Shown: in pieces, positions 1 through 64,000 of the stretch | How positions within the stretch are numbered: the first letter of the stretch is position 1 | How the letters are laid out: every line of letters begins with the position of its first letter | Assembly: GCA_903877385.1 (NCBI GenBank) | Contig: CAIRDP010000067.1 | Location: 124,001-188,000 of the forward strand | Direction of reading: 5' to 3' | Source: an uncultured Bacteroidales bacterium | GTDB lineage: Bacteria; Bacteroidota; Bacteroidia; Bacteroidales; FEN-979 | Length of the DNA stretch: 64,000 nucleotides | Position numbers and translations under genes: made by a program | The notes under the pieces: model-generated | Seen by the model: only the letters and a program-made list of their open reading frames with translations | What the model was told of the DNA's origin: nothing | Database searches by the model: none

Positions 1-369
1 ATGGACGACCTGAAACAATCGGTTCAGAATGCTGCCTACGAGCAGAAAGACCCATTGCTGATCTACAAATTCGAATCCTTCGAACTGTTTAAAACCATGG
101 TTCAAAGGACGAACAAGGAGATCCTTTCATTCCTGATCAAAGCCGACGTCCCCATCCAGGTCGAAAATGTAAAAGAAGCCCAGTTGCCAAAGAAAACCGA
201 CCGTGGCCGTTATAAGGAAGAACGCTCCGACCTGCTGTCACAGGCCAATACAGATACCCAGGAAAAGTCACGCCCCCAGCCGGTCAAGGTTGAAAAAAAG
301 GTTGGCAGAAATGACCCCTGTCCCTGCGGAAGCGGTAAGAAATATAAGAATTGTCATGGGGTGGGATAA
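1..369 (+). CDS. secA: SecA preprotein translocase ATPase, C-terminal fragment
   Basis: This is the last 122 residues of SecA, the cytoplasmic motor that pushes unfolded preproteins through SecYEG. The gene is cut by the window start; the ATG at base 1 is an internal methionine, not the true start. The fragment holds the end of the helical scaffold/wing region, a charged variable linker (about residues 55-100), and the SEC-C zinc-binding tail with C107, C109, C118 and H119 (CPCGSG...NCHG), which in SecA families contacts SecB or ribosomes. Identification is secure from this tail together with the preceding helical segment. pyrH follows after 94 bp on the same strand. Confidence 0.93.
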
Positions 370-463
370 AATCTGTTGGCTGGAAATGAAATACCGGGAA
401 TCCACATTAGGTATATCGAAATCGGGCCACCCCGTTGCTCAAAACTTTTCAAAAGACTGAATT

Positions 464-1171
464 ATGAAACTGAAACGTATCTTACTGAAACTCTCAGGCG
501 AGGCGCTCGAAGGGAATCAGGGTTATGGAATCGATCCCGGGCGGCTGCTCGATTATGCTTCGGAAATAAAATCGGTTGCGGGCAAAGGACTGCAGATTGC
601 AATCGTAATCGGCGGCGGTAATATTTTCAGGGGATTGCAGGGAACTGATTTTGGGGTTGACCGTGTCCAAGGTGATTATATGGGGATGCTGGCAACCGTG
701 ATCAACAGCATGGCCATACAGGATGCACTCGAAAAGGCAGGGCTTAAGGTGAAACACCTTGGAGGAATTGCCATTGACCCCATTTGTGAACGGATGAGCC
801 GTGAAAAAGCTATCGCTTACCTTGAGGATGGTTATGTAGTGATGATCAGCGGAGGAACGGGAAACCCTTACTTCACCACCGATACCGCATCAGCCCTTAG
901 AGCTGTTGAGATCAAAGCCGATGCCATCCTGAAAGGAACCAGGGTGGATGGAGTTTACACTGCCGATCCCGAAAAAGACAAAAAAGCAAAGAAATATGAA
1001 ACTCTGAGTTTCGATGAGGCGTATAAAAAGAATCTGAAGATAATGGACCTTACAGCTTTCACACTTTGCAGCGAAAATAACCTGCCGATCATTGTCTTCA
1101 ATATGAACCGGAAAGGCAACTTGCTGAAACTGGTACAGGGGAAAAAGATCGGCACCATTGTTCAAAAGTGA
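464..1171 (+). CDS. pyrH: UMP kinase
   Basis: Uridylate kinase, phosphorylating UMP to UDP with ATP in pyrimidine nucleotide synthesis; a cytosolic hexameric enzyme of the amino-acid kinase fold. The 235-residue length is normal. Visible family motifs are the N-terminal LKLSGEAL, the glycine-rich IVIGGGNIFRG, the GGTGNPYFTTDTA nucleotide/UMP segment, and KGTRVDGVYTADP near the ATP site. The ATG at 464 gives the expected N-terminus. It sits 30 bp before frr, a pairing common in bacteria (pyrH-frr), so the two are probably co-transcribed. Confidence 0.97.
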   Translation: MKLKRILLKLSGEALEGNQGYGIDPGRLLDYASEIKSVAGKGLQIAIVIGGGNIFRGLQGTDFGVDRVQGDYMGMLATVINSMAIQDALEKAGLKVKHLGGIAIDPICERMSREKAIAYLEDGYVVMISGGTGNPYFTTDTASALRAVEIKADAILKGTRVDGVYTADPEKDKKAKKYETLSFDEAYKKNLKIMDLTAFTLCSENNLPIIVFNMNRKGNLLKLVQGKKIGTIVQK

Positions 1172-1201
1172 TAATTTCGACCCAAACCAAAGTTCCGAAC
1201 T

Positions 1202-1765
1202 ATGCACGAAGAATTAGAGTTTACACTGGAAGAAGCTACAGAAGGCATGCAGAATGCCTTGCACCATCTTGAAAAAGAAATACAGAAACTCCGTGCAGGC
1301 AAAGCCAATCCCCAGATGCTTGAAGGAGTGAAAATCGATTATTATGGGGTGATGACTCCAATAGACCAGACTGCGAATATTAGTTCCCCGGATGCAAGGC
1401 AGATCATCGTTCAGCCCTGGGATAAAAGTGTTCTTGGACTGATCGAAAAAGCGATACTGGCTGCCAACCTTGGATTCAACCCCAAAAATGAAGGTGAGAT
1501 CCTCAGGATACAGGTACCGCCACTCACCGAGGAACGCCGCCGCGACCTGGTTAAAAAAGCCAAGGCTGAAGCGGAAAACGCGAAGATCAGCATACGAAAC
1601 ATCCGCCGTAATGCCAATGAAACAGCTAAAAAATTGAAGAAGGACGGTGTGCCTGAAGATGAGGTTGATAAAGCTGAAACCGATATTCAAAAGGTTACAG
1701 ACGAGTATATCGAAAAAGTCGATAAAATCTTTGAAATCAAGGAAAAGGACATCATGACGGTATGA
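1202..1765 (+). CDS. frr: Ribosome-recycling factor
   Basis: Ribosome-recycling factor acts with EF-G to split post-termination ribosomes. The 187-residue protein shows the family pattern: a long helix with KLRAGKANPQMLEGVKIDYYG, the small beta domain with the VQPWDKS-type segment, and the C-terminal helices carrying PPLTEERRRDLVKKAK and IRNIRRNAN. The length matches the usual 185-187 residues. It lies 30 bp downstream of pyrH. An imperfect hairpin follows at about 1817-1855. Confidence 0.97.
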   Translation: MHEELEFTLEEATEGMQNALHHLEKEIQKLRAGKANPQMLEGVKIDYYGVMTPIDQTANISSPDARQIIVQPWDKSVLGLIEKAILAANLGFNPKNEGEILRIQVPPLTEERRRDLVKKAKAEAENAKISIRNIRRNANETAKKLKKDGVPEDEVDKAETDIQKVTDEYIEKVDKIFEIKEKDIMTV

Positions 1766-1816
1766 AAACATCAGCTCTCAGCCGCTCTCCCGTTCAATAC
1801 TATGAACCCCAATAGC

Positions 1817-1877
1817 CCCGGCCCGATTCCGCGACATTTGCGGGAATTTACCGGGACAGTTTAAAGCAATTTTTTAT
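1817..1877 (+). terminator. Possible terminator hairpin after frr
   Basis: An imperfect nested inverted repeat: outer arms CCCGG (1817-1821) and CCGGG (1851-1855), inner arms ATTCCGC and GCGGGAAT with one bulged G. A T-rich stretch begins about 15 bases after the stem. The gap before the T-run makes this a weak intrinsic terminator; it could be just a structured 3' end. Confidence 0.28.
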
Positions 1878-1975
1878 TTGGAGCTTCGAAAACCAGGTGC
1901 TGCCTGATTTAAAGGATGCGTTAGGTTATTACCATTACAATATTTCTTAATTTCGCATTCCAATTCCCCTTACTG

Positions 1976-2326
1976 ATGAAACCTGTCGTTGCTCACCCTT
2001 CACTCATCGCATACTGTGGCCTATACTGCGGGGCCTGCAGCAAGTACCTTAAAGGCAAATGCCCCGGCTGCCATGAAAATAATAAAGCCGGATGGTGCTC
2101 CGTGAGAACCTGCAATATCCAGAATAATACCCAGAGTTGCGCCGACTGCCTGGAGTTCTCAAACCCTATGAATTGCAAAAAATTCAATAATTTTTTCTCA
2201 AAACTCTTTGCCCTTGTCCTGAAATCCGACAGGGCTGCCTGCATTGACAGAATTAAAAAAGACGGTTACAGGGGGTATTCGGTGTTTATGGCCGAAAATA
2301 AACTGCAGTCTGTAAAACGCAAATGA
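1976..2326 (+). CDS. Small cysteine-rich DUF3795-type protein
   Basis: A 116-residue soluble protein rich in paired cysteines: an N-terminal AYCGLYCGACSKYLKGKCPGC segment, then WCSVRTCNIQ, CADC and NCKKF. This arrangement is that of DUF3795 proteins, common in anaerobes and Bacteroidota and of unknown function; metal or Fe-S binding is an inference from the cysteines only. A near-consensus promoter element (TAATTTCG at 1948-1955, one mismatch to TAnnTTTG) lies just upstream. The gene converges on the FNR-like regulator with only 3 bp between the stops. Confidence 0.8.
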   Translation: MKPVVAHPSLIAYCGLYCGACSKYLKGKCPGCHENNKAGWCSVRTCNIQNNTQSCADCLEFSNPMNCKKFNNFFSKLFALVLKSDRAACIDRIKKDGYRGYSVFMAENKLQSVKRK

Positions 2327-2329
2327 TCA

Positions 2330-3031
2330 TTAACCGTGCTTGCTGATCTTCTGTAGCCGCTCGGGATCATTGAGAGTAATTTTCTTCCCCTCAACGGTAA
2401 TCACTCCCTCATTATGGAATTTTCGCAGGGTATGGATTACATTTTCCTTTGAACATCCGGCAAATTCAGCAAATTCCTGCCTGGAAAGTGAAAGCACGAA
2501 AGCATTATTTGCATAGATGTTCTGGGAAAGGAAGATCAGGATATCGGCAATCCTGCCGTTAACCTGCTTATGCGCAAGACTGATAAAATTAAAAATTGAA
2601 CTGCGGAAGACATCCGTGATGAACTGCAGCATCTTGAACAGGTACAAGGTGTTTCCGAGGGCGATTCGTGTCAGCATCGAAACATCGATTGTACAACCTT
2701 CACAATCCTCGATGGCACATATGGAAAAGAGGTTGAACTCGGCGTTCACGAGGTTTGCACCCCCGATGAGGGCAGGTGCTTTATTAATGGAAAGAATGAG
2801 GTTTTTACCGTTCTCATCCTCATAATTAAACTTGATGATGCCCTTTCTTAAAAAAAGGAAATGGGTTGATTTGGCGCCCTGTTTTAAAATTACTTCCCCT
2901 TTCTTATACCTCAGCTGAACTGATTTTGCCCTGAGTTTCTCAAACTCATCCTTCTGTATGTACTGGCAGCTGATTGTTTTGAAAAGACAATCGTCGCAGT
3001 TGTAATAGCGCTGGTGATCGAGAGTGCTCAT
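2330..3031 (-). CDS. Crp/FNR-family transcription regulator with FNR-like N-terminal cysteines
   Basis: A 233-residue regulator with a cyclic-nucleotide-type beta-roll (about residues 30-120), a dimerisation helix and a C-terminal winged helix-turn-helix (LSRQEFAEFAGCSKENV). The N-terminus carries C12, C15 and C22 (C-x2-C-x6-C), and C105, C110 and C113 follow in the sensor domain. In FNR, a similar N-terminal triplet plus one central cysteine binds an oxygen-labile [4Fe-4S] cluster, so an oxygen- or redox-sensing role is inferred. The recognition helix differs from the E-SR pattern of E. coli FNR, so a different DNA site is expected. It is divergent to the radical SAM cofactor cluster, its most likely target. 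Confidence 0.85.
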   Translation of the reverse strand: MSTLDHQRYYNCDDCLFKTISCQYIQKDEFEKLRAKSVQLRYKKGEVILKQGAKSTHFLFLRKGIIKFNYEDENGKNLILSINKAPALIGGANLVNAEFNLFSICAIEDCEGCTIDVSMLTRIALGNTLYLFKMLQFITDVFRSSIFNFISLAHKQVNGRIADILIFLSQNIYANNAFVLSLSRQEFAEFAGCSKENVIHTLRKFHNEGVITVEGKKITLNDPERLQKISKHG

Positions 3032-3044
3032 AGGATATTTTCAA

Positions 3045-3052
3045 CAAAAGTA
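3045..3052 (-). promoter_or_regulatory. Bacteroidota -7 element for the FNR-like regulator
   Basis: On the minus strand the octamer TACTTTTG matches TAnnTTTG exactly, 13 bp upstream of the regulator start, predicting a very short leader. No clear -33 TTG is visible. Confidence 0.45.
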
Positions 3053-3097
3053 CTTGATTTTCATATATTAAAAGGTGAAATAATGCAGTTTTTATTA

Positions 3098-3115
3098 TGT
3101 AACACATCAGTTAAA
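3098..3115. promoter_or_regulatory. Candidate Crp/FNR-type operator palindrome
   Basis: Inverted repeat TGTAAC-acatca-GTTAAA in the divergent region: perfect TAAC/GTTA arms 6 bp apart, extended with one mismatch. The geometry suits a Crp/FNR dimer. Its centre is about 66 bp upstream of the predicted regulator transcription start and about 107 bp before the ABC gene. Assignment to this regulator is inference. Confidence 0.38.
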
Positions 3116-3213
3116 AGGACACTTTCTTTCAGTGCCATATATAATATTGGCAATCAACATGCTCGTATTTTTACTGCAGAAAATTCATCCGAATTCTTAT
3201 AAAAATTATTTTC

Positions 3214-4017
3214 ATGGATATACAAAGCATTTGCGTTATGGGGGGCTACGGTAAAACCGGTGAACCCGAAAAAGTTGAACGATTTGAGCTGAATATGGGA
3301 GATATCATCAGCATCGTGGGACCCACAGGCTGCGGTAAAACCACCCTGATCAACGATATTGAACTGTTTGCTAACCGGAATACGCCTTCCAACCGCCTGG
3401 TTATGATCAACGGGGAAACGATTAACGAAGATTTTACGTTCGATCCCCGCAAACACCCTATCGCTCTGATATCCCAGCATACCAACTTTCTTTCCGATCT
3501 TCCTGTAGGCGAATTTCTGAAGATCCATGCAAAGGTAAGGGGAGGCGACAATCCTGAAAAGATGATAGCCGAAACCCTGGAGTTTGCCAACCAGCTGACC
3601 GGTGAAGCCATCATCGTACATACCGGGATGACCGAACTTTCGGGCGGACAAACCCGTTCATTGCTGATTGCCGATGCTGTGATCATAGGCAATTCCCCCA
3701 TCATCCTCCTTGATGAAATCGAAAATGCCGGGATTCACAGGACCAAGGCCCTGGAGCTTCTTAAACAGTTCAGGAAGATCTTTGTCTTTGTGACTCACGA
3801 TCCCCACATTGCGCTTTTATCCGACTACAGGATCATCATGAAAAACGGCTCGATGGAGAAACTGATCTGCACTAATCCGGCCGAAAGAAGAGTGGCCGGT
3901 GAACTTGGTAAAATAGACAACCTCATGCTGAATTTCCGTTCGTTCATCCGCAGCGGGCAGGAGATCTCAGAACAGATGATGGTGGAACAAATGGAAACCC
4001 TGAAAATAACAAATTGA
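3214..4017 (+). CDS. Soluble ABC-type ATPase, first gene of a putative metallocofactor cluster
   Basis: A 267-residue stand-alone ATP-binding cassette protein with no membrane segment and no permease gene nearby. All nucleotide motifs are present: Walker A GPTGCGKT (36-43), Q-loop Q88, signature LSGGQ (142-146), Walker B IILLDE (163-168) and H-loop H195. The roughly 65-residue C-terminal tail after the H-loop is not part of a normal cassette. Lack of a permease, and its place 3 bp before a GTPase in a run with a cysteine desulfurase and a HydE-type enzyme, suggest a SufC-like or component-A2-like energising role in cofactor assembly rather than transport. That role is inference. Confidence 0.8.
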   Translation: MDIQSICVMGGYGKTGEPEKVERFELNMGDIISIVGPTGCGKTTLINDIELFANRNTPSNRLVMINGETINEDFTFDPRKHPIALISQHTNFLSDLPVGEFLKIHAKVRGGDNPEKMIAETLEFANQLTGEAIIVHTGMTELSGGQTRSLLIADAVIIGNSPIILLDEIENAGIHRTKALELLKQFRKIFVFVTHDPHIALLSDYRIIMKNGSMEKLICTNPAERRVAGELGKIDNLMLNFRSFIRSGQEISEQMMVEQMETLKITN

Positions 4018-4020
4018 TAT

Positions 4021-4722
4021 ATGAAGCTGATAATATTTGCCGGCCCCCCAACCTGCGGGAAAACCACGGTTATAAGACAGGTCATAAGAAGAATGCTTAA
4101 AAAAGGGCATAAACCGGCATACCTTAAAATAGATGTTTTGTATGCCGATGAAGACAGGATCATTAGCGAAGAGTTTAATATCCCCTCGAGGAAACTGTAT
4201 TCCGGTGAATTATGCCCCGATCATTGCAATGTTGTGGTGATGGATGAGGCTGTTGAATGGGCCGAGAAGTCGGGAAGCGATTTTCTGTTTGTTGAAACAG
4301 CCGGCTTATGCCTTCGCTGTTCGCCGTATATAGAAAATTCCCTGGGTGTTGTTGTTCTTGAAGCAACCAGCGGTATGAACCTGCCCTATAAGATCGGCCC
4401 TATGCTTACCCTTGCCGATATAGCAGTTATCACCAAGATTGACCTGATCTCACAGGCCGAAAGAGAAGTTTTCCGCTACAGGGTCATCGAAGCCGCAAAG
4501 GAGATCACTGTTGTGGAAAGCAATGCGCTCTATGGAATCGGTATAGATCCCATTGTAAGGCATATTGAAAGGTCCGGTGAGATTAAACAGCCCATGTTCT
4601 TAAGAGGCAATCCTCCGGTAGGGACCTGTACGATCTGCGTAGGCAAGAAAGAGATAGGGGCGAAGAACCATTTCGGAGTTCTGCGTACCATGGAGCATGA
4701 CCTGTTTTATATTGGGGAATGA
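4021..4722 (+). CDS. HypB/CobW-like GTPase (putative metallochaperone)
   Basis: A 233-residue P-loop GTPase of the SIMIBI class, which includes HypB, UreG and CobW. Visible are Walker A GPPTCGKT (8-15), the switch II-like ETAG (92-95) and the guanine-specificity motif TKID (138-141). Three cysteine pairs stand out: C65/C69 (CPDHC), C97/C100 (CLRC) and C203/C206 (CTIC), suitable for binding a metal or cluster. The HypB and CobW families deliver nickel, zinc or cobalt to enzymes; the metal here cannot be told. It starts 3 bp after the ABC gene and its stop overlaps the next start by 4 bp (ATGA), indicating translational coupling. Confidence 0.78.
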   Translation: MKLIIFAGPPTCGKTTVIRQVIRRMLKKGHKPAYLKIDVLYADEDRIISEEFNIPSRKLYSGELCPDHCNVVVMDEAVEWAEKSGSDFLFVETAGLCLRCSPYIENSLGVVVLEATSGMNLPYKIGPMLTLADIAVITKIDLISQAEREVFRYRVIEAAKEITVVESNALYGIGIDPIVRHIERSGEIKQPMFLRGNPPVGTCTICVGKKEIGAKNHFGVLRTMEHDLFYIGE

Positions 4723-5897
4723 TGCCGTTGCAAGCAGATCACAAACATATCGTGTATCTTGACAATGCAGCAACAACCTGCATAGACCCGGTTGTTGCCG
4801 GGCTCATCCGCGAGGCGGGAGATGAATTCTACGGTAACGCCTCCAGCCTGCATTCCATGGGAACAATGGCCCATGAGGTACTGGAACAATCGAGGATAAA
4901 GCTTGCCTCACTCCTGGGTGCAAATCCTTCGGAGATCATATTCACGGGAAGCGGAACCGAATCCAATAACCTTGCCTTGAAAGGGGTGGCATTTGCCAAT
5001 GCCTATAAAGGGAGGCATATCGTTGTTTCGGCAATCGAACACGATTGCATTTTACGAGCTGCCCGCTGGCTTGAAACCCAGGGTTTCTTCGTAACCTTTC
5101 TGCCGGTTGACCAGGAGGGTTTTATTGATGTTTCGGCACTGGAGAAAGTTATTAACAGCAAAACCATTCTGGTCTCGGTAATGCATGCCAATAACGAAAT
5201 AGGAACCATTCAACCAGTTGAGGAGATCGGGAGGATTTGCCGGGAGCGGAATATTTATTTCCATTCCGATGCCTGCCAGTCGTTTGGCAAGATCCCGGTG
5301 AATGTACACACTTTATTCACCGACCTGCTGACTGTGAATTCTCATAAGCTTCATGGCCCTAAAGGGGTGGGAGCTTTGTATCTCAGGAACGGTGTTGCTA
5401 TAGAACCCTTGCTTCACGGGGGGGGGCAGGAAAGAGGGATACGTTCATCCACCGAGAACATCCCCGGCATTATCGGGTTTGTAAAAGCTGCCGAAATAGC
5501 CTGCAGGGAAATGGAAGCTGAAATGCACAGGCTTACAGGTCTGCAGGAGAGGATAATTAGCACACTCAGCCACAATATTGAGGGGGTTTATTTCAATGGT
5601 TCGCTAAGCAGCCGTTTGCCAAACAATATCAATTTCTGTATTGAAGGAATGGAAGGAGAAGGGATGAGGCTGCAGTTGATGCTGGATGAGGCAGGCGTTT
5701 GCGTCTCCACAGGATCCGCCTGTTCTTCGAACGACGGGGGAAATCCCTCGCATGTTCTCCAGGCGATCGGTCTCAACCCCTTCCAGGCAAGGGGAGGTAT
5801 AAGGCTCAGCCTGGGCCGTTTCTCAACACAAAAAGACACGGATATCTTTCTGAAAATAATTATTGAAACAGTAAAGCAGCTAAAACCTATCTTCTGA
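4719..5897 (+). CDS. NifS/IscS-type cysteine desulfurase
   Basis: A PLP enzyme converting cysteine to alanine and passing the persulfide sulfur to Fe-S or other sulfur-containing cofactors. The 392-residue length is typical. The PLP lysine is K210 (NSHKLHGPKG) and the sulfur-carrying cysteine is C335 (TGSACSS) in an active loop of group I (NifS/IscS) type. It overlaps the GTPase by 4 bp and precedes the HydE-like gene by 11 bp, so it probably supplies sulfur to a dedicated pathway; no iscU or nifU scaffold gene lies beside it. Confidence 0.92.
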   Translation: MMPLQADHKHIVYLDNAATTCIDPVVAGLIREAGDEFYGNASSLHSMGTMAHEVLEQSRIKLASLLGANPSEIIFTGSGTESNNLALKGVAFANAYKGRHIVVSAIEHDCILRAARWLETQGFFVTFLPVDQEGFIDVSALEKVINSKTILVSVMHANNEIGTIQPVEEIGRICRERNIYFHSDACQSFGKIPVNVHTLFTDLLTVNSHKLHGPKGVGALYLRNGVAIEPLLHGGGQERGIRSSTENIPGIIGFVKAAEIACREMEAEMHRLTGLQERIISTLSHNIEGVYFNGSLSSRLPNNINFCIEGMEGEGMRLQLMLDEAGVCVSTGSACSSNDGGNPSHVLQAIGLNPFQARGGIRLSLGRFSTQKDTDIFLKIIIETVKQLKPIF

Positions 5898-5908
5898 GCA
5901 CAGCGATA

Positions 5909-7021
5909 ATGGGTGGAAGAGAGAAAATAATAACCATTGCCGGCAAAGCCGAACTGACGGCAGGAGATATTCATTACCTGCTGTCGCTTGCTGCCCCTGA
6001 AGAAATTAAATTGCTTGGGGAACTGGCTTATGCAGTTAAAAAGGAGCATGTAAGCAACAGGGTTTATTTCAGGGGCCTGATCGAATTTTCGAACATCTGC
6101 TCAAAGGATTGTCTTTATTGCGGGATCAGGAAGAGCAACTACAGCCCTGAGAGGTTTCTAATGAGCAGGATGGAGATTCTTGACGCGGCTATGTTTGCCC
6201 AAGCCAACCGCTATGGATCTGTTGTGCTGCAGTCGGGCGAGAGGACCGACCAGGCTTTTATCGATTTTGTTTGTGATATCGTAAGCAGTATTAAAACTGC
6301 GACTCAGGGGAAACTGGGTATTACACTCTCATGCGGGGAGCAAAGCGAAGAGACTTACCGCAGGTTTTTTGAAGCAGGCGCTCACCGATATCTTCTCAGG
6401 ATTGAATCTTCGGACCGGGAGCTTTACGGGATGCTGCATCCACAGGACCGGCATCACGACTTCGATGCCCGCCTTAACTGCCTCAGGCTGCTTAAGAAAA
6501 CAGGTTTCCAGCTGGGGACAGGGGTGATGGTAGGACTTCCTTTTCAGGCTATAGAACACCTGGTGGGCGATCTTTTTTTCCTTAAAAAGATTGATGCGGA
6601 TATGGTTGGTCTTGGACCCTATATCGAGCATTCGCAGACTCCTTTGTACCTTTTCCGCGATCAGTTGTGGCCATCGCAGGAAAGGCTGGTAATGACCCTG
6701 AAAATGATCGCTGTCCTCAGGATCATGATGAAAGATATCAATATTGCTTCGGCCACAGCTTTGCAGGCCATCGATGGCTTTGGACGTGAAAGGGCCTTGA
6801 AACTCGGCGCCAATATTATCATGCCAAATCTCAGCCCGAAAAAACACCGCAAAGACTACCTCTTGTATGAAGACAAGCCTTGTATTGAAGAAGAGAGGGA
6901 GGAATGCAGAGATTGCCTGGAGATCCGGGTCAAACTTACAGGAGATGAAATAGGATATGATGCCTGGGGGGACTCAAGGCATTTTATTAATAGAAACCAT
7001 AAACCCCAACCCTATGTTTAA
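5909..7021 (+). CDS. HydE-type radical SAM enzyme
   Basis: A 370-residue radical SAM enzyme of the HydE/PylB/BioB branch. The SAM-cluster cysteines are C64, C68 and C71 (CSKDCLYC). A second cysteine set at C325, C333 and C336 (C-x7-C-x2-C) matches the accessory cluster found in many HydE proteins. In [FeFe] hydrogenase maturation, HydE works with HydF and HydG on the H-cluster. None of hydA, hydF or hydG is in this window, so this may be a HydE paralogue serving another cofactor. PylB-like chemistry cannot be excluded. It overlaps the following Fe-S gene by 8 bp. Confidence 0.82.
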   Translation: MGGREKIITIAGKAELTAGDIHYLLSLAAPEEIKLLGELAYAVKKEHVSNRVYFRGLIEFSNICSKDCLYCGIRKSNYSPERFLMSRMEILDAAMFAQANRYGSVVLQSGERTDQAFIDFVCDIVSSIKTATQGKLGITLSCGEQSEETYRRFFEAGAHRYLLRIESSDRELYGMLHPQDRHHDFDARLNCLRLLKKTGFQLGTGVMVGLPFQAIEHLVGDLFFLKKIDADMVGLGPYIEHSQTPLYLFRDQLWPSQERLVMTLKMIAVLRIMMKDINIASATALQAIDGFGRERALKLGANIIMPNLSPKKHRKDYLLYEDKPCIEEEREECRDCLEIRVKLTGDEIGYDAWGDSRHFINRNHKPQPYV

Positions 7022-7703
7022 AGAAAACAATGTTCTTACCGAAGTTGTACCTGCCCTTCCCGGCCTGGATTGCGGCGCATGCGGATTCCGCACATGTACG
7101 CTTTTTGGTGATCACCTGCTGAAAACCCCGGCTGACCTTAAACTTTGCATCCATATCGAAAGCCGTAAACCACAGCTTACCGACCCTGTGGCATGCCTGA
7201 GCTGTCACCATGCCGGATTGGGTGAGAAACTCGGGTGGAAGGACAACCTTCAGCGTGAATTTGATTTCATACTGGATTCATTTGATAATGAACCCGGACC
7301 CCGGGAAACCATTCTTCCGTATAACCCGGCCCTGGTGAAAGACCTGGGCGTGAAGAAGGATGACATTATGATTGGCCGTCCCATGGGCATGTCGTGTGGC
7401 TGTCCCGTGACGCATTGCGGAATAGTCACTTGGGTTGATGCACGCAACGGAGTTATCAACTGGTGCGTGACGGGCCCCCTGAAACCCCGTTTACAGGGCT
7501 TTATTGATATAGGCTATTATGTAGCCCAGGGGTACGAGGGACTTATAAAGGAAACCAACAAGGAAATCAAGCTCGGCATGCGCTATTGGTTCCTTCCCCG
7601 CCGTTGCATGCTTCAATGGAGGCATAGCGGCCTTGTAAATGCCGTAACCAAGCTCAAAGATGGCGGATACAAAGTTAGGATAGAGGGTTTGTTCATCGGC
7701 TAA
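7014..7703 (+). CDS. Multi-cysteine Fe-S binding protein closing the cofactor cluster
   Basis: A 229-residue cytosolic protein. The ATG at 7014 is preferred over an upstream in-frame ATG at 6957 because the conserved-looking sequence begins there and the overlap with the HydE-like gene shrinks to 8 bp. It begins with an Fe-S domain of the kind seen in CODH/ACS and Rnf subunits: C20, C23, C28 and C45. Further cysteines occur at C61/C64, C128/C130/C135, C151 and C198, with an unusual RRCMLQWRHSG segment near the end. I do not recognise a named family for the C-terminal part. A carrier, scaffold or electron-donor role for the HydE-like enzyme is inference from position. Confidence 0.75.
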   Translation: MFKENNVLTEVVPALPGLDCGACGFRTCTLFGDHLLKTPADLKLCIHIESRKPQLTDPVACLSCHHAGLGEKLGWKDNLQREFDFILDSFDNEPGPRETILPYNPALVKDLGVKKDDIMIGRPMGMSCGCPVTHCGIVTWVDARNGVINWCVTGPLKPRLQGFIDIGYYVAQGYEGLIKETNKEIKLGMRYWFLPRRCMLQWRHSGLVNAVTKLKDGGYKVRIEGLFIG

Positions 7704-7791
7704 AGCCGCTGGTTCAGGCCAGCCGGGGGAATTTACTGCAATTGTCCAAAAATTCCTTGATCCTTCATGCGTTTATTTCATACTGATTATT

Positions 7792-7799
7792 TACTTTTG
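7792..7799 (+). promoter_or_regulatory. Promoter -7 element of the cobalamin riboswitch transcript
   Basis: TACTTTTG matches the Bacteroidota TAnnTTTG consensus exactly and lies directly before the riboswitch aptamer, so transcription should begin at about 7803-7806. No good -33 TTG is seen at the right distance. Confidence 0.5.
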
Positions 7800-7802
7800 C
7801 AG

Positions 7803-7981
7803 CATGCCAGTGGTACTTTCACCGATATCCTTCGGTGAAGTTGAAAAGGGAACCCGGTTGGAAACCGGGGCTGTGCCCGCAGCTGTAAGTTCAAAAGCGG
7901 CTTCCGTATTCTCCTCGTCACTGTTCCGTTTCAGGAATGGGAAGACTTCGGAAACCAGAACAAGCCAGAAGACCTGCCCCA
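7803..7981 (+). promoter_or_regulatory. Cobalamin (adenosylcobalamin-type) riboswitch
   Basis: This holds the conserved cobalamin aptamer landmarks in order: a stem made by TTTCACC and GGTGAAG, the AAAGGGAA box followed by a CCGGTT/AACCGG hairpin, the core GGCTGTGCCCGCAGCTGTAA (7868-7887), a TCACTG element, the TGGGAAG box, and the closing B12 box AGCCAGAAGACCTGCC (7963-7978). The 345 bp gap before the next gene is otherwise empty. A downstream hairpin TTAACTTT/AAAGGTTAA (7993-8015) has no U-run, which suggests control of translation rather than termination. It should repress the downstream gene when B12 is plentiful. Confidence 0.93.
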
Positions 7982-8048
7982 GGCTGAAAAAATTAACTTT
8001 CGGGTCAAAGGTTAATGAATAAGTCAGTAACTAATATCCGTTTAATCC

Positions 8049-9374
8049 ATGAAATCGAAAAATTCATTATTAACTGCTGTCATTTGCTCATTGCTGATTT
8101 TCACTATTAACTGTAACGCCCAGCTAAACGCCTACGTAAGGCAGGTGATAACCTCCAATTCGGGAAGGTTTGAATACGCACCCCCGTACGCTGATTATGT
8201 TACATTACAATCGTACAACCCTCTGAGTAAGAAAGTAAATACTTTTGGTACGATATATACTCAGTCTTCCCAATCCATTGTGATAAGCGGGAATTACGGT
8301 TTTTTTGCTGCCCAGGATTCCATTGTCAAGTATGATCTGAACAACTTTAAGCGCATGGCTGCCATTGCCGATTCAGGCCTGAACCGGATGATAGTTTATA
8401 AGGGCAAACTGCTTGTTTCAAAACAATACCCTGTGAACAGTGATTATCTTGAAGTCCTGGATACGGCAAATCTCTCCCTTATTGCCGAAGTTAAGGGGAT
8501 ATCGGGCGATTGCGGCGGCATAAGCAGTTTAAACGATACCGTTTATGTTGCGGTGAACCGCGGCTACCTGGGAACCGAGGGAAAACTTGCTGTGATTGAT
8601 CCTTCATCATGGACCCTGAAAGCAGAAGTTAATTTTGGCCATAAAGCGGTAGGCATCATGGAGATGTATATGTACAACAACCAGATCTTCTCAGTGAATA
8701 AAACCCCTTACGGGGTCATTGATACCGGCAGCGTTACCGTATACACGCCAGCGAACCGCAGCTTCACCAATGTCTTCCTTCCGTTTACTGTGGGTGCGGG
8801 TTCCGGGATCAAAGACAGCCTTCTGTACCTCGGGCTGAATTATGGCATAGGTTCATTCAATATGAATACTCTTGCAATTGCAGATACTACTATCATAAAA
8901 GACCCGGGTTCATTGGTTTACACTTACATTATTTCGTCGGCCGTAGATACCCTTGAGGGAAGGATTTATACCAACATTGGAGATTATCAGAATGCAGGGT
9001 ACTGCCTGGTGACTTCAATAAAGGGGGACTCCATCGACACTTACCCGACAGGGATTTCTTCAGATGCTGTGGCCGTGGATACCCGTTTTTACGGTACCGG
9101 GGTACAAAACAATACAGCAAAGGAACTTGACATCAAACTATACCCCAATCCAGTCCAGGACCGGCTGAAGATCAGCTTTGAAAATAATACCAGACTTACT
9201 TCACTGAATGTAACGGATATCAGCGGGCGGGAAATACTGGAATTCAAACCGGGAAACCAGCAGGGTACTTATTTTGAATTACCCGTTAATTCCCTCGCTC
9301 CGGGTGTATACTACCTTATGATCAGCACAACGGAAGGCCGCATGTTCAGAACATTTGCGGTCGCTGCCCATTAA
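8049..9374 (+). CDS. BtuG-like secreted beta-propeller with T9SS sorting domain
   Basis: A 441-residue exported protein. It has an N-terminal signal peptide (about residues 1-24), a YncE/DUF5074-like seven-bladed propeller body with repeated D-x-LN, VLDTANLSL and AVIDPSS blade signatures, and a type A T9SS C-terminal domain from about residue 364 (KLYPNPV...) ending AVAAH. It directly follows a cobalamin riboswitch. In Bacteroides, BtuG is a surface propeller that binds B12 tightly and hands it to BtuB; BtuG is a lipoprotein, whereas this one appears to reach the surface through T9SS. The next gene is convergent, so it is probably transcribed alone. The B12-binding role is inferred from the riboswitch and fold. 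Confidence 0.82.
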   Translation: MKSKNSLLTAVICSLLIFTINCNAQLNAYVRQVITSNSGRFEYAPPYADYVTLQSYNPLSKKVNTFGTIYTQSSQSIVISGNYGFFAAQDSIVKYDLNNFKRMAAIADSGLNRMIVYKGKLLVSKQYPVNSDYLEVLDTANLSLIAEVKGISGDCGGISSLNDTVYVAVNRGYLGTEGKLAVIDPSSWTLKAEVNFGHKAVGIMEMYMYNNQIFSVNKTPYGVIDTGSVTVYTPANRSFTNVFLPFTVGAGSGIKDSLLYLGLNYGIGSFNMNTLAIADTTIIKDPGSLVYTYIISSAVDTLEGRIYTNIGDYQNAGYCLVTSIKGDSIDTYPTGISSDAVAVDTRFYGTGVQNNTAKELDIKLYPNPVQDRLKISFENNTRLTSLNVTDISGREILEFKPGNQQGTYFELPVNSLAPGVYYLMISTTEGRMFRTFAVAAH

Positions 9375-11722
9375 TATACCACGATTTCATCCGCAAAAAT
9401 CCAGCTGGGTTGCCCGGCGCCTTCATGCCAGGCGGGGCAAACCCCGTAATTCTTTGCCGTCACCTTCAGGTACCTTGCAGGTGTGGAGGGGAAAGGCTGG
9501 GTGAAATGCTGGATGAACACCATCTCTTCTTCGGGCGAAGCAGTGTTCAGGACCTGGTTCACCGAATGCCATTTCTTTCCATCCGATGAAAGAGCATATT
9601 CAACGTATTTTGGCATGAATATCCAGGATTTCTGGTTCTGCAACATGGTCATCATGACCGAGGTAATGATAGTTTCTTTTCCGAAGTCAATAATAAGGTC
9701 CAGGTCATTGCCAAGATAGCCTTGCCACAAACCGTCGTGATGATCCTTGCTCCCTCTTAAGCCATCTATAAGGGCTGTTTCACCTCCGGCAGGGTATCTC
9801 ACCGACCATGTGGATTTATATATTACTTTTTTACCGACAGCAAGATGGAAAATAAAGTTGCGTTCGCTGATCTTCTCTTTAAGTTTCCCGTCGGCAAACA
9901 AGCCTGCTTTGATCGGAGTGCTTCCGCTGATTTCAAATGGTTCGGTATACAATAAGGATTTCAAATTAGGGTCTTTCCCGTTAAGCGTATAATAAATAGG
10001 AATATCCAGCTGTTCCGAGGATAACACCACTTTTACCTTACCTGACTTTTTCTCGAACAGGGTATTGATATCGGCCCTGAAAGAGCCGGCTGAATAGTTT
10101 ACCTGCATGTAATCGAGTTTTTTAAGATGAGGTGTGAGCCTGGTCCTGAATTCTTTGAAATTACGAACCGCCTTAGGGGACCAATCCACTTCGGCCAGGG
10201 CTATCATTCGTGGCAGGGCCATGTACTCAACCTGTTTCACTGTGGGGATGAATTCCGTCCATATGTTCCCCTGTGCCCCAAGGATGTGTTTTTGTTCCTC
10301 TGCATTGAGCTCTTCGGGGATTGGTTCATAGGAATATACTTTTTTAAGCGTTAGAAAACCACCGATTGCTTTGGGTTCGGTTGAAGGTTCAGCCTGGTAA
10401 CGGTCGAAGTAGCAGTAATCGCCAGGGGTCATAATTGCATCATGTCCCTGCCTGGCAGCAGCAATACCGCCTTCGAGGCCCCGCCACGACATCACCGTGG
10501 CCTCAGGTGCGATACCCCCGTCAAGGATTTCATCCCATCCGATAAGTCTCCTGTTTTTTGAAAGTATGAATTTTTCTATCCTTTTTATAAAATAACTTTG
10601 CAGTTCATTCTCATCTTTCAGTCCTTCGGCTTTGATCCTTGCCTGGCATTTTGGGCAGGTTTTCCAGTTAGTTTTATCAGCTTCATCACCTCCTATATGG
10701 ATATACTTTGATGGGAAAAGCTCAATGACTTCTGTAAGCACATCCTGAATAAAAGTGAATACCGAATCATTCCCTGCACATAAAATATCGGTATTGGGCC
10801 AATAGGTTCCCGGGGGTACGGTGAACGGGCCTCCTGTACATGAAAGACGGGGATAAGCTGCCAGAACTTCAACTGAATGAGCGGGCATTTCGATCTCGGG
10901 GATTATAGTGACATGCCTCTGGGCTGCGTATTGCACAATTTCACGGATGTCGTTCTGGGTGTAAAAACCGCCATAGGTTGCTTTTTCACCGGGTTTCTGT
11001 GATTCACGCTTGTTCCATGGATCGTTTTCGTGGTCAACCCTCCACGCGCCTATACTGGTCAGCCTGGGGTATTTTTTAATTTCTATGCGCCAGCCGTTGT
11101 CGTCGGTAAGATGCCAGTGAAACACATTCATCTTGTACATGGCAATGAGGTCAATATACTGCCTGATAAATTCCTTAGGAAAGAAATGCCTGGAAACATC
11201 AAGGTGCATTCCCCTGTACTGGAAACGGGGATGATCCTTAATCTCGAGGCAGGGAAGCTGGAACTGCAGGTCCCGGGCATCATTCCTTGATGAATAGATC
11301 TCGGGCGGCAGCAACTGGATCAGGCTTTGCAGCCCGTAAAACAAACCTGCCCCGTCGGTCGCCTCAATAATTATGCTTTGGGATGAGATTGTCAGAGAAT
11401 AACCTTCGGGAGGCATCTTACCCTTTTTTGAGAACTCGAAAAAAATCCCGTTCTGCATTGTCCTGGTCCCGGCCGGGGCTTCAAGCACTTTCATCCCTTT
11501 TAAACCGGCCTTATCCATCAACTGTGCAAACAAAGCTGCAGTTAAAGCCGATTCCGAGTCCACATTCTGAACATAAAGCACAGTCTTAGTATTCAGTTCG
11601 AAACTGCCCGTTTTCAATTTTACTGAAAATGGTTTCGGTATTATGTTCACAGCCTGGGCCTTAATCTGGTTTAAGGACAACAGGGATACAAGGATTACAA
11701 GGAGGAAGGATTTTTTCATCAT
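9371..11722 (-). CDS. GH20 beta-N-acetylhexosaminidase
   Basis: Exported family 20 hexosaminidase that removes terminal GlcNAc or GalNAc from glycans. The start at 11722 (MMKKSFLL) is chosen because it begins a clear signal peptide and leaves 8 bp after the kinase gene; a longer reading frame starts inside that gene. Order: signal peptide, GH20b N-terminal domain (to about residue 155), TIM barrel with the catalytic D346-E347 pair in HIGGDEADKTNW, a chitobiase C-like beta domain and an F5/8 type C (discoidin) domain at the end. It is the last gene of the cutC-kinase-GH20 unit and overlaps the propeller gene stop by 4 bp, tail to tail. Confidence 0.93.
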   Translation of the reverse strand: MMKKSFLLVILVSLLSLNQIKAQAVNIIPKPFSVKLKTGSFELNTKTVLYVQNVDSESALTAALFAQLMDKAGLKGMKVLEAPAGTRTMQNGIFFEFSKKGKMPPEGYSLTISSQSIIIEATDGAGLFYGLQSLIQLLPPEIYSSRNDARDLQFQLPCLEIKDHPRFQYRGMHLDVSRHFFPKEFIRQYIDLIAMYKMNVFHWHLTDDNGWRIEIKKYPRLTSIGAWRVDHENDPWNKRESQKPGEKATYGGFYTQNDIREIVQYAAQRHVTIIPEIEMPAHSVEVLAAYPRLSCTGGPFTVPPGTYWPNTDILCAGNDSVFTFIQDVLTEVIELFPSKYIHIGGDEADKTNWKTCPKCQARIKAEGLKDENELQSYFIKRIEKFILSKNRRLIGWDEILDGGIAPEATVMSWRGLEGGIAAARQGHDAIMTPGDYCYFDRYQAEPSTEPKAIGGFLTLKKVYSYEPIPEELNAEEQKHILGAQGNIWTEFIPTVKQVEYMALPRMIALAEVDWSPKAVRNFKEFRTRLTPHLKKLDYMQVNYSAGSFRADINTLFEKKSGKVKVVLSSEQLDIPIYYTLNGKDPNLKSLLYTEPFEISGSTPIKAGLFADGKLKEKISERNFIFHLAVGKKVIYKSTWSVRYPAGGETALIDGLRGSKDHHDGLWQGYLGNDLDLIIDFGKETIITSVMMTMLQNQKSWIFMPKYVEYALSSDGKKWHSVNQVLNTASPEEEMVFIQHFTQPFPSTPARYLKVTAKNYGVCPAWHEGAGQPSWIFADEIVVY

Positions 11723-11730
11723 AAAAGGGT

Positions 11731-12831
11731 TCAAGAATTTGATTTGCAAAGATCAGAAATAATCCTTTCCATAGAAGAAGCATTTTGCTCCATACTTTGA
11801 ACCAGCCTGAACTGGGCCCTGGCTCTTTGGATGTTATGCCCCGGGAAATGGATTTTATAGTATGTATCGCCGGCCAGGAAATCGGTGAGGAACCTAAGGC
11901 CTATAATAAAGGTCATGAACCTGGCCGAGAAAGCAAGATGGCTCTTCTCTTCCAGGGTGAGCGATCGGCCGGCCGACTCAAGGAAACCCCTGCAGTAGGC
12001 TTCGAAAAGCTCCATGTTGATATTCACTTTCTCCAGGTCGGCTTCGTCCTCGGCCCCGGTGTTTGCACCTGTGCGGATAGCATCGCCAAAATCATAAAGA
12101 ACATATCCCGGCATCACCGTGTCGAGGTCCACAATGCAGATTGCCTTATCATTTTCATCAAAAAGAATGTTGTTGAACTTGGTGTCGTTATGGGTGACCC
12201 TCAGCGGTATCCGGCCCGAAAGCCCGAGTTTCAGTATCTTATGCATCCCGGCTGAGCGTTCTTCAATGAACAGGATCTCGTTTTTTGCTTCTTCGGCCCT
12301 TTTGTATGGATCCTCTTCACATGTTTTTTTGAAAGCTGCCAGGCGGGTCTTTATATTATGAAAATCCTTGATGGTTTCCGAAAGGCTGTCTGCATCCAGG
12401 TCGGCCGTCAGCCTCAGGAATAAGCCGAAAGCCTTGCCGCCTTCATATGCCAGCCCGGCATTCGGGACCTGGTCAAAGCTCCTGCTCCCTCCGATAAAGT
12501 TGAACATCCTCCAGTAATTTCCTTCATCATCCCTGTAAAAAAAATGCCCGTCCCTTGCCGGGACAAGACTGAGCCCGACACACTGGATGCAGGGTCCGGC
12601 CAGACGGATCTTCTCCGAAATATGCTTTGTGACTTTCAGGATGTTATCAGTAAGCAGGGGAATATCTTTAAATATCTGGTGATTGATCCTTTGAAGGAAA
12701 TATCCGGGTAAGCCGGCCGGGGATATTGCAATACGATACGAGTCATTGATATGTCCCGATCCCACCCGCTCGAATGCTGAGGCTGTACCGTCGATTCTGA
12801 ACTCTTTGACAATCTGAAGGATATCATTCAT
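11731..12831 (-). CDS. APH-fold sugar kinase, NahK-like (putative N-acetylhexosamine 1-kinase)
   Basis: A 366-residue aminoglycoside-phosphotransferase-fold kinase. The start at 12831 (MNDILQ) avoids overlap with cutC. It carries the catalytic Brenner motif HNDTKFNN and the metal-binding DLDTVMPG. Homologues such as bifidobacterial NahK phosphorylate the anomeric C1 of GlcNAc/GalNAc. Its location directly before a GH20 hexosaminidase supports a role in salvaging the released amino sugars. Antibiotic resistance is unlikely from this context. Substrate is inference. Confidence 0.75.
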   Translation of the reverse strand: MNDILQIVKEFRIDGTASAFERVGSGHINDSYRIAISPAGLPGYFLQRINHQIFKDIPLLTDNILKVTKHISEKIRLAGPCIQCVGLSLVPARDGHFFYRDDEGNYWRMFNFIGGSRSFDQVPNAGLAYEGGKAFGLFLRLTADLDADSLSETIKDFHNIKTRLAAFKKTCEEDPYKRAEEAKNEILFIEERSAGMHKILKLGLSGRIPLRVTHNDTKFNNILFDENDKAICIVDLDTVMPGYVLYDFGDAIRTGANTGAEDEADLEKVNINMELFEAYCRGFLESAGRSLTLEEKSHLAFSARFMTFIIGLRFLTDFLAGDTYYKIHFPGHNIQRARAQFRLVQSMEQNASSMERIISDLCKSNS

Positions 12832-12844
12832 GTTATTCTGCCGC

Positions 12845-13591
12845 TCAGGATTTATTATCCAGTATTTCCATGGCCTTCCTGATCCGTTCAGCATCCACTT
12901 CATCATGATCATACTCCGAAAGATCAGGTTTCCCCATCTTCACATCATTCCTGAAAAAAGTCATGGGAGATGAAACCTTACGAACCAGGTACATATGAAA
13001 TTCAGAAGCCCCGGTGGCATCAGCAACTTCCTCCAGGTTATTCTCCTTTATTCCATGGCCGGGCATGATGATAATGCGAGAGCCGGCATGATTAATGAGC
13101 TTTCTTATCAGGGGAGCACCCAGCAGCGCGCTGTCGCTTTGCCCCGATGTAAGCACCCTGTCAATACCGAGGGAAACCAGGTCATCGAGGGCCCTGAACG
13201 GATCGACAGTCATGTCAAAAGCCCGGTGGCAGGTTACCTGCATTGGCCTGGCAAGACCAGCAAGATGGCCCATACGTTCCCTATCAATGCTGCCGTCGGG
13301 TTTAAGTATCCCGAAAACAACCCCCTCGGCACCCAGTTCTTTTGCCGAGAGGATGTCATTTTTCATGATCTCAAATTCATCCTCCGAATACAGGAAATCT
13401 GAACCCCTCGGACGGATCATCACCATGATCGGTATATGAAGACGCTGCCTTGCAAACCTGATGGTTCCGGAGCTGGGTGTACAGCCGCCTTCGGGCATGT
13501 TTTCGCAAAGTTCGATACGGCCGGCTCCTCCTTTTTGAGCTTCAACCGCCGAAATTGCTGAATTGACGCAAGCTTCAAGTATCCTCTTCAT
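12845..13591 (-). CDS. cutC: CutC family TIM-barrel protein
   Basis: A 248-residue cytosolic protein with the CutC pattern: LEACVNSAISAVEAQKGGAGRIELC at the start split over the first strand and helix, GGCTPS, IMVMIRPRG and the CHRAFDM segment. CutC was named for copper tolerance in E. coli, but that role is disputed and no copper genes are nearby. Here it heads an operon with a sugar kinase and GH20, pointing to carbohydrate metabolism. A good promoter lies 40 bp upstream. Confidence 0.92.
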   Translation of the reverse strand: MKRILEACVNSAISAVEAQKGGAGRIELCENMPEGGCTPSSGTIRFARQRLHIPIMVMIRPRGSDFLYSEDEFEIMKNDILSAKELGAEGVVFGILKPDGSIDRERMGHLAGLARPMQVTCHRAFDMTVDPFRALDDLVSLGIDRVLTSGQSDSALLGAPLIRKLINHAGSRIIIMPGHGIKENNLEEVADATGASEFHMYLVRKVSSPMTFFRNDVKMGKPDLSEYDHDEVDAERIRKAMEILDNKS

Positions 13592-13630
13592 GAAATTGGA
13601 AAATGATTATTATTTGGCCAAACCGGCATG

Positions 13631-13638
13631 CAAATATA
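13631..13638 (-). promoter_or_regulatory. Promoter of the cutC-kinase-GH20 operon
   Basis: Minus-strand TATATTTG matches TAnnTTTG, with a TTG 23 bp further upstream inside the end of the radical SAM gene. The predicted leader is about 35 nt. This separates the amino-sugar operon from the genes upstream of it. Confidence 0.52.
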
Positions 13639-13654
13639 GGATTTAGGGACCAAC

Positions 13655-14647
13655 CTATAACCAACGGCTTAAGCCTGTTCCTTCGGTACAGTTACTGCAG
13701 ATTTCCACCGTTTCCCTTTTCTTCAATAACATCCTCCTGAAATCATTGTACTCCCTGCCGTTCCATATTTCCCTGAAAATTAAGTTTTTAATGTTCCCCA
13801 GCAGGTGGCGGGCATCTTTATCAAAACAACAGGGCACTATATTCCCATCCCAGCATATAACGGCGGAAGTCCACATTCTGAAACAATGATTTGGTAAAGT
13901 GTTCTTTATCGTCCATACTGCATCCTGCATACTGTACCTGGAATATTTTTCTGCGGATGGCATGAGGGGGTTGCCCTGGCTGAAATCGTTGAACTGAGCT
14001 GTCTTGATTTCGACACGATCACCACCCCATTCAATTCCTTTTTGGCGGATGTCATTGAGCTGTTGCTGGTTGGTTTTAAGAACAAGAAACTGTATGATGA
14101 TCTTCGGGCTGTTGCTCCCTGATTTCTTTTTTGCTTCGGCCAGGGTTCTGATCCCTTCAACCACCTTTTCAAGCGAGCCCCCGGCCCGGTATGACTCATA
14201 GGTCTCCTGGTCGGTTCCGTCAACCGAAATGATGAGGCGGTTCAAACCTGATTTTACCGTGGCTTCGGCATTTATTTTGTCCAGGAAATGCCCGTTGGTT
14301 GAGGAGCTCACATAAATGCCTTTGGAGTGGGCATGGGCGATGAAATCGATGAAGAGAGGGTTCATATACGGCTCCCCCTGGAAATACAGGGTAAGCCATG
14401 ATAATTCGGGAGAAAGCTGTTCAATCAGCGAGTGGAACATGGCAAGGTCCATGAAGCCTGAAGCCCTGCTGAGTTCCTTCATGCCGCTTGGGCATTCGGG
14501 ACAATGCAGGTTGCAGCGGTTGGTGGGTTCTATGGACACTGCCCAGGGCATGCCAAAATGAACCGGATGACGGATAATCCGGGATAAAAGATATCCGCAG
14601 ACTAGTTTTAAGAAATTGATGATCCGTGGAAAAGTGATGAGTCTCAA
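13655..14647 (-). CDS. Radical SAM/SPASM domain protein
   Basis: A 330-residue radical SAM protein. The cluster motif is C45, C49, C52 (CNLHCPEC), followed by a GEP motif (QGEPYMNP), and a C-terminal SPASM region with the cysteines in CFRMW, CWDGNIVPCC and CSNC that bind auxiliary Fe-S clusters. An N-terminal hydrophobic stretch (about 8-25) might associate with the membrane. SPASM proteins modify peptides or lipids/sugars, but no precursor peptide gene is visible, so the substrate is unknown. It follows the 106-residue gene by 13 bp. Confidence 0.85.
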   Translation of the reverse strand: MRLITFPRIINFLKLVCGYLLSRIIRHPVHFGMPWAVSIEPTNRCNLHCPECPSGMKELSRASGFMDLAMFHSLIEQLSPELSWLTLYFQGEPYMNPLFIDFIAHAHSKGIYVSSSTNGHFLDKINAEATVKSGLNRLIISVDGTDQETYESYRAGGSLEKVVEGIRTLAEAKKKSGSNSPKIIIQFLVLKTNQQQLNDIRQKGIEWGGDRVEIKTAQFNDFSQGNPLMPSAEKYSRYSMQDAVWTIKNTLPNHCFRMWTSAVICWDGNIVPCCFDKDARHLLGNIKNLIFREIWNGREYNDFRRMLLKKRETVEICSNCTEGTGLSRWL

Positions 14648-14660
14648 TGCCGGGAAAAGT

Positions 14661-14981
14661 TTACTCAGCCTGCTTTTCAGTTAAGGGATCATGCTGTGGA
14701 TGCAGGCCATGCTTTTCTTTCTTTTTCTTTTTACGTTTGGCCAGGAAATCCTTCCCAAACGTAAAAAGCTTTCCAACGACCGTTGTGGTTGTACTTACAT
14801 CGTCAATAAGAGTCCCCATAAGATTACGGAACGACAGCAGGCGAACCAGGTTCTGGTAGTTGTATTTGATCCCTTCTTCCCTGCGGGTAATTTCTGTTTG
14901 CAATCTTTCCTTCTCACGCTCCAGGTCCGACAGGGAGTTGATATGATTTACCCTGACCTTGTATGGTTCACTAGTTCTCAT
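14661..14981 (-). CDS. Small basic hypothetical protein of envelope cassette
   Basis: 106 residues, no signal peptide. The N-terminal half predicts a coiled coil (DLEREKERLQTEITRREEG); the middle has a short weakly hydrophobic segment and the tail is lysine-rich (KRKKKKKEKHG). The start overlaps the end of the holin-like gene by 11 bp, implying coupled translation. In Bacteroidota such short coiled-coil proteins often sit beside YtxH and holin-like genes; no function is known. Confidence 0.7.
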   Translation of the reverse strand: MRTSEPYKVRVNHINSLSDLEREKERLQTEITRREEGIKYNYQNLVRLLSFRNLMGTLIDDVSTTTTVVGKLFTFGKDFLAKRKKKKKEKHGLHPQHDPLTEKQAE

Positions 14982-15333
14982 CTTCCTCCTCCATTATAAT
15001 TTTAGCCAGCTTTTTTACCATGGGATTGACAAACAGCTTGTTACGCATGCCGTAAATAGTCAGCCCCGTAACGATATAAAATCCCACAATGATCAGGGCG
15101 CCCACGAAAGTCGGCCCGATTTCTTCTCCGTACCAGAATACAAAGGCAAAGGAGATGAACAGTAACAGGAACATTCCCAGTATGAAGAAGATCACTGAGA
15201 GCAGGAAAAAAGAAGCCATGCGGGCGATCTTTTCGGTAAGCAGCAGTTTGATGTAATCTATTCTCAGGTTGACGTAATCCTTCACGTTTTCGGTCATAGA
15301 TGAGACATTATCCGATATGCGGTTTGATTCCAT
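14971..15333 (-). CDS. Holin-X/YqjE-like small membrane protein
   Basis: 120 residues with an N-terminal amphipathic helix, two transmembrane segments (about 40-65 and 72-95) separated by a short WYGEEIGP loop, and an acidic tail (EEEDEN). The pattern matches phage-holin-superfamily (Actinobacterial Holin-X, YqjE) proteins that accompany stress-related envelope genes and are not true lysis holins. It is co-directional with the YtxH gene upstream and the 106-residue gene downstream. Confidence 0.75.
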   Translation of the reverse strand: MESNRISDNVSSMTENVKDYVNLRIDYIKLLLTEKIARMASFFLLSVIFFILGMFLLLFISFAFVFWYGEEIGPTFVGALIIVGFYIVTGLTIYGMRNKLFVNPMVKKLAKIIMEEEDEN

Positions 15334-15375
15334 TGTAAATCCTTTTAAATGTTACCTAAGTAATGATGAAAAAGT

Positions 15376-15627
15376 TCATGCTGAGGGAGATGCTTCCTGT
15401 TCCGGCTTTTGGGCATCCCCGGCTTTTTTTTCGGAAGTCAGTACCGATTTAAGTTCTTCAAAACTGGTGGGAAAACCCTCCTCAAGTTTATCGGCAATGT
15501 CAAGTATTTTATCCTTTATTCTTTTTCTTGTTTTGGTCCCTTTTTCAGGTGCGATAAGCATGCCAAGGCCGATGCCAATGGCAAGCCCGGCTACTGCTGC
15601 GATCAGGATGTTTGACTTACCAGCCAT
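15376..15627 (-). CDS. YtxH domain protein
   Basis: 83 residues. An N-terminal glycine-rich transmembrane helix (IAAVAGLAIGIGLGMLIAP) is followed by EKGTKTRKRIKDK, the hallmark of the YtxH (gas-vesicle-protein-like) family, and a soluble amphipathic tail. Family members are membrane-anchored general-stress proteins. It lies 21 bp after the AI-2E family gene. Confidence 0.85.
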   Translation of the reverse strand: MAGKSNILIAAVAGLAIGIGLGMLIAPEKGTKTRKRIKDKILDIADKLEEGFPTSFEELKSVLTSEKKAGDAQKPEQEASPSA

Positions 15628-15648
15628 AATTGTACTTTTTATAACGTT

Positions 15649-16746
15649 TTAATGTTTCATTTCTTTAATAAGGCGAAAATTGCTCAGGAATTCCGTGGCA
15701 ACAATTTTAAGGAAGCCGTATGCGGGTACGGCAACGACCATTGCAGGTATTCCTCCCATCCCGGCAGCGGCGATCACGACCAGGAATATCTCAACAGGGT
15801 GGGCTTTTACACTCTTGCCCTGTATGAAGGGCTGGAAAACGTTGTTGTCGATCAACTGGACCACCAGCATGGCAACAGCAATTTTTATAGCCATTGGCCA
15901 GATCTGATCATAATTGCCTGCGCTTATCACCCCGGTAAGCCCAAGCAATACGCCGGTGATAACCGCAATTATCCCACCAATGTAAGGAATAATAATAATG
16001 ATGCCGGCGAAGAAGGCAATAACCAGGGCTCCCTCCACTCCAACAATAACCAGGGCAACGGAATAAGTCAGAATATTGGCCAGTATCTGGATGATCATAC
16101 CGATAAAATATCTGGATAACAGCTTTTTGCTCTTCAGCATAATACTTCTGGTCTGATCCTCGTATTTTTCGGGAACGATCAGCAGCAAAAGCCTGGGCAT
16201 CATAGAATGGTCGTAAAGAAAGAAAAACGAGAGAAAAAGAATGGAAAAGACATTGAAAAAGAATGAGCCGGTGATGGAAATAACCGATGACAGGACGTTG
16301 GAGAATAAGTCGAAATCAAGCAGCTTGATGACCATGGTTTTAAGGGATGTTTCGAGAGTTGCCCCTTTGGGAATGATCCCGTACTGTCGCAGGCTTGTCT
16401 GTACCCAGCTGATCTGAGATTGAAAATGTTCAATGAATTTTTGTGTGTCGATCTGTGAAATCATGGTGGCTTCACGGATCACAAGGGGAATGAAAAATGA
16501 AAAGAGCCCGAATACCACAATGATCATTAATACGAGCGTGATTGCCACACTGAGGCCACGGGGAAATTTTATTTTTCCGATCCTTAGTTTACAAAAAAGT
16601 TCAACCAGGGGAGTTCCAACAATGGATATCACCATGGCGACAATGATGAAAATAACGATCTGTGAAAAATACCAGACCAGGAAGCCAACTATCCCAATGA
16701 ACGCGAGGATGAAAAAAAGCTTATAACGCTCGTATAAGTCCGACAT
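15649..16746 (-). CDS. AI-2E family transporter (PF01594)
   Basis: A 365-residue inner-membrane protein with about eight hydrophobic helices, including an N-terminal pair, a soluble loop (about 110-160), and the conserved C-terminal GxxxxxxPYIGGIIA and LVVQLIDNNVFQPFIQGKSV segments. The family was named for autoinducer-2 export, but many members move ions or are uncharacterised, so the substrate is open. It heads a five-gene minus-strand unit and has a very good promoter lying across the end of the transposase gene. Confidence 0.9.
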   Translation of the reverse strand: MSDLYERYKLFFILAFIGIVGFLVWYFSQIVIFIIVAMVISIVGTPLVELFCKLRIGKIKFPRGLSVAITLVLMIIVVFGLFSFFIPLVIREATMISQIDTQKFIEHFQSQISWVQTSLRQYGIIPKGATLETSLKTMVIKLLDFDLFSNVLSSVISITGSFFFNVFSILFLSFFFLYDHSMMPRLLLLIVPEKYEDQTRSIMLKSKKLLSRYFIGMIIQILANILTYSVALVIVGVEGALVIAFFAGIIIIIPYIGGIIAVITGVLLGLTGVISAGNYDQIWPMAIKIAVAMLVVQLIDNNVFQPFIQGKSVKAHPVEIFLVVIAAAGMGGIPAMVVAVPAYGFLKIVATEFLSNFRLIKEMKH

Positions 16747-16761
16747 TACACTTATTTTCTA

Positions 16762-16792
16762 CAAACCTACTGGTTTTTTACCGGAAAGTCAA
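16762..16792 (-). promoter_or_regulatory. Near-ideal Bacteroidota promoter for the AI-2E/YtxH/holin unit
   Basis: On the minus strand, TTG (16790-16792), a 20 bp spacer and TAGGTTTG (16762-16769) fit the TTG-N(17-23)-TAnnTTTG rule exactly. The -33 box lies within the last codons of the transposase and the -7 box overlaps its stop. Confidence 0.65.
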
Positions 16793-17198
16793 GAGAAAAG
16801 TACGCCGCAACTTCGTCCTTGTAGGTGCGGTTGGCATGATGCCGCTCCTGGCTCAGAATGTAATTTTTCGCGCCCTGAAGGTTCCCTTCGCTGACCGATG
16901 CGGCATAATATTCCTTGTCCCAGCAAAAACGCTTCACCGTAAGCGATTTTGAGTTTATCCATTTGCCCGCTTCGGTTCGCAGTTGTTTTACAACCTGTTC
17001 GAGGCTTTGTTCGCTTTTAAGGCGAACAAGGCAGTGGATGTGGTCGACCCAGCAGTTGATTATCCCGAGTTCAATATCGTTTTTAACCGCCACTGCCTGA
17101 AGGTGATCAAGAAATTCCTGCCTGGAACCGTTAGAAAACAGGGTGTACCGCCCCCTAGTCCCCCAAACGGCATGTACCCATATCTTTGTCTTTGTCAT
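16767..17198 (-). mobile_element. REP-associated tyrosine (Y1, IS200/IS605-type) transposase
   Basis: A 143-residue HUH-family transposase of the Y1_Tnp domain. The metal-binding HUH motif is H53-I-H55 (VDHIHCLV), and the probable catalytic tyrosine is Y113 in YILSQERHH. This is the domesticated RAYT-like type rather than a typical IS200 TnpA. No tnpB, terminal hairpin or target duplication is visible around it, so it is likely a single-copy resident. It sits between the respiratory operon and the AI-2E unit, and its 3' end hosts the promoter of the next genes. A long hairpin repeat lies 2.2 kb away at 19382-19455. Confidence 0.88.
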
Positions 17199-17257
17199 AA
17201 TGGCTTTTTCTGCTTAATCCGCCATCCCCGAAAAAGTGATATGAAAAAATGAAGAAA

Positions 17258-18106
17258 TTACATCTTTTCGATAATCAGCAGAGCAAATACGATGAAAATG
17301 TAAAGGTTACCGATGATGAAAATAGGTCTGAAACTGATTTTGGGGGAGAGAAAAAGCTGGCAGGCAATAAACAAAATAACAAGGAGGTTAACGCTTGCAA
17401 GAACGTATCTCAGCCCGGGAAACCTGGTAATGCCGAACCATGAAAAATAAATGGTGATTGCCGAGGCTGCAATGAGCCAGGCCATGATGCTGAGTTTCAT
17501 CATCAGGGGTGAGAAGGTATCTGTAAGAACCGGGAAACCGGCTTGTTTATAGTCGGGGCTGTATTTTATCATGATCAGCCAAAAATGAGGCATCTGCCAG
17601 ATAAAAATAAAAACTGCTAGGAATACCGCAACGGGATCGCCCGGCCTGCCCCCTCCGGCAATCCATCCCATCAGAATGGGGATTGCCCCGGTGATTGCCC
17701 CGGGGATCACGGCAAATGCAGTTTTCCTTTTCAGAATAGTATATACCCCGTTATACCAAAGAACGTTCAGCACACCCAGCCCGAACAGCATGAGGTTCCC
17801 GTTGTAAATAAGGACGATAAAACCCGAGATAATAAAGATATTGGCGATTCTAAGCCCGTCGGAAATGGTGAGCTGCCTTGAAGGAATAGGCCTTGATTTT
17901 GTCCTTTCCATTTTTTCGTCAAACTCCCATTCCTGGTATTGATTCAGAGCCGAAGCTCCTGCCGCCAACAGGAAAATGCCGCTTATCGGTAAGAAAAGCG
18001 AAAGGGCCAGCCCTCCTGAACAGATCACGGCCGAGGCAAGTGCCGAAGCAGTGACGGCTATGGTCACCCAGGGGCGGATAAGCTGAAGATAGGAGCGTAT
18101 TGCCAA
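17258..18106 (-). CDS. ctaB: Protoheme IX farnesyltransferase
   Basis: A UbiA-superfamily membrane prenyltransferase that makes heme O from heme B for the caa3 oxidase. 282 residues with about eight to nine helices. The prenyl-diphosphate motif at residues 55-73 reads NQYQEWEFDEKMERTKSRP; the first aspartate of the usual motif is glutamate here, still acidic. It is the last gene of the oxidase operon. The heme A synthase (ctaA) that would follow is not in the window. Confidence 0.93.
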   Translation of the reverse strand: MAIRSYLQLIRPWVTIAVTASALASAVICSGGLALSLFLPISGIFLLAAGASALNQYQEWEFDEKMERTKSRPIPSRQLTISDGLRIANIFIISGFIVLIYNGNLMLFGLGVLNVLWYNGVYTILKRKTAFAVIPGAITGAIPILMGWIAGGGRPGDPVAVFLAVFIFIWQMPHFWLIMIKYSPDYKQAGFPVLTDTFSPLMMKLSIMAWLIAASAITIYFSWFGITRFPGLRYVLASVNLLVILFIACQLFLSPKISFRPIFIIGNLYIFIVFALLIIEKM

Positions 18107-18116
18107 GGGCCGGAGA

Positions 18117-19028
18117 TTATTTTATGGATTTGAAATATTCGATGACCCTGGCAACATCATTATCAGATAGAATGCCTTTGTACGATTTCATCACGCCTTT
18201 GGGAAGGCCTTTTACCACGTCCCTGTCGGGCTCGTAAATACTGGTTTTAATATAGGCGTCATCTACTGTTACGGAATGCTCTTTTCCATCGGTGACCACA
18301 AGGCTTTCTTTCCCGTAAATACCTTTGAACGAAGTGCTTACCAGTTTGGATCCGTCAAGGGAATGACAACCCGTACACCCATTCTTTTTAATGATTGTAA
18401 GGCCTTCAGGCTCGAGTCCCTTTTTGGGGAGGGCATTGATCCAGGCGTCATATTCAGACTGGGGGACAACTTTAACCTTCGCCTCCATATAGGAATGGTT
18501 CATCCCGCAATACTCTGCGCAAAGGACCCAGTATTCCCCGGCCATTTTAGGAATGAACCACATCCGGTTGGTTTTTCCCGGTACACAATCCTCTTTTTGC
18601 CTGAAAGCAGGGACATAGAAACTATGAATGACGTCAAGGGAAGTTAAATTCAGCACCACGGCTTTATTGACTGGAAGCACCAGCATATCGGATTCCTTGT
18701 CCCCGGGGTAGACGAACGACCAGACCCACATTTTACTGACCACCGTCACATTCATCGCATCAGCCGGGAAAGCTCTCTGTGAACGGAATGCAGCATACCC
18801 GTAATAAAACATCAGCATGGCGAGCGCCAGGGGAATCAAGGTCCATGTGATTTCCAGAGCGGTGCTGTCTTTAACCTGGACTGCTTTCGGATGCTTCGAA
18901 CTGCGGTACCTGATCACAAAGTAAATCATCACCGTTGTTATTCCTACCAGAAAGAAAATACTAATCCCGATAATGACTTTAAAGGCAAGATCAACATCCC
19001 CTGAAAAATTTGTAGCTTCTGTAAACAT
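18117..19028 (-). CDS. coxB: caa3-type cytochrome c oxidase subunit II with fused cytochrome c
   Basis: 303 residues: two N-terminal transmembrane hairpin helices (about 16-38, 60-80), a cupredoxin CuA domain with H135 and C170-x3-C174-x3-H178-x2-M181, and a C-terminal class I cytochrome c domain with heme site CTGCH (218-222) and a probable axial methionine near 280. The fusion defines the caa3 subclass, which takes electrons directly through its own cytochrome. Periplasmic-side domain, inner membrane. Sits 10 bp before ctaB. Confidence 0.95.
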   Translation of the reverse strand: MFTEATNFSGDVDLAFKVIIGISIFFLVGITTVMIYFVIRYRSSKHPKAVQVKDSTALEITWTLIPLALAMLMFYYGYAAFRSQRAFPADAMNVTVVSKMWVWSFVYPGDKESDMLVLPVNKAVVLNLTSLDVIHSFYVPAFRQKEDCVPGKTNRMWFIPKMAGEYWVLCAEYCGMNHSYMEAKVKVVPQSEYDAWINALPKKGLEPEGLTIIKKNGCTGCHSLDGSKLVSTSFKGIYGKESLVVTDGKEHSVTVDDAYIKTSIYEPDRDVVKGLPKGVMKSYKGILSDNDVARVIEYFKSIK

Positions 19029-19055
19029 ATCCGTGTTTTAGAAATTGTAAACGTT

Positions 19056-19340
19056 TTAGCGCATCAGGTAATCAAAAAAAGTAAGACCTATTACCAGAAC
19101 ATAGATACTCAGCACCATGACCACGAAAACAGTGAACATCCTCGACTCAAATTTCAGGTGCATGAAGTAGCGAAGCACAATGAATGATTTGATCGAAGCG
19201 ATGATCAAAGCAACCATGACGGTAAAAGCCGAAAGATCGATCCAGGTGACTGTAATTGTTATGGTGGTGAAAATAAGCAACGCCAGCAGCACCCATAAGT
19301 ATACCCTGTAATCAGTGATATGCGTTTCTGTTTGTGTCAT
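19056..19340 (-). CDS. Cytochrome c oxidase subunit IV-like small membrane protein
   Basis: 94 residues with three hydrophobic helices and the subunit IV pattern of prokaryotic oxidases (RVYLWVLLALLIFTT and a final FIVLRYFMHLKFE then helix), PF03626-like. An accessory subunit of the caa3 oxidase. A long imperfect hairpin separates it from coxC upstream. Confidence 0.88.
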   Translation of the reverse strand: MTQTETHITDYRVYLWVLLALLIFTTITITVTWIDLSAFTVMVALIIASIKSFIVLRYFMHLKFESRMFTVFVVMVLSIYVLVIGLTFFDYLMR

Positions 19341-19381
19341 GAAATTGGTTTTTTAATTCATTCATTTGTCAATAAAAACGT

Positions 19382-19455
19382 AGTGAAGCAGCGAGGTGGC
19401 GAAGTAGCGAAATTATTTTTCTTTTTTCGTCATCTCGCTACTTCGCTATTTCACT
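19382..19455. repeat. 30-bp imperfect inverted repeat (long hairpin) inside the oxidase operon
   Basis: The arms 19382-19411 and 19426-19455 pair over 30 positions with 22 Watson-Crick matches; all eight mismatches are transitions, five of them forming G-T wobbles. The loop is 14 nt, AT-rich. The arms contain a repeated AGTAGCGA-like unit. It fills most of the 117 bp between coxC and the subunit IV gene. Possible roles: a MITE/REP-type element, or an mRNA structure that tunes expression between cistrons. Confidence 0.8.
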
Positions 19456-19457
19456 AT

Positions 19458-20054
19458 TTAAGTAATAAGGTACAGCAAGGGAAATAAAAATATCCAGATC
19501 AGGTCCACCAGATGCCAGTAAAGCCCGCCATTTTCAAGCAGGGTATACTTGCCCGGGTTGATACTGCCGATCAGTATTTTCACCATGATAATGGTAAGGA
19601 TGATGCTCCCGATTACCAGGTGGAGCATATGCAGCCCGGTCATGAAGAAATAAAGGCTGAAAAACAGAATATAGCCGTGCTTCAGCCCAACCATCATTTC
19701 GGAACCGGGATACAGCCCGATGGAAATCTTATGCCCCCATTCCAGGTATTTGTTGAACAAGAATATCCCGGCGCAAACCAGTGTGATAAAAATGAACAAA
19801 ACCCCTTTGCGCTTTTCGCCTTTCTGAACTGCGGTAATTGACATGGCTACCGTTGCTGAACTGAAAAGCAAAACTACCGTGTTCACTGTACCGATAAAGG
19901 CATTGAGCTGATGGGCCGCCTGGTGAAATTCATCGGAATAACGGTGGCGCATAACTGCATATACCAGGAATAAGCCCCCGAACAGGAGGATCTCGGTGAA
20001 GATAAATATCCACATTCCCAGTCTCGCGCCCAAATCGTCTCTGTGCATTTCCAT
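19458..20054 (-). CDS. coxC: Cytochrome c oxidase subunit III
   Basis: 198 residues with five transmembrane segments, the short form typical of caa3 oxidases that lack the first two helices of the mitochondrial protein. It shows the ARLGMWIFIFTEILLFGGLF start and the GLHMLHLVIG and WHLVDLIWIFLFPLLYL end segments conserved in the family. It lies 27 bp downstream of coxA. Confidence 0.93.
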   Translation of the reverse strand: MEMHRDDLGARLGMWIFIFTEILLFGGLFLVYAVMRHRYSDEFHQAAHQLNAFIGTVNTVVLLFSSATVAMSITAVQKGEKRKGVLFIFITLVCAGIFLFNKYLEWGHKISIGLYPGSEMMVGLKHGYILFFSLYFFMTGLHMLHLVIGSIILTIIMVKILIGSINPGKYTLLENGGLYWHLVDLIWIFLFPLLYLIT

Positions 20055-20081
20055 AGATAGTGAAATTATACTGTAAATAAT

Positions 20082-21674
20082 CTAATCATAGTTGTACGGC
20101 TGTTCCGTGACTTGCGGTATCGTGTCAAAATTTTCCTGCGAAGGGGGAGAAGGAATTGTCCATTCAAGGGTCTTGCCTCCCCAAGGATTATCAGGCGCTT
20201 TGGCGCCTTTTTTACTGAACAGGTTGACCAGCATGATGATGATCCCGATCAGGAGCAGCCATCCGCCAACGGCCGAAATCTGCTGCCCGGTTGTAAACTG
20301 GGGGAGGTAGTCAAAATAACGCCGGGGCATTCCCATAAGGCCAAGAATAAACTGGGGGAAATACAGAAGGTTAAACCCGACAAACATGAAACCAAAAGCG
20401 ATGTTGGCCCTTTTGAAATTGTACATCCTGCCGAACATCTTAGGATACCAGTAATGCAGGGCCGCGAAGAATGCAAACCCCACTCCGCCGAACACTATAT
20501 AATGAAAGTGAGCTACCACAAATGCCGTATCATGAACATGGATGTCGGTCGCCAGGGATCCCTGCACCAGTCCTGTAAGCCCGCCTATCATGAACAGGAA
20601 AATAAACCCCAGGGCGAAGATGAAGGGCGGCTTTAAAGAAATGGACCCTTTGTACATTGTGCTTACCCAGTTGAACACTTTTATCGCGCTGGGGATGGCA
20701 ACAACAAATGTAAGCAGTGAAAAGATCCAGCGTTCGGTCGTGCTGATGCCCGAAGTAAACATATGGTGAGCCCATACAAAATATCCTACTCCGGCGATTG
20801 CCAGGCTTGAGAGGGCGATGGCCCTGTACCCGTATATCCTTTTCTGTGAAAAGGTGGGAATGATCTCGGTGATCACCCCCATGGCGGGAAGTATCATGAT
20901 GTACACCGCAGGATGGGAATAGATCCAGAACAAATGCTGGTATAAGATCGGGTCACCGCCCAGGGAAGGATCGAAAAAGCCAATCCTGAACCAGCGTTCG
21001 GCTATAATCATCAGCAAGGTGATGCCTACGATGGGAGTGGCAAGCACCTGTATCCAGGCTGTTGCATATATGGACCAGGGAAAGAGCGGCATTTTGAAAA
21101 AAGTCATCCCCGGAGCCCTTAATCGATGAATGGTAACTATAAAGTTCAAGCCTGTAAGGATGGATGAAAACCCCAGTACAAAAGCGCCGAACACGGCAGC
21201 AACCACGTTGGTATGCGTTTGCGTACTGTAAGGTGCATAAAACGTCCACCCTGTATCCGGGGGGCCGTTTCCCATAAACTGCGATGTAAGAGCTATAGCG
21301 GCGCCAGCAATGAACAGGTACCACGACAAAAGGTTCAGCCTCGGAAAGGCAACGTCATGGGCCCCGATCAGCAATGGCATTGAGAAATTGCCAAAGACCG
21401 CAGCAAGCCCGGGGATCACAACCGTGAAAATCATAATGATCCCGTGAATCGTGAATATCCCGTTATAGGTCTGGGCATTGAAAAACTGCTGGCCGGGCCT
21501 GAACAACTCAAGCCTCATGATTTCACCGAGTATTACACCAACTAGGAAAAATACCATCATCGCATACATGTACATAAGCCCGATGCGTTTATGGTCGGTG
21601 GTCGTTAGCCAGGAAAGCAAACCTTTGTACTTACCCGTATTTTCCAGATAAGAATGTGTAATTGTATCTGTCAT
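20082..21674 (-). CDS. coxA: A2-type heme-copper oxidase subunit I
   Basis: 530 residues, 12 transmembrane helices. Heme ligands H77 and H391, CuB ligands H254, H303 and H304, heme a3 ligand H389, and Y258 after the H254 region are in place. The proton-channel glutamate of A1 oxidases (HPEVY) is replaced by A256, while Y252-S253 precede the histidine (YSHPAVY). This YSHPxV signature defines A2-type oxidases such as the Rhodothermus marinus caa3. Reduces O2 to water and pumps protons. It is 19 bp after the SCO gene. Confidence 0.95.
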   Translation of the reverse strand: MTDTITHSYLENTGKYKGLLSWLTTTDHKRIGLMYMYAMMVFFLVGVILGEIMRLELFRPGQQFFNAQTYNGIFTIHGIIMIFTVVIPGLAAVFGNFSMPLLIGAHDVAFPRLNLLSWYLFIAGAAIALTSQFMGNGPPDTGWTFYAPYSTQTHTNVVAAVFGAFVLGFSSILTGLNFIVTIHRLRAPGMTFFKMPLFPWSIYATAWIQVLATPIVGITLLMIIAERWFRIGFFDPSLGGDPILYQHLFWIYSHPAVYIMILPAMGVITEIIPTFSQKRIYGYRAIALSSLAIAGVGYFVWAHHMFTSGISTTERWIFSLLTFVVAIPSAIKVFNWVSTMYKGSISLKPPFIFALGFIFLFMIGGLTGLVQGSLATDIHVHDTAFVVAHFHYIVFGGVGFAFFAALHYWYPKMFGRMYNFKRANIAFGFMFVGFNLLYFPQFILGLMGMPRRYFDYLPQFTTGQQISAVGGWLLLIGIIIMLVNLFSKKGAKAPDNPWGGKTLEWTIPSPPSQENFDTIPQVTEQPYNYD

Positions 21675-21693
21675 ATTATCAGGTTCTTATACT

Positions 21694-22470
21694 TTATTTG
21701 TTTTTCTTTTTTGATCGTACAACCAGCCCGATGAAAAGCACGAGGGCCAGGAAGATGATGATGGTTGCACTGATCTTGGTCACTGCCAGGGTATACCTTC
21801 TCCCTTCAGGGTCGTAACTGAAGCAGAACTGAAGAAGGCGGTTAATGGTGGGCCTTGACTGCTCTTTGCCGGCTTCGATGATAGCCATTTTAACATCGAA
21901 GGGAAGGAAATTTACACCGTAAAGATACCTGGTTATTTTTCCCTTTGGGCTTACAATAGTAATCACTGCGGGATGGACCCAGTCATTGCCCTGCTTCTTG
22001 GATTTAAACCCCACCGCATTAACCAGGTTGAAAATGTTGGTACTGTCACCTGTAAGGTAGAACCAGTCTTTTGCATGAGCCCTGCTATGCCTTTTCAGAA
22101 ATGTGTTTTTCTTCTGGACTGCCTTTTCGGGGGTGTCCTTGTAATTGAAACTAACCGTTATGATCTGGTAGTCCTTGCCGAGTTCCATTCCCATTTTTTC
22201 CACCACCTCCGAAACACCGTCGAGCAGCGGGCTACAGAGCCCGGGACAATCAAAGTACACCAGGGTGAGAATGGTGGGTTTGTTGAAGAGATCGCCCAAC
22301 CTGACCTGCTTATTCTGTTCATTCGTGAACGTCAGGTTCTGAGGTATGATGCTGTCGAGATGTTCTACCACCCCAACTTCAGGACTTATAACCGATTGGG
22401 ACTGCCCCTGCATACCCGGCAGCAGGCAAACGGCTATAAGTATACCCGAAAAAAACAATCTTGTTTTCAT
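21694..22470 (-). CDS. SCO1/SenC copper chaperone
   Basis: A 258-residue thioredoxin-fold protein exported by a signal peptide and anchored by a C-terminal helix (about 228-250). The copper motif is C75-x3-C79 (FDCPGLC), with a later conserved histidine in WVHPAV. SCO proteins load CuA into oxidase subunit II, matching the neighbouring caa3 genes. The start overlaps the cytochrome c stop by 4 bp (ATGA). Confidence 0.92.
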   Translation of the reverse strand: MKTRLFFSGILIAVCLLPGMQGQSQSVISPEVGVVEHLDSIIPQNLTFTNEQNKQVRLGDLFNKPTILTLVYFDCPGLCSPLLDGVSEVVEKMGMELGKDYQIITVSFNYKDTPEKAVQKKNTFLKRHSRAHAKDWFYLTGDSTNIFNLVNAVGFKSKKQGNDWVHPAVITIVSPKGKITRYLYGVNFLPFDVKMAIIEAGKEQSRPTINRLLQFCFSYDPEGRRYTLAVTKISATIIIFLALVLFIGLVVRSKKKNK

Positions 22471-23372
22471 AAATTTAATTCTTTAATTTTCCTGATATCA
22501 AGAACCGAAAGTATGATGTAAATAATGAAATACCACACAACGATAACTGCGAGAGTATAAGTAAGGATGACCCAGACGGGTGATTTGTCCCTGGTCGACC
22601 ACATAGCCCTCGTATCGGTGAGCGCAGGCTTGTCGGTGGGAACGCCAATGGAAAGTGTATCCCTTACCACGGCTTCCTGCATGCTGCCCGTAGGGTCGCT
22701 GACCTTCGCACTCAGGATCACCCTGCCTGCCTTGTCGCCGGGCAGGTCCTGGGGCCATTCAAAACCTGCGTAGCCGCTTTCGGAAGTTGTTTTAGGGTCG
22801 GCCATCTGCATATTCCCGAAATACCTTTGCACAAACAGAACGATCACAGCGCCTTGTGCGGGCCGGGGTCCCTCTTTTGTAAGCTCGACGGCTTTCACCA
22901 TGATCTTTCTCTTTGCGGTATCGTAAACCATGCTGAGCTTGATCCTTCTCCCTGCCGAAGCAGCAAGTTTTTCAGGATCCGGCTGAACATAGCCTTTATG
23001 GAATGAACGGAGAAATGAGATCACTGTCCACCTTTCGTCTTCGGTAAGTATATTCCTGAACTCAGGCATGGGAGCCTTGCCGGTGGTTATCCTGTAAAAC
23101 AGTTCACCGTCTTTCTGATTGCCCACGATTGGTTCAGAAAGGTCACCGGGAGAAGGAACAATGGCTGCAAAATTCTTTTTTGTAGGGATGCCGTGGCAGC
23201 TCTGGCAATTCTTCATATAGATCACCTCTCCCTGTTTGGCCATATCGGGAGTAAACTTTAACAGGCTGATCTTGCCTTTCTGGTCATCAGGCACAATCCA
23301 GGCCGGATTCTGTGCCTCAGCCTGCAACACTGTTGAGATTATCAGCAGGAGTATGTAAAACGGTCTTTTCAT
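22467..23372 (-). CDS. Membrane-anchored monoheme cytochrome c of the quinol-oxidising module
   Basis: 301 residues: signal peptide (1-20), class I cytochrome c domain with CQSCH heme site and a PMPEFRN axial methionine segment, then a beta-rich domain (about 140-245) and a single C-terminal transmembrane helix (about 268-290). It resembles the ActE-type monoheme subunit of alternative complex III in position, but the beta domain before the anchor is unusual. It overlaps both neighbours by 4 bp, so it should be made in step with the NrfD-like subunit and SCO. Role as electron carrier to the oxidase is inferred. Confidence 0.85.
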   Translation of the reverse strand: MKRPFYILLLIISTVLQAEAQNPAWIVPDDQKGKISLLKFTPDMAKQGEVIYMKNCQSCHGIPTKKNFAAIVPSPGDLSEPIVGNQKDGELFYRITTGKAPMPEFRNILTEDERWTVISFLRSFHKGYVQPDPEKLAASAGRRIKLSMVYDTAKRKIMVKAVELTKEGPRPAQGAVIVLFVQRYFGNMQMADPKTTSESGYAGFEWPQDLPGDKAGRVILSAKVSDPTGSMQEAVVRDTLSIGVPTDKPALTDTRAMWSTRDKSPVWVILTYTLAVIVVWYFIIYIILSVLDIRKIKELNL

Positions 23373-24688
23373 GATTCAATTCTTTTCAATGGATCCAAAC
23401 CTTTGTCCCTGGCAGTTTCAACCACGGGGATTACCGGGAAGAATTTAGAGATCAGGGTGATGATGATCAAAACAAGGATGAAGCTAAACAATGTGATTGC
23501 AATTTCAATAAGAGTCGGAGTGTAAACCCTGAAATTTTCGGGAACATGCTGAATGGGTAAAAAGGGGTGCGACATGGTAGGGACCACGATAAGATAACGT
23601 TTGAACCATGCCCCGATAAATACGGCTATTGATATGAGGGTGAGAGGCAGGGGCCTGCGCATACTGCGGAACAGCAAAAGGATTATGGGAATAAGCAATC
23701 CGCCCAGCTGAACAATCCAGAACATGAGGGCAAAGTGGCCCGTCATGAGCTCGCTGAGATGAACGGCATCGGCTCTTTTCAGTTTGTAACCGGGGACGAG
23801 GTACTCGTTGATGTTAAAATAGAGGTAAACGAAAGCAACCAGCACCAAAACCTTACCCATATTATTAAAATGAAGATCGGTGAGATAATCCTGGAGTTTA
23901 TAACTCTTCCTGAAGACGAACATGGCGATGATCACTGCTGCGGAGCCTGCAACGAAAGCGCCCGAAACGAAGTAAGGCCCGAAAATCGTGCTGTCCCATC
24001 CCGGTCTTACCGTGAGGGCAAACAGCCAGGAAGTCACGGTATGGATCGACAGGGCGGCAGGGATGATGAGTATAAGGAGAATGTATACCGAACGGTGAAT
24101 GATACGGTTCTGTTCGGGATGGTCGGTCCAGTTCAGCGAAAGGGTTTTATAAACCGGTTTAAGCCATGAGGGGAGGCTGCCAAAACGCTTGTGCAATACG
24201 GCCATGTCGGGGATCATGGGAATGAAGAGCAGCAGCAGGCTGATCACGAAGTAGGTGGTTATCACCGTAACGTCCCAAAGGATTGGTGACTGGAACCTTG
24301 CATAAATGAAAACATTAGCCAGCCTTTCGGGGCGGCCCATGTCCATTACGATCACAAGTCCGGCTACAGCGGCAAATGCGACGGCTATCGTTTCGGCTAT
24401 CCTGGTTATGGGATGTACCCATTTCAGGCCAATCAGGCCGAGGACTGCACTGATGAGCATCCCCACAAGGCTTGATGCCACAAAGAATACGAAGTTGGAA
24501 ATGTAAAGGCCCCAGGAAATGTAATCCCTCAGCCCGGCAACCCCCAATCCATACCTGAGCTGCAGGATGTAGGCGTATGTGCAGGCGAGTAAGGCCAGTA
24601 CCAGGAATCCCATCCAGAGAAAGAACCCCTTGTTTAACCTGATGTGATGTGACAGGTCGCTGATGATCTTATCCATATTCTTTTCCAT
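23369..24688 (-). CDS. NrfD/PsrC-like integral membrane quinol subunit
   Basis: 439 residues with about ten transmembrane helices of the NrfD (polysulfide reductase C, ActC/ActF) family, which binds quinol in the membrane. The start at 24688 (MEKNMDK) is one base after the upstream stop; a longer frame would begin inside that gene. Conserved-looking features include the ISWGLYISNFVFFVA segment and the GYKLKRADAVHL loop. Next to an Fe-S protein and a cytochrome c it should pass electrons from quinol out to the cytochrome. Confidence 0.9.
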   Translation of the reverse strand: MEKNMDKIISDLSHHIRLNKGFFLWMGFLVLALLACTYAYILQLRYGLGVAGLRDYISWGLYISNFVFFVASSLVGMLISAVLGLIGLKWVHPITRIAETIAVAFAAVAGLVIVMDMGRPERLANVFIYARFQSPILWDVTVITTYFVISLLLLFIPMIPDMAVLHKRFGSLPSWLKPVYKTLSLNWTDHPEQNRIIHRSVYILLILIIPAALSIHTVTSWLFALTVRPGWDSTIFGPYFVSGAFVAGSAAVIIAMFVFRKSYKLQDYLTDLHFNNMGKVLVLVAFVYLYFNINEYLVPGYKLKRADAVHLSELMTGHFALMFWIVQLGGLLIPIILLLFRSMRRPLPLTLISIAVFIGAWFKRYLIVVPTMSHPFLPIQHVPENFRVYTPTLIEIAITLFSFILVLIIITLISKFFPVIPVVETARDKGLDPLKRIES

Positions 24689-24689
24689 G

Positions 24690-25637
24690 TTAATCAGTAG
24701 ATGGTTCAAAAGGGAAAAGCCTGTTCTTGGGAGGCAGGTAATAAACCCTGGGTTTGGTGCCCAATTCAGGCATCAGCTGGTAAGCCCCGTTATCCCTGAG
24801 AAGCTTGCTCAGGCGAACAGTCTCCTTGCTGGTCCCGTTGGTGACTGCATCCTCATTCTCATCCCCGAAATAATACACCCCGTTGGGGCAGGCCGAAACG
24901 CAATAGGGCAATTTGCCCTCACGGCAACGGTCGGCGCTGAAAAGGCATTTCGAAATGGTGCCAAGCTTCTGGGGTACGTTAAGTTCTACATTATAAGCCT
25001 CTCCGTTATGCTTATCGGCATCCTTAGGAGTAGTCCACTGGAATATCCTGGCCGAATAAGGGCAGGCAGCCATGCAAAAACGGCAGCCTATACAGCGGAT
25101 GTTGTCGATGAGCACAATCCCGTCGCCCCTCTTATATGTTGCATCCACAGGGCAAACTGCCACGCAGGGGGGATTATCGCAATGCTGACAGTTTTTTGGC
25201 ATCTGGTAAGGTGCAGTGCCTGGGGAATCCTGCATCTGGAGCGTATTCATATGGTATTGTTCAGGCTTCAGCTGGTGGGCGTCCTGGCAGGCTGCAATAC
25301 AACGCCTTGCATTGCGGCATTTCGAGAGGTCTATCACCATCACCCAGCGCTTGCCAGGTATGCCTTCCCTCCCTTTCTCAAGCATCAGTTTCGTGGGATT
25401 CTTGGCCAGGACTCTCATTTCCAGTGAATCGACTTCCACCAGTTTGTTGTCCTGGGTGAGCAATACCTTTGATTCACCCGTGGCAGCCTTTTTCTTTTCA
25501 AAAATATCCCCCGAATATAATGCTCCTGCACCTGCAGCCACCCCGGCTCCAAGCAGGCCTATGTTCTTCAGGAAATTCCGCCTGGAGGGTTTTGAAGGCT
25601 CCTGCTCATCCCTGTTATTGACCGTATTTTCGTCCAT
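24690..25637 (-). CDS. Tat-exported 4Fe-4S ferredoxin-like subunit
   Basis: 315 residues. A twin-arginine signal (SRRNFLK, about residues 18-24) is followed by a hydrophobic helix, then PsrB/DmsB/ActB-C-terminal-like ferredoxin domains with several cysteine quartets (CRNARRCIAAC, CQHCDNPPCVAVCP, CIGCRFCMAACP, CREGKLPYCVSACP). It should carry three to four [4Fe-4S] clusters on the outer face of the inner membrane. No molybdopterin subunit accompanies it, unlike dimethylsulfoxide or polysulfide reductases. First gene of the respiratory operon. Confidence 0.9.
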   Translation of the reverse strand: MDENTVNNRDEQEPSKPSRRNFLKNIGLLGAGVAAGAGALYSGDIFEKKKAATGESKVLLTQDNKLVEVDSLEMRVLAKNPTKLMLEKGREGIPGKRWVMVIDLSKCRNARRCIAACQDAHQLKPEQYHMNTLQMQDSPGTAPYQMPKNCQHCDNPPCVAVCPVDATYKRGDGIVLIDNIRCIGCRFCMAACPYSARIFQWTTPKDADKHNGEAYNVELNVPQKLGTISKCLFSADRCREGKLPYCVSACPNGVYYFGDENEDAVTNGTSKETVRLSKLLRDNGAYQLMPELGTKPRVYYLPPKNRLFPFEPSTD

Positions 25638-25672
25638 ATAATGGAATTATCTGTTTGCAAACGACATCCAAG

Positions 25673-25680
25673 CAAAAATA
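25673..25680 (-). promoter_or_regulatory. Promoter -7 element of the respiratory operon
   Basis: Minus-strand TATTTTTG matches TAnnTTTG, 35 bp before the first gene of the Fe-S/NrfD/caa3 run. No exact -33 TTG is seen (a TTA lies at suitable distance). Confidence 0.45.
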
Positions 25681-25747
25681 TAAATAAATTTTCCTGTTTA
25701 ACCCTAACATTAAAATTTATACTCAGTCTAAATTCGACATTTAGGTA

Positions 25748-28240
25748 TTAAAATGGGAAAATGATGGATATCTTATAGGCGAAATTGTCCCCGGCATTGT
25801 TAAATCCATAGGGACCCCAGCGGTAATAAGCGCCGGCTCCTATAGTGTATAATTTGAAATTGACAATATTATTGATGAGCAGGCCGCTTTCGTAATAACC
25901 CAGGTTCATCTCCTTAGGATCCTGCATCTGATAGGCATACTGGTCTTTATGGTCAAGCCAGCCGAACCCTATATTCTGGGAGATAGCAAGCTCGGGATGG
26001 AACCATTTACGGGCTTTTATCAGCAGGTGCCCGAAATCATGGTAAATGAAAAGGCTGACGTAAGTGTTGGAGAGGAATTCGTTCATTCGCATGGTCCCGA
26101 ACGTGGCGGGAGCATAAAGTGCAAACATGCGGTAGCTTGCGTTTCCATAATAAAGGTTACAGGCCGGGATGGGCTGGTCGACATACCCGGCATTGAACTG
26201 TAAGGTGAGTTTCCCGAGGAACTTAATATTAAAGGTTTTTTTAAGCTTCAGGTCGAGCTTGTTATAGTCGTATTGCCCGTTTATGAACCCTTTGATACCC
26301 CTTGTATATTCCAGCCACAGAAGGGGATAGTTGGTACCGAGGTTGATCCTGTTGTTAACGGTCTGGATATACTGTTCCTTATAGGCCCATTTGAACCCTG
26401 CCCTGAATTCGGTAAAGACGAACTGGTCCTTTAAAACCACGGCATTCCCTTCGGGCACCGCCAGGTCGAAAGTGGTGGATTTTTTAAAATCGTTTGAGAG
26501 CCCGACGTTGAACAGGAACCATTTGAAGCCCCTGAAGCCCAGGTTCATCCCGAAATGCTGGGTCCTGTCGAGTTTCAGGGTATAAAGGGAACCGAAATTT
26601 CCCGACAGTATCGACTCATAATCCAGGGGCAGGGAGGCATAGCCCGAGGGAACGAGGTTGTAGTAATAATCCCCGTTCAGGGTGATATCATGCCTTTTGT
26701 TTATAAAGAAGCTTGCGTCTCCACCGTATTTGCTGGTCGAAATCGCGAAGGAGTACTGGTAAAAACCTCCAACCGTAAACCAGCTGGCCACCTTGTCGTT
26801 GGTATGAAGCCCGGCTCCCAGTATGAGTCCTTCGTAAGAATTGTAATTAATAATGCGGTTGATATCGATGTCGACCGGGCCCCATGGCCATTTCCCGGTG
26901 AGAATGGTCTGAAGGGATTTGGCATACTTGTCGAGGTTGGCCGCTTTCCCTACACTGTCAAGTACCCTGTAAGTATGGAGGTCCTTTGACGAGAGCGTGT
27001 CAACCCTGTACTGGTTCCAGAATTCTTCGGTTCGGGCCCCGGCCGATTTGTCAACCTCCACATCAAGGTATGAGAATTCCCGTTTAACAAGTTCTGGATT
27101 AAGCACGATATCCTTGATGTAGGACCTGCCTTTGGCTATCAGGAAATGCCTCCCGGCCTGAAGGTTGTAAAACGTGACGTCGGTATTAAGCTGAACCGGG
27201 AACCAGTGTTCGCCCTCGGCCAGTTCGTACATCTGCTGTATTTTAATATGCATCCCGCTTAATTTCGCAGGTTCGGCGCTCACATTCTGTATGGCCCATT
27301 TATTGCTCGAAATGGAGATTACCCCTTTGAGCCCGTCGAAGTTCGTTCCTTTATGAGGCCTGAATGAGATGATGAAAGTTGTATCCCTGCCCGAATACGT
27401 GGTGTCCTCTATCTTGAAAAAATATTTACCGATGGAACCGCTTCCTATGGGATTCACGTAAGAACTCTGGAAGATGGTGATGAAGGGCTTGTAAAACGAA
27501 AACGACTGGATCTGGGTTGTGAGGAACACAAAGATTGGGTCTTTGAAGCCCGACATCCGCGCAGCGATAACTTTGTTGTAATTTTTATCGGGGTGGAGAA
27601 ATTTCCGTTTGGTTACATTCTCCATCAGGAAAAGGTACTGGTATTTAAAGAATTTCTGGGTGTTGGCTTCGGAGGTATCGGCCATTCGTTTCCTGACCGA
27701 ATCGGCAAGGGCTGTGGTATCGCCCCTCATCATGAACCTTTTCATCATGGATGAGTCAATGACGGCTTTCCCTGCCGTGGTGTCGGTGTCGATGGTGAAA
27801 AAGGTTTTATCATAAGAAGTATATGAAAACGAAAGCAGTTTTTCAGGATCATTGAGATCCTTGTTTTCAATGGCGTTCCTGATGATGCGGTGCGCCGGAT
27901 TAATGCCCGGTAAAACCTCCACTTCCCTGAGGTCGATCTGTTTTGCCGTCATCTGTATCTGCAGGTTCTGAAGGTTCCCTTTAAGCGGGTAGTTCAGGGG
28001 CTCATAACCCACGTACGACAGTGCCAGGAATTGAGGCCTTTTAGCCCAGCGAAAACGGAACTTCCCGTCAATATCGGTGGTCCCTCCAAAACCGTCTTCC
28101 TGGATGATATTGACGAATGCCAGGGGCTGCCTGGTATTTTTATCGGTGACTTGGCCGCTGACAACAAAAAACTCCTGAGAACGGGCCTGAAATGCAATAA
28201 AACAAAGAAAGCCAAGCAGGAAGATTAAGCGGTATTTCAT
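25748..28240 (-). CDS. DUF5686 outer-membrane protein with carboxypeptidase-regulatory-like domain
   Basis: 830 residues: signal peptide (1-21), a CarboxypepD_reg-like beta domain (about 25-110; GQVTDKNTRQPLAFVNI), then the DUF5686 region with a mixed periplasmic part and a C-terminal beta-barrel of alternating aromatic strands ending in F (KISIIFPF). Common in Bacteroidota; function unknown. No plug domain of a TonB receptor is seen. Stands alone, divergent to a FadL-like gene. Confidence 0.87.
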   Translation of the reverse strand: MKYRLIFLLGFLCFIAFQARSQEFFVVSGQVTDKNTRQPLAFVNIIQEDGFGGTTDIDGKFRFRWAKRPQFLALSYVGYEPLNYPLKGNLQNLQIQMTAKQIDLREVEVLPGINPAHRIIRNAIENKDLNDPEKLLSFSYTSYDKTFFTIDTDTTAGKAVIDSSMMKRFMMRGDTTALADSVRKRMADTSEANTQKFFKYQYLFLMENVTKRKFLHPDKNYNKVIAARMSGFKDPIFVFLTTQIQSFSFYKPFITIFQSSYVNPIGSGSIGKYFFKIEDTTYSGRDTTFIISFRPHKGTNFDGLKGVISISSNKWAIQNVSAEPAKLSGMHIKIQQMYELAEGEHWFPVQLNTDVTFYNLQAGRHFLIAKGRSYIKDIVLNPELVKREFSYLDVEVDKSAGARTEEFWNQYRVDTLSSKDLHTYRVLDSVGKAANLDKYAKSLQTILTGKWPWGPVDIDINRIINYNSYEGLILGAGLHTNDKVASWFTVGGFYQYSFAISTSKYGGDASFFINKRHDITLNGDYYYNLVPSGYASLPLDYESILSGNFGSLYTLKLDRTQHFGMNLGFRGFKWFLFNVGLSNDFKKSTTFDLAVPEGNAVVLKDQFVFTEFRAGFKWAYKEQYIQTVNNRINLGTNYPLLWLEYTRGIKGFINGQYDYNKLDLKLKKTFNIKFLGKLTLQFNAGYVDQPIPACNLYYGNASYRMFALYAPATFGTMRMNEFLSNTYVSLFIYHDFGHLLIKARKWFHPELAISQNIGFGWLDHKDQYAYQMQDPKEMNLGYYESGLLINNIVNFKLYTIGAGAYYRWGPYGFNNAGDNFAYKISIIFPF

Positions 28241-28329
28241 CAGGATGTTTTTTTTGAACGGGTAAATATACTAACAATGATTTTCGGATAAAAAAAATCC
28301 GTAATTTTCTCATTCCAAAAATTAACCCT

Positions 28330-29739
28330 ATGGCAAGAAAATTTACACTCCTACTTCTTTTGGGAATTGTTACCCTTCAGGCTTTTCCGCAGGACGACCA
28401 TTACTGGACCCAGCAGTTCGGGGCGATCAGCACCGTGATGGGTGGGGCTGTAATTGCCGGTGTGAGGGATAATACGGCCATCTATTATAATCCCGGAGCC
28501 CTGGGTTTTATCCAGCAACCTTCACTTTCGGTCGATGCAAACGTGTATAAAATCGATAAAATATTTATTGATGACGGATTAGGGAATGGGGTCAACCTGA
28601 ATTCGGCCCAGCTCAGCATCTATCCCCAGATCATTTCGGGCCTTGTAAACCTCACAAAGAATGACCACTGGAAGTTTTCCTACGCTCTTCTTACAAGGCA
28701 GTACGCCAATGTGCTGATGAATACCAGGTATACAAATTCTGATTTTGCAAGCGGCCAGATCAGCCCCAATGAAAAGTTCATAGGTGCCCTGGATTACAAC
28801 AACCAGCTCAATGAGCAATGGCTGGGACTGGGTGTGGGCTACAGGATCAACGACCATTGGAGTGTTGGGGGGACACTCTTTATAAGCTATAGAGCCCAGA
28901 GTTACCAGATGTCGAACTATCTTAGGGTGGTATTAAAAGATGACACTACCAATCTTTTCGGCAGTGTCAATAATGACAGGTCTTTAAAGTATAAAACCTT
29001 TTCGGGCCTGTTTAAATTTGGAGTCGCATACCAGACAGGGAGGTGGAAACTGGGCCTCACCCTGACCACTCCTTCAATCCAGGTATACGGCAAAGGTGAT
29101 ATCCAGAGGGAGGAATCACTGATCGTACTTGATACGGCTGGCGCGGGCGATGGTTATGTTATCATGGGAAGAAAAACCTCGATTAAGGCGATATACAAGA
29201 GGCCTGTATCGATTGGATTCGGACTTGAGTATGCTACTGAAAAAACCAGGATTACCTTCAGCTGTGAGTATTTTACTAAAATTAAAACTTACCATTTATT
29301 TGAACCCCAGTCGGATCCCTTCGTTTACCCGCAATCAGCCGATACAGGAGCTTACCATAATGAACTGGAGAGCTTTCTTCATGTGCAGAATGCAGCCCAA
29401 CCGGTCTTCAATTTCGGAATAGGATTCAGCCAGGAACTGGGCAGCAGGTTCACGCTTATGCTGGGCGCAAGAACTGATTTCAGTTCCTACACCAGCCCTG
29501 AGGAAGGTGACAGGTTCCTTCACGACAATGCCGGATGGGATTTATATCATTTTTCGGCAGGTCTTTCATACCACCAGAAACGTAATACCGTTACGTTGGG
29601 ATTTACATACAGCTTCAGCCCCGCCAAACCGATCGACCAGATGGATGTCGTGATCCCTTTCACTTATGAAGGCAACCCGGTTGTTTATGCAACATCCTTC
29701 GGCCTGGTCATCGGTTATACTTACTTTTTCCCAAAATAA
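28330..29739 (+). CDS. FadL/OmpP1-like outer-membrane beta-barrel
   Basis: 469 residues. Signal peptide (1-20), then a GGAVIAGVRDNTAIYYNPGAL segment, typical of the N-terminal hatch of FadL/TodX (OmpP1) transporters for hydrophobic compounds, and a barrel of many aromatic-ended strands finishing YTYFFPK. The ligand is unknown. A one-mismatch promoter element (TAATTTTC, 28302-28309) lies upstream. The next gene starts 3 bp after its stop. Confidence 0.82.
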   Translation: MARKFTLLLLLGIVTLQAFPQDDHYWTQQFGAISTVMGGAVIAGVRDNTAIYYNPGALGFIQQPSLSVDANVYKIDKIFIDDGLGNGVNLNSAQLSIYPQIISGLVNLTKNDHWKFSYALLTRQYANVLMNTRYTNSDFASGQISPNEKFIGALDYNNQLNEQWLGLGVGYRINDHWSVGGTLFISYRAQSYQMSNYLRVVLKDDTTNLFGSVNNDRSLKYKTFSGLFKFGVAYQTGRWKLGLTLTTPSIQVYGKGDIQREESLIVLDTAGAGDGYVIMGRKTSIKAIYKRPVSIGFGLEYATEKTRITFSCEYFTKIKTYHLFEPQSDPFVYPQSADTGAYHNELESFLHVQNAAQPVFNFGIGFSQELGSRFTLMLGARTDFSSYTSPEEGDRFLHDNAGWDLYHFSAGLSYHQKRNTVTLGFTYSFSPAKPIDQMDVVIPFTYEGNPVVYATSFGLVIGYTYFFPK

Positions 29740-29742
29740 TCC

Positions 29743-30912
29743 ATGATGCCCGAAAATGCTACATCTTTATTTATTGCTAAAACCATAAGCGGTCTGGAAC
29801 CGGCTCTCAAAGCCGAACTTGACGGGATTGGGGCTCTCAATACCGAACTGATGAACCGTTCGGTAAGCTTTGAAGGCGACAAAGCCTGCCTTTACCGGGC
29901 AAACTACCTTTGCCCCTCTGCCCTCCGCGTTATCTTCCCGGTTCATGTTTTTGAAATCAATGCCCAGGAGGACCTCTACCGCGAGATCAGGGAGTTCCCC
30001 TGGGAAGACCACCTGGATGCTGATTCAACACTGGCTGTGGATGCGGTGATCTCCTATACGGTTTTTACCAATTCCCAGTTTGTAGCACAGAAAACCAAGG
30101 ATGCAATTGTTGACAGGTTCAGGGAAAAGACAGGTAAACGGCCTTCGGTCGACCTTGATAATCCTGGCCTGAGGATTAACGTTCACCTGTTTAAGAATAC
30201 CTGTACGGTATCCCTGGATTCATCAGGAAATTCGCTGCACAAACGGGGTTACCGCAGGCAAACCGGAATCGCCCCACTGAACGAGGTACTGGCTGCAGGG
30301 CTTATAAAACTTTCGGGCTGGGATATGAAAAAGCCCCTGCTTGACCCTATGTGCGGCTCAGGCACCATCCTTATTGAAGCAGCCATGCTTGCTGCAAAGA
30401 TACCTTCGGGGTATTTCAGGGAAGATTATGGTTTCATGAAATGGAAGGATTTTGATTCCCGGCTGTGGGAACAGGTAAAATCAGAAGCCAGGGGAAACAT
30501 AAAACACCCTGAGGGCCTGAGGATCGTCGGGTTCGATAAATCGGTGATGATCCTGAAAAAGGCTGTTGAGAATGTAAGCTTTGCCGGGCTGGACCAGCAG
30601 ATATACCTCAAACGGGTCGCTTTTGAGGATTCCGTTCCGCCATCCGCCGAAGGCGTTATTATCATGAACCCTCCCTACGACGAGAGGATACAACTTGACG
30701 ACTCGGTGGAATTTTACAAGATGATAGGCAATGTTCTTAAACGCAAATACAGCGGGTACAAGGCCTGGGTGATATCCTCAGACCTGGAAGCCATTAAATT
30801 CGTCGGGCTCAGGCCCTCGCGGAAGTTTAAAGTTTTCAACGGGCCGCTTGAATGCAGGTTCATGGGGTTTGACCTTTACGAGGGAAAAAAAACGTTTACT
30901 TTTACAGAATAA
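29743..30912 (+). CDS. THUMP-domain 23S rRNA (guanine-N2) methyltransferase, RlmL N-part-like
   Basis: 389-residue RNA methyltransferase. A THUMP RNA-binding domain occupies about residues 45-165; the methyltransferase domain has the SAM-binding DPMCGSGTILIEAA and the catalytic NPPY (NPPYDERI) motifs. It corresponds to the RlmL half of E. coli RlmKL, which makes m2G2445; the RlmK half is absent, as usual in this phylum. It begins 3 bp after the porin-like gene. Confidence 0.88.
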   Translation: MMPENATSLFIAKTISGLEPALKAELDGIGALNTELMNRSVSFEGDKACLYRANYLCPSALRVIFPVHVFEINAQEDLYREIREFPWEDHLDADSTLAVDAVISYTVFTNSQFVAQKTKDAIVDRFREKTGKRPSVDLDNPGLRINVHLFKNTCTVSLDSSGNSLHKRGYRRQTGIAPLNEVLAAGLIKLSGWDMKKPLLDPMCGSGTILIEAAMLAAKIPSGYFREDYGFMKWKDFDSRLWEQVKSEARGNIKHPEGLRIVGFDKSVMILKKAVENVSFAGLDQQIYLKRVAFEDSVPPSAEGVIIMNPPYDERIQLDDSVEFYKMIGNVLKRKYSGYKAWVISSDLEAIKFVGLRPSRKFKVFNGPLECRFMGFDLYEGKKTFTFTE

Positions 30913-30920
30913 ATTCAAAA

Positions 30921-31910
30921 ATGTTTTCTATGCCAAGAGTTACAAGAATAGGGGTGTTTACATCGGGGGGTGACTCCCCCGGGATGAATGCGGCGATACG
31001 TGCGGTCGTGCGCACCGCCATCAACGAGGGAATGGATGTATTCGGAATTTACAGGGGTTATGAGGGTATGATCGACGGGCAGATCGAACAGATGGAACGC
31101 CATTCGGTTTCCAACATAATCCAGAGAGGCGGGACCATACTGAAATCGGCCAGGAGCAAGCGTTTTATGACATACGAGGGCCGTTTGCAGGCCTACCAGA
31201 GCCTTGAAAAATTTAAAATCAACGGCCTTGTGGCCATAGGGGGAAACGGGACCTTTACGGGAGCCCAGCAGTTTGAAAAGGAATTTAACATCCCTGTAGT
31301 CGGGCTGCCGGGAACTATTGATAACGATCTTTACGGCACTGATTTCACGATCGGGTTTGATACGGCCAGCAATACCGTGGTCCAGGCGGCCGACAAGATC
31401 AGGGATACGGCAACATCGCATGACCGCCTGTTTTTCATTGAAGTGATGGGAAGGGATGCCGGTTACCTGGCGCTCTGGAGCGGTGTGGCAGCAGGGGCCG
31501 AGTTTATTCTTGTGCCTGAAACCAAAACCTATATTGACAATATCACCAGGCTGCTCAAACATGACATGCGCAAGAACAAAACCTCGGGCATTGTGATCGT
31601 TGCCGAGGGTGACGATATGGGCGGGGCTTATGACATTGCAAGGCAGGTCAAGGAAAGGCTTCCCGAGATCGATGCCAGGGTGACCGTTCTGGGCCATGTG
31701 CAGAGGGGGGGATCGCCCACCGTACAGGACCGCATACTGGCAAGCTGGACCGGTTTCGAAGCCGTTCATGCCCTTATCGAAGGCAAAAGCAGCGTCATGG
31801 TGGGGATTGAAGATAAAAAGATCACATTTACTTCCTTCGAAGATGCCATCAACAAAAAGAAAAACTTCAATTTCGGAGGGCTGGAACTGGCGAGGATACT
31901 TGCGTTATAA
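30921..31910 (+). CDS. pfkA: 6-phosphofructokinase
   Basis: 329 residues, the ATP-type PfkA length. Motifs: GVFTSGGDSPGMNAAIR nucleotide loop, PGTIDND with the catalytic base D134, MGRDAGYLA for fructose 6-phosphate binding and GHVQRGGSP. The conserved GGDG loop that helps bind Mg-ATP reads GGNG here (N109 in place of aspartate); the following glycine argues for ATP rather than pyrophosphate. Whether the change alters metal binding is unknown. An ATG at 30930 is an equally plausible start. Follows the methyltransferase by 8 bp. Confidence 0.94.
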   Translation: MFSMPRVTRIGVFTSGGDSPGMNAAIRAVVRTAINEGMDVFGIYRGYEGMIDGQIEQMERHSVSNIIQRGGTILKSARSKRFMTYEGRLQAYQSLEKFKINGLVAIGGNGTFTGAQQFEKEFNIPVVGLPGTIDNDLYGTDFTIGFDTASNTVVQAADKIRDTATSHDRLFFIEVMGRDAGYLALWSGVAAGAEFILVPETKTYIDNITRLLKHDMRKNKTSGIVIVAEGDDMGGAYDIARQVKERLPEIDARVTVLGHVQRGGSPTVQDRILASWTGFEAVHALIEGKSSVMVGIEDKKITFTSFEDAINKKKNFNFGGLELARILAL

Positions 31911-31922
31911 ATACCGATTATT

Positions 31923-34409
31923 ATGTATGCTGATGTCCTCCTCCCGCTTCCCCTGCAGGGTTTATTCACGTATTCCATTCCCGCCGGGCTACAGGATAAA
32001 CTTGGCATAGGATACCGGGTGGTTGTGCAATTCGGCAACCGTAAGATTTATACGGCCCTGGTCAGGAAAATCCATACCGGGGCTGAGCAGTCGAGGAATT
32101 TCAAGGAGATCCTTTCGGTTCTTGACAACGAACCCCTGGTCAGGGAATGGCAGTTCCGTTTCTGGGACTGGATGGCTTCGTATTATATGTGTACCGCGGG
32201 AGAAGTGATGAATGCAGCCCTGCCTTCGGCTTTCAAACTTGCAAGTGAGACCAGGGTGGCCATTAACCCTGATTATATCATTGACTCTGTTACTCTTAAT
32301 GAAAAGGAATTCAGCCTGGCCGAAACCCTGTACAACGGGAAGAAAAGCATCGAGATATCAAGGATATCAAAGATCCTCGAGCAGCAAAAGGTAATCCCGA
32401 TTGTTAAAACATTGATAGAAAAAGGAGTTATCATCCTTGAGGAAGAGGTGAAGGAGAGATATCGTCCGAAGAAGGAAACCTTTATAAAACTGCATGATCA
32501 TTACCAGGGAGATGAAACTGCGGTGAAGGAGCTTTTCGACAGCCTTGAACGCAGGGCTAAAAAGCAGCTTGAAGTACTGATGACGTTCATTCAGATGTCG
32601 GGGCAGGGGTTCGGTGATGTCCAGGAAGTGAGTAAGGATGCAGCTCTCAGGAAATCGGGCTGTTCCCCGGCTGTGTTTGACAGCATGGTAAAGAAGGGCA
32701 TTTTTGAGACTTATGATAAACTGGCGGTAAAGCAAAGTCTGGGTGCCCCTGAATCAGACCCGGGTTCCATCACGCTTACCGGGCAGCAGGGCAGGGCCAT
32801 AGCCGAAATCCGTGATGCCTGGACGGCCAGGGACGTAGTGCTTCTGCACGGTGTTACCTCATCAGGCAAAACTGAAATTTATATCAGACTGATCAGTGAA
32901 GCCCTTGAACAGGGCAAACAGGTGCTGTACCTTCTCCCCGAAATAGCGCTGACCACCCAGATCATCAACCGGCTGAGAAAATATTTCGGCGACAGGGTAG
33001 GCGTTTACCATTCCCGCTTCAACGAAGGGGAGAGGGCCGGGGTATGGAAGCAGGCTTACGCTAAAAGGGAAAACCCGGCTGCCGGAGGTTCCTGCGATAT
33101 CGTACTCGGCGCCCGCTCTGCGGTTTTTCTCCCGTTCTCCAATCTCGGGCTTGTCATCGTGGATGAAGAGCATGATTCTTCGTTTAAACAGATGGACCCG
33201 GCTCCCCGTTATAACGGGCGCGACGCTGCATTGTTCCTTGCCCATCTTCATTCAGCCAAAGCCCTGCTGGGTTCAGCCACCCCGGCCATTGAAAGTTATT
33301 ATAATACGAAACAGGGCAAGTATGCACTGGTCGAACTTGCCGAACGTTTCGGTGAAATGGAGCTGCCTTTGATAAAGCTTGTGAATATCAGGGACGAACT
33401 CAGGAAGGGGAGGATGAAAACCCATTTTTCGACCAGCCTGCTGGATCAGCTGGCCGAAGCCCTGAAAAACAACGAACAGGCGATTTTATTCCAGAACCGC
33501 AGGGGGTTCTCGCTGAGGCTTGAATGCGAAGCCTGCAACTGGATGCCAACGTGTAAAAACTGTGATGTTACCCTGGTATATCATAAAAAAAGCAACCAGC
33601 TGCGCTGCCATTACTGCGGATATGTTGCCCCGGTGCCTTCGCTTTGCCCCGAATGCCACAGCCCGGGAATTAAAATGAAGGGTTTCGGCACCGAAAAGGT
33701 GGAAGAGGAACTGGGTATTTTCCTTCCCGGGGCCAGGATCTCCAGGATGGATCTTGACACTACAAGAAGCAAGCATTCCCACCAAAATATAATCACAAGC
33801 TTTGAGGAACGGAAAATAGATATTCTCGTCGGGACCCAGATGGTGACCAAGGGGCTGGATTTTGACCATGTGAGTACGGTTTGTATTTTGAATGCGGATA
33901 ACATGCTCAGTTTCCCCGATTTTCGTTCCGAAGAGCGCAGTTTCCAGCTCATGGCCCAGGTTAGCGGGCGCTCGGGACGTAAAAAGAAAAGGGGAACGGT
34001 GCTCATACAAACCTATAACCCTGCCCATCCGGTCATCCAGGCGGTTGTGAAAAATGATTATGCAGGTATGTACAGCTACCAGGTAAACGAACGGAGGAAA
34101 TTCAAATACCCCCCGTTTTACAGGCTCATCCTGCTCAAAGTCAAACATAGGGATGCCGGGCTGGTCAATAAAGCCGCGGCTGAACTGGCGAAAAAACTTA
34201 CAAATGATTTCGGCAACCGTATACTTGGCCCTGAATATCCTCCCGTGTCGAGGATCATGAACCAGTACCTGAAGCATATTATGATCAAGGTGGAAATAGA
34301 GTCTTCGGTGGTGTTGGCAAAATCAAAACTGACCGAAATCCTTGGAAAATTTTATCAGAAACAGGAATTTCACCCGGTAAGGGTTATTATTGACGTGGAT
34401 CCCCAGTAG
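31923..34409 (+). CDS. priA: Primosomal replication-restart helicase PriA
   Basis: 828 residues, a 3'-5' DNA helicase that reloads the replisome at stalled forks. Order: N-terminal DNA-binding domain, helicase core with Walker A (GVTSSGKTE), DEEH box, the zinc-binding cysteine region (CEACNWMPTCKNC then CHYCG and CPEC) inserted in the core, and motifs GTQMVTKGLDF and QVSGRSGR. Length is normal. Starts 12 bp after pfkA. Confidence 0.96.
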   Translation: MYADVLLPLPLQGLFTYSIPAGLQDKLGIGYRVVVQFGNRKIYTALVRKIHTGAEQSRNFKEILSVLDNEPLVREWQFRFWDWMASYYMCTAGEVMNAALPSAFKLASETRVAINPDYIIDSVTLNEKEFSLAETLYNGKKSIEISRISKILEQQKVIPIVKTLIEKGVIILEEEVKERYRPKKETFIKLHDHYQGDETAVKELFDSLERRAKKQLEVLMTFIQMSGQGFGDVQEVSKDAALRKSGCSPAVFDSMVKKGIFETYDKLAVKQSLGAPESDPGSITLTGQQGRAIAEIRDAWTARDVVLLHGVTSSGKTEIYIRLISEALEQGKQVLYLLPEIALTTQIINRLRKYFGDRVGVYHSRFNEGERAGVWKQAYAKRENPAAGGSCDIVLGARSAVFLPFSNLGLVIVDEEHDSSFKQMDPAPRYNGRDAALFLAHLHSAKALLGSATPAIESYYNTKQGKYALVELAERFGEMELPLIKLVNIRDELRKGRMKTHFSTSLLDQLAEALKNNEQAILFQNRRGFSLRLECEACNWMPTCKNCDVTLVYHKKSNQLRCHYCGYVAPVPSLCPECHSPGIKMKGFGTEKVEEELGIFLPGARISRMDLDTTRSKHSHQNIITSFEERKIDILVGTQMVTKGLDFDHVSTVCILNADNMLSFPDFRSEERSFQLMAQVSGRSGRKKKRGTVLIQTYNPAHPVIQAVVKNDYAGMYSYQVNERRKFKYPPFYRLILLKVKHRDAGLVNKAAAELAKKLTNDFGNRILGPEYPPVSRIMNQYLKHIMIKVEIESSVVLAKSKLTEILGKFYQKQEFHPVRVIIDVDPQ

Positions 34410-34438
34410 CCTGCCTGCGGCCGGCAAAGGGAAGGATC

Positions 34439-34753
34439 TTATTTCTCCCTGCCCGAGGAGGTATCGACAACCAGGTAAAGATCCTCGTTGTCTTTTTTCA
34501 TAAGGTATTTTTCCCTTGCAAAACGCTCCAGTTCAGTGGAATCGGTAAGCAGTTTATGAGTCAGGGCCGAATCCTGCCTGATCTCATCTAGGTAAAAATG
34601 TTTTTCCTCCTGAAGATCATCAAGCTTGTCGCGAAGCTTGGCACGGGTAAATACGTTGTTGCTGTCGAAAAATACCATCCAAGCAATAAAAGCTACCGTT
34701 AGAAGGAAGTACTTATTGATAAAGATCTTCAGTATTTTTTTCAGGGTCTCCAC
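34439..34753 (-). CDS. FtsB/DivIC-family septum formation initiator
   Basis: 104 residues with one N-terminal transmembrane helix (about 16-28) and an extracytoplasmic coiled coil (about 35-85), then a short FAREKYLMKKDNEDLYLV tail characteristic of FtsB/DivIC. Forms the FtsQ-FtsB-FtsL divisome subcomplex. The start is GTG: an in-frame stop lies three codons before it and no upstream ATG is possible. Convergent with priA. Confidence 0.87.
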   Translation of the reverse strand: METLKKILKIFINKYFLLTVAFIAWMVFFDSNNVFTRAKLRDKLDDLQEEKHFYLDEIRQDSALTHKLLTDSTELERFAREKYLMKKDNEDLYLVVDTSSGREK

Positions 34754-34782
34754 AAGAATTCAATATAAACGGAATCCGGCTT

Positions 34783-34790
34783 CAAATATA
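34783..34790 (-). promoter_or_regulatory. Promoter -7 element of the ftsB-like gene
   Basis: Minus-strand TATATTTG, exact TAnnTTTG, 30 bp before the GTG start and just after the ppk stop, so the gene can be expressed apart from ppk. Confidence 0.45.
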
Positions 34791-34796
34791 CAGGTC

Positions 34797-36854
34797 TTAT
34801 TCCAGCTTTGCTTTGAGGTAATGATAAAATTCAATCTGTGACCGCAGCCTGGGAGTGCCTCCGTTCTTATACCTGTTGGCTTCCCGGCCTGCTATGATCC
34901 TTGCCTTTGAATTATCGGCCAGCTCAATATCCAGCATATCCTGCAGCTCTTTCCTTAGCTCTTTATCCTCAACCGGGCAGGCGACTTCCACCCGGTTGTC
35001 GAAGTTCCTCACCATCCAGTCGGCAGAAGTAATATAATACAGGGGTTTCCCCCCGTTGGCAAAAACGAGTACCCTTGCATGTTCCAGAAAACGGTCTACG
35101 ATACTGATGCCTTCAATGTTTTTGCTCAGGTCTTCAACTCCGGGCATAAGCACGCAAATCCCGCGGATGATCAGCTTGATTTTGACCCCTGCTTTACTTG
35201 CCCTGTATAATTTCCTGACGATGGTTTCATCCACCAGGCTGTTGAGCTTTACAATAACCCATGCTTCCCTGCCGGCCCTGGCATTCTTGATCTCCTTATT
35301 CAGCAGTTTGATAAAGAAATTCCGCATCGAGAAAGGCGAAAGTATAAGCTTCTCGAACTTATACGGCTTCAGGCTTGCCTCCATCATGTGAAAGGCATTC
35401 ACCACATCCTGGCAGATATCCTGTTTGGCGGTGAGAAGGCTGAGGTCGGCATACACCTTTGCGGTATCTTCGTTAAAGTTCCCGGTACCGATAAGTGAAT
35501 AAAAGAAATCTTTATTGCTTTCTTTCCTGCGGATGAGGATGAGTTTGCTGTGAACCTTGAATCCCGGTATGCCGTGGATAACTTTAACCCCTTCATCCCT
35601 CAGCCTTTCGGTCCAGTAAATATTGGCTTCTTCGTCAAACCTTGCCTGGAGTTCCATGAAAACGGTCACGTATTTCCCGTTCCTGGCGGCATTGATCAGG
35701 GCATTGACCACGCCCGAATTCTTGGCCGCCCGGTAAATAGTCATCTTGATGGAACGAACTTTGGGGTCTATGGAAGCTTCCCTGAGCAGGTCGATGATGT
35801 ACTGGAAACTCTGGTACGGGAAATTCAGCATGATATCCTTTTCCCTTACGATAGAAAGCACCGAGCGATTCTCGAAGAGGTCCTTATGTTTGAGCGGAGG
35901 CATCGGCAAATACTGTAACTCCTTATGCCCCAGGCTGGGGAAGCCCATGAAATCCTTGAAATTATGATACCTCCCGCCTCCCCTGGTAGGATCGTTCTTA
36001 CCTATATCCAGCTTTTTCTGGAGCAGCTTCAACAGGTCTTCGGGAATTGCCTTGTCAAAAACAAACCTTACAGGCACACCGCGTTTCCTTTGTTTCAGGC
36101 TGTCGCTGACCACTTCGAGGAAGCTTTTTGAAACGTCGGAATCGAAATCGAGTTCGGCATCCCTGGTGATCTTTATGGTATAAGCCGAAAACGTATCGTA
36201 ACCGAAGATCGAGAACACCTCCGAAAGGCAATACCGGATCACGTCATCCAGAAGTATAACATAATGATTTTCATCATTTGACGGCAGGATGAGGAAACGC
36301 GAAACCGTACGTGTGGGCAATTCAATAAGGGCATAATCGTCCTTGATCTTCCTGTCGCTGCGGCCCAGCTTTACTGCCAGGTAAATGGATTTGTCAACCA
36401 GGGAGGAGATCTCCCTGAGGCTGCTGATCATAATAGGGAAGAGGCCAACCCGCACCTGTTCCTGGAAATATTTCTTTACAAAACGGCCCTGTTCCTCGTT
36501 GAGCTGGGTCTCGTCGACGATCAAAATACCGTGTGCTTTAAGCTCCCCTACAATTTCTTCGTAAACGCTCATGAACTCCTTTTCCTGGACCTGTACGATC
36601 TCGAAAATCTCTTTAAGGACTTTCTTCGGGTTGATAAACGTATCGTAAGGCAGGCTTTTAACTTTGAGCATGCGGTTCAGGGTGGCCACCCGAACCCTGA
36701 AGAACTCATCCCTGTTATTGGAAAATATGCCAAGGAATTTCAGCCGTTCGAGCAGTGGATTGCTTTTATCAGCTGCTTCCTGCAGAACACGGCCATTGAA
36801 ATGAAGCCAGCTGATCTCCCGGTTCAGTATAGGTAATTTAGGTTTTATTGCCAT
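34797..36854 (-). CDS. ppk1: Polyphosphate kinase 1
   Basis: 685 residues. Reversible transfer of the ATP gamma phosphate to polyphosphate chains. N-terminal ILNREISWLHFNGRVLQEA, the head domain, and the two phospholipase-D-like catalytic domains, with the autophosphorylated histidine in the HGIPGFKVHSKLILI region and the second histidine in DRFLEHAR. Its ATG directly abuts the TAA of the sixA-like gene, so the pair is co-translated. Confidence 0.94.
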   Translation of the reverse strand: MAIKPKLPILNREISWLHFNGRVLQEAADKSNPLLERLKFLGIFSNNRDEFFRVRVATLNRMLKVKSLPYDTFINPKKVLKEIFEIVQVQEKEFMSVYEEIVGELKAHGILIVDETQLNEEQGRFVKKYFQEQVRVGLFPIMISSLREISSLVDKSIYLAVKLGRSDRKIKDDYALIELPTRTVSRFLILPSNDENHYVILLDDVIRYCLSEVFSIFGYDTFSAYTIKITRDAELDFDSDVSKSFLEVVSDSLKQRKRGVPVRFVFDKAIPEDLLKLLQKKLDIGKNDPTRGGGRYHNFKDFMGFPSLGHKELQYLPMPPLKHKDLFENRSVLSIVREKDIMLNFPYQSFQYIIDLLREASIDPKVRSIKMTIYRAAKNSGVVNALINAARNGKYVTVFMELQARFDEEANIYWTERLRDEGVKVIHGIPGFKVHSKLILIRRKESNKDFFYSLIGTGNFNEDTAKVYADLSLLTAKQDICQDVVNAFHMMEASLKPYKFEKLILSPFSMRNFFIKLLNKEIKNARAGREAWVIVKLNSLVDETIVRKLYRASKAGVKIKLIIRGICVLMPGVEDLSKNIEGISIVDRFLEHARVLVFANGGKPLYYITSADWMVRNFDNRVEVACPVEDKELRKELQDMLDIELADNSKARIIAGREANRYKNGGTPRLRSQIEFYHYLKAKLE

Positions 36855-37370
36855 TTATTCGGATCCAGTTCCTGATGTTTTAAGCTGTTTCGGAGTAATG
36901 AAGAATTTCATTTCTGATTTCGATGTGGGGATATCTTCCCACCTCGATGCATTAAAAGTAATACAAACTACAGCTGAAGTTGGCATATCCTCTATACCCG
37001 GGTGGAGGAATAGGTTTGAGAGCTGGGTGATCAGCGGGTTATGCCCAAATATCATCAGCGAATTAACATCATTTGCCGTCCCGTAGATGAGGTCGAGCAA
37101 CCTGTCGTACGGACCGTCATAAATCTTACGGTCTTTAAGGATTTGTTTAATGGGATAACCCAGGCAGTCAGCCATGATCTTTGCTGTTTCATAAGCTCTG
37201 ACGGCCTGGCTGGAGATCATCAGGTCAGTTTTCACGCCCTCCCTGATGAGGTAGCCGGCAACCAGCCTGGTCTTGGCAATTCCTTTCGGGAGCAAAGTAC
37301 GCTGGTCATCCTGGAGGCCCGGGGCATCCCAGGATGATTTGGCATGGCGGACCAGGTAGAGGGTTTTCAT
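36855..37370 (-). CDS. SixA-like histidine phosphatase
   Basis: 171 residues of the histidine phosphatase superfamily with the catalytic RHAKS (residues 8-12), EG- and GHNP motifs (MIFGHNPLI). SixA dephosphorylates phosphohistidine proteins such as sensor HPt domains or NPr. Coupling to ppk1 may reflect phosphate metabolism, or control of phosphohistidine; the substrate is not evident. 17 bp after glyA. Confidence 0.85.
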   Translation of the reverse strand: MKTLYLVRHAKSSWDAPGLQDDQRTLLPKGIAKTRLVAGYLIREGVKTDLMISSQAVRAYETAKIMADCLGYPIKQILKDRKIYDGPYDRLLDLIYGTANDVNSLMIFGHNPLITQLSNLFLHPGIEDMPTSAVVCITFNASRWEDIPTSKSEMKFFITPKQLKTSGTGSE

Positions 37371-37387
37371 AATCTGCAGGTAGGGGA

Positions 37388-38668
37388 TCAGTATGCGAAC
37401 AGGGGGAAATCGGCCATCATTTCATTAACTCTTTTCCTGACTTTAAGGATAAGTTCCTGGTTCTCGATATCGCTTATCACCTCGTCAATCATATCCACGA
37501 TGAGCGGCATATGTTTTTCCTTCATGCCCCTGGTTGTGATGGCCGGTGTGCCCACCCTCAGACCCGAAGTCTGGAACGGTGAACGACTGTCGAAAGGAAC
37601 CATGTTTTTATTTACAGTGATATCGGCCAGGACCAGGGTGTTTTCGACCTGCTTCCCGCTGATGGCGGGGAATTTCTTCCTGAGGTCGATCAGCATCAGG
37701 TGATTATCGGTGCCGCCCGAAATAACATGATACCCCTTGTCAACAAAGGCTTTTGCCATAACCGTGGCATTTTTCTTCACCTGGATCACGTAATCCATAT
37801 ACTCATCCGAAAGGGCTTCGAAAAACGATACAGCTTTTGAAGCGATCACATGTTCAAGCGGGCCGCCCTGGATTCCCGGGAATACTGCCGAGTCAAGAAG
37901 CTGGGAGAACATTTTCACTTCACCTTTGGGCGTGGTAAGCCCCCATGGGTTCGGGAAATCTTTGCCCATGAGTATCATGCCGCCCCTGGGGCCTCTCAAT
38001 GTCTTATGCGTTGTGGTGGTAACCACATGGCAGTATGGCATAGGGTCGTTAAGCAGTCCCCTGGCGATAAGGCCTGCGGGATGTGCGATGTCGGCCATAA
38101 GGATAGCCCCTATTTTATCGGCTATCTCACGCATCCTCTTATAGTTCCAGTCACGGGAATATGCCGAGGCGCCTGCAATGATCATCTTTGGCCTGACCTG
38201 CAGGGCCTGGGCTTCCATTTTATTGTAATCGATCACGCCTGTGCTTTGCTCGACCTGGTACCCGACAGCCTTGTAAAAAATACCTGATGAGTTTACGGGA
38301 GAACCGTGTGAAAGGTGGCCTCCGTGGGCCAGATCAAGTCCCATAAAAGTGTCTCCGGGTTTTAAAACCGTCATAAGGACAGCCATATTGGCCTGGGCTC
38401 CTGAATGCGGCTGTACATTAGCCCAGGCAGCATTGAAAAGAGTCTTCGCCCGGTCGATGGCAAGCTGTTCCGATTCGTCAACGTTTTGGCAGCCACCGTA
38501 ATACCTTTTACCGGGATAACCTTCGGCGTATTTGTTGGTCAAACATGAACCCATAGCCTTTAATACCTGGTCACTGACGAAATTTTCGGATGCGATCAGT
38601 TCAATCCCGCTGCTCTGGCGGTGGAGCTCCTTTTTAATGATGTTAAAAAGTGCAGTATCTTTTTTCAT
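37388..38668 (-). CDS. glyA: Serine hydroxymethyltransferase
   Basis: 426 residues. PLP enzyme interconverting serine and glycine with tetrahydrofolate, feeding one-carbon metabolism. The PLP lysine lies in [28 protein letters not shown] and [15 protein letters not shown] are the N-terminal folate/PLP segments. Normal length. Upstream gene of the glyA-sixA-ppk1 run; no clear promoter box is seen before it. Confidence 0.97.
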
Positions 38669-38748
38669 AGTTAAAAAATTTTATAATACCGGAAACGTTA
38701 TGAATTAGCAATGAATTACAAAAGTATTAATTTTTACGGTAAATTGTT

Positions 38749-38756
38749 GATCTTTG
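38749..38756 (+). promoter_or_regulatory. Possible -7 element before the CHU_C gene
   Basis: GATCTTTG, one mismatch to TAnnTTTG. The 7-bp repeat array at 38764-38788 would fall at the very start of the transcript. Confidence 0.28.
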
Positions 38757-38763
38757 CAACTAA

Positions 38764-38788
38764 CATCTTGCATCCTGCATCTTGCATC
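38764..38788. repeat. Heptamer tandem repeat (CATCYTG)
   Basis: Three copies of CATCTTG/CATCCTG plus a partial fourth in the leader between a possible promoter and the start of the CHU_C gene. Confidence 0.75.
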
Positions 38789-38815
38789 AGTTTTAATCTC
38801 AACAGCTCTGCCCGA

Positions 38816-39976
38816 ATGGGAAAACTGAAATTAATATTTATTTTGCTTCTTTTTCCCCTCTGGGCTTTTTCCCAGCTCAGCGCAGGTGTTGACGATACGA
38901 TCAACCCGGGAGTCCCTGTCACGCTCACAGCCACATACGGTATGGTTGGCATCGGGATCAATACTACGGATGACGGGGTGGAAGGGCCATTCCCGATAGG
39001 TTTTTCGTTTTCTTTCTTCGGGAACCGGTTTACCCAGTTTTATATCGGGGCCAACGGCTGGATCAGTTTCAGCCCCAATACGAACGCCAAAGGAATGCGA
39101 CAGCCCTTCGCCGTACCAAGCAGCGCCGATTACAACCCGAAAAACTGCATACTGGGTCCTTTTTCCGACTTGTTCCCTATGCCTGCCGGGAGCCCATATA
39201 TTTTTTACCAGACAATAGGAAAAGAACCCGGCCGCAGCCTGATCGTAATGTGGTGCGATTGTCCCGTTTATAACTGCCTCGACTCAGCTGCAACCTTCCA
39301 GATCATCCTGAATGAAGGCAGCAATACCATTGAGAACCATATCATGAAAAAACCTTTCTGCAGCTGGCTTGGAAATGCCGCGACTCTTGGGGTACAGAAC
39401 GGCAACGGGTATGTAGGTTTTGCCGTACCAGGCCATAATGCCACTTCATGGACGGCAAACAAGGTTGCATGGGAGTATACTCCCGCCACTGCCGACAGCT
39501 TCCAGATTGCACCGATTATGTATGATATGAAGCCTCTTACACCGGGAAACAAAGTAAGCTACCGCTGGTACCAGGCTGGAACTGAAATTTCGGAAGACCA
39601 GAGCGTGGTTGTCTCCCCGGGCGAAACAACCACCTATGTGGCTTATGCCAGGATCTGTGCCGGGGATGAATTTTATGATACGGTTACCGTTTATGTGCAT
39701 CCGAACATCCCCAATGCGTTCACGCCCAACAACGACGGTGTTAACGACAGGTTCAGGATACTGGGGCTTCCGGCTGAAAACATTACAGAGTTTAACTTGC
39801 AGATTTTCGACCGCTGGGGGCAGGTTGTTTTTGAGACAAACGATATAAATGCCGCCTGGGACGGAACATACAAAGGTAAACCCTGCCCCCCGGAAGTTTA
39901 TAACTGGATAATCTATTACAGCACAACCGGCAAAACAAAGCTTTCAAACAAAGGACAGGTGACACTCATCCGTTAA
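38816..39976 (+). CDS. Secreted protein with gliding-motility-type (CHU_C, T9SS type B) C-terminal domain
   Basis: 386 residues from the ATG at 38816; a longer reading frame from 38711 is not used because the signal peptide (MGKLKLIFILLLFPLWAFS) begins here. The body has a beta-sandwich resembling nidogen/lectin-like domains (GFSFSFFGNRFTQFYIGANG), a short Ig-like stretch with YVAYARICAGDEFYDTV, and the CHU_C end starting IPNAFTPNNDGVNDRF with the FDRWGQVVFE and YNWIIYY signatures. Such proteins are exported by T9SS. Overlaps the convergent kinase gene by 11 bp at the 3' ends. Confidence 0.88.
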   Translation: MGKLKLIFILLLFPLWAFSQLSAGVDDTINPGVPVTLTATYGMVGIGINTTDDGVEGPFPIGFSFSFFGNRFTQFYIGANGWISFSPNTNAKGMRQPFAVPSSADYNPKNCILGPFSDLFPMPAGSPYIFYQTIGKEPGRSLIVMWCDCPVYNCLDSAATFQIILNEGSNTIENHIMKKPFCSWLGNAATLGVQNGNGYVGFAVPGHNATSWTANKVAWEYTPATADSFQIAPIMYDMKPLTPGNKVSYRWYQAGTEISEDQSVVVSPGETTTYVAYARICAGDEFYDTVTVYVHPNIPNAFTPNNDGVNDRFRILGLPAENITEFNLQIFDRWGQVVFETNDINAAWDGTYKGKPCPPEVYNWIIYYSTTGKTKLSNKGQVTLIR

Positions 39977-41534
39977 CGGAGCCCTGGAATACCTGCTGCA
40001 GCTGTTTGCTAAGCTGTTCCTTGCTGAATGGTTTGGGCAGGTAATGGTTGGCACCCTTTTTTAGGATAGCTTCCTTTTCCTGCTGCAGGGTGTAACCGGT
40101 GACGGCGATGATAGGAGTGGTAAGGTAATCCCGGTGTTTCCGTATGCGTTCGATGGCTTCACCCCCGTCCATTCCGGGCCCCAGGTTGATATCCATCAAA
40201 ATGCAATCGTAGCTGTTTTTATTCGTCATTTCAATGGCGCTAAGCCCGTCTTTGGCAATATCAAGCCGGTAGTCTTTTTTCAGGAACAATTTCACAAGAT
40301 CTATATTGGCATCATTGTCCTCAACCAGCAGCAGCAGGGGAGATTCAGCCCGGGACCCGGAATTTGCCCTGGGGCTGGCCATTTTGATCTCTGTTTTTTC
40401 ATCTCCCTTATGCAGCCCGGGCTTTACAGGGATCATCAGTGTGAAAGCGGTGCCTTTTCCAACTTCGCTTTCAACACTGAGCCTGCCATTGAGAAAGTGC
40501 ATGCACTTTCTTGTGATGGCAAGGCCGAGCCCGCTACCTTCATAGGGCCTGTTATACCCTTCGCTGGCCTGCCTGAATTCCTCGAAGATCATCTCCTGCT
40601 TTTCGGCAGGGATGCCAATGCCCGTATCACTGATGCGTATTATAATGTCTTCTGATGGCGCCGTCCCTTTCATCAGCCTGGCATCGATTGAGCCTTCGTT
40701 GGTGAATTTAACCGCGTTGTCAAGAATATTTACTATGGATGTCTGTAAAAGATGCTCGTCCGACTCGATAAATATACCCGGCGAAATCCGGCAGTTTATG
40801 GCAAGTTGTTTCTGCCTTGCCATTTCCCTTACACTTTCAACTGATTCTTCCAGGAGGGCTGTGAGGTTAACGTTAACCAGTTTCAGGTGGTAGCCCGAAT
40901 CAAGTTGAGCAAAGGTCATGATCGAATTAAGGGTTCTCATAAGCCTCTTTGCAGAGGTGAGGATGTGGTTCGCCATTCCTTTCTGGGATTCATCGGTGAT
41001 CGTGGTACTCAGGATCTCAGTAAATCCAAGTATGCCGTTCATGGGTGTGCGGAATTCATGGCTCATATTGGCAAGAAGCGAGGATTTAACCCTGCTCGAT
41101 TCTTCGGCTGCAAGTTTGGCAATGATGAGCTCCTGCTGGGCCTGCTTTTTCTCAACCCTTACCTGCATCTCTTCCAGTTCCCGTTTAACTGCAGGGCCCA
41201 GCCTGTTCAGGGCACTTTTCATCATATAATCATCAGCCCCGCCTTTCATAATATCCACGGCAAGGTCTTCACCTACTGTTCCTGAAACAAGGATAAAAGG
41301 GATATCGAGATTTCTTGATTTGAAAATCCTGAGGGCTTCCTGCCCGCTGAACCCAGGCATGGCATAATCGGAGATCACTACATCCCATCCTCCATTGTCC
41401 AGCTCAGCTTCCATATCGGGCCTGGTTTTAACCCTTACATGATCAACCTCAAACCCATCCTTTTTCAGCTGCCTGATCACAAGCAGCGCATCGGTTTCAT
41501 CATCCTCAACAAGCAATAGCTTAATTTTTATCAT
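39966..41534 (-). CDS. Hybrid histidine kinase with N- and C-terminal receiver domains
   Basis: 522 residues, no membrane segment: receiver domain 1 (about 1-125; phospho-Asp in VVISDYAMP), short coiled linker, HisKA with the histidine in SHEFRTPMNG, HATPase (ISDTGIGIP and GSGLGLAIT), then receiver domain 2 (about 395-520; MDINLGPGMDG). There is no DNA-binding output. It lies 14 bp after the propeller sensor kinase, which lacks a receiver of its own, so phosphoryl transfer between them is a reasonable inference. Confidence 0.9.
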   Translation of the reverse strand: MIKIKLLLVEDDETDALLVIRQLKKDGFEVDHVRVKTRPDMEAELDNGGWDVVISDYAMPGFSGQEALRIFKSRNLDIPFILVSGTVGEDLAVDIMKGGADDYMMKSALNRLGPAVKRELEEMQVRVEKKQAQQELIIAKLAAEESSRVKSSLLANMSHEFRTPMNGILGFTEILSTTITDESQKGMANHILTSAKRLMRTLNSIMTFAQLDSGYHLKLVNVNLTALLEESVESVREMARQKQLAINCRISPGIFIESDEHLLQTSIVNILDNAVKFTNEGSIDARLMKGTAPSEDIIIRISDTGIGIPAEKQEMIFEEFRQASEGYNRPYEGSGLGLAITRKCMHFLNGRLSVESEVGKGTAFTLMIPVKPGLHKGDEKTEIKMASPRANSGSRAESPLLLLVEDNDANIDLVKLFLKKDYRLDIAKDGLSAIEMTNKNSYDCILMDINLGPGMDGGEAIERIRKHRDYLTTPIIAVTGYTLQQEKEAILKKGANHYLPKPFSKEQLSKQLQQVFQGSVNG

Positions 41535-41548
41535 TTAGCCGGGATTAT

Positions 41549-44500
41549 TTAAAACGAGCTTGAATCTAAAGTGAAATAGAATTTCGTACCCTCCCCGGGA
41601 GCACTTTCAGCCCAGATGAGCCCCCCATGCTTCAGGAGTATTCGTTTTACAGTGGCAAGCCCGATGCCGGTTCCCGTGAACTGGTCATCGCTGTGCAGCC
41701 TCTGGAAAGGAGTAAACAGTTTATCATAATAGGTCATGTCAAACCCCACACCATTGTCCCTTATCATGTATACCGTTTTCCCATCCTTTTTGGTCCGGCT
41801 GAATTCGATGACGGCTTCCTTTTCCTTGGAGGAATATTTCCATGCATTGTCAAAAAGATTCTGGAAAACTATGCGCATAAGTTTTGGGTCGCAATAGTCC
41901 AGCAGTCCTTCCTGTATCATCAGGTGAACTTTGCGGCCGGGATTCAGTTTCCTGATCTCCTGATTGATCTCAAGGACTATTTTGCTGAGGTTTACCTGCA
42001 TTTTATCGATATCATGCCTTACAATCCTCGAAAGCTTTAGCAATTCATCAATAAGTACGTTCATCGAACCAGCCGATTCGGTGATCTTCTTCAAAAAGTC
42101 CTTCTCGGTTTCATCCAGGGTTGAAAAATAATCTTCGATAAAAGCCCTGGTTATGCTGTCGATCCTGCGAACGGGTCCCTTAAGGTCATGTGAAACGGAA
42201 TATGAAAATGCTTCGAGTTCCTTGTTGGAAGCTTCAAGCTGGGCCGTCCTGTCCAGTACTTTCTGTTCAAGCTGTTCATTCAGCTTTTTAATTTCCTCTG
42301 TGCGGGCTTCGACCAGGGCTTCCAGCTTTTTCTCCCTGACAGACCTGATACGGTATTCCACGATCAGGATGACCACCGCAAGCCCGGCTAAAATACAAAG
42401 CAGAATAAACCACCAGGTCTGGTAAAAGAATGGAAGCACCTGAATTTTTATACTTGCAGTCGCAGGGGATAATTCACCAAGGTTATTAAAAACCTGTACC
42501 TCGAAAGTGTAATTTCCCGGGGGCACATTGGTATAATAGGCAGTGCGCCTTGCTCCCGCAGTATCCCAATCCCTGTCAAATCCTTTAAGCCGGTAGCGGA
42601 ATGAAAGCCCCTCGGGGGAGATGAATGAAGGTGCGGTATAATGGATTTCAAAGCGCATCAGGCCTGCGTCTACCGTGTACACCTCCTGGTTGACCAGTGA
42701 CCTGTTGTTGATCAGCAGGGAGTCGATCAGGGGTACCGGCCTGCTGTTCCAGCTCCATGCATTCTCAGGATCAATAAGCTCGATCCCTGCCGGGCTTGGA
42801 TACCAGAACTGACCGTTTTTAAGTTTGCATGCTCCCGGAAATACTCCCATTAGCAAACCTGTATCCATGGTAAACGTTTGCAATAACAAGGGCATCTTTT
42901 TATCCTTGAGTACACCCAGCAGGTTGCTGAATTTTACCGATATAAGTTCTCCGTTTTCGGCAAACCAGATATGCCCCGACTTGTCCTGGAAAATATACCC
43001 GATAAGGGATGAAAGTTTGGCCGTGGGGACCGGGATAAAGGTTTCCGTTTCAGGATTCAGGCTCACCAGGCCCTCATGGGCAGTGCCAATCCAGATGTTG
43101 TTAAGCGAATCCAGGTGTAAGCAAAGTATGCTGTTATCGGGCAGACCCTGTTTAGCCCCATAGGATTTGATCTTACCGTCTTTAATCCTGGCAAGCCCGC
43201 CATTCTCTGTGCCTACCCATATAAATCCCTTACGGTCTTCAAGAAAGCAGCGGATTTTATTACTCGGCAAGCCTTCCCTGGTGGTCATTACCGAAGCTAC
43301 CTTGCCATCCTTAAATATAAATATGCCCTCGGGGGTCCCTATCCAGAGTCTCCCGTCCTTAGCCAGTAAAAGTGACCAGAATTTAGAACAAATCAGACCC
43401 TGTTTTTCATTAAAATGTTCAGTGGTTTTCCCGTCAAATTTTATCAGTGAAGTCTGGCTGCCGATCCAGATATTGTTTTTATTATCCGTAGCTAAAGTAT
43501 AGATGGGTTTATTGCCGAGACCTAATTTTGAGCCCATCTTTTCAATCCTGTTATCCCTGATCCTGTCAAGTCCGCCAGTTGAATTCCCGACCCATATACT
43601 ACCGTCGGCCGACTGGATAATGGATGTGATGAAGTTGCCCGACAGCCCGTTGGAACTGTTCAAAAGGTGTATGGGACTGATCCTTATCCTTGAAAGCCCT
43701 GACGCTATCGTTCCGGCCCAAAGGTTTTCCTCCCTGTCCTTAAAAAGACAGTAAACCAGGTTGGAAGAAAGATGTTTCGAGTCGCAAAGCTGTTCCGACT
43801 TGCTTGTTTTTGTATTCAGCATGATAATACCCTGCCCTTCAGTAGCTATTGCAAGGGTGTTTTTACCAAACCCAGTGATTTGTTTTATGCAGCTTTTAAT
43901 TTTACCCTGTTTGTCGTCCCAGGACTGTATCCTGCCGTTTGTCATGTAATACAAATGACCATCGGCACTGCCGATCCACATCGTATTTTCCTCGTCTATC
44001 CACAAGCCGTTAATGTTGGGATGAGACAATCCTTCCTTAATGCCGTAATTATTTAATCCATCTTTCCCTATCAAACAGAGCCCGTTATCTGTGCCAATCC
44101 ACACATCGTCTCCTTTACCTGGGAGGATTAAATTAATCCCGTTATTGCACAGTCCTTCACTGACAGAAAAAATTTTGCTGGTCTTCCTGTTATAACACAT
44201 GACTCCATTGCCAGCAAGACCAATCCAGAGATTATGTTGGCTGTCCTCGGCAATTGCTGTTATGTCTTTTTCAAGGAACACGGTCTTTGAATCCAGCATG
44301 CTCCATTTGTGGTTCTTGTATGTCAGTATCAATCCCTTGGTAAACCCAGCTATAAGTGTGCTGTCGTGGGTGAGAAAAAGGGCATTGCAATCCTGATTTT
44401 TGAAAAGACCTGAAGAATTTGAACTAAGATTGGTGAAATACATTCCATCGAACCTCCAAAGCCCGAACTCGTTTCCAAGCCATAAGTAACCGTCGGGTGT

Positions 44501-44668
44501 TTGCGCAATACAATAAATGCTTGCAGGCGCATTGGAATTCGGAAGCCAGTTTCTTATATGAAATGAGTAAGCTGGTTTTTCACTCAAATCATTCTGAGCA
44601 TTGGCGGCAGGTATTTGAAAAACAGCAACAAATACCAACAATAACATAGCATAATTTCGGCGCCACAT
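41549..44668 (-). CDS. Reg_prop/Y_Y_Y periplasmic sensor histidine kinase
   Basis: 1039 residues. Signal peptide (1-24), about fourteen two-component-propeller repeats (WIGT.NGL.. patterns, two seven-bladed beta-propellers), a Y_Y_Y domain (about 700-765; RYRLKGFDRDWD and PPGNYTFEV), one transmembrane helix (about 778-798), a coiled coil, HisKA (SHDLKGPVRR) and HATPase (DNGVGFDMTYYDKLF, GTGIGLATVKR). This is the extracellular half of a Bacteroidota hybrid two-component sensor, typically tuned to glycan fragments, but without the receiver and AraC domains. The neighbouring hydrolases are candidate targets. Confidence 0.92.
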   Translation of the reverse strand: MWRRNYAMLLLVFVAVFQIPAANAQNDLSEKPAYSFHIRNWLPNSNAPASIYCIAQTPDGYLWLGNEFGLWRFDGMYFTNLSSNSSGLFKNQDCNALFLTHDSTLIAGFTKGLILTYKNHKWSMLDSKTVFLEKDITAIAEDSQHNLWIGLAGNGVMCYNRKTSKIFSVSEGLCNNGINLILPGKGDDVWIGTDNGLCLIGKDGLNNYGIKEGLSHPNINGLWIDEENTMWIGSADGHLYYMTNGRIQSWDDKQGKIKSCIKQITGFGKNTLAIATEGQGIIMLNTKTSKSEQLCDSKHLSSNLVYCLFKDREENLWAGTIASGLSRIRISPIHLLNSSNGLSGNFITSIIQSADGSIWVGNSTGGLDRIRDNRIEKMGSKLGLGNKPIYTLATDNKNNIWIGSQTSLIKFDGKTTEHFNEKQGLICSKFWSLLLAKDGRLWIGTPEGIFIFKDGKVASVMTTREGLPSNKIRCFLEDRKGFIWVGTENGGLARIKDGKIKSYGAKQGLPDNSILCLHLDSLNNIWIGTAHEGLVSLNPETETFIPVPTAKLSSLIGYIFQDKSGHIWFAENGELISVKFSNLLGVLKDKKMPLLLQTFTMDTGLLMGVFPGACKLKNGQFWYPSPAGIELIDPENAWSWNSRPVPLIDSLLINNRSLVNQEVYTVDAGLMRFEIHYTAPSFISPEGLSFRYRLKGFDRDWDTAGARRTAYYTNVPPGNYTFEVQVFNNLGELSPATASIKIQVLPFFYQTWWFILLCILAGLAVVILIVEYRIRSVREKKLEALVEARTEEIKKLNEQLEQKVLDRTAQLEASNKELEAFSYSVSHDLKGPVRRIDSITRAFIEDYFSTLDETEKDFLKKITESAGSMNVLIDELLKLSRIVRHDIDKMQVNLSKIVLEINQEIRKLNPGRKVHLMIQEGLLDYCDPKLMRIVFQNLFDNAWKYSSKEKEAVIEFSRTKKDGKTVYMIRDNGVGFDMTYYDKLFTPFQRLHSDDQFTGTGIGLATVKRILLKHGGLIWAESAPGEGTKFYFTLDSSSF

Positions 44669-44696
44669 GGAATTGTCTGTTAATTCATTTAAGGAT

Positions 44697-44704
44697 CAAA
44701 GATA
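44697..44704 (-). promoter_or_regulatory. Promoter -7 element of the sensor kinase pair
   Basis: Minus-strand TATCTTTG, exact TAnnTTTG, 28 bp before the start. The region upstream is very AT-rich; no TTG at the usual distance. Confidence 0.48.
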
Positions 44705-44795
44705 TAAAAAATAAAATCTTTAACGAAAAACATTGCTTTTTATCAAATGTTACTTATTTTAGTGGTGTTAAAATTAACCTTTAAATTCTATTCTC

Positions 44796-45092
44796 ATGGC
44801 AAGTCTTACAATTAACATCTATGCATTAGGTTCGGTTTTCAGGTTTTCGGTACCTCTTAATAATGTCAACCTGGTAACCTACCATCCAAGCGACATTATT
44901 CAGATCATTTACCAGGGAAACAATAAACCTTCTACCGGCGGAACCATATGGAAGATGGGCAGATGCGTAACCGGAAATGGCGGCGTTCAGTTGCCTGATA
45001 ACACCTGGCTTAATGAATCTCAGCCCCTGGCAGGTGGCACAAACCTGGTCGTTGATACTCAGAATCTGGCTCTTGTTGAGTTTAAACTGTAG
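44796..45092 (+). CDS. Orphan 98-residue hypothetical protein
   Basis: No family recognised. No signal peptide, one cysteine, and a beta-strand-rich composition with many Asn, Gly and Pro (TINIYALGSVFRFSV, NKPSTGGTIWK, LPDNTWLNESQPLAGG). Reasons to think it is real: a clean ATG preceded by an AT-rich 127 bp region with no other use, ordinary codon use, and no better frame on the opposite strand. It is a single gene between a minus-strand sensor kinase and a convergent esterase gene. Confidence 0.6.
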   Translation: MASLTINIYALGSVFRFSVPLNNVNLVTYHPSDIIQIIYQGNNKPSTGGTIWKMGRCVTGNGGVQLPDNTWLNESQPLAGGTNLVVDTQNLALVEFKL

Positions 45093-45148
45093 GAATTCGA
45101 ACAGAATTTCTTTCAATGTTTAAAATTTCCAGCTAAAGGTTCGGATTT

Positions 45149-47296
45149 TCACCTGCACTCAACCTCATCAACAAAAAGCCAGCATTTTTGCCCTGCGGCA
45201 AAATGCCAGGGAGGGTTTGTGTTCTGATTCTTTGCAATAATCTTTACATATCTTGCCTTGCGGCTGATGTTACCGGCTGTTACAGATATTATTGAGGCCA
45301 TTGCATGGACCGACGAGGAATCGGGGGGCCGGGGTTTGAAATTGCCGGCTTTGTCGAACTTGGTTCCGTTAAGGCTTGTATAGATCTCAACCAACACAGG
45401 GGGGAATATAAATGAAGCCGTATTTACAAGGAAATTGAGCTTTACCGAATTTATCAGTTTTTCCTGCCCCAGGTCGATCACAGCCTGGAGGTCTGCCGAT
45501 TGAAATCCCAGCCAGCGCCCGTCGCGGAAGTTTTCACTGCCATTGATCCCATCGGTGAGCGTGTATTCATTCCCCCTGTATTTATCGGAAGGCTGATCAA
45601 CGAAAGCGACTTTACATCCCAGCGCTTCATGTTTAACAAGGTTTACCGAGGCTGTGGATTGTGCAGGAACATCATGAAGCATGGCCATTGCGTTCAGATG
45701 GCATGCGGCATCAATTTTCAAAGTGTCGGTATAAACGGCTGAGGTAAGCCCTGGCAGGCTCCCGTTGGTAGTATAATGAATTGCAGCAGTAGGGTCGGAA
45801 CAGTTCAACCTGACTTTCCAGTTTTTTAAAACCGGATTGAAGGCTGCCGAAACATTAACCTCCCTGTAGTTTATCCTGAGGCTGTCGGTTCTGAAAGAGC
45901 CGGCCGGCAAACCCCAGTTGTCAAAAACCGAAGCAGTATCAGTGTTTCTGAATGCATACCTTATGTATTCAGGATCGGGCACCTCCTTGTTGCTCAGCAT
46001 CACGGAGTTGCCCATGATCACTGCGTGGGCCGGTTTGAAAATCAGATCCCTGCCTGCAATCCTGAACCCGGTAAGATGATCGTTGTTCCCGTACAGGATC
46101 TCACTGTTCTTAAAATACACCTGGATCCCGTCGCCCTCTTTTCTTGAAAACCAGTACGCAGGACTTAAAATGGATTTGTCGGAGGACAGGGTATATGTTT
46201 TGGCCAGGGCCATTGAAGCCAGGCGGCGGCCCACTTCCTGCTTTTTCTTCGGATGGATGTCGCTGAGGTTCCCGATATCAAGCGTTACAGCCATTCCCGT
46301 ATTTTCCAGCTTAAGAGCTTTTTCCTGGGCTTCCCTCAGATAACCGCTTGCTTCATCGTAATCATGATAATCGAAAGGTGCGATCTGCACAAAATAAAAA
46401 GGCAGCTCATACTGCCCCCAGTATTTGCGCCAGGACTTTATCATGGTTGTAAAAAGAGAAGCATACAGGTCACAGTCGTAACGGTTCGATTCTCCCTGGT
46501 ACCAGATGAATCCCCTTATGCTGTAATTGCGAAGCGGATAAATCATTCCGTTGAATAAAACCGAAGGGGCAGAGGCTTCCCATTCGGGATTATTCGGGTG
46601 GTTAAGGTAAAACGGCAGGCCGGGAGTATACCTTAGCCATTCATCAGGGGTCCAGGCTTCGGCAGGGGTCCCGCCCCAGCTTGAAACGATGAGCCCCACG
46701 GGGACTTTGAATTTCCTGTAAATCTCCAGGCCGAAATAAAAAGCGGTTGAGCTGAAGTCCAGCACCGAGGAAGAGTCGGCGATCTTCCATTCAGTCTGGC
46801 AGGAATCGGAAGGTTTAAGTGAGACCTGCTTGCCGATGGTGCAAAGCCTCATCTTATATAAATTGGCCGTGTCGAAACTCTTTTTAAGTTCAGGAAAATA
46901 TTTCCATCCTCCCAGATTCTTAAAGGTAAACTCCATATTGGACTGGCCGCTGCAGATCCAGACCTCTCCAACCATGACATCTTTAAGTTCCAGCTTGTTT
47001 TTCCCGGTAAAACTTATGGAATAGGGTCCGCCCGGCCCGCCCGAAAAAAACTTAAGCTTCCATTGACCTGCCTTGTCGGCCTGAACCGAATAGGATTTCT
47101 TATCCCAGCTGGTAACAATCGAGATCCCCTCCCCGGGATCGGCCCGCCCCCAAAGATTTACCCAGCTGAATTGCTGCAATACCAAATGATTTGAAAAAAC
47201 CGAAGGTAGGATGACCGCCCCGCTCAATGTTTTCAGCAAAAGAATAAAAAGTAATGAACAAAGCAGTCTTTTGATCCACATGATGTTAGTTTCCAA
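45149..47296 (-). CDS. Sialate O-acetylesterase with discoidin-like C-terminus
   Basis: 715 residues (ATG at 47296; 47281 is an alternative closer to the signal peptide). Signal peptide, then the SIAE/SGNH esterase with nucleophile S116 in CSGQSNME, an insert with the SSWGGTPAEAW block, and the DIHP catalytic Asp-His (DIGNLSDIHPKKK). A chitobiase-C-like domain follows (NGSLPGLTSAVYTDTL) and an F5/8C domain ends the protein. Such enzymes deacetylate sialic acids or other acetylated glycans, here possibly acting with the divergent fucosidase. Confidence 0.9.
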   Translation of the reverse strand: METNIMWIKRLLCSLLFILLLKTLSGAVILPSVFSNHLVLQQFSWVNLWGRADPGEGISIVTSWDKKSYSVQADKAGQWKLKFFSGGPGGPYSISFTGKNKLELKDVMVGEVWICSGQSNMEFTFKNLGGWKYFPELKKSFDTANLYKMRLCTIGKQVSLKPSDSCQTEWKIADSSSVLDFSSTAFYFGLEIYRKFKVPVGLIVSSWGGTPAEAWTPDEWLRYTPGLPFYLNHPNNPEWEASAPSVLFNGMIYPLRNYSIRGFIWYQGESNRYDCDLYASLFTTMIKSWRKYWGQYELPFYFVQIAPFDYHDYDEASGYLREAQEKALKLENTGMAVTLDIGNLSDIHPKKKQEVGRRLASMALAKTYTLSSDKSILSPAYWFSRKEGDGIQVYFKNSEILYGNNDHLTGFRIAGRDLIFKPAHAVIMGNSVMLSNKEVPDPEYIRYAFRNTDTASVFDNWGLPAGSFRTDSLRINYREVNVSAAFNPVLKNWKVRLNCSDPTAAIHYTTNGSLPGLTSAVYTDTLKIDAACHLNAMAMLHDVPAQSTASVNLVKHEALGCKVAFVDQPSDKYRGNEYTLTDGINGSENFRDGRWLGFQSADLQAVIDLGQEKLINSVKLNFLVNTASFIFPPVLVEIYTSLNGTKFDKAGNFKPRPPDSSSVHAMASIISVTAGNISRKARYVKIIAKNQNTNPPWHFAAGQKCWLFVDEVECR

Positions 47297-47345
47297 TGGT
47301 CAGATTTTATAATTTTATCGCCTCGATTATATTGAATTCAACAAA

Positions 47346-47353
47346 CAAATATA
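47346..47353 (-). promoter_or_regulatory. Promoter -7 element of the sialate O-acetylesterase gene
   Basis: Minus-strand TATATTTG, exact TAnnTTTG, 49 bp before the esterase start. It lies only 4 bp upstream of the divergent fucosidase start codon, so the two transcripts share one compact 60 bp control region. Confidence 0.42.
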
Positions 47354-47356
47354 ACA

Positions 47357-49402
47357 ATGAAAAGATCATTAATTCTGATTCTCCTGTCTTTTTGTTTTCT
47401 CGTGAAACTTGCCGCCCAGAAAGAAACTTTGGGGGGGCACGATGAACGCATGCAATGGTGGCGCGATGCCCGCTTTGGAATGTTTATTCACTGGGGACTT
47501 TATGCTGTGCCTGCCGGTACCTGGAACGGCCAGACGGATTATGGCGAATGGATCAGGACCTCGGCCCGGATACCCCTGGATACCTATGATCAGTTCGTTT
47601 CGCGGTTCAACCCTGTGAATTTTAATGCCGATGAATGGGTGAAAGCTGCCAGGGATGCCGGAATGAAATACATCGTTATCACTTCCAAGCATCATGACGG
47701 CTTTTGCATGTTCGACACAAAGCAAACTGATTTCTGCATCATGAAAACGCCTTTTCACAGGGATCCTTTAAAGGAACTTGCCGATGCCTGCAGGAAATAC
47801 GGTCTGAAATTCTGCTTATACTACTCAATTATGGACTGGCACCATCCCGATTACCTGCCCCGCAGGGAATGGGAAAAAGACAGGGCCATTGACGATGCCG
47901 AGTATGATAAATATGTTGCCTATATGAAAGCCGAACTCAAAGAACTGCTTACAAGGTACGGGGAGATCGGTGTCCTTTGGTTTGACGGTGAGTGGGAGCC
48001 GACATGGAACCAGGCCCGGGGCCTTGATCTTTATAATTACGTGAGAAGCCTTCAGCCCTCAATTATAATCAACAACAGGGTAGGGGCAGGAAGGCTCGAT
48101 ATGGAAGGCCTCACCAAAAAAGGGATGTTTGGGGGTGATTTCGGTACTCCCGAGCAGCAGATCCCCGCTACCGGCCTCCCGGGAACGGATTGGGAAACCT
48201 GCATGACCATGAACGACCACTGGGGTTATAACAGCCAGGACAAAAATTTTAAAAGTCTGAAAGAGATTATCAGGATGCTCAGCGACATAGCTTCAAAAGG
48301 CGGTAATTACCTTTTGAATGTGGGACCCACAGCCGAAGGCATATTCCCGAAGGAAAGCACCGAAAGGCTGAGGGGTATAGGCAGGTGGATGGAACTTAAT
48401 TCCGAGGCTGTTTACGGCACCAAGGCCAGCCCCATCAGTTCGACACCCTGGGGCCGGTGTACTATGAAAACCACGAAAAACGGGTTCAGGCTTTACCTGC
48501 ATGTGTTTGACTGGCCGGCAAACGGTAAACTGACAATCGACGGCTGCCTTAACAAAGTCAGCAAGGCTTTCGTGTTGTCCGATATAAAGCACCCATCGCT
48601 CAACACAACAAGAAAGAATGACGCAATCTCCATTGCACTTCCCAAAACCGCGCCCGACACGGTCAATTCAGTCATTGTGCTTGAATTTAAAGGGGAACCT
48701 GATTTTACGGATCCCCCCGAGATCCTCTCCGATTTCTCAAGCCTGGTTGATTCGGTGACCGTGACCCTGGCTTCATCCCGACCGAATGTCGAGATAAGGT
48801 TCCAGGTCAGCGATTCCATAAAGCCCGTCGATAGCGGAATTATTTACAAGGGACCGCTTAACATCTACCGTGAATGTACTGTGAATGCAAGGTGTTTCAG
48901 GGACGGCAAACCTGTGAGCGGAACCAGCAGCAGGCACTATGCCGCGAAAATTCCCTTTTTTGCAAGAGCTGTTTCTGGTCTCAAGCCCGGGCTTTCATAC
49001 CGTTATTTTGAAGGAGAATGGGATAAGATGCCGAACTTTAAAAAATTGCAGCAATGGTATTTCGGGGTAGTGGATACCATCACCCTGGCCCCGAAAAAGC
49101 GCAACGAGAACTTCGCAATGTATTTTTTCGGTTACATCAAAGTCCCCAAACGGGAATTGTACAAGTTCACTCTTGCTTCCGACGACGGAAGCAAGCTGTT
49201 TTTGGATGATATGCAGGTTATTGATAACGACGGATTGCATTCCTTGCAGGAAAAAAGCTTTGAAAGGGGCCTCAACGAGGGATATCACCCGATCAGGGTG
49301 GAATACCTGCAGAGGACAGGCAGCGCTGAGCTGCAGTTGTATATCGAGAGCCCCGGGATGCCAAAAACCCTGGTGAACAAACAAATGCTGTTCCATGAGT
49401 AA
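47357..49402 (+). CDS. GH29 alpha-L-fucosidase with PA14-type C-terminal domain
   Basis: 681 residues. Signal peptide (1-20), GH29 barrel with MFIHWGLYAVPAG, HHDGFCMFD and the nucleophile D210 in VLWFDGEWE, a C-terminal beta-sandwich (to about 440), a short chitobiase-C-like strand set (about 445-525) and a PA14-like carbohydrate-binding domain (about 525-675; KFTLASDDGSKLFLDD). Removes fucose from periplasmic or surface glycans. It overlaps the following mannosidase gene by 8 bp, indicating co-translation. Confidence 0.93.
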   Translation: MKRSLILILLSFCFLVKLAAQKETLGGHDERMQWWRDARFGMFIHWGLYAVPAGTWNGQTDYGEWIRTSARIPLDTYDQFVSRFNPVNFNADEWVKAARDAGMKYIVITSKHHDGFCMFDTKQTDFCIMKTPFHRDPLKELADACRKYGLKFCLYYSIMDWHHPDYLPRREWEKDRAIDDAEYDKYVAYMKAELKELLTRYGEIGVLWFDGEWEPTWNQARGLDLYNYVRSLQPSIIINNRVGAGRLDMEGLTKKGMFGGDFGTPEQQIPATGLPGTDWETCMTMNDHWGYNSQDKNFKSLKEIIRMLSDIASKGGNYLLNVGPTAEGIFPKESTERLRGIGRWMELNSEAVYGTKASPISSTPWGRCTMKTTKNGFRLYLHVFDWPANGKLTIDGCLNKVSKAFVLSDIKHPSLNTTRKNDAISIALPKTAPDTVNSVIVLEFKGEPDFTDPPEILSDFSSLVDSVTVTLASSRPNVEIRFQVSDSIKPVDSGIIYKGPLNIYRECTVNARCFRDGKPVSGTSSRHYAAKIPFFARAVSGLKPGLSYRYFEGEWDKMPNFKKLQQWYFGVVDTITLAPKKRNENFAMYFFGYIKVPKRELYKFTLASDDGSKLFLDDMQVIDNDGLHSLQEKSFERGLNEGYHPIRVEYLQRTGSAELQLYIESPGMPKTLVNKQMLFHE

Positions 49403-52400
49403 GACATCCTTGTACCTCATACAGGCCCTGCTCCTGGCTTCACAAGGCCTGTTTGCTGCAAAACAAACAAGCCCGGGCCCTCCTGCCTTGTTTATGGGCT
49501 GGGAACACTCTCTAAGGGGAGGCGGTTTCGGGTATCATTCCCCCGACCCGGAGGTGAGGACTTCACTGCTACTGCGCTCCCAGGATTCGACCCGTTATAT
49601 TGAATGGGAAACCGAGAAAGTCCCTCCGGTCCTTTCTTCCGATGAGGTCCAGTTCGTGTGGATATTCGGAATAGATGCTAATCCCGACTCCCATTCTTAC
49701 AAGTTGTTCCTTAACGGCAGGTACTGCCTTGAGTTTTCCAACCCTGTAGTTTCGGAAAAAAAAACCTGGACGGTCAATGGAGCGGGAGGTGTTTCCCTCA
49801 CATTCAGAACCACCATGCTTGATAAATATGATGATCCCATGGGCTATGCCTTTCTTACAATGCCATCGGCATTGATAAAAAAAGGAGAAAGGCAAAACCT
49901 CAGGCTTGTCGGGGAATCGGCTGGCAGTTCAAGCTGGTACATGACTTTCGAAGCCGGTGTTGCAGAAAAAATATCGCTGTTTCAGCAGGAGGCTGTCATC
50001 CGCGGAGCCCAGAAAATAAATTACTTTTCTGTTATTGCCGGTTTTGTACATCTTGGCGACCCCCTAAAAACCACCATTGAACAGTCCGACGGAATGACCA
50101 CCTCCTTCACGGTCCAGCCGGGGTATTCTGCCGTGAGGCTGCTGTTCCCGGTGACCAAAGCGCCGGGCAGGGAGCTCGTGAAAATAAAGATGGAAGGTTC
50201 GGCCACCGTGGAAAAAGAGGTCAGCTGTTCTCCGGTGAGGCCGTGGAAGATCTATTTTGTTGAACATGCCCATACCGATATAGGGTATACCAGGCCGCAA
50301 ACGGAGATTCTACCCGAGCACCTCCGGTATATCGACTATGCGCTGGATTACTGCGACCAGACTGATTCACTGCCCGATGCGGCCAGGTTCAGGTGGACCT
50401 GCGAGACCTCCTGGGCGTTGAACGAATACATCAAAACTAGGCCTGCAGCCCAGCTTGAGAGGCTGAAGCGCAGGGCGGCCGAAGGCAGGATAGAACTTAC
50501 AGGGCTTTACCTGAACTCATCAGACCTTGGGGATGAGCCTACCATTGCCGCTTCCCTTCAGCCCGTGAATTTATTCCGCAGCATGGGTTTCAAAGTAAGA
50601 ACTGCCATGCAGGATGATATTAATGGTGTGCCCTGGTGCCTTGCCGATTACCTGAGCGGGGCAGGGATCTCCTACCTGAATATGGGGCAGAACACCGACA
50701 GGGCCCGGAAGCCTTTCGACAGGCCCACTACCTTCTGGTGGGAAAGTCCCTCGGGCAAAAGGATCATGGTGAACCGCCCCGAGCATTACATGTGGGGCAA
50801 TACCCTGGGCATCATCAGCAGCACCGAAGCCCTGGAGAAGAACCTGTTCAACCACCTTGCCGACATCAGTGCGAAAGGCTACCCTTTTAATGAGTACGCC
50901 ATACAGTTCAGCGGGTATTTTACCGATAATTCACCTCCGTCGACCACAGCCTGCAATATCGTTAAAGAATGGAACGAGACCTACGTATGGCCGGAACTCA
51001 GGCTGGCGACCATTTCGGAATTCCTGGAACAGGTCAAAGCCAAACATGCTTTGGAACTGCCTGTGATCCACGGGGCCTGGCCCGACTGGTGGATTGACGG
51101 CTTCGGTTCATCGGCCCTCACGACCTCCTATACCCGCCTGGCCCATCCCGACTTTATTGCCAATAACGGCTTGATGTCCATGGCAGCGATCATGGGCGCA
51201 GAGCTCAGCCCTCACCTGGCTGAACTGCAGCAGCAGATATCGGAAGACCTGGCCTTTTACGACGAACATACCTTTGGCGCAGCCGAAAGCATCAGCGACC
51301 CTTTGTGCGAAAATAGCGTGGTCCAGCTTGGCGAAAAACTTTCATATACCTGGGAAGCAGTAAAGAAGAACAGGATACTCAGGGAAGAAGTCATGGGCTG
51401 TGTGCAGGATTATTTGCCCGCTTACAAGGGGGAAGCTTCGGTTGCGGTGATCAATACCCTGAACTGGAGCAGGAGCACTAATGTGAACCTTTACATTGAC
51501 CACCAGGTGCTCCCCAACGACAGGCAGTTTAAAATTCTTGATGCCATGAATAGAGAAGTCAAGACCCAGGCCTGGAGCGACAGGCCCGAAGGCAGTTACT
51601 GGACCCTTTATGCCGATGAGGTGCCCCCTATGGGATACAGTTCTTACCGTATCGTGGCCTCGGTCGAACCGTTGAAACGCCCGGGTACCGTGAAGTTTAA
51701 CGGCAGCCTTGAAAACCAGTGGTATTCCCTTAAGATTGATCCGGCAACGGGTAAGATAAACTCTCTTTTCGACAAGGATGCACATCGTGATCTTGTTGAC
51801 AGATCGGCTAAATACGGCTTCGGGGAGTTTATATACGAAACTCTTGGAACTAACCGGGAACAGATATCCAACGGGCATCTCGACGAATACAAACGGGTGA
51901 GCTGGGACAGCATCAAAGTCTCGGGGGTAACCGAAGGGCCTGTATGGACCAGCCTTACACTTACAGGGCAGCTTAAGGCCTGTGCAAATGAAGGAGGAAT
52001 ACAATGCGAGCTGAGGCTGTACAAAACCGAGAAGAAGATCGAGTTCAGGTATTCCATGAAAAAACTGGCTGTTACCAATCCCGAAGGAGTTTATATCTCC
52101 TTCCCTTTCAATATGAAGAAAGAAAACAAGGTATACTTCGAAGTCGCCGGGGCCACGGTGGAAGCGGGAAAAGACCAGATCAACGGATCGGCCACCGACT
52201 GGCAGGGGATACAGAATTATGTCTCACTTACCGACGACAGCTGCCATATAGTTTTTGTTTCGCCTGAGATCCCGGTGGTTGAGCTTGGGGATATCAACCT
52301 CGGTAAATTTTCGGCCGTCGTGAGCAAACCGGCCCCCGTGGTGTATTCCTGGGTCCTTAACAATTACTGGACCACGAATTTCCTCGCGAGCCAGGAAGGG

Positions 52401-52829
52401 GAACTGAAATGGACTTACCTGCTAACCTCAGGACCCACAGCAGGCTCAAACGATGAAGCCGCCCGTTTTGCATGGAGTAACAGGATCCCCTTGCTGAGCC
52501 GGGTCCTGCCCGCCCGGGAAAAAGAAAACAACAAAGCGGCCCGTATGGCGTTTATGGATGAGATCCCCCGGAACCTGCTTCTTGTAAACGCTTTACCTGC
52601 CGACGACCACAAGGGAGTGGTATATCAGTTGCGCGAAACATCAGGCCATGCCTGTACTTTCAACCCCCTGGCCCTGCTGAAACTCCAGGGCACCGGCACA
52701 GCAGCCCGCATGCTTAAAAAGGCGACCCAGCTGAACGTTTTGGGCGAAGAGATCAAACCGGTTAGCGAAGACTTCAGCATCGCTGCCTTTGAAACAGTAT
52801 TTATTAAACTGGCATGGAATGAACAATAA
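49395..52829 (+). CDS. GH38-type alpha-mannosidase-like glycosidase
   Basis: 1144 residues with a signal peptide (1-22). An N-terminal beta domain (about 30-275) precedes the GH38 catalytic barrel, recognised by the zinc-site HAHTDIGYT (H291, H293, D295) and the MQDDINGVPW segment where D407 or D408 would be the nucleophile. C-terminal beta-sandwich domains follow. The sequence is the divergent DUF5054-like branch, so strict alpha-mannosidase specificity is likely but not certain. It starts inside the fucosidase stop and its own stop overlaps carA by 11 bp. Confidence 0.85.
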   Translation: MSKTSLYLIQALLLASQGLFAAKQTSPGPPALFMGWEHSLRGGGFGYHSPDPEVRTSLLLRSQDSTRYIEWETEKVPPVLSSDEVQFVWIFGIDANPDSHSYKLFLNGRYCLEFSNPVVSEKKTWTVNGAGGVSLTFRTTMLDKYDDPMGYAFLTMPSALIKKGERQNLRLVGESAGSSSWYMTFEAGVAEKISLFQQEAVIRGAQKINYFSVIAGFVHLGDPLKTTIEQSDGMTTSFTVQPGYSAVRLLFPVTKAPGRELVKIKMEGSATVEKEVSCSPVRPWKIYFVEHAHTDIGYTRPQTEILPEHLRYIDYALDYCDQTDSLPDAARFRWTCETSWALNEYIKTRPAAQLERLKRRAAEGRIELTGLYLNSSDLGDEPTIAASLQPVNLFRSMGFKVRTAMQDDINGVPWCLADYLSGAGISYLNMGQNTDRARKPFDRPTTFWWESPSGKRIMVNRPEHYMWGNTLGIISSTEALEKNLFNHLADISAKGYPFNEYAIQFSGYFTDNSPPSTTACNIVKEWNETYVWPELRLATISEFLEQVKAKHALELPVIHGAWPDWWIDGFGSSALTTSYTRLAHPDFIANNGLMSMAAIMGAELSPHLAELQQQISEDLAFYDEHTFGAAESISDPLCENSVVQLGEKLSYTWEAVKKNRILREEVMGCVQDYLPAYKGEASVAVINTLNWSRSTNVNLYIDHQVLPNDRQFKILDAMNREVKTQAWSDRPEGSYWTLYADEVPPMGYSSYRIVASVEPLKRPGTVKFNGSLENQWYSLKIDPATGKINSLFDKDAHRDLVDRSAKYGFGEFIYETLGTNREQISNGHLDEYKRVSWDSIKVSGVTEGPVWTSLTLTGQLKACANEGGIQCELRLYKTEKKIEFRYSMKKLAVTNPEGVYISFPFNMKKENKVYFEVAGATVEAGKDQINGSATDWQGIQNYVSLTDDSCHIVFVSPEIPVVELGDINLGKFSAVVSKPAPVVYSWVLNNYWTTNFLASQEGELKWTYLLTSGPTAGSNDEAARFAWSNRIPLLSRVLPAREKENNKAARMAFMDEIPRNLLLVNALPADDHKGVVYQLRETSGHACTFNPLALLKLQGTGTAARMLKKATQLNVLGEEIKPVSEDFSIAAFETVFIKLAWNEQ

Positions 52830-53901
52830 AAATTACCTGATCCTGGACGACGGTACCAGGCTTGAAGGGAAGCAATTCGGCGCCGACCGCTCCGTCGCAG
52901 GGGAAGTGGTGTTCAACACCGCCATGACCGGCTACCCCGAAAGCCTCACCGATCCGTCGTACAAGGGCCAGATCCTGGTCCTTACCTTCCCGCTGATAGG
53001 GAATTACGGTGTGCCCCGCGACAGGTTCGAAAATGGAATCTCAAGGTTCTTTGAATCTGACCATGTACACATCACAGGCCTTGTAATCTCAGATTATTCG
53101 GTTGACTACAGCCACTGGAATGCCATGAAAAGCCTTTCTGACTGGCTGCGCGAATACGATATCCCGGGACTTTACGGCATCGATACCCGAGCACTCACAA
53201 AGCACCTCCGCGAAAAAGGGACCATGCTGGGCATGCTGGTCTCGCCTGCCGAAGGCGACATCGGCTTTTATGATCCGAACCTTGACAACCTGGTATCCAT
53301 GGTGAGCATTCCAAAACCTTTAATTTACAAGGGGAGCGATCAAACAGTCATTCTTGTCGACTGCGGTGTTAAGAACAATATTCTGCGCTGCCTGATCGAC
53401 CTCGGGCTCACCGTAAAAAGGGTTCCCTGGGATTATGATTTCACAAAGGAGGATTACGGCGGATTGGTACTGTCGAACGGCCCGGGCGATCCCCAAATGT
53501 GCGAGGCAACCATCAGCCATGTTGCAAAAGCACTTCAAAGGGACACTCCGGTATTCGGCATCTGCCTCGGGAACCAGCTGCTGTCGATTGCCGGGGGCGC
53601 AAAAACCTATAAGCTTAAGTACGGGCACCGCGGTTACAACCAGCCGGTGCTTCAGAACGGAACCGACCGTGCTTTCATTACCAGCCAGAACCATGGCTTT
53701 GCCGTGGACAACCTGAGCCTGGGACCCGATTGGGAACCTTATTTCATAAACCTGAACGACAATACCAACGAAGGGATAAAGCATAAAACAAAACCCTTCT
53801 TTTCAACCCAGTTTCACCCCGAAGCCTCGGGAGGCCCCAACGATACAAGGTTCCTGTTTGAAGAATTTTACAGACTGATGCAGAAAGGCGCTTCGAAATG
53901 A
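52819..53901 (+). CDS. carA: Carbamoyl-phosphate synthase small subunit
   Basis: 360 residues from the ATG at 52819; a longer frame from 52789 lies wholly in the mannosidase gene. Glutamine amidotransferase feeding ammonia to CarB for pyrimidine and arginine synthesis. N-terminal domain with the TAMTGYPES motif, and the class I GATase domain with the nucleophile cysteine in GICLGNQL and the His/Glu pair in FHPEASGG. Its first codons overlap the mannosidase stop by 11 bp, which is unusual for a housekeeping gene. Confidence 0.96.
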   Translation: MNNKNYLILDDGTRLEGKQFGADRSVAGEVVFNTAMTGYPESLTDPSYKGQILVLTFPLIGNYGVPRDRFENGISRFFESDHVHITGLVISDYSVDYSHWNAMKSLSDWLREYDIPGLYGIDTRALTKHLREKGTMLGMLVSPAEGDIGFYDPNLDNLVSMVSIPKPLIYKGSDQTVILVDCGVKNNILRCLIDLGLTVKRVPWDYDFTKEDYGGLVLSNGPGDPQMCEATISHVAKALQRDTPVFGICLGNQLLSIAGGAKTYKLKYGHRGYNQPVLQNGTDRAFITSQNHGFAVDNLSLGPDWEPYFINLNDNTNEGIKHKTKPFFSTQFHPEASGGPNDTRFLFEEFYRLMQKGASK

Positions 53902-56900
53902 CGAAAAACACTATAAAAGAAAGCATCCGCAAAGTGATCATCCTCGGCTCAGGCGCCCTTAAAATAGGGGAAGCCGGCGAGTTCGACTATTCGGGATCCC
54001 AGGCCCTGAAAGCCCTGAAAGAGGAAGGCATTACCACTGTACTGGTCAACCCGAACATTGCCACCATACAAACCTCGGAAGAGATCGCTGATAAGGTGTA
54101 TTTCCTGCCCGTCACCCCCGAATTCGTAGAAAGGGTGATCGAAAAGGAGAAACCCGACGGCATACTCCTGGCATTTGGAGGTCAAACCGCACTGAACTGC
54201 GGGGTGAAGCTCTTCCAGGCCGGTGTGCTCGAAAAACATAAGGTCACTGTGCTCGGGACCCCGGTCCAGACCATCATCGACACCGAAGACCGCGAAAGGT
54301 TCGTGGGCCGGCTCATGGAGATCGGTGTTAAAACACCGGCCAGCTTTGCCGTGGATTCAAGCGGGGCGGCCCTTGAGGCGGCAGCCAAAATAGGCTTCCC
54401 CATAATAATCCGGGCAGCCTTTACCCTGGGCGGACAGGGCAGCGGTTTCTGTGGGAATGAAGAGGAACTGCAGATCGCAGCAGAGAAAGCTTTCTCTTAC
54501 TCCCCACAGATCCTCGTCGAAGAATCCCTCAAGGGCTGGAAGGAAATTGAATACGAAGTCGTTCGCGATCGTCATGATAACTGCATCACAGTTTGCAATA
54601 TGGAAAACTTCGACCCCCTGGGAATCCATACGGGCGAAAGCATAGTGGTGGCTCCCTCGCAAACCCTCACCAACGCCGAATACTACAAGCTAAGGGATCT
54701 TTCGATAAAAGTGATAAGGCATCTCGGCATCATAGGCGAATGCAATATACAGTATGCCCTCAACCCTGATTCGGAGGAATACCGGGTGATAGAGGTTAAT
54801 GCCCGCTTGTCGAGGTCATCGGCCCTGGCATCCAAGGCAACAGGCTATCCCCTGGCATTCATAGCAGCAAAACTGGCACTCGGTTACGGACTTCACGAAC
54901 TGAAAAACTCGGTGACCAAAGTCACTTCGGCTTTTTTTGAACCGGCCCTGGATTATATCGTTGTGAAGATCCCCCGCTGGGACCTTGGCAAGTTCAGCGG
55001 GGTGTCGAAACAGATAGGCTCAAGCATGAAAAGCGTGGGCGAGATCATGGCGATAGGCCGCACGTTTGAAGAAGCTATTCAGAAAGGACTGCGGATGATA
55101 GGGCAGGGGATGCACGGGTTTGTCGGCAACAAGGACCTCGAAGTCGAGGCCATAGAAACCGAACTCACCGAACCTACCGACATGAGGATCTTCGTGATAG
55201 CCCAGGCCCTGGAAGCGGGGTTCACAGTAGACCGCATATGGGAACTTACCCGGATCGACCGGTGGTTCCTGTACAAGCTTCAGAATATATTCCGCCTCAG
55301 CCACAGCCTTTCACAGGTCCAAAGCCTGGGGGAACTGCAGGATGAACTGCTGAAAGAAGCAAAGAGGATGGGATTTTCAGATTTCCAGATCGCCAGGCTG
55401 ATCCTCAAACACGATAAGACCGAGGTCGGCAGGGATATGCTCACGGTGAGGGAACACCGCATCGGCCGCGGTATCCTGCCCGTGGTGAAACAAATCGATA
55501 CGCTTGCCGCCGAATATCCCGCTGTGACCAATTACCTGTACATGACCTACGGAGGAACCGAAAACGACATTGATTATGCGGCCGACGCTTCTTCATTGCA
55601 GAGGGCCGTCATCGTATTGGGTTCAGGGGCATACCGCATTGGCAGCTCGGTCGAGTTCGACTGGTGCAGCGTGAATGCCCTCAGCACAGTTCAAAAGGCC
55701 GGCTACCGGTCGGTGATGATCAATTATAATCCCGAAACGGTAAGCACCGATTATGACCTTTGCGACAGGCTGTATTTTGACGAGCTTTCGTTTGAAAGGG
55801 TTATGGATATCATTGCCCTTGAAAACCCGGCCGGGGTGATCATTTCGATGGGAGGGCAGATCCCCAACAACCTTGCCCTGAGGCTGCATGCCCAGGGTGT
55901 GCCGGTGCTGGGGACCTCACCCATAGATATCGACAGGGCCGAGGACAGGCATAAATTCTCCTCGCTTCTCGATACCCTGGATATCGACCAGCCCCGCTGG
56001 CAGGAACTTACCAGCCTGGAAGATATTTATGAATTTGCCGAAAAAGTAGATTTCCCAGTCCTGGTGCGGCCTTCGTACGTGCTTTCGGGTGCTGCCATGA
56101 ACGTGGTTTCGAACATCAACGAGCTTGAATATTTCCTTAAACTGGCGGCCAAAGTCTCGAAGGAGCATCCCGTGGTGGTTTCGGAGTTCATACAGGAAGC
56201 CAAGGAAATCGAGATCGACGCTGTGGCCCGCAAAGGGGAGATCATAGTATACGCCATCTCGGAACATGTGGAATTCGCAGGCGTTCATTCGGGGGATGCT
56301 ACCATAGTGTTCCCTCCCCAGAAACTGTATATCGAAACCGTAAGAAGGATAAAGAGGATCAGCCGCGATATTGCAGGATCCCTTAATATCACCGGTCCGT
56401 TCAATATACAGTTCCTGGCCAAGAACAACGACATCAAGGTCATAGAATGCAATCTGCGAGCATCAAGGTCATTTCCCTTCGTGTCGAAGGTCCTGAAAAC
56501 AAACCTTATCGAGATAGGCACCCAGGTGATGCTCGGGCTCCCTTTTGAAAAACCCGATAAATCGCTGTTCGACCTGGATTACATCGGGGTAAAGGCTCCC
56601 CAGTTCTCGTTTTCAAGATTAAGCAAGGCCGATCCCGTGCTTGGAGTCGACATGGCTTCCACAGGCGAGGTGGGCTGCATAGGCGATACCTTTTATGAAG
56701 CCATATTAAAAGCCATGCTAAGCGTGGGCTACAGGATCCCGGGTAAAAACATCATGCTGTCAACCGGGCCTGCAAAAGCAAAGACCACCCTGCTGGAAGG
56801 CTGCCGCAAACTGGCCGAGCTTGGTTATAACCTGTATGCCACCCCGGGCACCGCCGAGTTCCTGAAATCCTTCGACATCTCGTCCACTGTACTTCACTGG

Positions 56901-57143
56901 CCCGACGAAGACCTGAAACCTAACATCGTGGATTACCTCAGGGAAAGAAAGATAGACCTGGTAATCAACATACCCAAGAATCTTTCACGCAGCGAGCTCA
57001 ACAACGATTACCTCATCCGCCGTACTTCGATAGATTTCAATATTCCCCTCATCACCAATGCCAACCTGGCCAATGCGTTTATCATGGCCTTCTGCCTTCT
57101 GAAGCCAGGTGATATCGAGATCAAAAGCTGGGACGAATATTAA
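53898..57143 (+). CDS. carB: Carbamoyl-phosphate synthase large subunit
   Basis: 1081 residues with the duplicated ATP-grasp architecture: N-half (about 1-400, carboxyphosphate synthesis) with EAGEFDYSGSQALKALKEEG, oligomerisation domain, second ATP-grasp (about 555-935; IGSSVEFDWCSVNA) and a C-terminal MGS-type allosteric domain (about 940-1075). Full length and intact. It overlaps carA by 4 bp (ATGA). Confidence 0.97.
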   Translation: MTKNTIKESIRKVIILGSGALKIGEAGEFDYSGSQALKALKEEGITTVLVNPNIATIQTSEEIADKVYFLPVTPEFVERVIEKEKPDGILLAFGGQTALNCGVKLFQAGVLEKHKVTVLGTPVQTIIDTEDRERFVGRLMEIGVKTPASFAVDSSGAALEAAAKIGFPIIIRAAFTLGGQGSGFCGNEEELQIAAEKAFSYSPQILVEESLKGWKEIEYEVVRDRHDNCITVCNMENFDPLGIHTGESIVVAPSQTLTNAEYYKLRDLSIKVIRHLGIIGECNIQYALNPDSEEYRVIEVNARLSRSSALASKATGYPLAFIAAKLALGYGLHELKNSVTKVTSAFFEPALDYIVVKIPRWDLGKFSGVSKQIGSSMKSVGEIMAIGRTFEEAIQKGLRMIGQGMHGFVGNKDLEVEAIETELTEPTDMRIFVIAQALEAGFTVDRIWELTRIDRWFLYKLQNIFRLSHSLSQVQSLGELQDELLKEAKRMGFSDFQIARLILKHDKTEVGRDMLTVREHRIGRGILPVVKQIDTLAAEYPAVTNYLYMTYGGTENDIDYAADASSLQRAVIVLGSGAYRIGSSVEFDWCSVNALSTVQKAGYRSVMINYNPETVSTDYDLCDRLYFDELSFERVMDIIALENPAGVIISMGGQIPNNLALRLHAQGVPVLGTSPIDIDRAEDRHKFSSLLDTLDIDQPRWQELTSLEDIYEFAEKVDFPVLVRPSYVLSGAAMNVVSNINELEYFLKLAAKVSKEHPVVVSEFIQEAKEIEIDAVARKGEIIVYAISEHVEFAGVHSGDATIVFPPQKLYIETVRRIKRISRDIAGSLNITGPFNIQFLAKNNDIKVIECNLRASRSFPFVSKVLKTNLIEIGTQVMLGLPFEKPDKSLFDLDYIGVKAPQFSFSRLSKADPVLGVDMASTGEVGCIGDTFYEAILKAMLSVGYRIPGKNIMLSTGPAKAKTTLLEGCRKLAELGYNLYATPGTAEFLKSFDISSTVLHWPDEDLKPNIVDYLRERKIDLVINIPKNLSRSELNNDYLIRRTSIDFNIPLITNANLANAFIMAFCLLKPGDIEIKSWDEY

Positions 57144-57146
57144 GAA

Positions 57147-57172
57147 TGTACCATGTACCATGTACCATGTAC
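57147..57172. repeat. Heptamer tandem repeat (TGTACCA)
   Basis: Three perfect copies of TGTACCA plus a partial fourth, in the 40 bp between the convergent carB and sulfatase genes. Confidence 0.8.
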
Positions 57173-57183
57173 AAATTACGGGT

Positions 57184-58668
57184 CTAGTTGTGAATGAAAT
57201 TCCACTCGTGCCGGGCCGTGGGGATCCTCTTTTTGGCATACTCTTTCATCTTCTCGATGATCTCGGGATGCTGCCCGGCCACATTGAACTTCTCGCCAGG
57301 ATCGAGCGAAAGATCATACAGTTCGGGCGATCTCATGGGGTCGGTGATCACATCTTTCCTGACTTCTTTCCACTTCCCCGCCCTGATCGCCTGGTTGCCG
57401 CCCGAGCTTGAAAACTCCCAGTAGAGGAATTCATGTACCTGCGGATTTTTTGCAGCGTTCAGCACCGGGGCAAAGGAGATGCCGTCGGTGTTCTGAGGTC
57501 CTTCAATATGCGCGAGCTGGGCAAGAGTAGGCATGATATCCCAGAAAGCATAGGGGGTTGAACAAAGCTGCCCTCCCCTGATCTTCCCCGGCCACCAGGC
57601 TATGAAAGGAACCCTTATGCCTCCTTCGTACAGGCTCCCCTTGCCGCCTCTGAGCGGGCCGTTGCTTTTAAAAAAGGCAGGATCGGCTCCCCCCAGGCTG
57701 AAGGTCGCCCCGTTATCGCTGGTAAAGATCACGCAGGTATTCGAATCGAGGTGGTTCTCTTCAAGTGCCTTCAGTATCTTCCCTGTCGCCTCATCCAGTG
57801 CACTGATCATGGCAGCGTAGGTGGCATGAGGGTACTGCGACGGAAGGTATCCCATCTGGCCCGTATAGGGCTTATCATCCATGAGGTTGCGGTATCCATA
57901 AAGGTAGCTGTCGGGAACCTGCAAAGCCAGGTGGGGCAGGGTGTAAGTCAGCAGTAAAAAAAATGCCGAATCCCTATGGGATTTGATATAATTCAGGGCT
58001 TCATCGGTGAACAGTTCATCGGCATAAGACGTGCCCTTGTATTCTTTATAACTGCCCGGGTTTTTGGGATCCCCGCTTAATTTCTGGTGAGGGCTGAATT
58101 CGGGGTTCCCTGTCAGCATCTTTTCATTGTTGTACCAGAGATAGGAGGGATAATGGTTATGGGCCTGACGCTGGCAGAGGTAGCCGAAGAAGAAATCAAA
58201 ACCCTGTTTACCGGGAACTCCTGTGGACCCCGGGCCTCCCAATCCCCATTTGCCGATACAGGCCGTTTTATAACCGCCTTGCCTGAGCATCAGTCCGAGG
58301 GTCAAGGTGTTAGGTTCAAGAGGGGCCTGACCCAAATACTCGTCCCATTGCCCGATCTCGAGGTTGTCGCGGATCTGTGAATGCCCGGTATGCAAACCTG
58401 TCATCAGGCAGCAGCGCGATGGGGCGCAAACCGTGCTGCCTGCATAAAAATCGGTGAACCTCATGCCCTGTTCAGCCATTTTATCAATATTGGGTGTGCG
58501 GATGAGCTTTTGCCCGTAACATCCCGTTTCACCATAACCAAGGTCATCGGCCAGGATGATGATGAAATTAGGCTTACTGTTTTCTTTCTTATGGGCCTGG
58601 CCGATGGCGTTCATACTTAAAGCCAGGCTAAGCAGGAATGAGGCAAGACCGGTCACTGAAGTTCGCAT
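57184..58668 (-). CDS. Arylsulfatase (S1 family) with formylglycine motif
   Basis: 494 residues with a signal peptide (1-24). The sulfatase signature CAPSR holds C81, which must be oxidised to formylglycine; metal ligands D41 and D42 (ILADDLGYG) and the FTSDNGA segment are present. It cleaves sulfate esters, probably from a sulfated polysaccharide. No sulfatase-maturing radical SAM gene is adjacent (the SPASM gene at 13655 is far away and not clearly anSME). Convergent to carB. Confidence 0.93.
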   Translation of the reverse strand: MRTSVTGLASFLLSLALSMNAIGQAHKKENSKPNFIIILADDLGYGETGCYGQKLIRTPNIDKMAEQGMRFTDFYAGSTVCAPSRCCLMTGLHTGHSQIRDNLEIGQWDEYLGQAPLEPNTLTLGLMLRQGGYKTACIGKWGLGGPGSTGVPGKQGFDFFFGYLCQRQAHNHYPSYLWYNNEKMLTGNPEFSPHQKLSGDPKNPGSYKEYKGTSYADELFTDEALNYIKSHRDSAFFLLLTYTLPHLALQVPDSYLYGYRNLMDDKPYTGQMGYLPSQYPHATYAAMISALDEATGKILKALEENHLDSNTCVIFTSDNGATFSLGGADPAFFKSNGPLRGGKGSLYEGGIRVPFIAWWPGKIRGGQLCSTPYAFWDIMPTLAQLAHIEGPQNTDGISFAPVLNAAKNPQVHEFLYWEFSSSGGNQAIRAGKWKEVRKDVITDPMRSPELYDLSLDPGEKFNVAGQHPEIIEKMKEYAKKRIPTARHEWNFIHN

Positions 58669-58703
58669 GGATTGGCCTGGGGTTTTGGGATTGCTAAAAT
58701 ACC

Positions 58704-58711
58704 TAATTTTG
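58704..58711 (+). promoter_or_regulatory. Promoter -7 element abutting a start codon (leaderless mRNA)
   Basis: TAATTTTG is an exact TAnnTTTG box ending 4 bp before the ATG at 58716, with a TTG 16 bp upstream. Transcription should begin at or within a few bases of the start codon. Confidence 0.55.
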
Positions 58712-58715
58712 CAGA

Positions 58716-59330
58716 ATGAAGATAAACCCGTTTGTTAAACTATCCCTCCCGGTTTTCCTGCTCCTTGCAGCCTCGTCCTGTGAAGTTTCAAAGCAAACCA
58801 AAACCGCCATAAACCTTGCCAGCTGCGAGTTTCGCCTGCTTTCGGCCGAAAATATCATGATTGCGGGGATCTCCGTCGATTCATATACCTCGGTGAAGGA
58901 CCTGGGAGTGGCCGATTTCGCTATATTCATGGGAGCGCTTGCACAACCCGAACTTCCCTTATCCCTTCTGCTGAAGATAGAGGTGAAGAATCCAAATGCC
59001 GCTCCTGCAGGCATCAACAGCCTGGAATATATCGTTTACATCGACGATATCCAGATGATACAGGGAGCCTATATGAAACCTATTACCGTGCCCCCTTCTT
59101 CATCTGTCATTATTCCCGTTCAGCTGGATATGGACCTGAAACAATCGCTGAAAGGGAAATCAATGGATGCCGTGCTTAATTTCGGCTTCAACCTTGCCGG
59201 GGTGAGCCACAGTCCTACGCGTTTCAAGCTGAAACTCAAGCCGGGGATACTGGTGAATGGTACAAGCCTGTCTTACCCGGGCTATATTACCGTGAAGACT
59301 GAATTTTCGAACGGAAGCATTTCGCAATAG
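58716..59330 (+). CDS. LEA type 2-like lipoprotein
   Basis: 204 residues. Lipoprotein signal ending AASSC (lipidated C22), then a single beta-sandwich of the LEA14/water-stress-and-hypersensitive-response (WHy) type: LLLKIEVKNPNAAPAGINSLEYIVYIDD, then a second strand set with VPPSSSVIIPVQLDM. Such proteins bind or stabilise other molecules at the envelope; the role is unknown. The gene next to it on the same strand starts 20 bp later. Confidence 0.8.
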   Translation: MKINPFVKLSLPVFLLLAASSCEVSKQTKTAINLASCEFRLLSAENIMIAGISVDSYTSVKDLGVADFAIFMGALAQPELPLSLLLKIEVKNPNAAPAGINSLEYIVYIDDIQMIQGAYMKPITVPPSSSVIIPVQLDMDLKQSLKGKSMDAVLNFGFNLAGVSHSPTRFKLKLKPGILVNGTSLSYPGYITVKTEFSNGSISQ

Positions 59331-59350
59331 TTCCTCTAAAATCACACATC

Positions 59351-61174
59351 ATGGCTAATGACAGGGTCTCTGAAAAGAAAATCTTTTTTTTACTCTTCAT
59401 TTTCATCTGGGTTTATCTATGGCTGAGAGCAATTTGCATCCCGTTTGCCCATGATGAGGTGGCTACATTTTTTTATTACGTCCAGCCAGGCAGATTCCTG
59501 CCCTTTAAAGCCCACATGGACGTCAATAATCATTTTCTCAATTCGGCCCTGAGCTGGGTCTCATACCGCATCTTCGGGTCCTCCCCGCTTTCGTTGCGCC
59601 TGCCCAACCTGCTGTTCGTACCCGTATTATTTTACTTCGTTTTTAAGACAGGCCAGGAGATCAGCAATAAGTTCCTGAGATGGGCTTTCATGCTGACGAT
59701 ATGCCTCTGCCAGAGTTTTATTGAATTTTTCGGGATTTCAAGAGGGTACGGGATTTCGATGGCCCTCTTGCTTGGAGGTTCATGGCAGCTGCTTGCCTAT
59801 GCAAGGACATTTCGCCTTCATAATGCGGCATCGGCGCTTCTATTGATCAACCTGGCCACCTTCGCGAACCTGCCTCTCATCAATACCTCGGTAATTTTCA
59901 TTGCAATTCTTTTCTTTTTACTTCTTACCCGGCGAAACCAGGCAAAGTTCACCCGGCTTAAGCTTTCGACCATCATTCTTTTCATTGGGATAATCCCCCT
60001 CATCTTTTTCACTTTCATCCTGCTTGAACTCCGCAAGAACGGCACCCTGTATGCTGGATCCCTCAAAGGCTTCTGGGAAGTCACCGTGAGCACGGTGATC
60101 AACCTGCTTGCCCCTTCATACCAGCATTTGCTCGCAATACTGGTAGTACTAATGGCTGTATTCTGCGTCCTGGTTTTCTTTTACCATCTTTTTAAAAACC
60201 CGACAGCAGCCTTCCTGGGTGAAAAAAGCAATATCTTCTTTTATCTTGTTGCGGGGAACATTCTCTGCTCGGTGGTCCTTGCCAGGTTTTTCAAGGTAAA
60301 TTACCCCGAAGACCGCATCGGTTTGTATTTTCTTCCTTTCCTTAGCGGGGCCTTCCTATTCCTGGCCGACAAATTCCTTGGCGGCCGGAATAAATATTTC
60401 GGTTTGGTACTTTCACTGCCGTTTCTCTTTTTTCCCTTGCAGTTTATACAGAGGTTCAACCTCGGCTATTTTACCTACTATGTTTCGGATAATATCCCCC
60501 AGCGGTTTTATGATAAGGTGTATGCCCATTACATACCGGGAAAGCTCCCCCCGACTGTAGGAGGCGAGAAAGGCAGGCATTTTTGCTGGACCTACCTGGA
60601 TTTCAGGAATGGAGGAAGGCTCACCCAGGTATTCTCTTCCGATTATCCCGGCTACCTCAGCGATTTTATCATTGCCGGTTTGAATTCAAACCCCGGCTGG
60701 AGAAATGTTTATGATTCCATCGATCATGATGAATACTCGGGCAGAGATCTCCTCATAAGAAAAAGACCGGTTAAGATGGTTCAGCTGTATGAGAAATCCG
60801 GTATTTCAAGCGGGGGCATCACCGGGGGGGATTTCTTCACTTTATACGAGACTAAGACCGACTCACTCATCAATTCTCCCCTTTGCCTCAGCCTGGACCT
60901 GCAGATCGAAAGCAAATCAAAACCTTTCACAACCTGGATAGCCGCGGTGGTTACCGGAAACAATGGTGAAAACATATATTATGAAAAGATTCCCCTCGAT
61001 TGGGTGCGTGAGAAGTGGAGCGGGGACAGTGGCCACCTGCTAAGCCTTATGCTCATCGGCAGGATCCCCCAAAATGCGGTCAAGCTTTCGGTCTATGTGT
61101 GGAACATGAATAAAGCTCCCTACAGCATTGAAAATGGAAAGCTTCGCTTGTCGCGCATCATCCCCGACTGGTAG
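59351..61174 (+). CDS. GT-C fold membrane glycosyltransferase-like protein
   Basis: 607 residues: about ten N-terminal transmembrane helices (1-390) and a soluble C-terminal part (about 395-607). The first outer loop carries D35-E36 (FAHDEVATFF), where PMT/ArnT-type (GT39/GT83) enzymes place the catalytic acidic residue that uses lipid-linked sugars. No specific donor can be named. The C-terminal extension is beta-like and has no recognised fold. Follows the LEA-like lipoprotein gene by 20 bp. Confidence 0.72.
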   Translation: MANDRVSEKKIFFLLFIFIWVYLWLRAICIPFAHDEVATFFYYVQPGRFLPFKAHMDVNNHFLNSALSWVSYRIFGSSPLSLRLPNLLFVPVLFYFVFKTGQEISNKFLRWAFMLTICLCQSFIEFFGISRGYGISMALLLGGSWQLLAYARTFRLHNAASALLLINLATFANLPLINTSVIFIAILFFLLLTRRNQAKFTRLKLSTIILFIGIIPLIFFTFILLELRKNGTLYAGSLKGFWEVTVSTVINLLAPSYQHLLAILVVLMAVFCVLVFFYHLFKNPTAAFLGEKSNIFFYLVAGNILCSVVLARFFKVNYPEDRIGLYFLPFLSGAFLFLADKFLGGRNKYFGLVLSLPFLFFPLQFIQRFNLGYFTYYVSDNIPQRFYDKVYAHYIPGKLPPTVGGEKGRHFCWTYLDFRNGGRLTQVFSSDYPGYLSDFIIAGLNSNPGWRNVYDSIDHDEYSGRDLLIRKRPVKMVQLYEKSGISSGGITGGDFFTLYETKTDSLINSPLCLSLDLQIESKSKPFTTWIAAVVTGNNGENIYYEKIPLDWVREKWSGDSGHLLSLMLIGRIPQNAVKLSVYVWNMNKAPYSIENGKLRLSRIIPDW

Positions 61175-61268
61175 TGGATTTCGGGGCTTTCATTGAGTTC
61201 CCCGGTTTAGTTTATAGGTACAGGCGTTTGGTTATCCCTGGGAAATGCTTACAGATAAACGAATTGGT

Positions 61269-62231
61269 TCAATTTGAATAAACGGCTTGACCGACAAGCA
61301 GGGAAACGACAATAAAATAGATAACCAGGAATGAACCAAATGCGATGAGGTCCGCTTTGCGGCTGTAAACAAAAGTTTTGCTGGTACTGCTATGAGTTTC
61401 TTTAAAGAAAATCGCTGAAAGCATTATGGCCAGAAAGATCATAAAGAAAGTAAGGATGTGTATGCTGTCGATAAGATCGAAAGTGGTCCGGTCGGGCACC
61501 CTCGAATCAAGTGTGAACTTGCTGGCAACCGCCGCCCAGAGTGCTCCGACTGCGATGGCGAACCGCGGACTGGTCTGCCTCACGTCGATCAGGAAACAGC
61601 ACATCCCGACCAAAAAAGCAATGATCACCCCTGAAAACATTTTGAAGAACAGCATCCATTGATGAGTCCTTTGGATGGTAATATCTATCTGGATGGCTGA
61701 ATAGGAACTGCCTCTTGTTAATGTCGGATCACCAAATGTGGTAGAATAATCATTAATGTGTGAAGATATTTCGAAATTTGTCATTCTCCATTCATTATTG
61801 TAAAAAGCGGGATCCATTGCGGAATTTTTCTTGTCGGGTAAGAAAATCAGCTTTCCGGTGTCCAAATTCGCTGATTCAAGGTGCATTGTGAGCAATTGCT
61901 TATCGAATGGAAAATTCCTGATATCCCAATCTTTCATGACTATATTTCTCCATTTTTGCGTGTTCCAGTTAAGTCCATTCTTTTTTTCCAAAGTAAATTG
62001 CAACAATTCTGTTTTTTGTGTCGACCTGAACTCTATGTCATCCTTAAAATTCAACGTACTGTCTTTATAAAGCAACCAAATCCAGAAATTTGAAGTGAAG
62101 CATTTTTCGCCAATATTTATATCATAGATCGAGTTGACAAACATCCCGATTTTACATGTGTCTGGCTGAGCGAAAGAGGCGATCGAGGCTATTAAAAGCA
62201 AGGCCGATAAAAATAATTTAAGTGCTTTCAT
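61269..62231 (-). CDS. Prokaryotic pentameric ligand-gated ion channel homologue
   Basis: 320 residues in the Cys-loop receptor architecture: signal peptide (1-21), a beta-sandwich extracellular domain (about 25-190) with the loop motif WDIRNFPFDKQLL (102-114; FPFD plus a conserved glutamine, lacking the two cysteines as in other bacterial members), and four transmembrane helices: M1 193-214, M2 about 222-238, M3 254-276, M4 294-316. The M3-M4 loop is short as in GLIC and ELIC. Ligand and ion selectivity cannot be read from sequence. The neighbours give no clue; it has its own 138 bp upstream region. Confidence 0.82.
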   Translation of the reverse strand: MKALKLFLSALLLIASIASFAQPDTCKIGMFVNSIYDINIGEKCFTSNFWIWLLYKDSTLNFKDDIEFRSTQKTELLQFTLEKKNGLNWNTQKWRNIVMKDWDIRNFPFDKQLLTMHLESANLDTGKLIFLPDKKNSAMDPAFYNNEWRMTNFEISSHINDYSTTFGDPTLTRGSSYSAIQIDITIQRTHQWMLFFKMFSGVIIAFLVGMCCFLIDVRQTSPRFAIAVGALWAAVASKFTLDSRVPDRTTFDLIDSIHILTFFMIFLAIMLSAIFFKETHSSTSKTFVYSRKADLIAFGSFLVIYFIVVSLLVGQAVYSN

Positions 62232-62369
62232 CTTTTGTTATTGGTCGTTATTGAGTATCATTTGGTTGTAAAAAGTTCCACCTTTTCGGCATAGAGATCA
62301 TTACTGCCTGAATAGAATACCCTTAATTCAATTCTCTCAGCCTGCTAATTTACTTCTATGCCTATTAGT

Positions 62370-63602
62370 TTATTCATACAATGACTTTTTTATCATCATG
62401 TCGAGGTAATCTTCTATTCCCTGGCCGAATCCTGTAAGTGAAAAAACGATTTTTCCCCCGGCATCCAGTAAACAGATCATCGGGTAACCCGAAACATGAT
62501 ATGCTTTAGGAATATTCTCATCTGAAAGCAGAATTTTATAAGCCACCCCCTTTTTAGCCAGGAAAGCCCTGAGTTCATCTTTCTTTTTATCCACAGGGTC
62601 TATCCCTATGACTACAAGTCCTTCATCTCTATATTTCTCATACAGTGCCTGTAATTTCGGCAAGGCTAACATACAGGGGTAACATGATTTATAGAAGAAA
62701 TCAAGCAGTACAGGTTTCCCTTTAAGGTCGCTTAGTTTGACAGTGTCATTGTTCAGCGAAACAAGGGTCCATAAGGGTGCAAGAGTTCCCTTTGATAGCG
62801 GAGGAGGTGCTTTAACCTCCTCAAAGGTCTTAAGTTTATAGTATGTTGGAATGGAATTCAGTGACAACTCCCTCTCGTTTTTTTGATTGTTGATATCCAC
62901 ATGATTAAGTTGGAACCTGAAAAATTGCTCGGTGGTGTCATTATTTATAAGGGCAATGGACAGGTCGGTATACTGAAGGGGGAGAAATGTATGTTTATCT
63001 ATCCAGTACTCATAATCCTGCCTGAGGGGGATGAAAAAAGCAGTGTTAAAGGTCCCGGGCTTTTGCCGGGCTATAATACGGTAACATTCAATGCCATTAA
63101 GCATGGCATCCCCGGCTTTTTGCACATCAAACTCATCCTTTATCAGCCCCTTCTCATTCATAAATGGGAAGCAGGTCTTGATGTAAAAAGGTTGATACAG
63201 GTTAAAACTATGGTTTTGTTTTATCGATTCAAGGTACTTACCCGATTTTGAAACACTGATGATTTCGGCAGTGCTGTCGGCAGGATTAGTGCTTATAAGG
63301 TCCTCGCCTGAATACATCACCTCGCCGAAATCTGTTTTTCCCCTCATCCTCTGATAGTGAAATGCCCAGCCGTAAATAGTGTCGGCAGGCATCTTTCTGA
63401 AATAGCATCTTTCTGAAATTACCATGGTATCGGTTTGCCCGATAAATTTCAGGTACTGGGTAAGCTCATAATTGCCGTTCCGGATCTTAAGGCATTCGGC
63501 CCTGGATTTTTGCAGGATTTCCAAGGCTACGGGAGTTTGAGCATACACACCGGGGCCCAGGACCAGGCAGAGCAGAAAGATTATAAGCTTATTCATACTC
63601 AT
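62370..63602 (-). CDS. Secreted TlpA-like thioredoxin-domain protein with LolA-like N-domain
   Basis: 410 residues: signal peptide (1-21), a large N-terminal domain (about 25-250) whose pattern (YELTQYLKFIGQTDTM, ECYRIIARQKPGT) resembles periplasmic LolA-like lipid-binding folds, and a C-terminal TlpA/ResA thioredoxin domain with active-site C307-Y-P-C310. Such two-domain proteins are common in Bacteroidota; the thioredoxin part probably reduces disulfides in the periplasm. Function otherwise unknown. Confidence 0.8.
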   Translation of the reverse strand: MSMNKLIIFLLCLVLGPGVYAQTPVALEILQKSRAECLKIRNGNYELTQYLKFIGQTDTMVISERCYFRKMPADTIYGWAFHYQRMRGKTDFGEVMYSGEDLISTNPADSTAEIISVSKSGKYLESIKQNHSFNLYQPFYIKTCFPFMNEKGLIKDEFDVQKAGDAMLNGIECYRIIARQKPGTFNTAFFIPLRQDYEYWIDKHTFLPLQYTDLSIALINNDTTEQFFRFQLNHVDINNQKNERELSLNSIPTYYKLKTFEEVKAPPPLSKGTLAPLWTLVSLNNDTVKLSDLKGKPVLLDFFYKSCYPCMLALPKLQALYEKYRDEGLVVIGIDPVDKKKDELRAFLAKKGVAYKILLSDENIPKAYHVSGYPMICLLDAGGKIVFSLTGFGQGIEDYLDMMIKKSLYE

Positions 63603-63682
63603 ATAATTTGAATTTCTAATCTAAGAATTAATGAAAAGATTCTGCAAAGCTCCTTAAATTATGCAGAAGGTGTAAATTCATT

Positions 63683-64000
63683 TCAGGGCCTTTTAATAAG
63701 TTTTCCAACCTCCACCGATTTTTCGGAGGTTAGCCTCACAATATAGATCCCATCGGGCAGGGAGCTGATATCGGCTTGCACGGAATTCCCGCTGAATGCC
63801 ATGTTTATGACTTCCTTCCCACTCATGGTAAGTATCGAAAGCTGCGCCCTTGTGACCGGTTCAGGCATCACAATAACAAACTTCCCGGGAGCAGGATTGG
63901 GGTAAACTTTAAGCGGCTCCGGCCCGGCTGTATTATGACTGATCCCTGTCGGAAAATCCCCTTTCGTCGTGGTCTTTAATATGCTGCCACCTATTCCGGA
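63683..64000 (-). CDS. 3' end of a T9SS-exported protein (type A sorting domain)
   Basis: The frame is open to the window end; the visible ATG at 63871 is internal. The last 105 residues read SGIGGSILKTT..., a linker, then KVYPNPAPGKFVIVMPEP and ISSLPDGIYIVRL, ending GKLIKRP, the type A T9SS C-terminal domain. The catalytic or binding part lies outside the window. The GGSILKTT start suggests a propeller repeat just before the tail. Confidence 0.88.
   Translation of the reverse strand, partial: SGIGGSILKTTTKGDFPTGISHNTAGPEPLKVYPNPAPGKFVIVMPEPVTRAQLSILTMSGKEVINMAFSGNSVQADISSLPDGIYIVRLTSEKSVEVGKLIKRP

Follow-up and report, generated by a model that had tools for sequence, protein, structure and literature searches.

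A NifS-coupled operon of Bacteroidales, with HydE in one genus, as a possible diverged branch of the methanogen ABC ATPase/GTPase/COG2000 trio

What does a HydE-type radical SAM enzyme do in an operon that holds none of its usual partners? The question is raised by five tightly packed open reading frames (ORFs) on one strand of a window of 64,000 nucleotides from an uncultured Bacteroidales bacterium (genome G000), with gaps of at most 11 bp or overlaps between neighbors, as first described. HydA, HydF, and HydG are indeed absent from this locus, and the original prediction was a cofactor assembly cluster built around HydE, without a hydrogenase. We examined the conservation of the five genes, the hydrogenase systems of the genome, and the relatives of the operon in other bacteria and in methanogens.

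Gene content and conservation of the operon

The locus encodes a soluble ABC ATPase, a GTPase, a cysteine desulfurase, a HydE-type enzyme, and an Fe-S protein (Table 1). The ABC and GTPase genes are 3 bp apart, GTPase and NifS overlap by 4 bp, and NifS and HydE are separated by 11 bp. HydE overlaps the FeS gene by 8 bp if the latter starts at 7014 and by 65 bp if it starts at 6957; the start at 7014 is probable, because G006 and most other genomes have an FeS ORF of ~222 to 232 amino acids (aa) when it is read from its first start codon. The five-gene order is identical in G002 and G006, which belong to the same genus as G000, and the five genes show dN of 0.02 to 0.18 against near-saturated dS among these three genomes; the five ORFs are real, and the locus is thus more than a chance arrangement.

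Table 1. Features of the operon and its divergent regulator (positions in the window)
Feature	Position	Strand	Family evidence
ABC, soluble ABC ATPase of the trio	3214-4017	+	PF00005 (ABC_tran), 61 bits
GTPase, HypB/UreG/CobW-like, with conserved CPDH, LCxRC, and CxxC motifs	4021-4722	+	PF02492, 45.3 bits
NifS, NifS/IscS-type cysteine desulfurase	4719-5897	+	TIGR03402, 454.4 bits, under cutoff; PF00266, 262 bits
HydE, second HydE-type radical SAM enzyme, a probable insertion in the genus	5909-7021	+	TIGR03956, 335.1 bits, over cutoff
FeS, COG2000-type Fe-S protein	ORF 6957-7703, probably 7014-7703 (229 aa)	+	PF04060, 33.9 bits
Divergent Crp/Fnr-family regulator, N-terminal Cys motif (by eye)	2330-3031	-	PF13545 and PF00027, over cutoff

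The order yielded 26 further stretches around FeS genes, belonging to 24 genomes. ABC, GTPase, NifS, and FeS stand together in 21 of them (three of these, including L108, show breaks in NifS), while HydE is present in none; these counts rest in part on an ORF picker that misses or splits some genes, such as NifS in L041. The expected recurrence of a desulfurase, a metal GTPase, an ABC ATPase, and an Fe-S protein is thus supported, and four of the five genes stay together elsewhere but the fifth does not. HydE is accordingly rejected as the center of the system. Because the four-gene core is common and HydE missing in these stretches, HydE looks like the newest gene of the operon, a later addition in the genus. 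Two genomes with the four core genes have neither a HydE nor a hydrogenase match. Compared with the NifS-type operons of other genomes, the ABC ATPase is 67 to 77% identical and the GTPase 81 to 86% identical to full-length copies, and NifS is 55 to 62% identical to its counterparts in other operons except L119 and L120. In a phylum-wide sample of 296 genomes, 12 other genomes matched FeS weakly, over the Fe-S domain alone.

The FeS protein combines a PF04060 [4Fe-4S]-type domain with a beta-rich domain, and its 11 Cys residues, like the three Cys pairs of the GTPase, were confirmed by counting in the translations. In an alignment of 55 of the 58 available sequences (200 to 260 aa, three near-copies omitted), 22 residues are invariant, including six Cys and two His, with the motifs C130xxxH134 and C198xxxxxH204 (229-aa numbering). 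Fold searches with two FeS models gave no match at an E value of 0.001. The GTPase shares the G domain family and Cys/His motifs of the HypB/UreG metallochaperones, differing from them in scoring below both family cutoffs (46.9 bits against 121.2 for HypB TIGR00073) and in lying beside an ABC ATPase gene. Its residues C63, D65, H66, C95, R97, C98, C202, and C205 (L118 numbering) are invariant in 13 sequences, a motif that presumably resembles that of UreG. The desulfurase is called NifS/IscS-type because TIGR03402 is its best family, although the score lies below the cutoff of 530.75 bits.

Of 29 neighborhoods examined, 26 had called genes for ABC, GTPase, and FeS alike; a Crp/Fnr homologue is found in 22 of these 26 and an Rrf2 homologue in 12, one confirmed by Pfam. 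A palindrome shared by 18 intergenic regions between regulator and ABC gene was not detected: 4-base arms did no better than shuffles, and 5-base arms occurred in at most 4 of 18 regions, where shuffled sequences reached up to 3. A few operons have sulfur genes scattered nearby, which may fit a function in sulfur handling: a cysK over cutoff with a serine-acetyltransferase-like gene (L114), an OAH sulfhydrylase (L111), and CDO_I cupins (L099 and L102).

HydE and the hydrogenases of the genome

The locus HydE exceeds the TIGR03956 cutoff of 254.6 bits and has both predicted cluster motifs, C64/C68/C71 and C325/C333/C336. It keeps Q107, T134, R155, R159, E161, R180, M224, T269, and Y303, with T268 replaced by Ala, positions that we take to be the pocket of Thermotoga HydE; judged by these residues, the pocket appears intact. 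G000, G002, and G006 all carry the gene in their operons, and with dN of 0.14 to 0.18 and dS of 1.3 to 2.6 it is under purifying selection. For the organism, the statement "without a hydrogenase" fails: away from the locus, the genome encodes HydF (491.1 bits), HydG (500.6 bits), seven places with the PF02906 hydrogenase domain, and a second HydE (344.6 bits).

Is the locus HydE then an ordinary maturase? Phylogenetic trees, built without sequences under set lengths and without one copy of the window's own HydE (one tree also without L231), place it in a separate clade (support 100/100), apart from the other HydE of the genus as anticipated, and reject a recent duplication of that gene. This clade forms a separate long branch inside the main Bacteroidota HydE clade, so that ordinary maturation, the outcome that the original prediction set against its own, is favored by the hydrogenase genes elsewhere in the genome but not by the separate branch. 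HydE was probably inserted in the genus.

It is possible, though somewhat doubtful, that the gene has simply come to lie in an operon of unrelated function and encodes a second [FeFe]-hydrogenase maturase for the hydrogenases specified elsewhere. Its equivalog score, cluster motifs, and pocket residues are those of a maturase, the genome supplies HydF, HydG, and hydrogenase-domain places, and the Cys residues of the second cluster are retained here but lost from the other HydE of the genus. However, the gene is not near hydF, hydG, or hydA, and it overlaps the FeS gene inside an operon for sulfur and metal that three diverged genomes have retained. G001, G003, and G005, of the same genus, have hydrogenase-domain places with one HydE each and thus have no need of a second copy. 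The clade also carries seven specific changes, including Y83, a position invariant in the other 58 sequences, yet the other HydE of the genus has six changes of its own.

The related trio in methanogens

In methanogens, an ATPase, a Ni-binding GTPase, and an Fe-S protein named COG2000 often colocalize with coenzyme M (CoM) genes, and their role is stated in print to be unknown (PMC12068725, from which we adopt the name COG2000). By profile alignment, the locus FeS protein is a homologue of the methanogen COG2000 protein (hhalign, 99.9%, E value of 2e-31, 32% identity over 202 columns), and the GTPases are related by tblastn and tree. The order ABC-GTPase-FeS is also shared, with NifS, and here HydE, placed between GTPase and FeS. 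The locus differs in these added genes, in the separate, very long-stemmed clade formed by its GTPase, and in its surroundings: no CoM biosynthesis genes were seen, by eye and partial family scans, beside the 26 Bacteroidales stretches. Papers on HydE pocket residues, on HydE with a desulfurase, on sulfite and its source, and on HCP-linked GTPase/ABC genes showed nothing on the system in their titles and abstract openings.

In a Methanothermococcus-side sample the trio directly follows ComA in 14 of 18 loci. In a separate set of closely related loci, chosen by a GTPase identity of 74% or more, cysteate synthase (Cs) precedes it in 18 of 18; ComA is over its family cutoff in L131 and L135, as are Cs, ComD, ComE, and MMP16 in Methanolobus L145. 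The trio thus adjoins two sulfite-using enzymes of different families, an arrangement that speaks for a link to sulfite. Against such a link, ComA is >120 kb away in the remaining four loci, 14 of 32 ComA-positive genomes of the same sample have no GTPase, and six ANME/Methanosarcinales loci among the best 80 of at least 548 confirmed GTPase relatives (tblastn) have the GTPase without an ABC or FeS gene called by an ORF picker that misses or splits some genes. The passages covered on the com region MA3296-MA3299 of Methanosarcina acetivorans do not name the trio, and a reverse sulfite reductase has been proposed as another source of the sulfite that methanogens require for CoM (PMC6286981). 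Nor did two expected partners turn up in Bacteroidales, and each is rejected in that role: COG1900/MMP16 (PF01837), the candidate shared partner, is absent from all 27 FeS-carrying genomes in a search that also took in 40 other genomes, and the sulfonolipid cysteate synthase CapA, considered as a sulfite user, passes its cutoff in 0 of 393, with nine below cutoff at an E value of 1e-80, two of which (G042 and G491) carry the FeS gene. In Clostridia and elsewhere, GTPase/ABC pairs of this kind are accompanied by SBP-like proteins in place of FeS, and 8 loci among the best 80 of 548 have an HCP-like gene near such a pair (by eye; confirmed by a family check in L118); sulfite supply leaves these neighbors unexplained.

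A possible function and its alternatives

We consider the locus, with a probability of roughly 0.4 for the whole explanation, a Bacteroidales operon with the ancestral form ABC ATPase, HypB/UreG-like GTPase, NifS, and COG2000-type Fe-S protein, a NifS-coupled and much diverged branch of the methanogen trio. From gene content, homology, conservation, and neighborhoods, all read directly, we infer that the trio may mature and power an Fe-S/metal protein that acts on one-sulfur units, with NifS as the supplier in Bacteroidales. The Fe-S protein would be the working enzyme, holding a [4Fe-4S] cluster through four invariant Cys and a second, putative metal site formed by the invariant C130, H134, C198, and H204. 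The GTPase and the ABC ATPase would load or activate this metal center, spending GTP and ATP, and the loaded protein would handle the one-sulfur unit. In methanogens, cysteate synthase or ComA might receive a sulfite-level species from it; in Bacteroidales, its sulfur would come from cysteine by way of NifS. HydE, of separate and perhaps other Bacteroidales origin, would have entered the operon of the genus between the NifS and FeS genes.

SUF systems contain a desulfurase and an ABC ATPase without a permease, and ISC systems contain a desulfurase. The four-gene core resembles both in its desulfurase, and SUF in its permease-less ATPase, and might assemble or repair Fe-S clusters, with sulfide from NifS, FeS as scaffold, transfer by ABC and GTPase, and control by Rrf2 and Crp/Fnr. 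The presence of a PF04060 protein and a soluble ABC ATPase alongside NifS, the regulators beside many trios, and the HCP-like neighbors of related pairs fit this explanation, which nevertheless seems unlikely: no SufB-, SufD-, or IscU-like gene is found in the operon, where all five genes (3214-7703) match other families, a NifS-like gene recurs in fewer than 3 of the best 80 of 548 GTPase-relative loci, and the methanogen versions are located in CoM clusters. Less likely still, the trio would donate sulfur to a final thiolation step of the MMP16/COG1900 type rather than supply sulfite. MMP16 does lie in the same cluster in L145, and its sequence cluster appears in 5 of the best 80 of 548 loci, but in methanogens Cs or ComA is mostly the immediate upstream neighbor, and the 27 Bacteroidales genomes with the FeS gene that were searched lack COG1900.

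The most far-reaching extension of the NifS-coupled trio, which we regard as very improbable, makes it an anaerobic source of sulfite-level sulfur with its own ATP/GTP-driven metal loading, the HydE of the genus supplying an organometallic iron unit to the metal site; if true, this would be HydE chemistry outside hydrogenase. The position of the trio beside two unrelated sulfite-using enzymes offers a specific, testable guess at its role, and the Bacteroidales version, with a desulfurase added and HydE in one genus, provides a bacterial system in which the same proteins may be studied.

Gene content of the operon

The five ORFs lie tightly packed on the + strand, and this observation of the original prediction holds. 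Domain scans found an ABC_tran domain in the first gene (ABC ATPase), a cobW/HypB/UreG domain in the second (GTPase) and a PF04060 FeS domain in the fifth (a COG2000-type Fe-S protein, here FeS). The third gene encodes a class-V aminotransferase whose top family is NifS TIGR03402 (454.4 bits, under the 530.75 cut-off), and the HydE encoded by the fourth is above cut-off for TIGR03956 (335.1 versus 254.6 bits). Judged from ORF lengths, FeS likely starts at 7014, because the ORF counted from the first start codon is 229 aa in G006, a genome of the same genus, and 222 to 232 aa in most others; this start would give an 8-bp overlap between HydE and FeS.

An hhalign comparison matched FeS proteins of NifS-type loci to those of methanogens at E 2e-31 across 202 columns, and 22 positions are invariant in 55 FeS proteins, including C20, C23, C28, C45, C130, H134, C198, and H204. 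An AlphaFold model based on 55 alignment rows reached a mean pLDDT of 82.4, and its fold search gave no PDB match at E 0.001.

A cobalamin riboswitch (Rfam RF00174, 97.5 bits) lies just 3' of the operon. Inspected by eye, the 441-aa protein encoded after it resembles a secreted beta-propeller, and a homologue adjoins the operon in G006 and in G002, of the same genus, as well. By eye, G006 also has a protein similar to the window's DUF3795 protein at the same position.

Coordinates of features in the window and of the second HydE of the genus
Feature	Position	Context	Basis
Small Cys-rich DUF3795 protein	1976-2326	beside regulator	domain scan
Five-gene cluster	3214-7703	+ strand	ORFs, domain scans
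Cobalamin riboswitch with following 441-aa gene	7794-9374	3' of operon	Rfam RF00174
Genus's other HydE copies	L039:7879-8976	five homologues: L042, L220, L227, L229, L233	

HydE and the hydrogenase genes

The genome of the window (4.3 Mb, 98% completeness; window on contig C67) encodes HydF on C15 (491.1 bits) and HydG on C38 (500.6 bits, cut-off 312.15). It also carries another HydE, on C51 (about 344.6 to 344.9 bits), and seven places on C63 match PF02906, the hydrogenase large-subunit domain. This is therefore not an organism with HydE but no hydrogenase, and the proposed absence of a hydrogenase is wrong at the level of the organism.

Among 61 genomes around the window, two over-cut-off HydE places were found only in this genome, G002, and G006, and one copy in each of the latter two sits in the same five-gene order. 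A search for FeS across 393 genomes of the order gave matches in 26 genomes from 21 of 206 genera, and 26 stretches were read from the 24 positive genomes other than G002 and that of the window. HydE occurred in none of these stretches (tblastn, 1e-4), and ABC, GTPase, NifS, and FeS occurred together in 21, three of them with breaks (L108, L119, and L120), so the placement of HydE at the center of the cluster has to be abandoned. The remaining five comprise L100, with NifS and FeS only, L115, with a partial FeS only, and L116, L117, and L118, with ABC, GTPase, and FeS without NifS. Full-length NifS-type copies share ~81 to 86% identity with the window for GTPase, 67 to 77% for ABC, 63 to 75% for FeS, and 55 to 62% for NifS. 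HydE thus looks like a newcomer to the operon, added at the genus level.

HydE and PF02906 were each searched in 30 genomes and each matched in 27; G048 and G481 have the operon with no HydE match at E 1e-30 and no PF02906 match at E 1e-20. Another genome, G458 (90% complete), has a HydE of 370 bits (L206) yet no PF02906 match at E 1e-20, possibly HydE without hydrogenase or else an assembly gap.

The HydE of the window forms a clade with those of G002 and G006 (100/100, long stem) in both trees built, one of 60 rows and one of 79. In one of the two, this clade falls within the main Bacteroidota clade (97/95), with Bacteroidales rows L009 and L010 outside; the other HydE of the genus lies apart, placed with weak resolution among rows of its own family. 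Among the three genomes, the window HydE has a dN of 0.14 to 0.18 and a dS of 1.3 to 2.6. Residues at the positions that we take to line the Thermotoga HydE pocket are retained with one exception: at T268 this clade, like 6 of 51 other rows, has Ala. The second-cluster cysteines are present here and in 49 of the 51. Together, dN and dS, these pocket residues, and these cysteines indicate that the window HydE is under selection and probably active. Of the positions that at least 90% of other HydE rows conserve, its clade has changed seven, Y83 included; the same criterion gives six for the other HydE of the genus. All six copies of the latter have lost the three second-cluster cysteines.

Relatives in methanogens and other bacteria

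Scanning a named-genome collection with the GTPase alignment gave 548 confirmed relatives, of which the best 80 were kept; gene calls placed a GTPase cluster in 72 and an ABC cluster in 67 of these 80. Six loci from ANME and other Methanosarcinales (L151 to L154, L162, and L165) have the GTPase but no called ABC or FeS gene. The NifS-type Bacteroidales GTPases (24 rows, including L116, which lacks NifS beside its GTPase) form a single clade (100/100) on a very long stem, for which the tree tool issued a long-branch warning. Three other locus kinds were seen among the best 80: one with FeS, in methanogens and other Bacteroidales; one, from Clostridia, Fusobacteria, Deferribacteres, and others, with a protein that combines DUF1858 and SBP_bac_6 and, in 8 loci, an HCP-like (hybrid cluster protein) gene nearby; and one with a shorter SBP-like protein, sometimes near an NMT1-type transporter. 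The second kind is what we label a sister system. GTPase and ABC stand beside cytosolic-looking SBP_bac_6/DUF1858 proteins in 24 of the best 80 loci, many in L170 to L200, and 5 loci of this kind have a Crp/Fnr-like gene. Bacteroidales locus L118 carries an ABC-GTPase-FeS set, a second, SBP-type GTPase/ABC pair, and a hybrid cluster protein.

The sulfite user ComA, a coenzyme M (CoM) pathway protein, directly precedes ABC, GTPase, and FeS (the trio) in one Methanothermococcus and one Methanobacteriaceae record (338.2 and 333.1 bits, cut-off 280). In the Methanothermococcus phylum group (36 genomes), ComA occurs in 32 and the GTPase in 18, all among those 32; ComA lies just upstream of ABC in 14 of the 18 GTPase loci and >120 kb away in the other 4. 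The neighbors in Methanolobus vulcani (L145) all exceed their cut-offs: cysteate synthase (589 against 324.9 bits), ComD, ComE, and MMP16. In the Methanolobus phylum group, 49 of 196 genomes have the GTPase (E 1e-50) at 59 places, and the order cysteate synthase-ABC-GTPase-FeS is kept at 18/18 places with GTPase identity of at least 74%; 12 further loci examined, at 44 to 49%, have no cysteate synthase in their flanks. Frequent colocalization of an ATPase, a Ni2+ binding GTPase, and a COG2000 protein with CoM genes is described in passages of PMC12068725, which give their putative role as unknown.

Sulfite supply as a possible role

Cysteate synthase adds sulfite, according to a passage of PMC12713407, and our own idea is that the trio may supply it. 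Among the papers listed by literature searches, no title or abstract opening holds such a proposal, and the word "sulfite" is absent from the main text of PMC12068725. Counting against sulfite supply, the GTPase is missing from 14 of the 32 ComA-positive genomes, and the trio is absent from the M. acetivorans genes that passages of PMC12713407 and PMC12068725 name as MA3296-MA3299. No sulfonate or homocysteine partner emerged in Bacteroidales from searches with PF01837 and CapA: PF01837 matched 0 of 27 genomes with FeS and 1 of 40 others, only part of the 40 being examined for FeS, and CapA was above cut-off in 0 of 393. Individual sulfur genes near some Bacteroidales operons may hint at a link to sulfur: L114 has a cysK that exceeds its cut-off and, scoring under the cysE cut-off, a serine acetyltransferase, L111 an O-acetylhomoserine sulfhydrylase, L099 and L102 CDO_I cupins over gathering score, and L120 one weak CDO_I match inside the operon. 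Overall, the system is most likely a NifS-coupled bacterial form of an already known gene set of unknown role, and its mechanism may be one of sulfur handling and metal loading.
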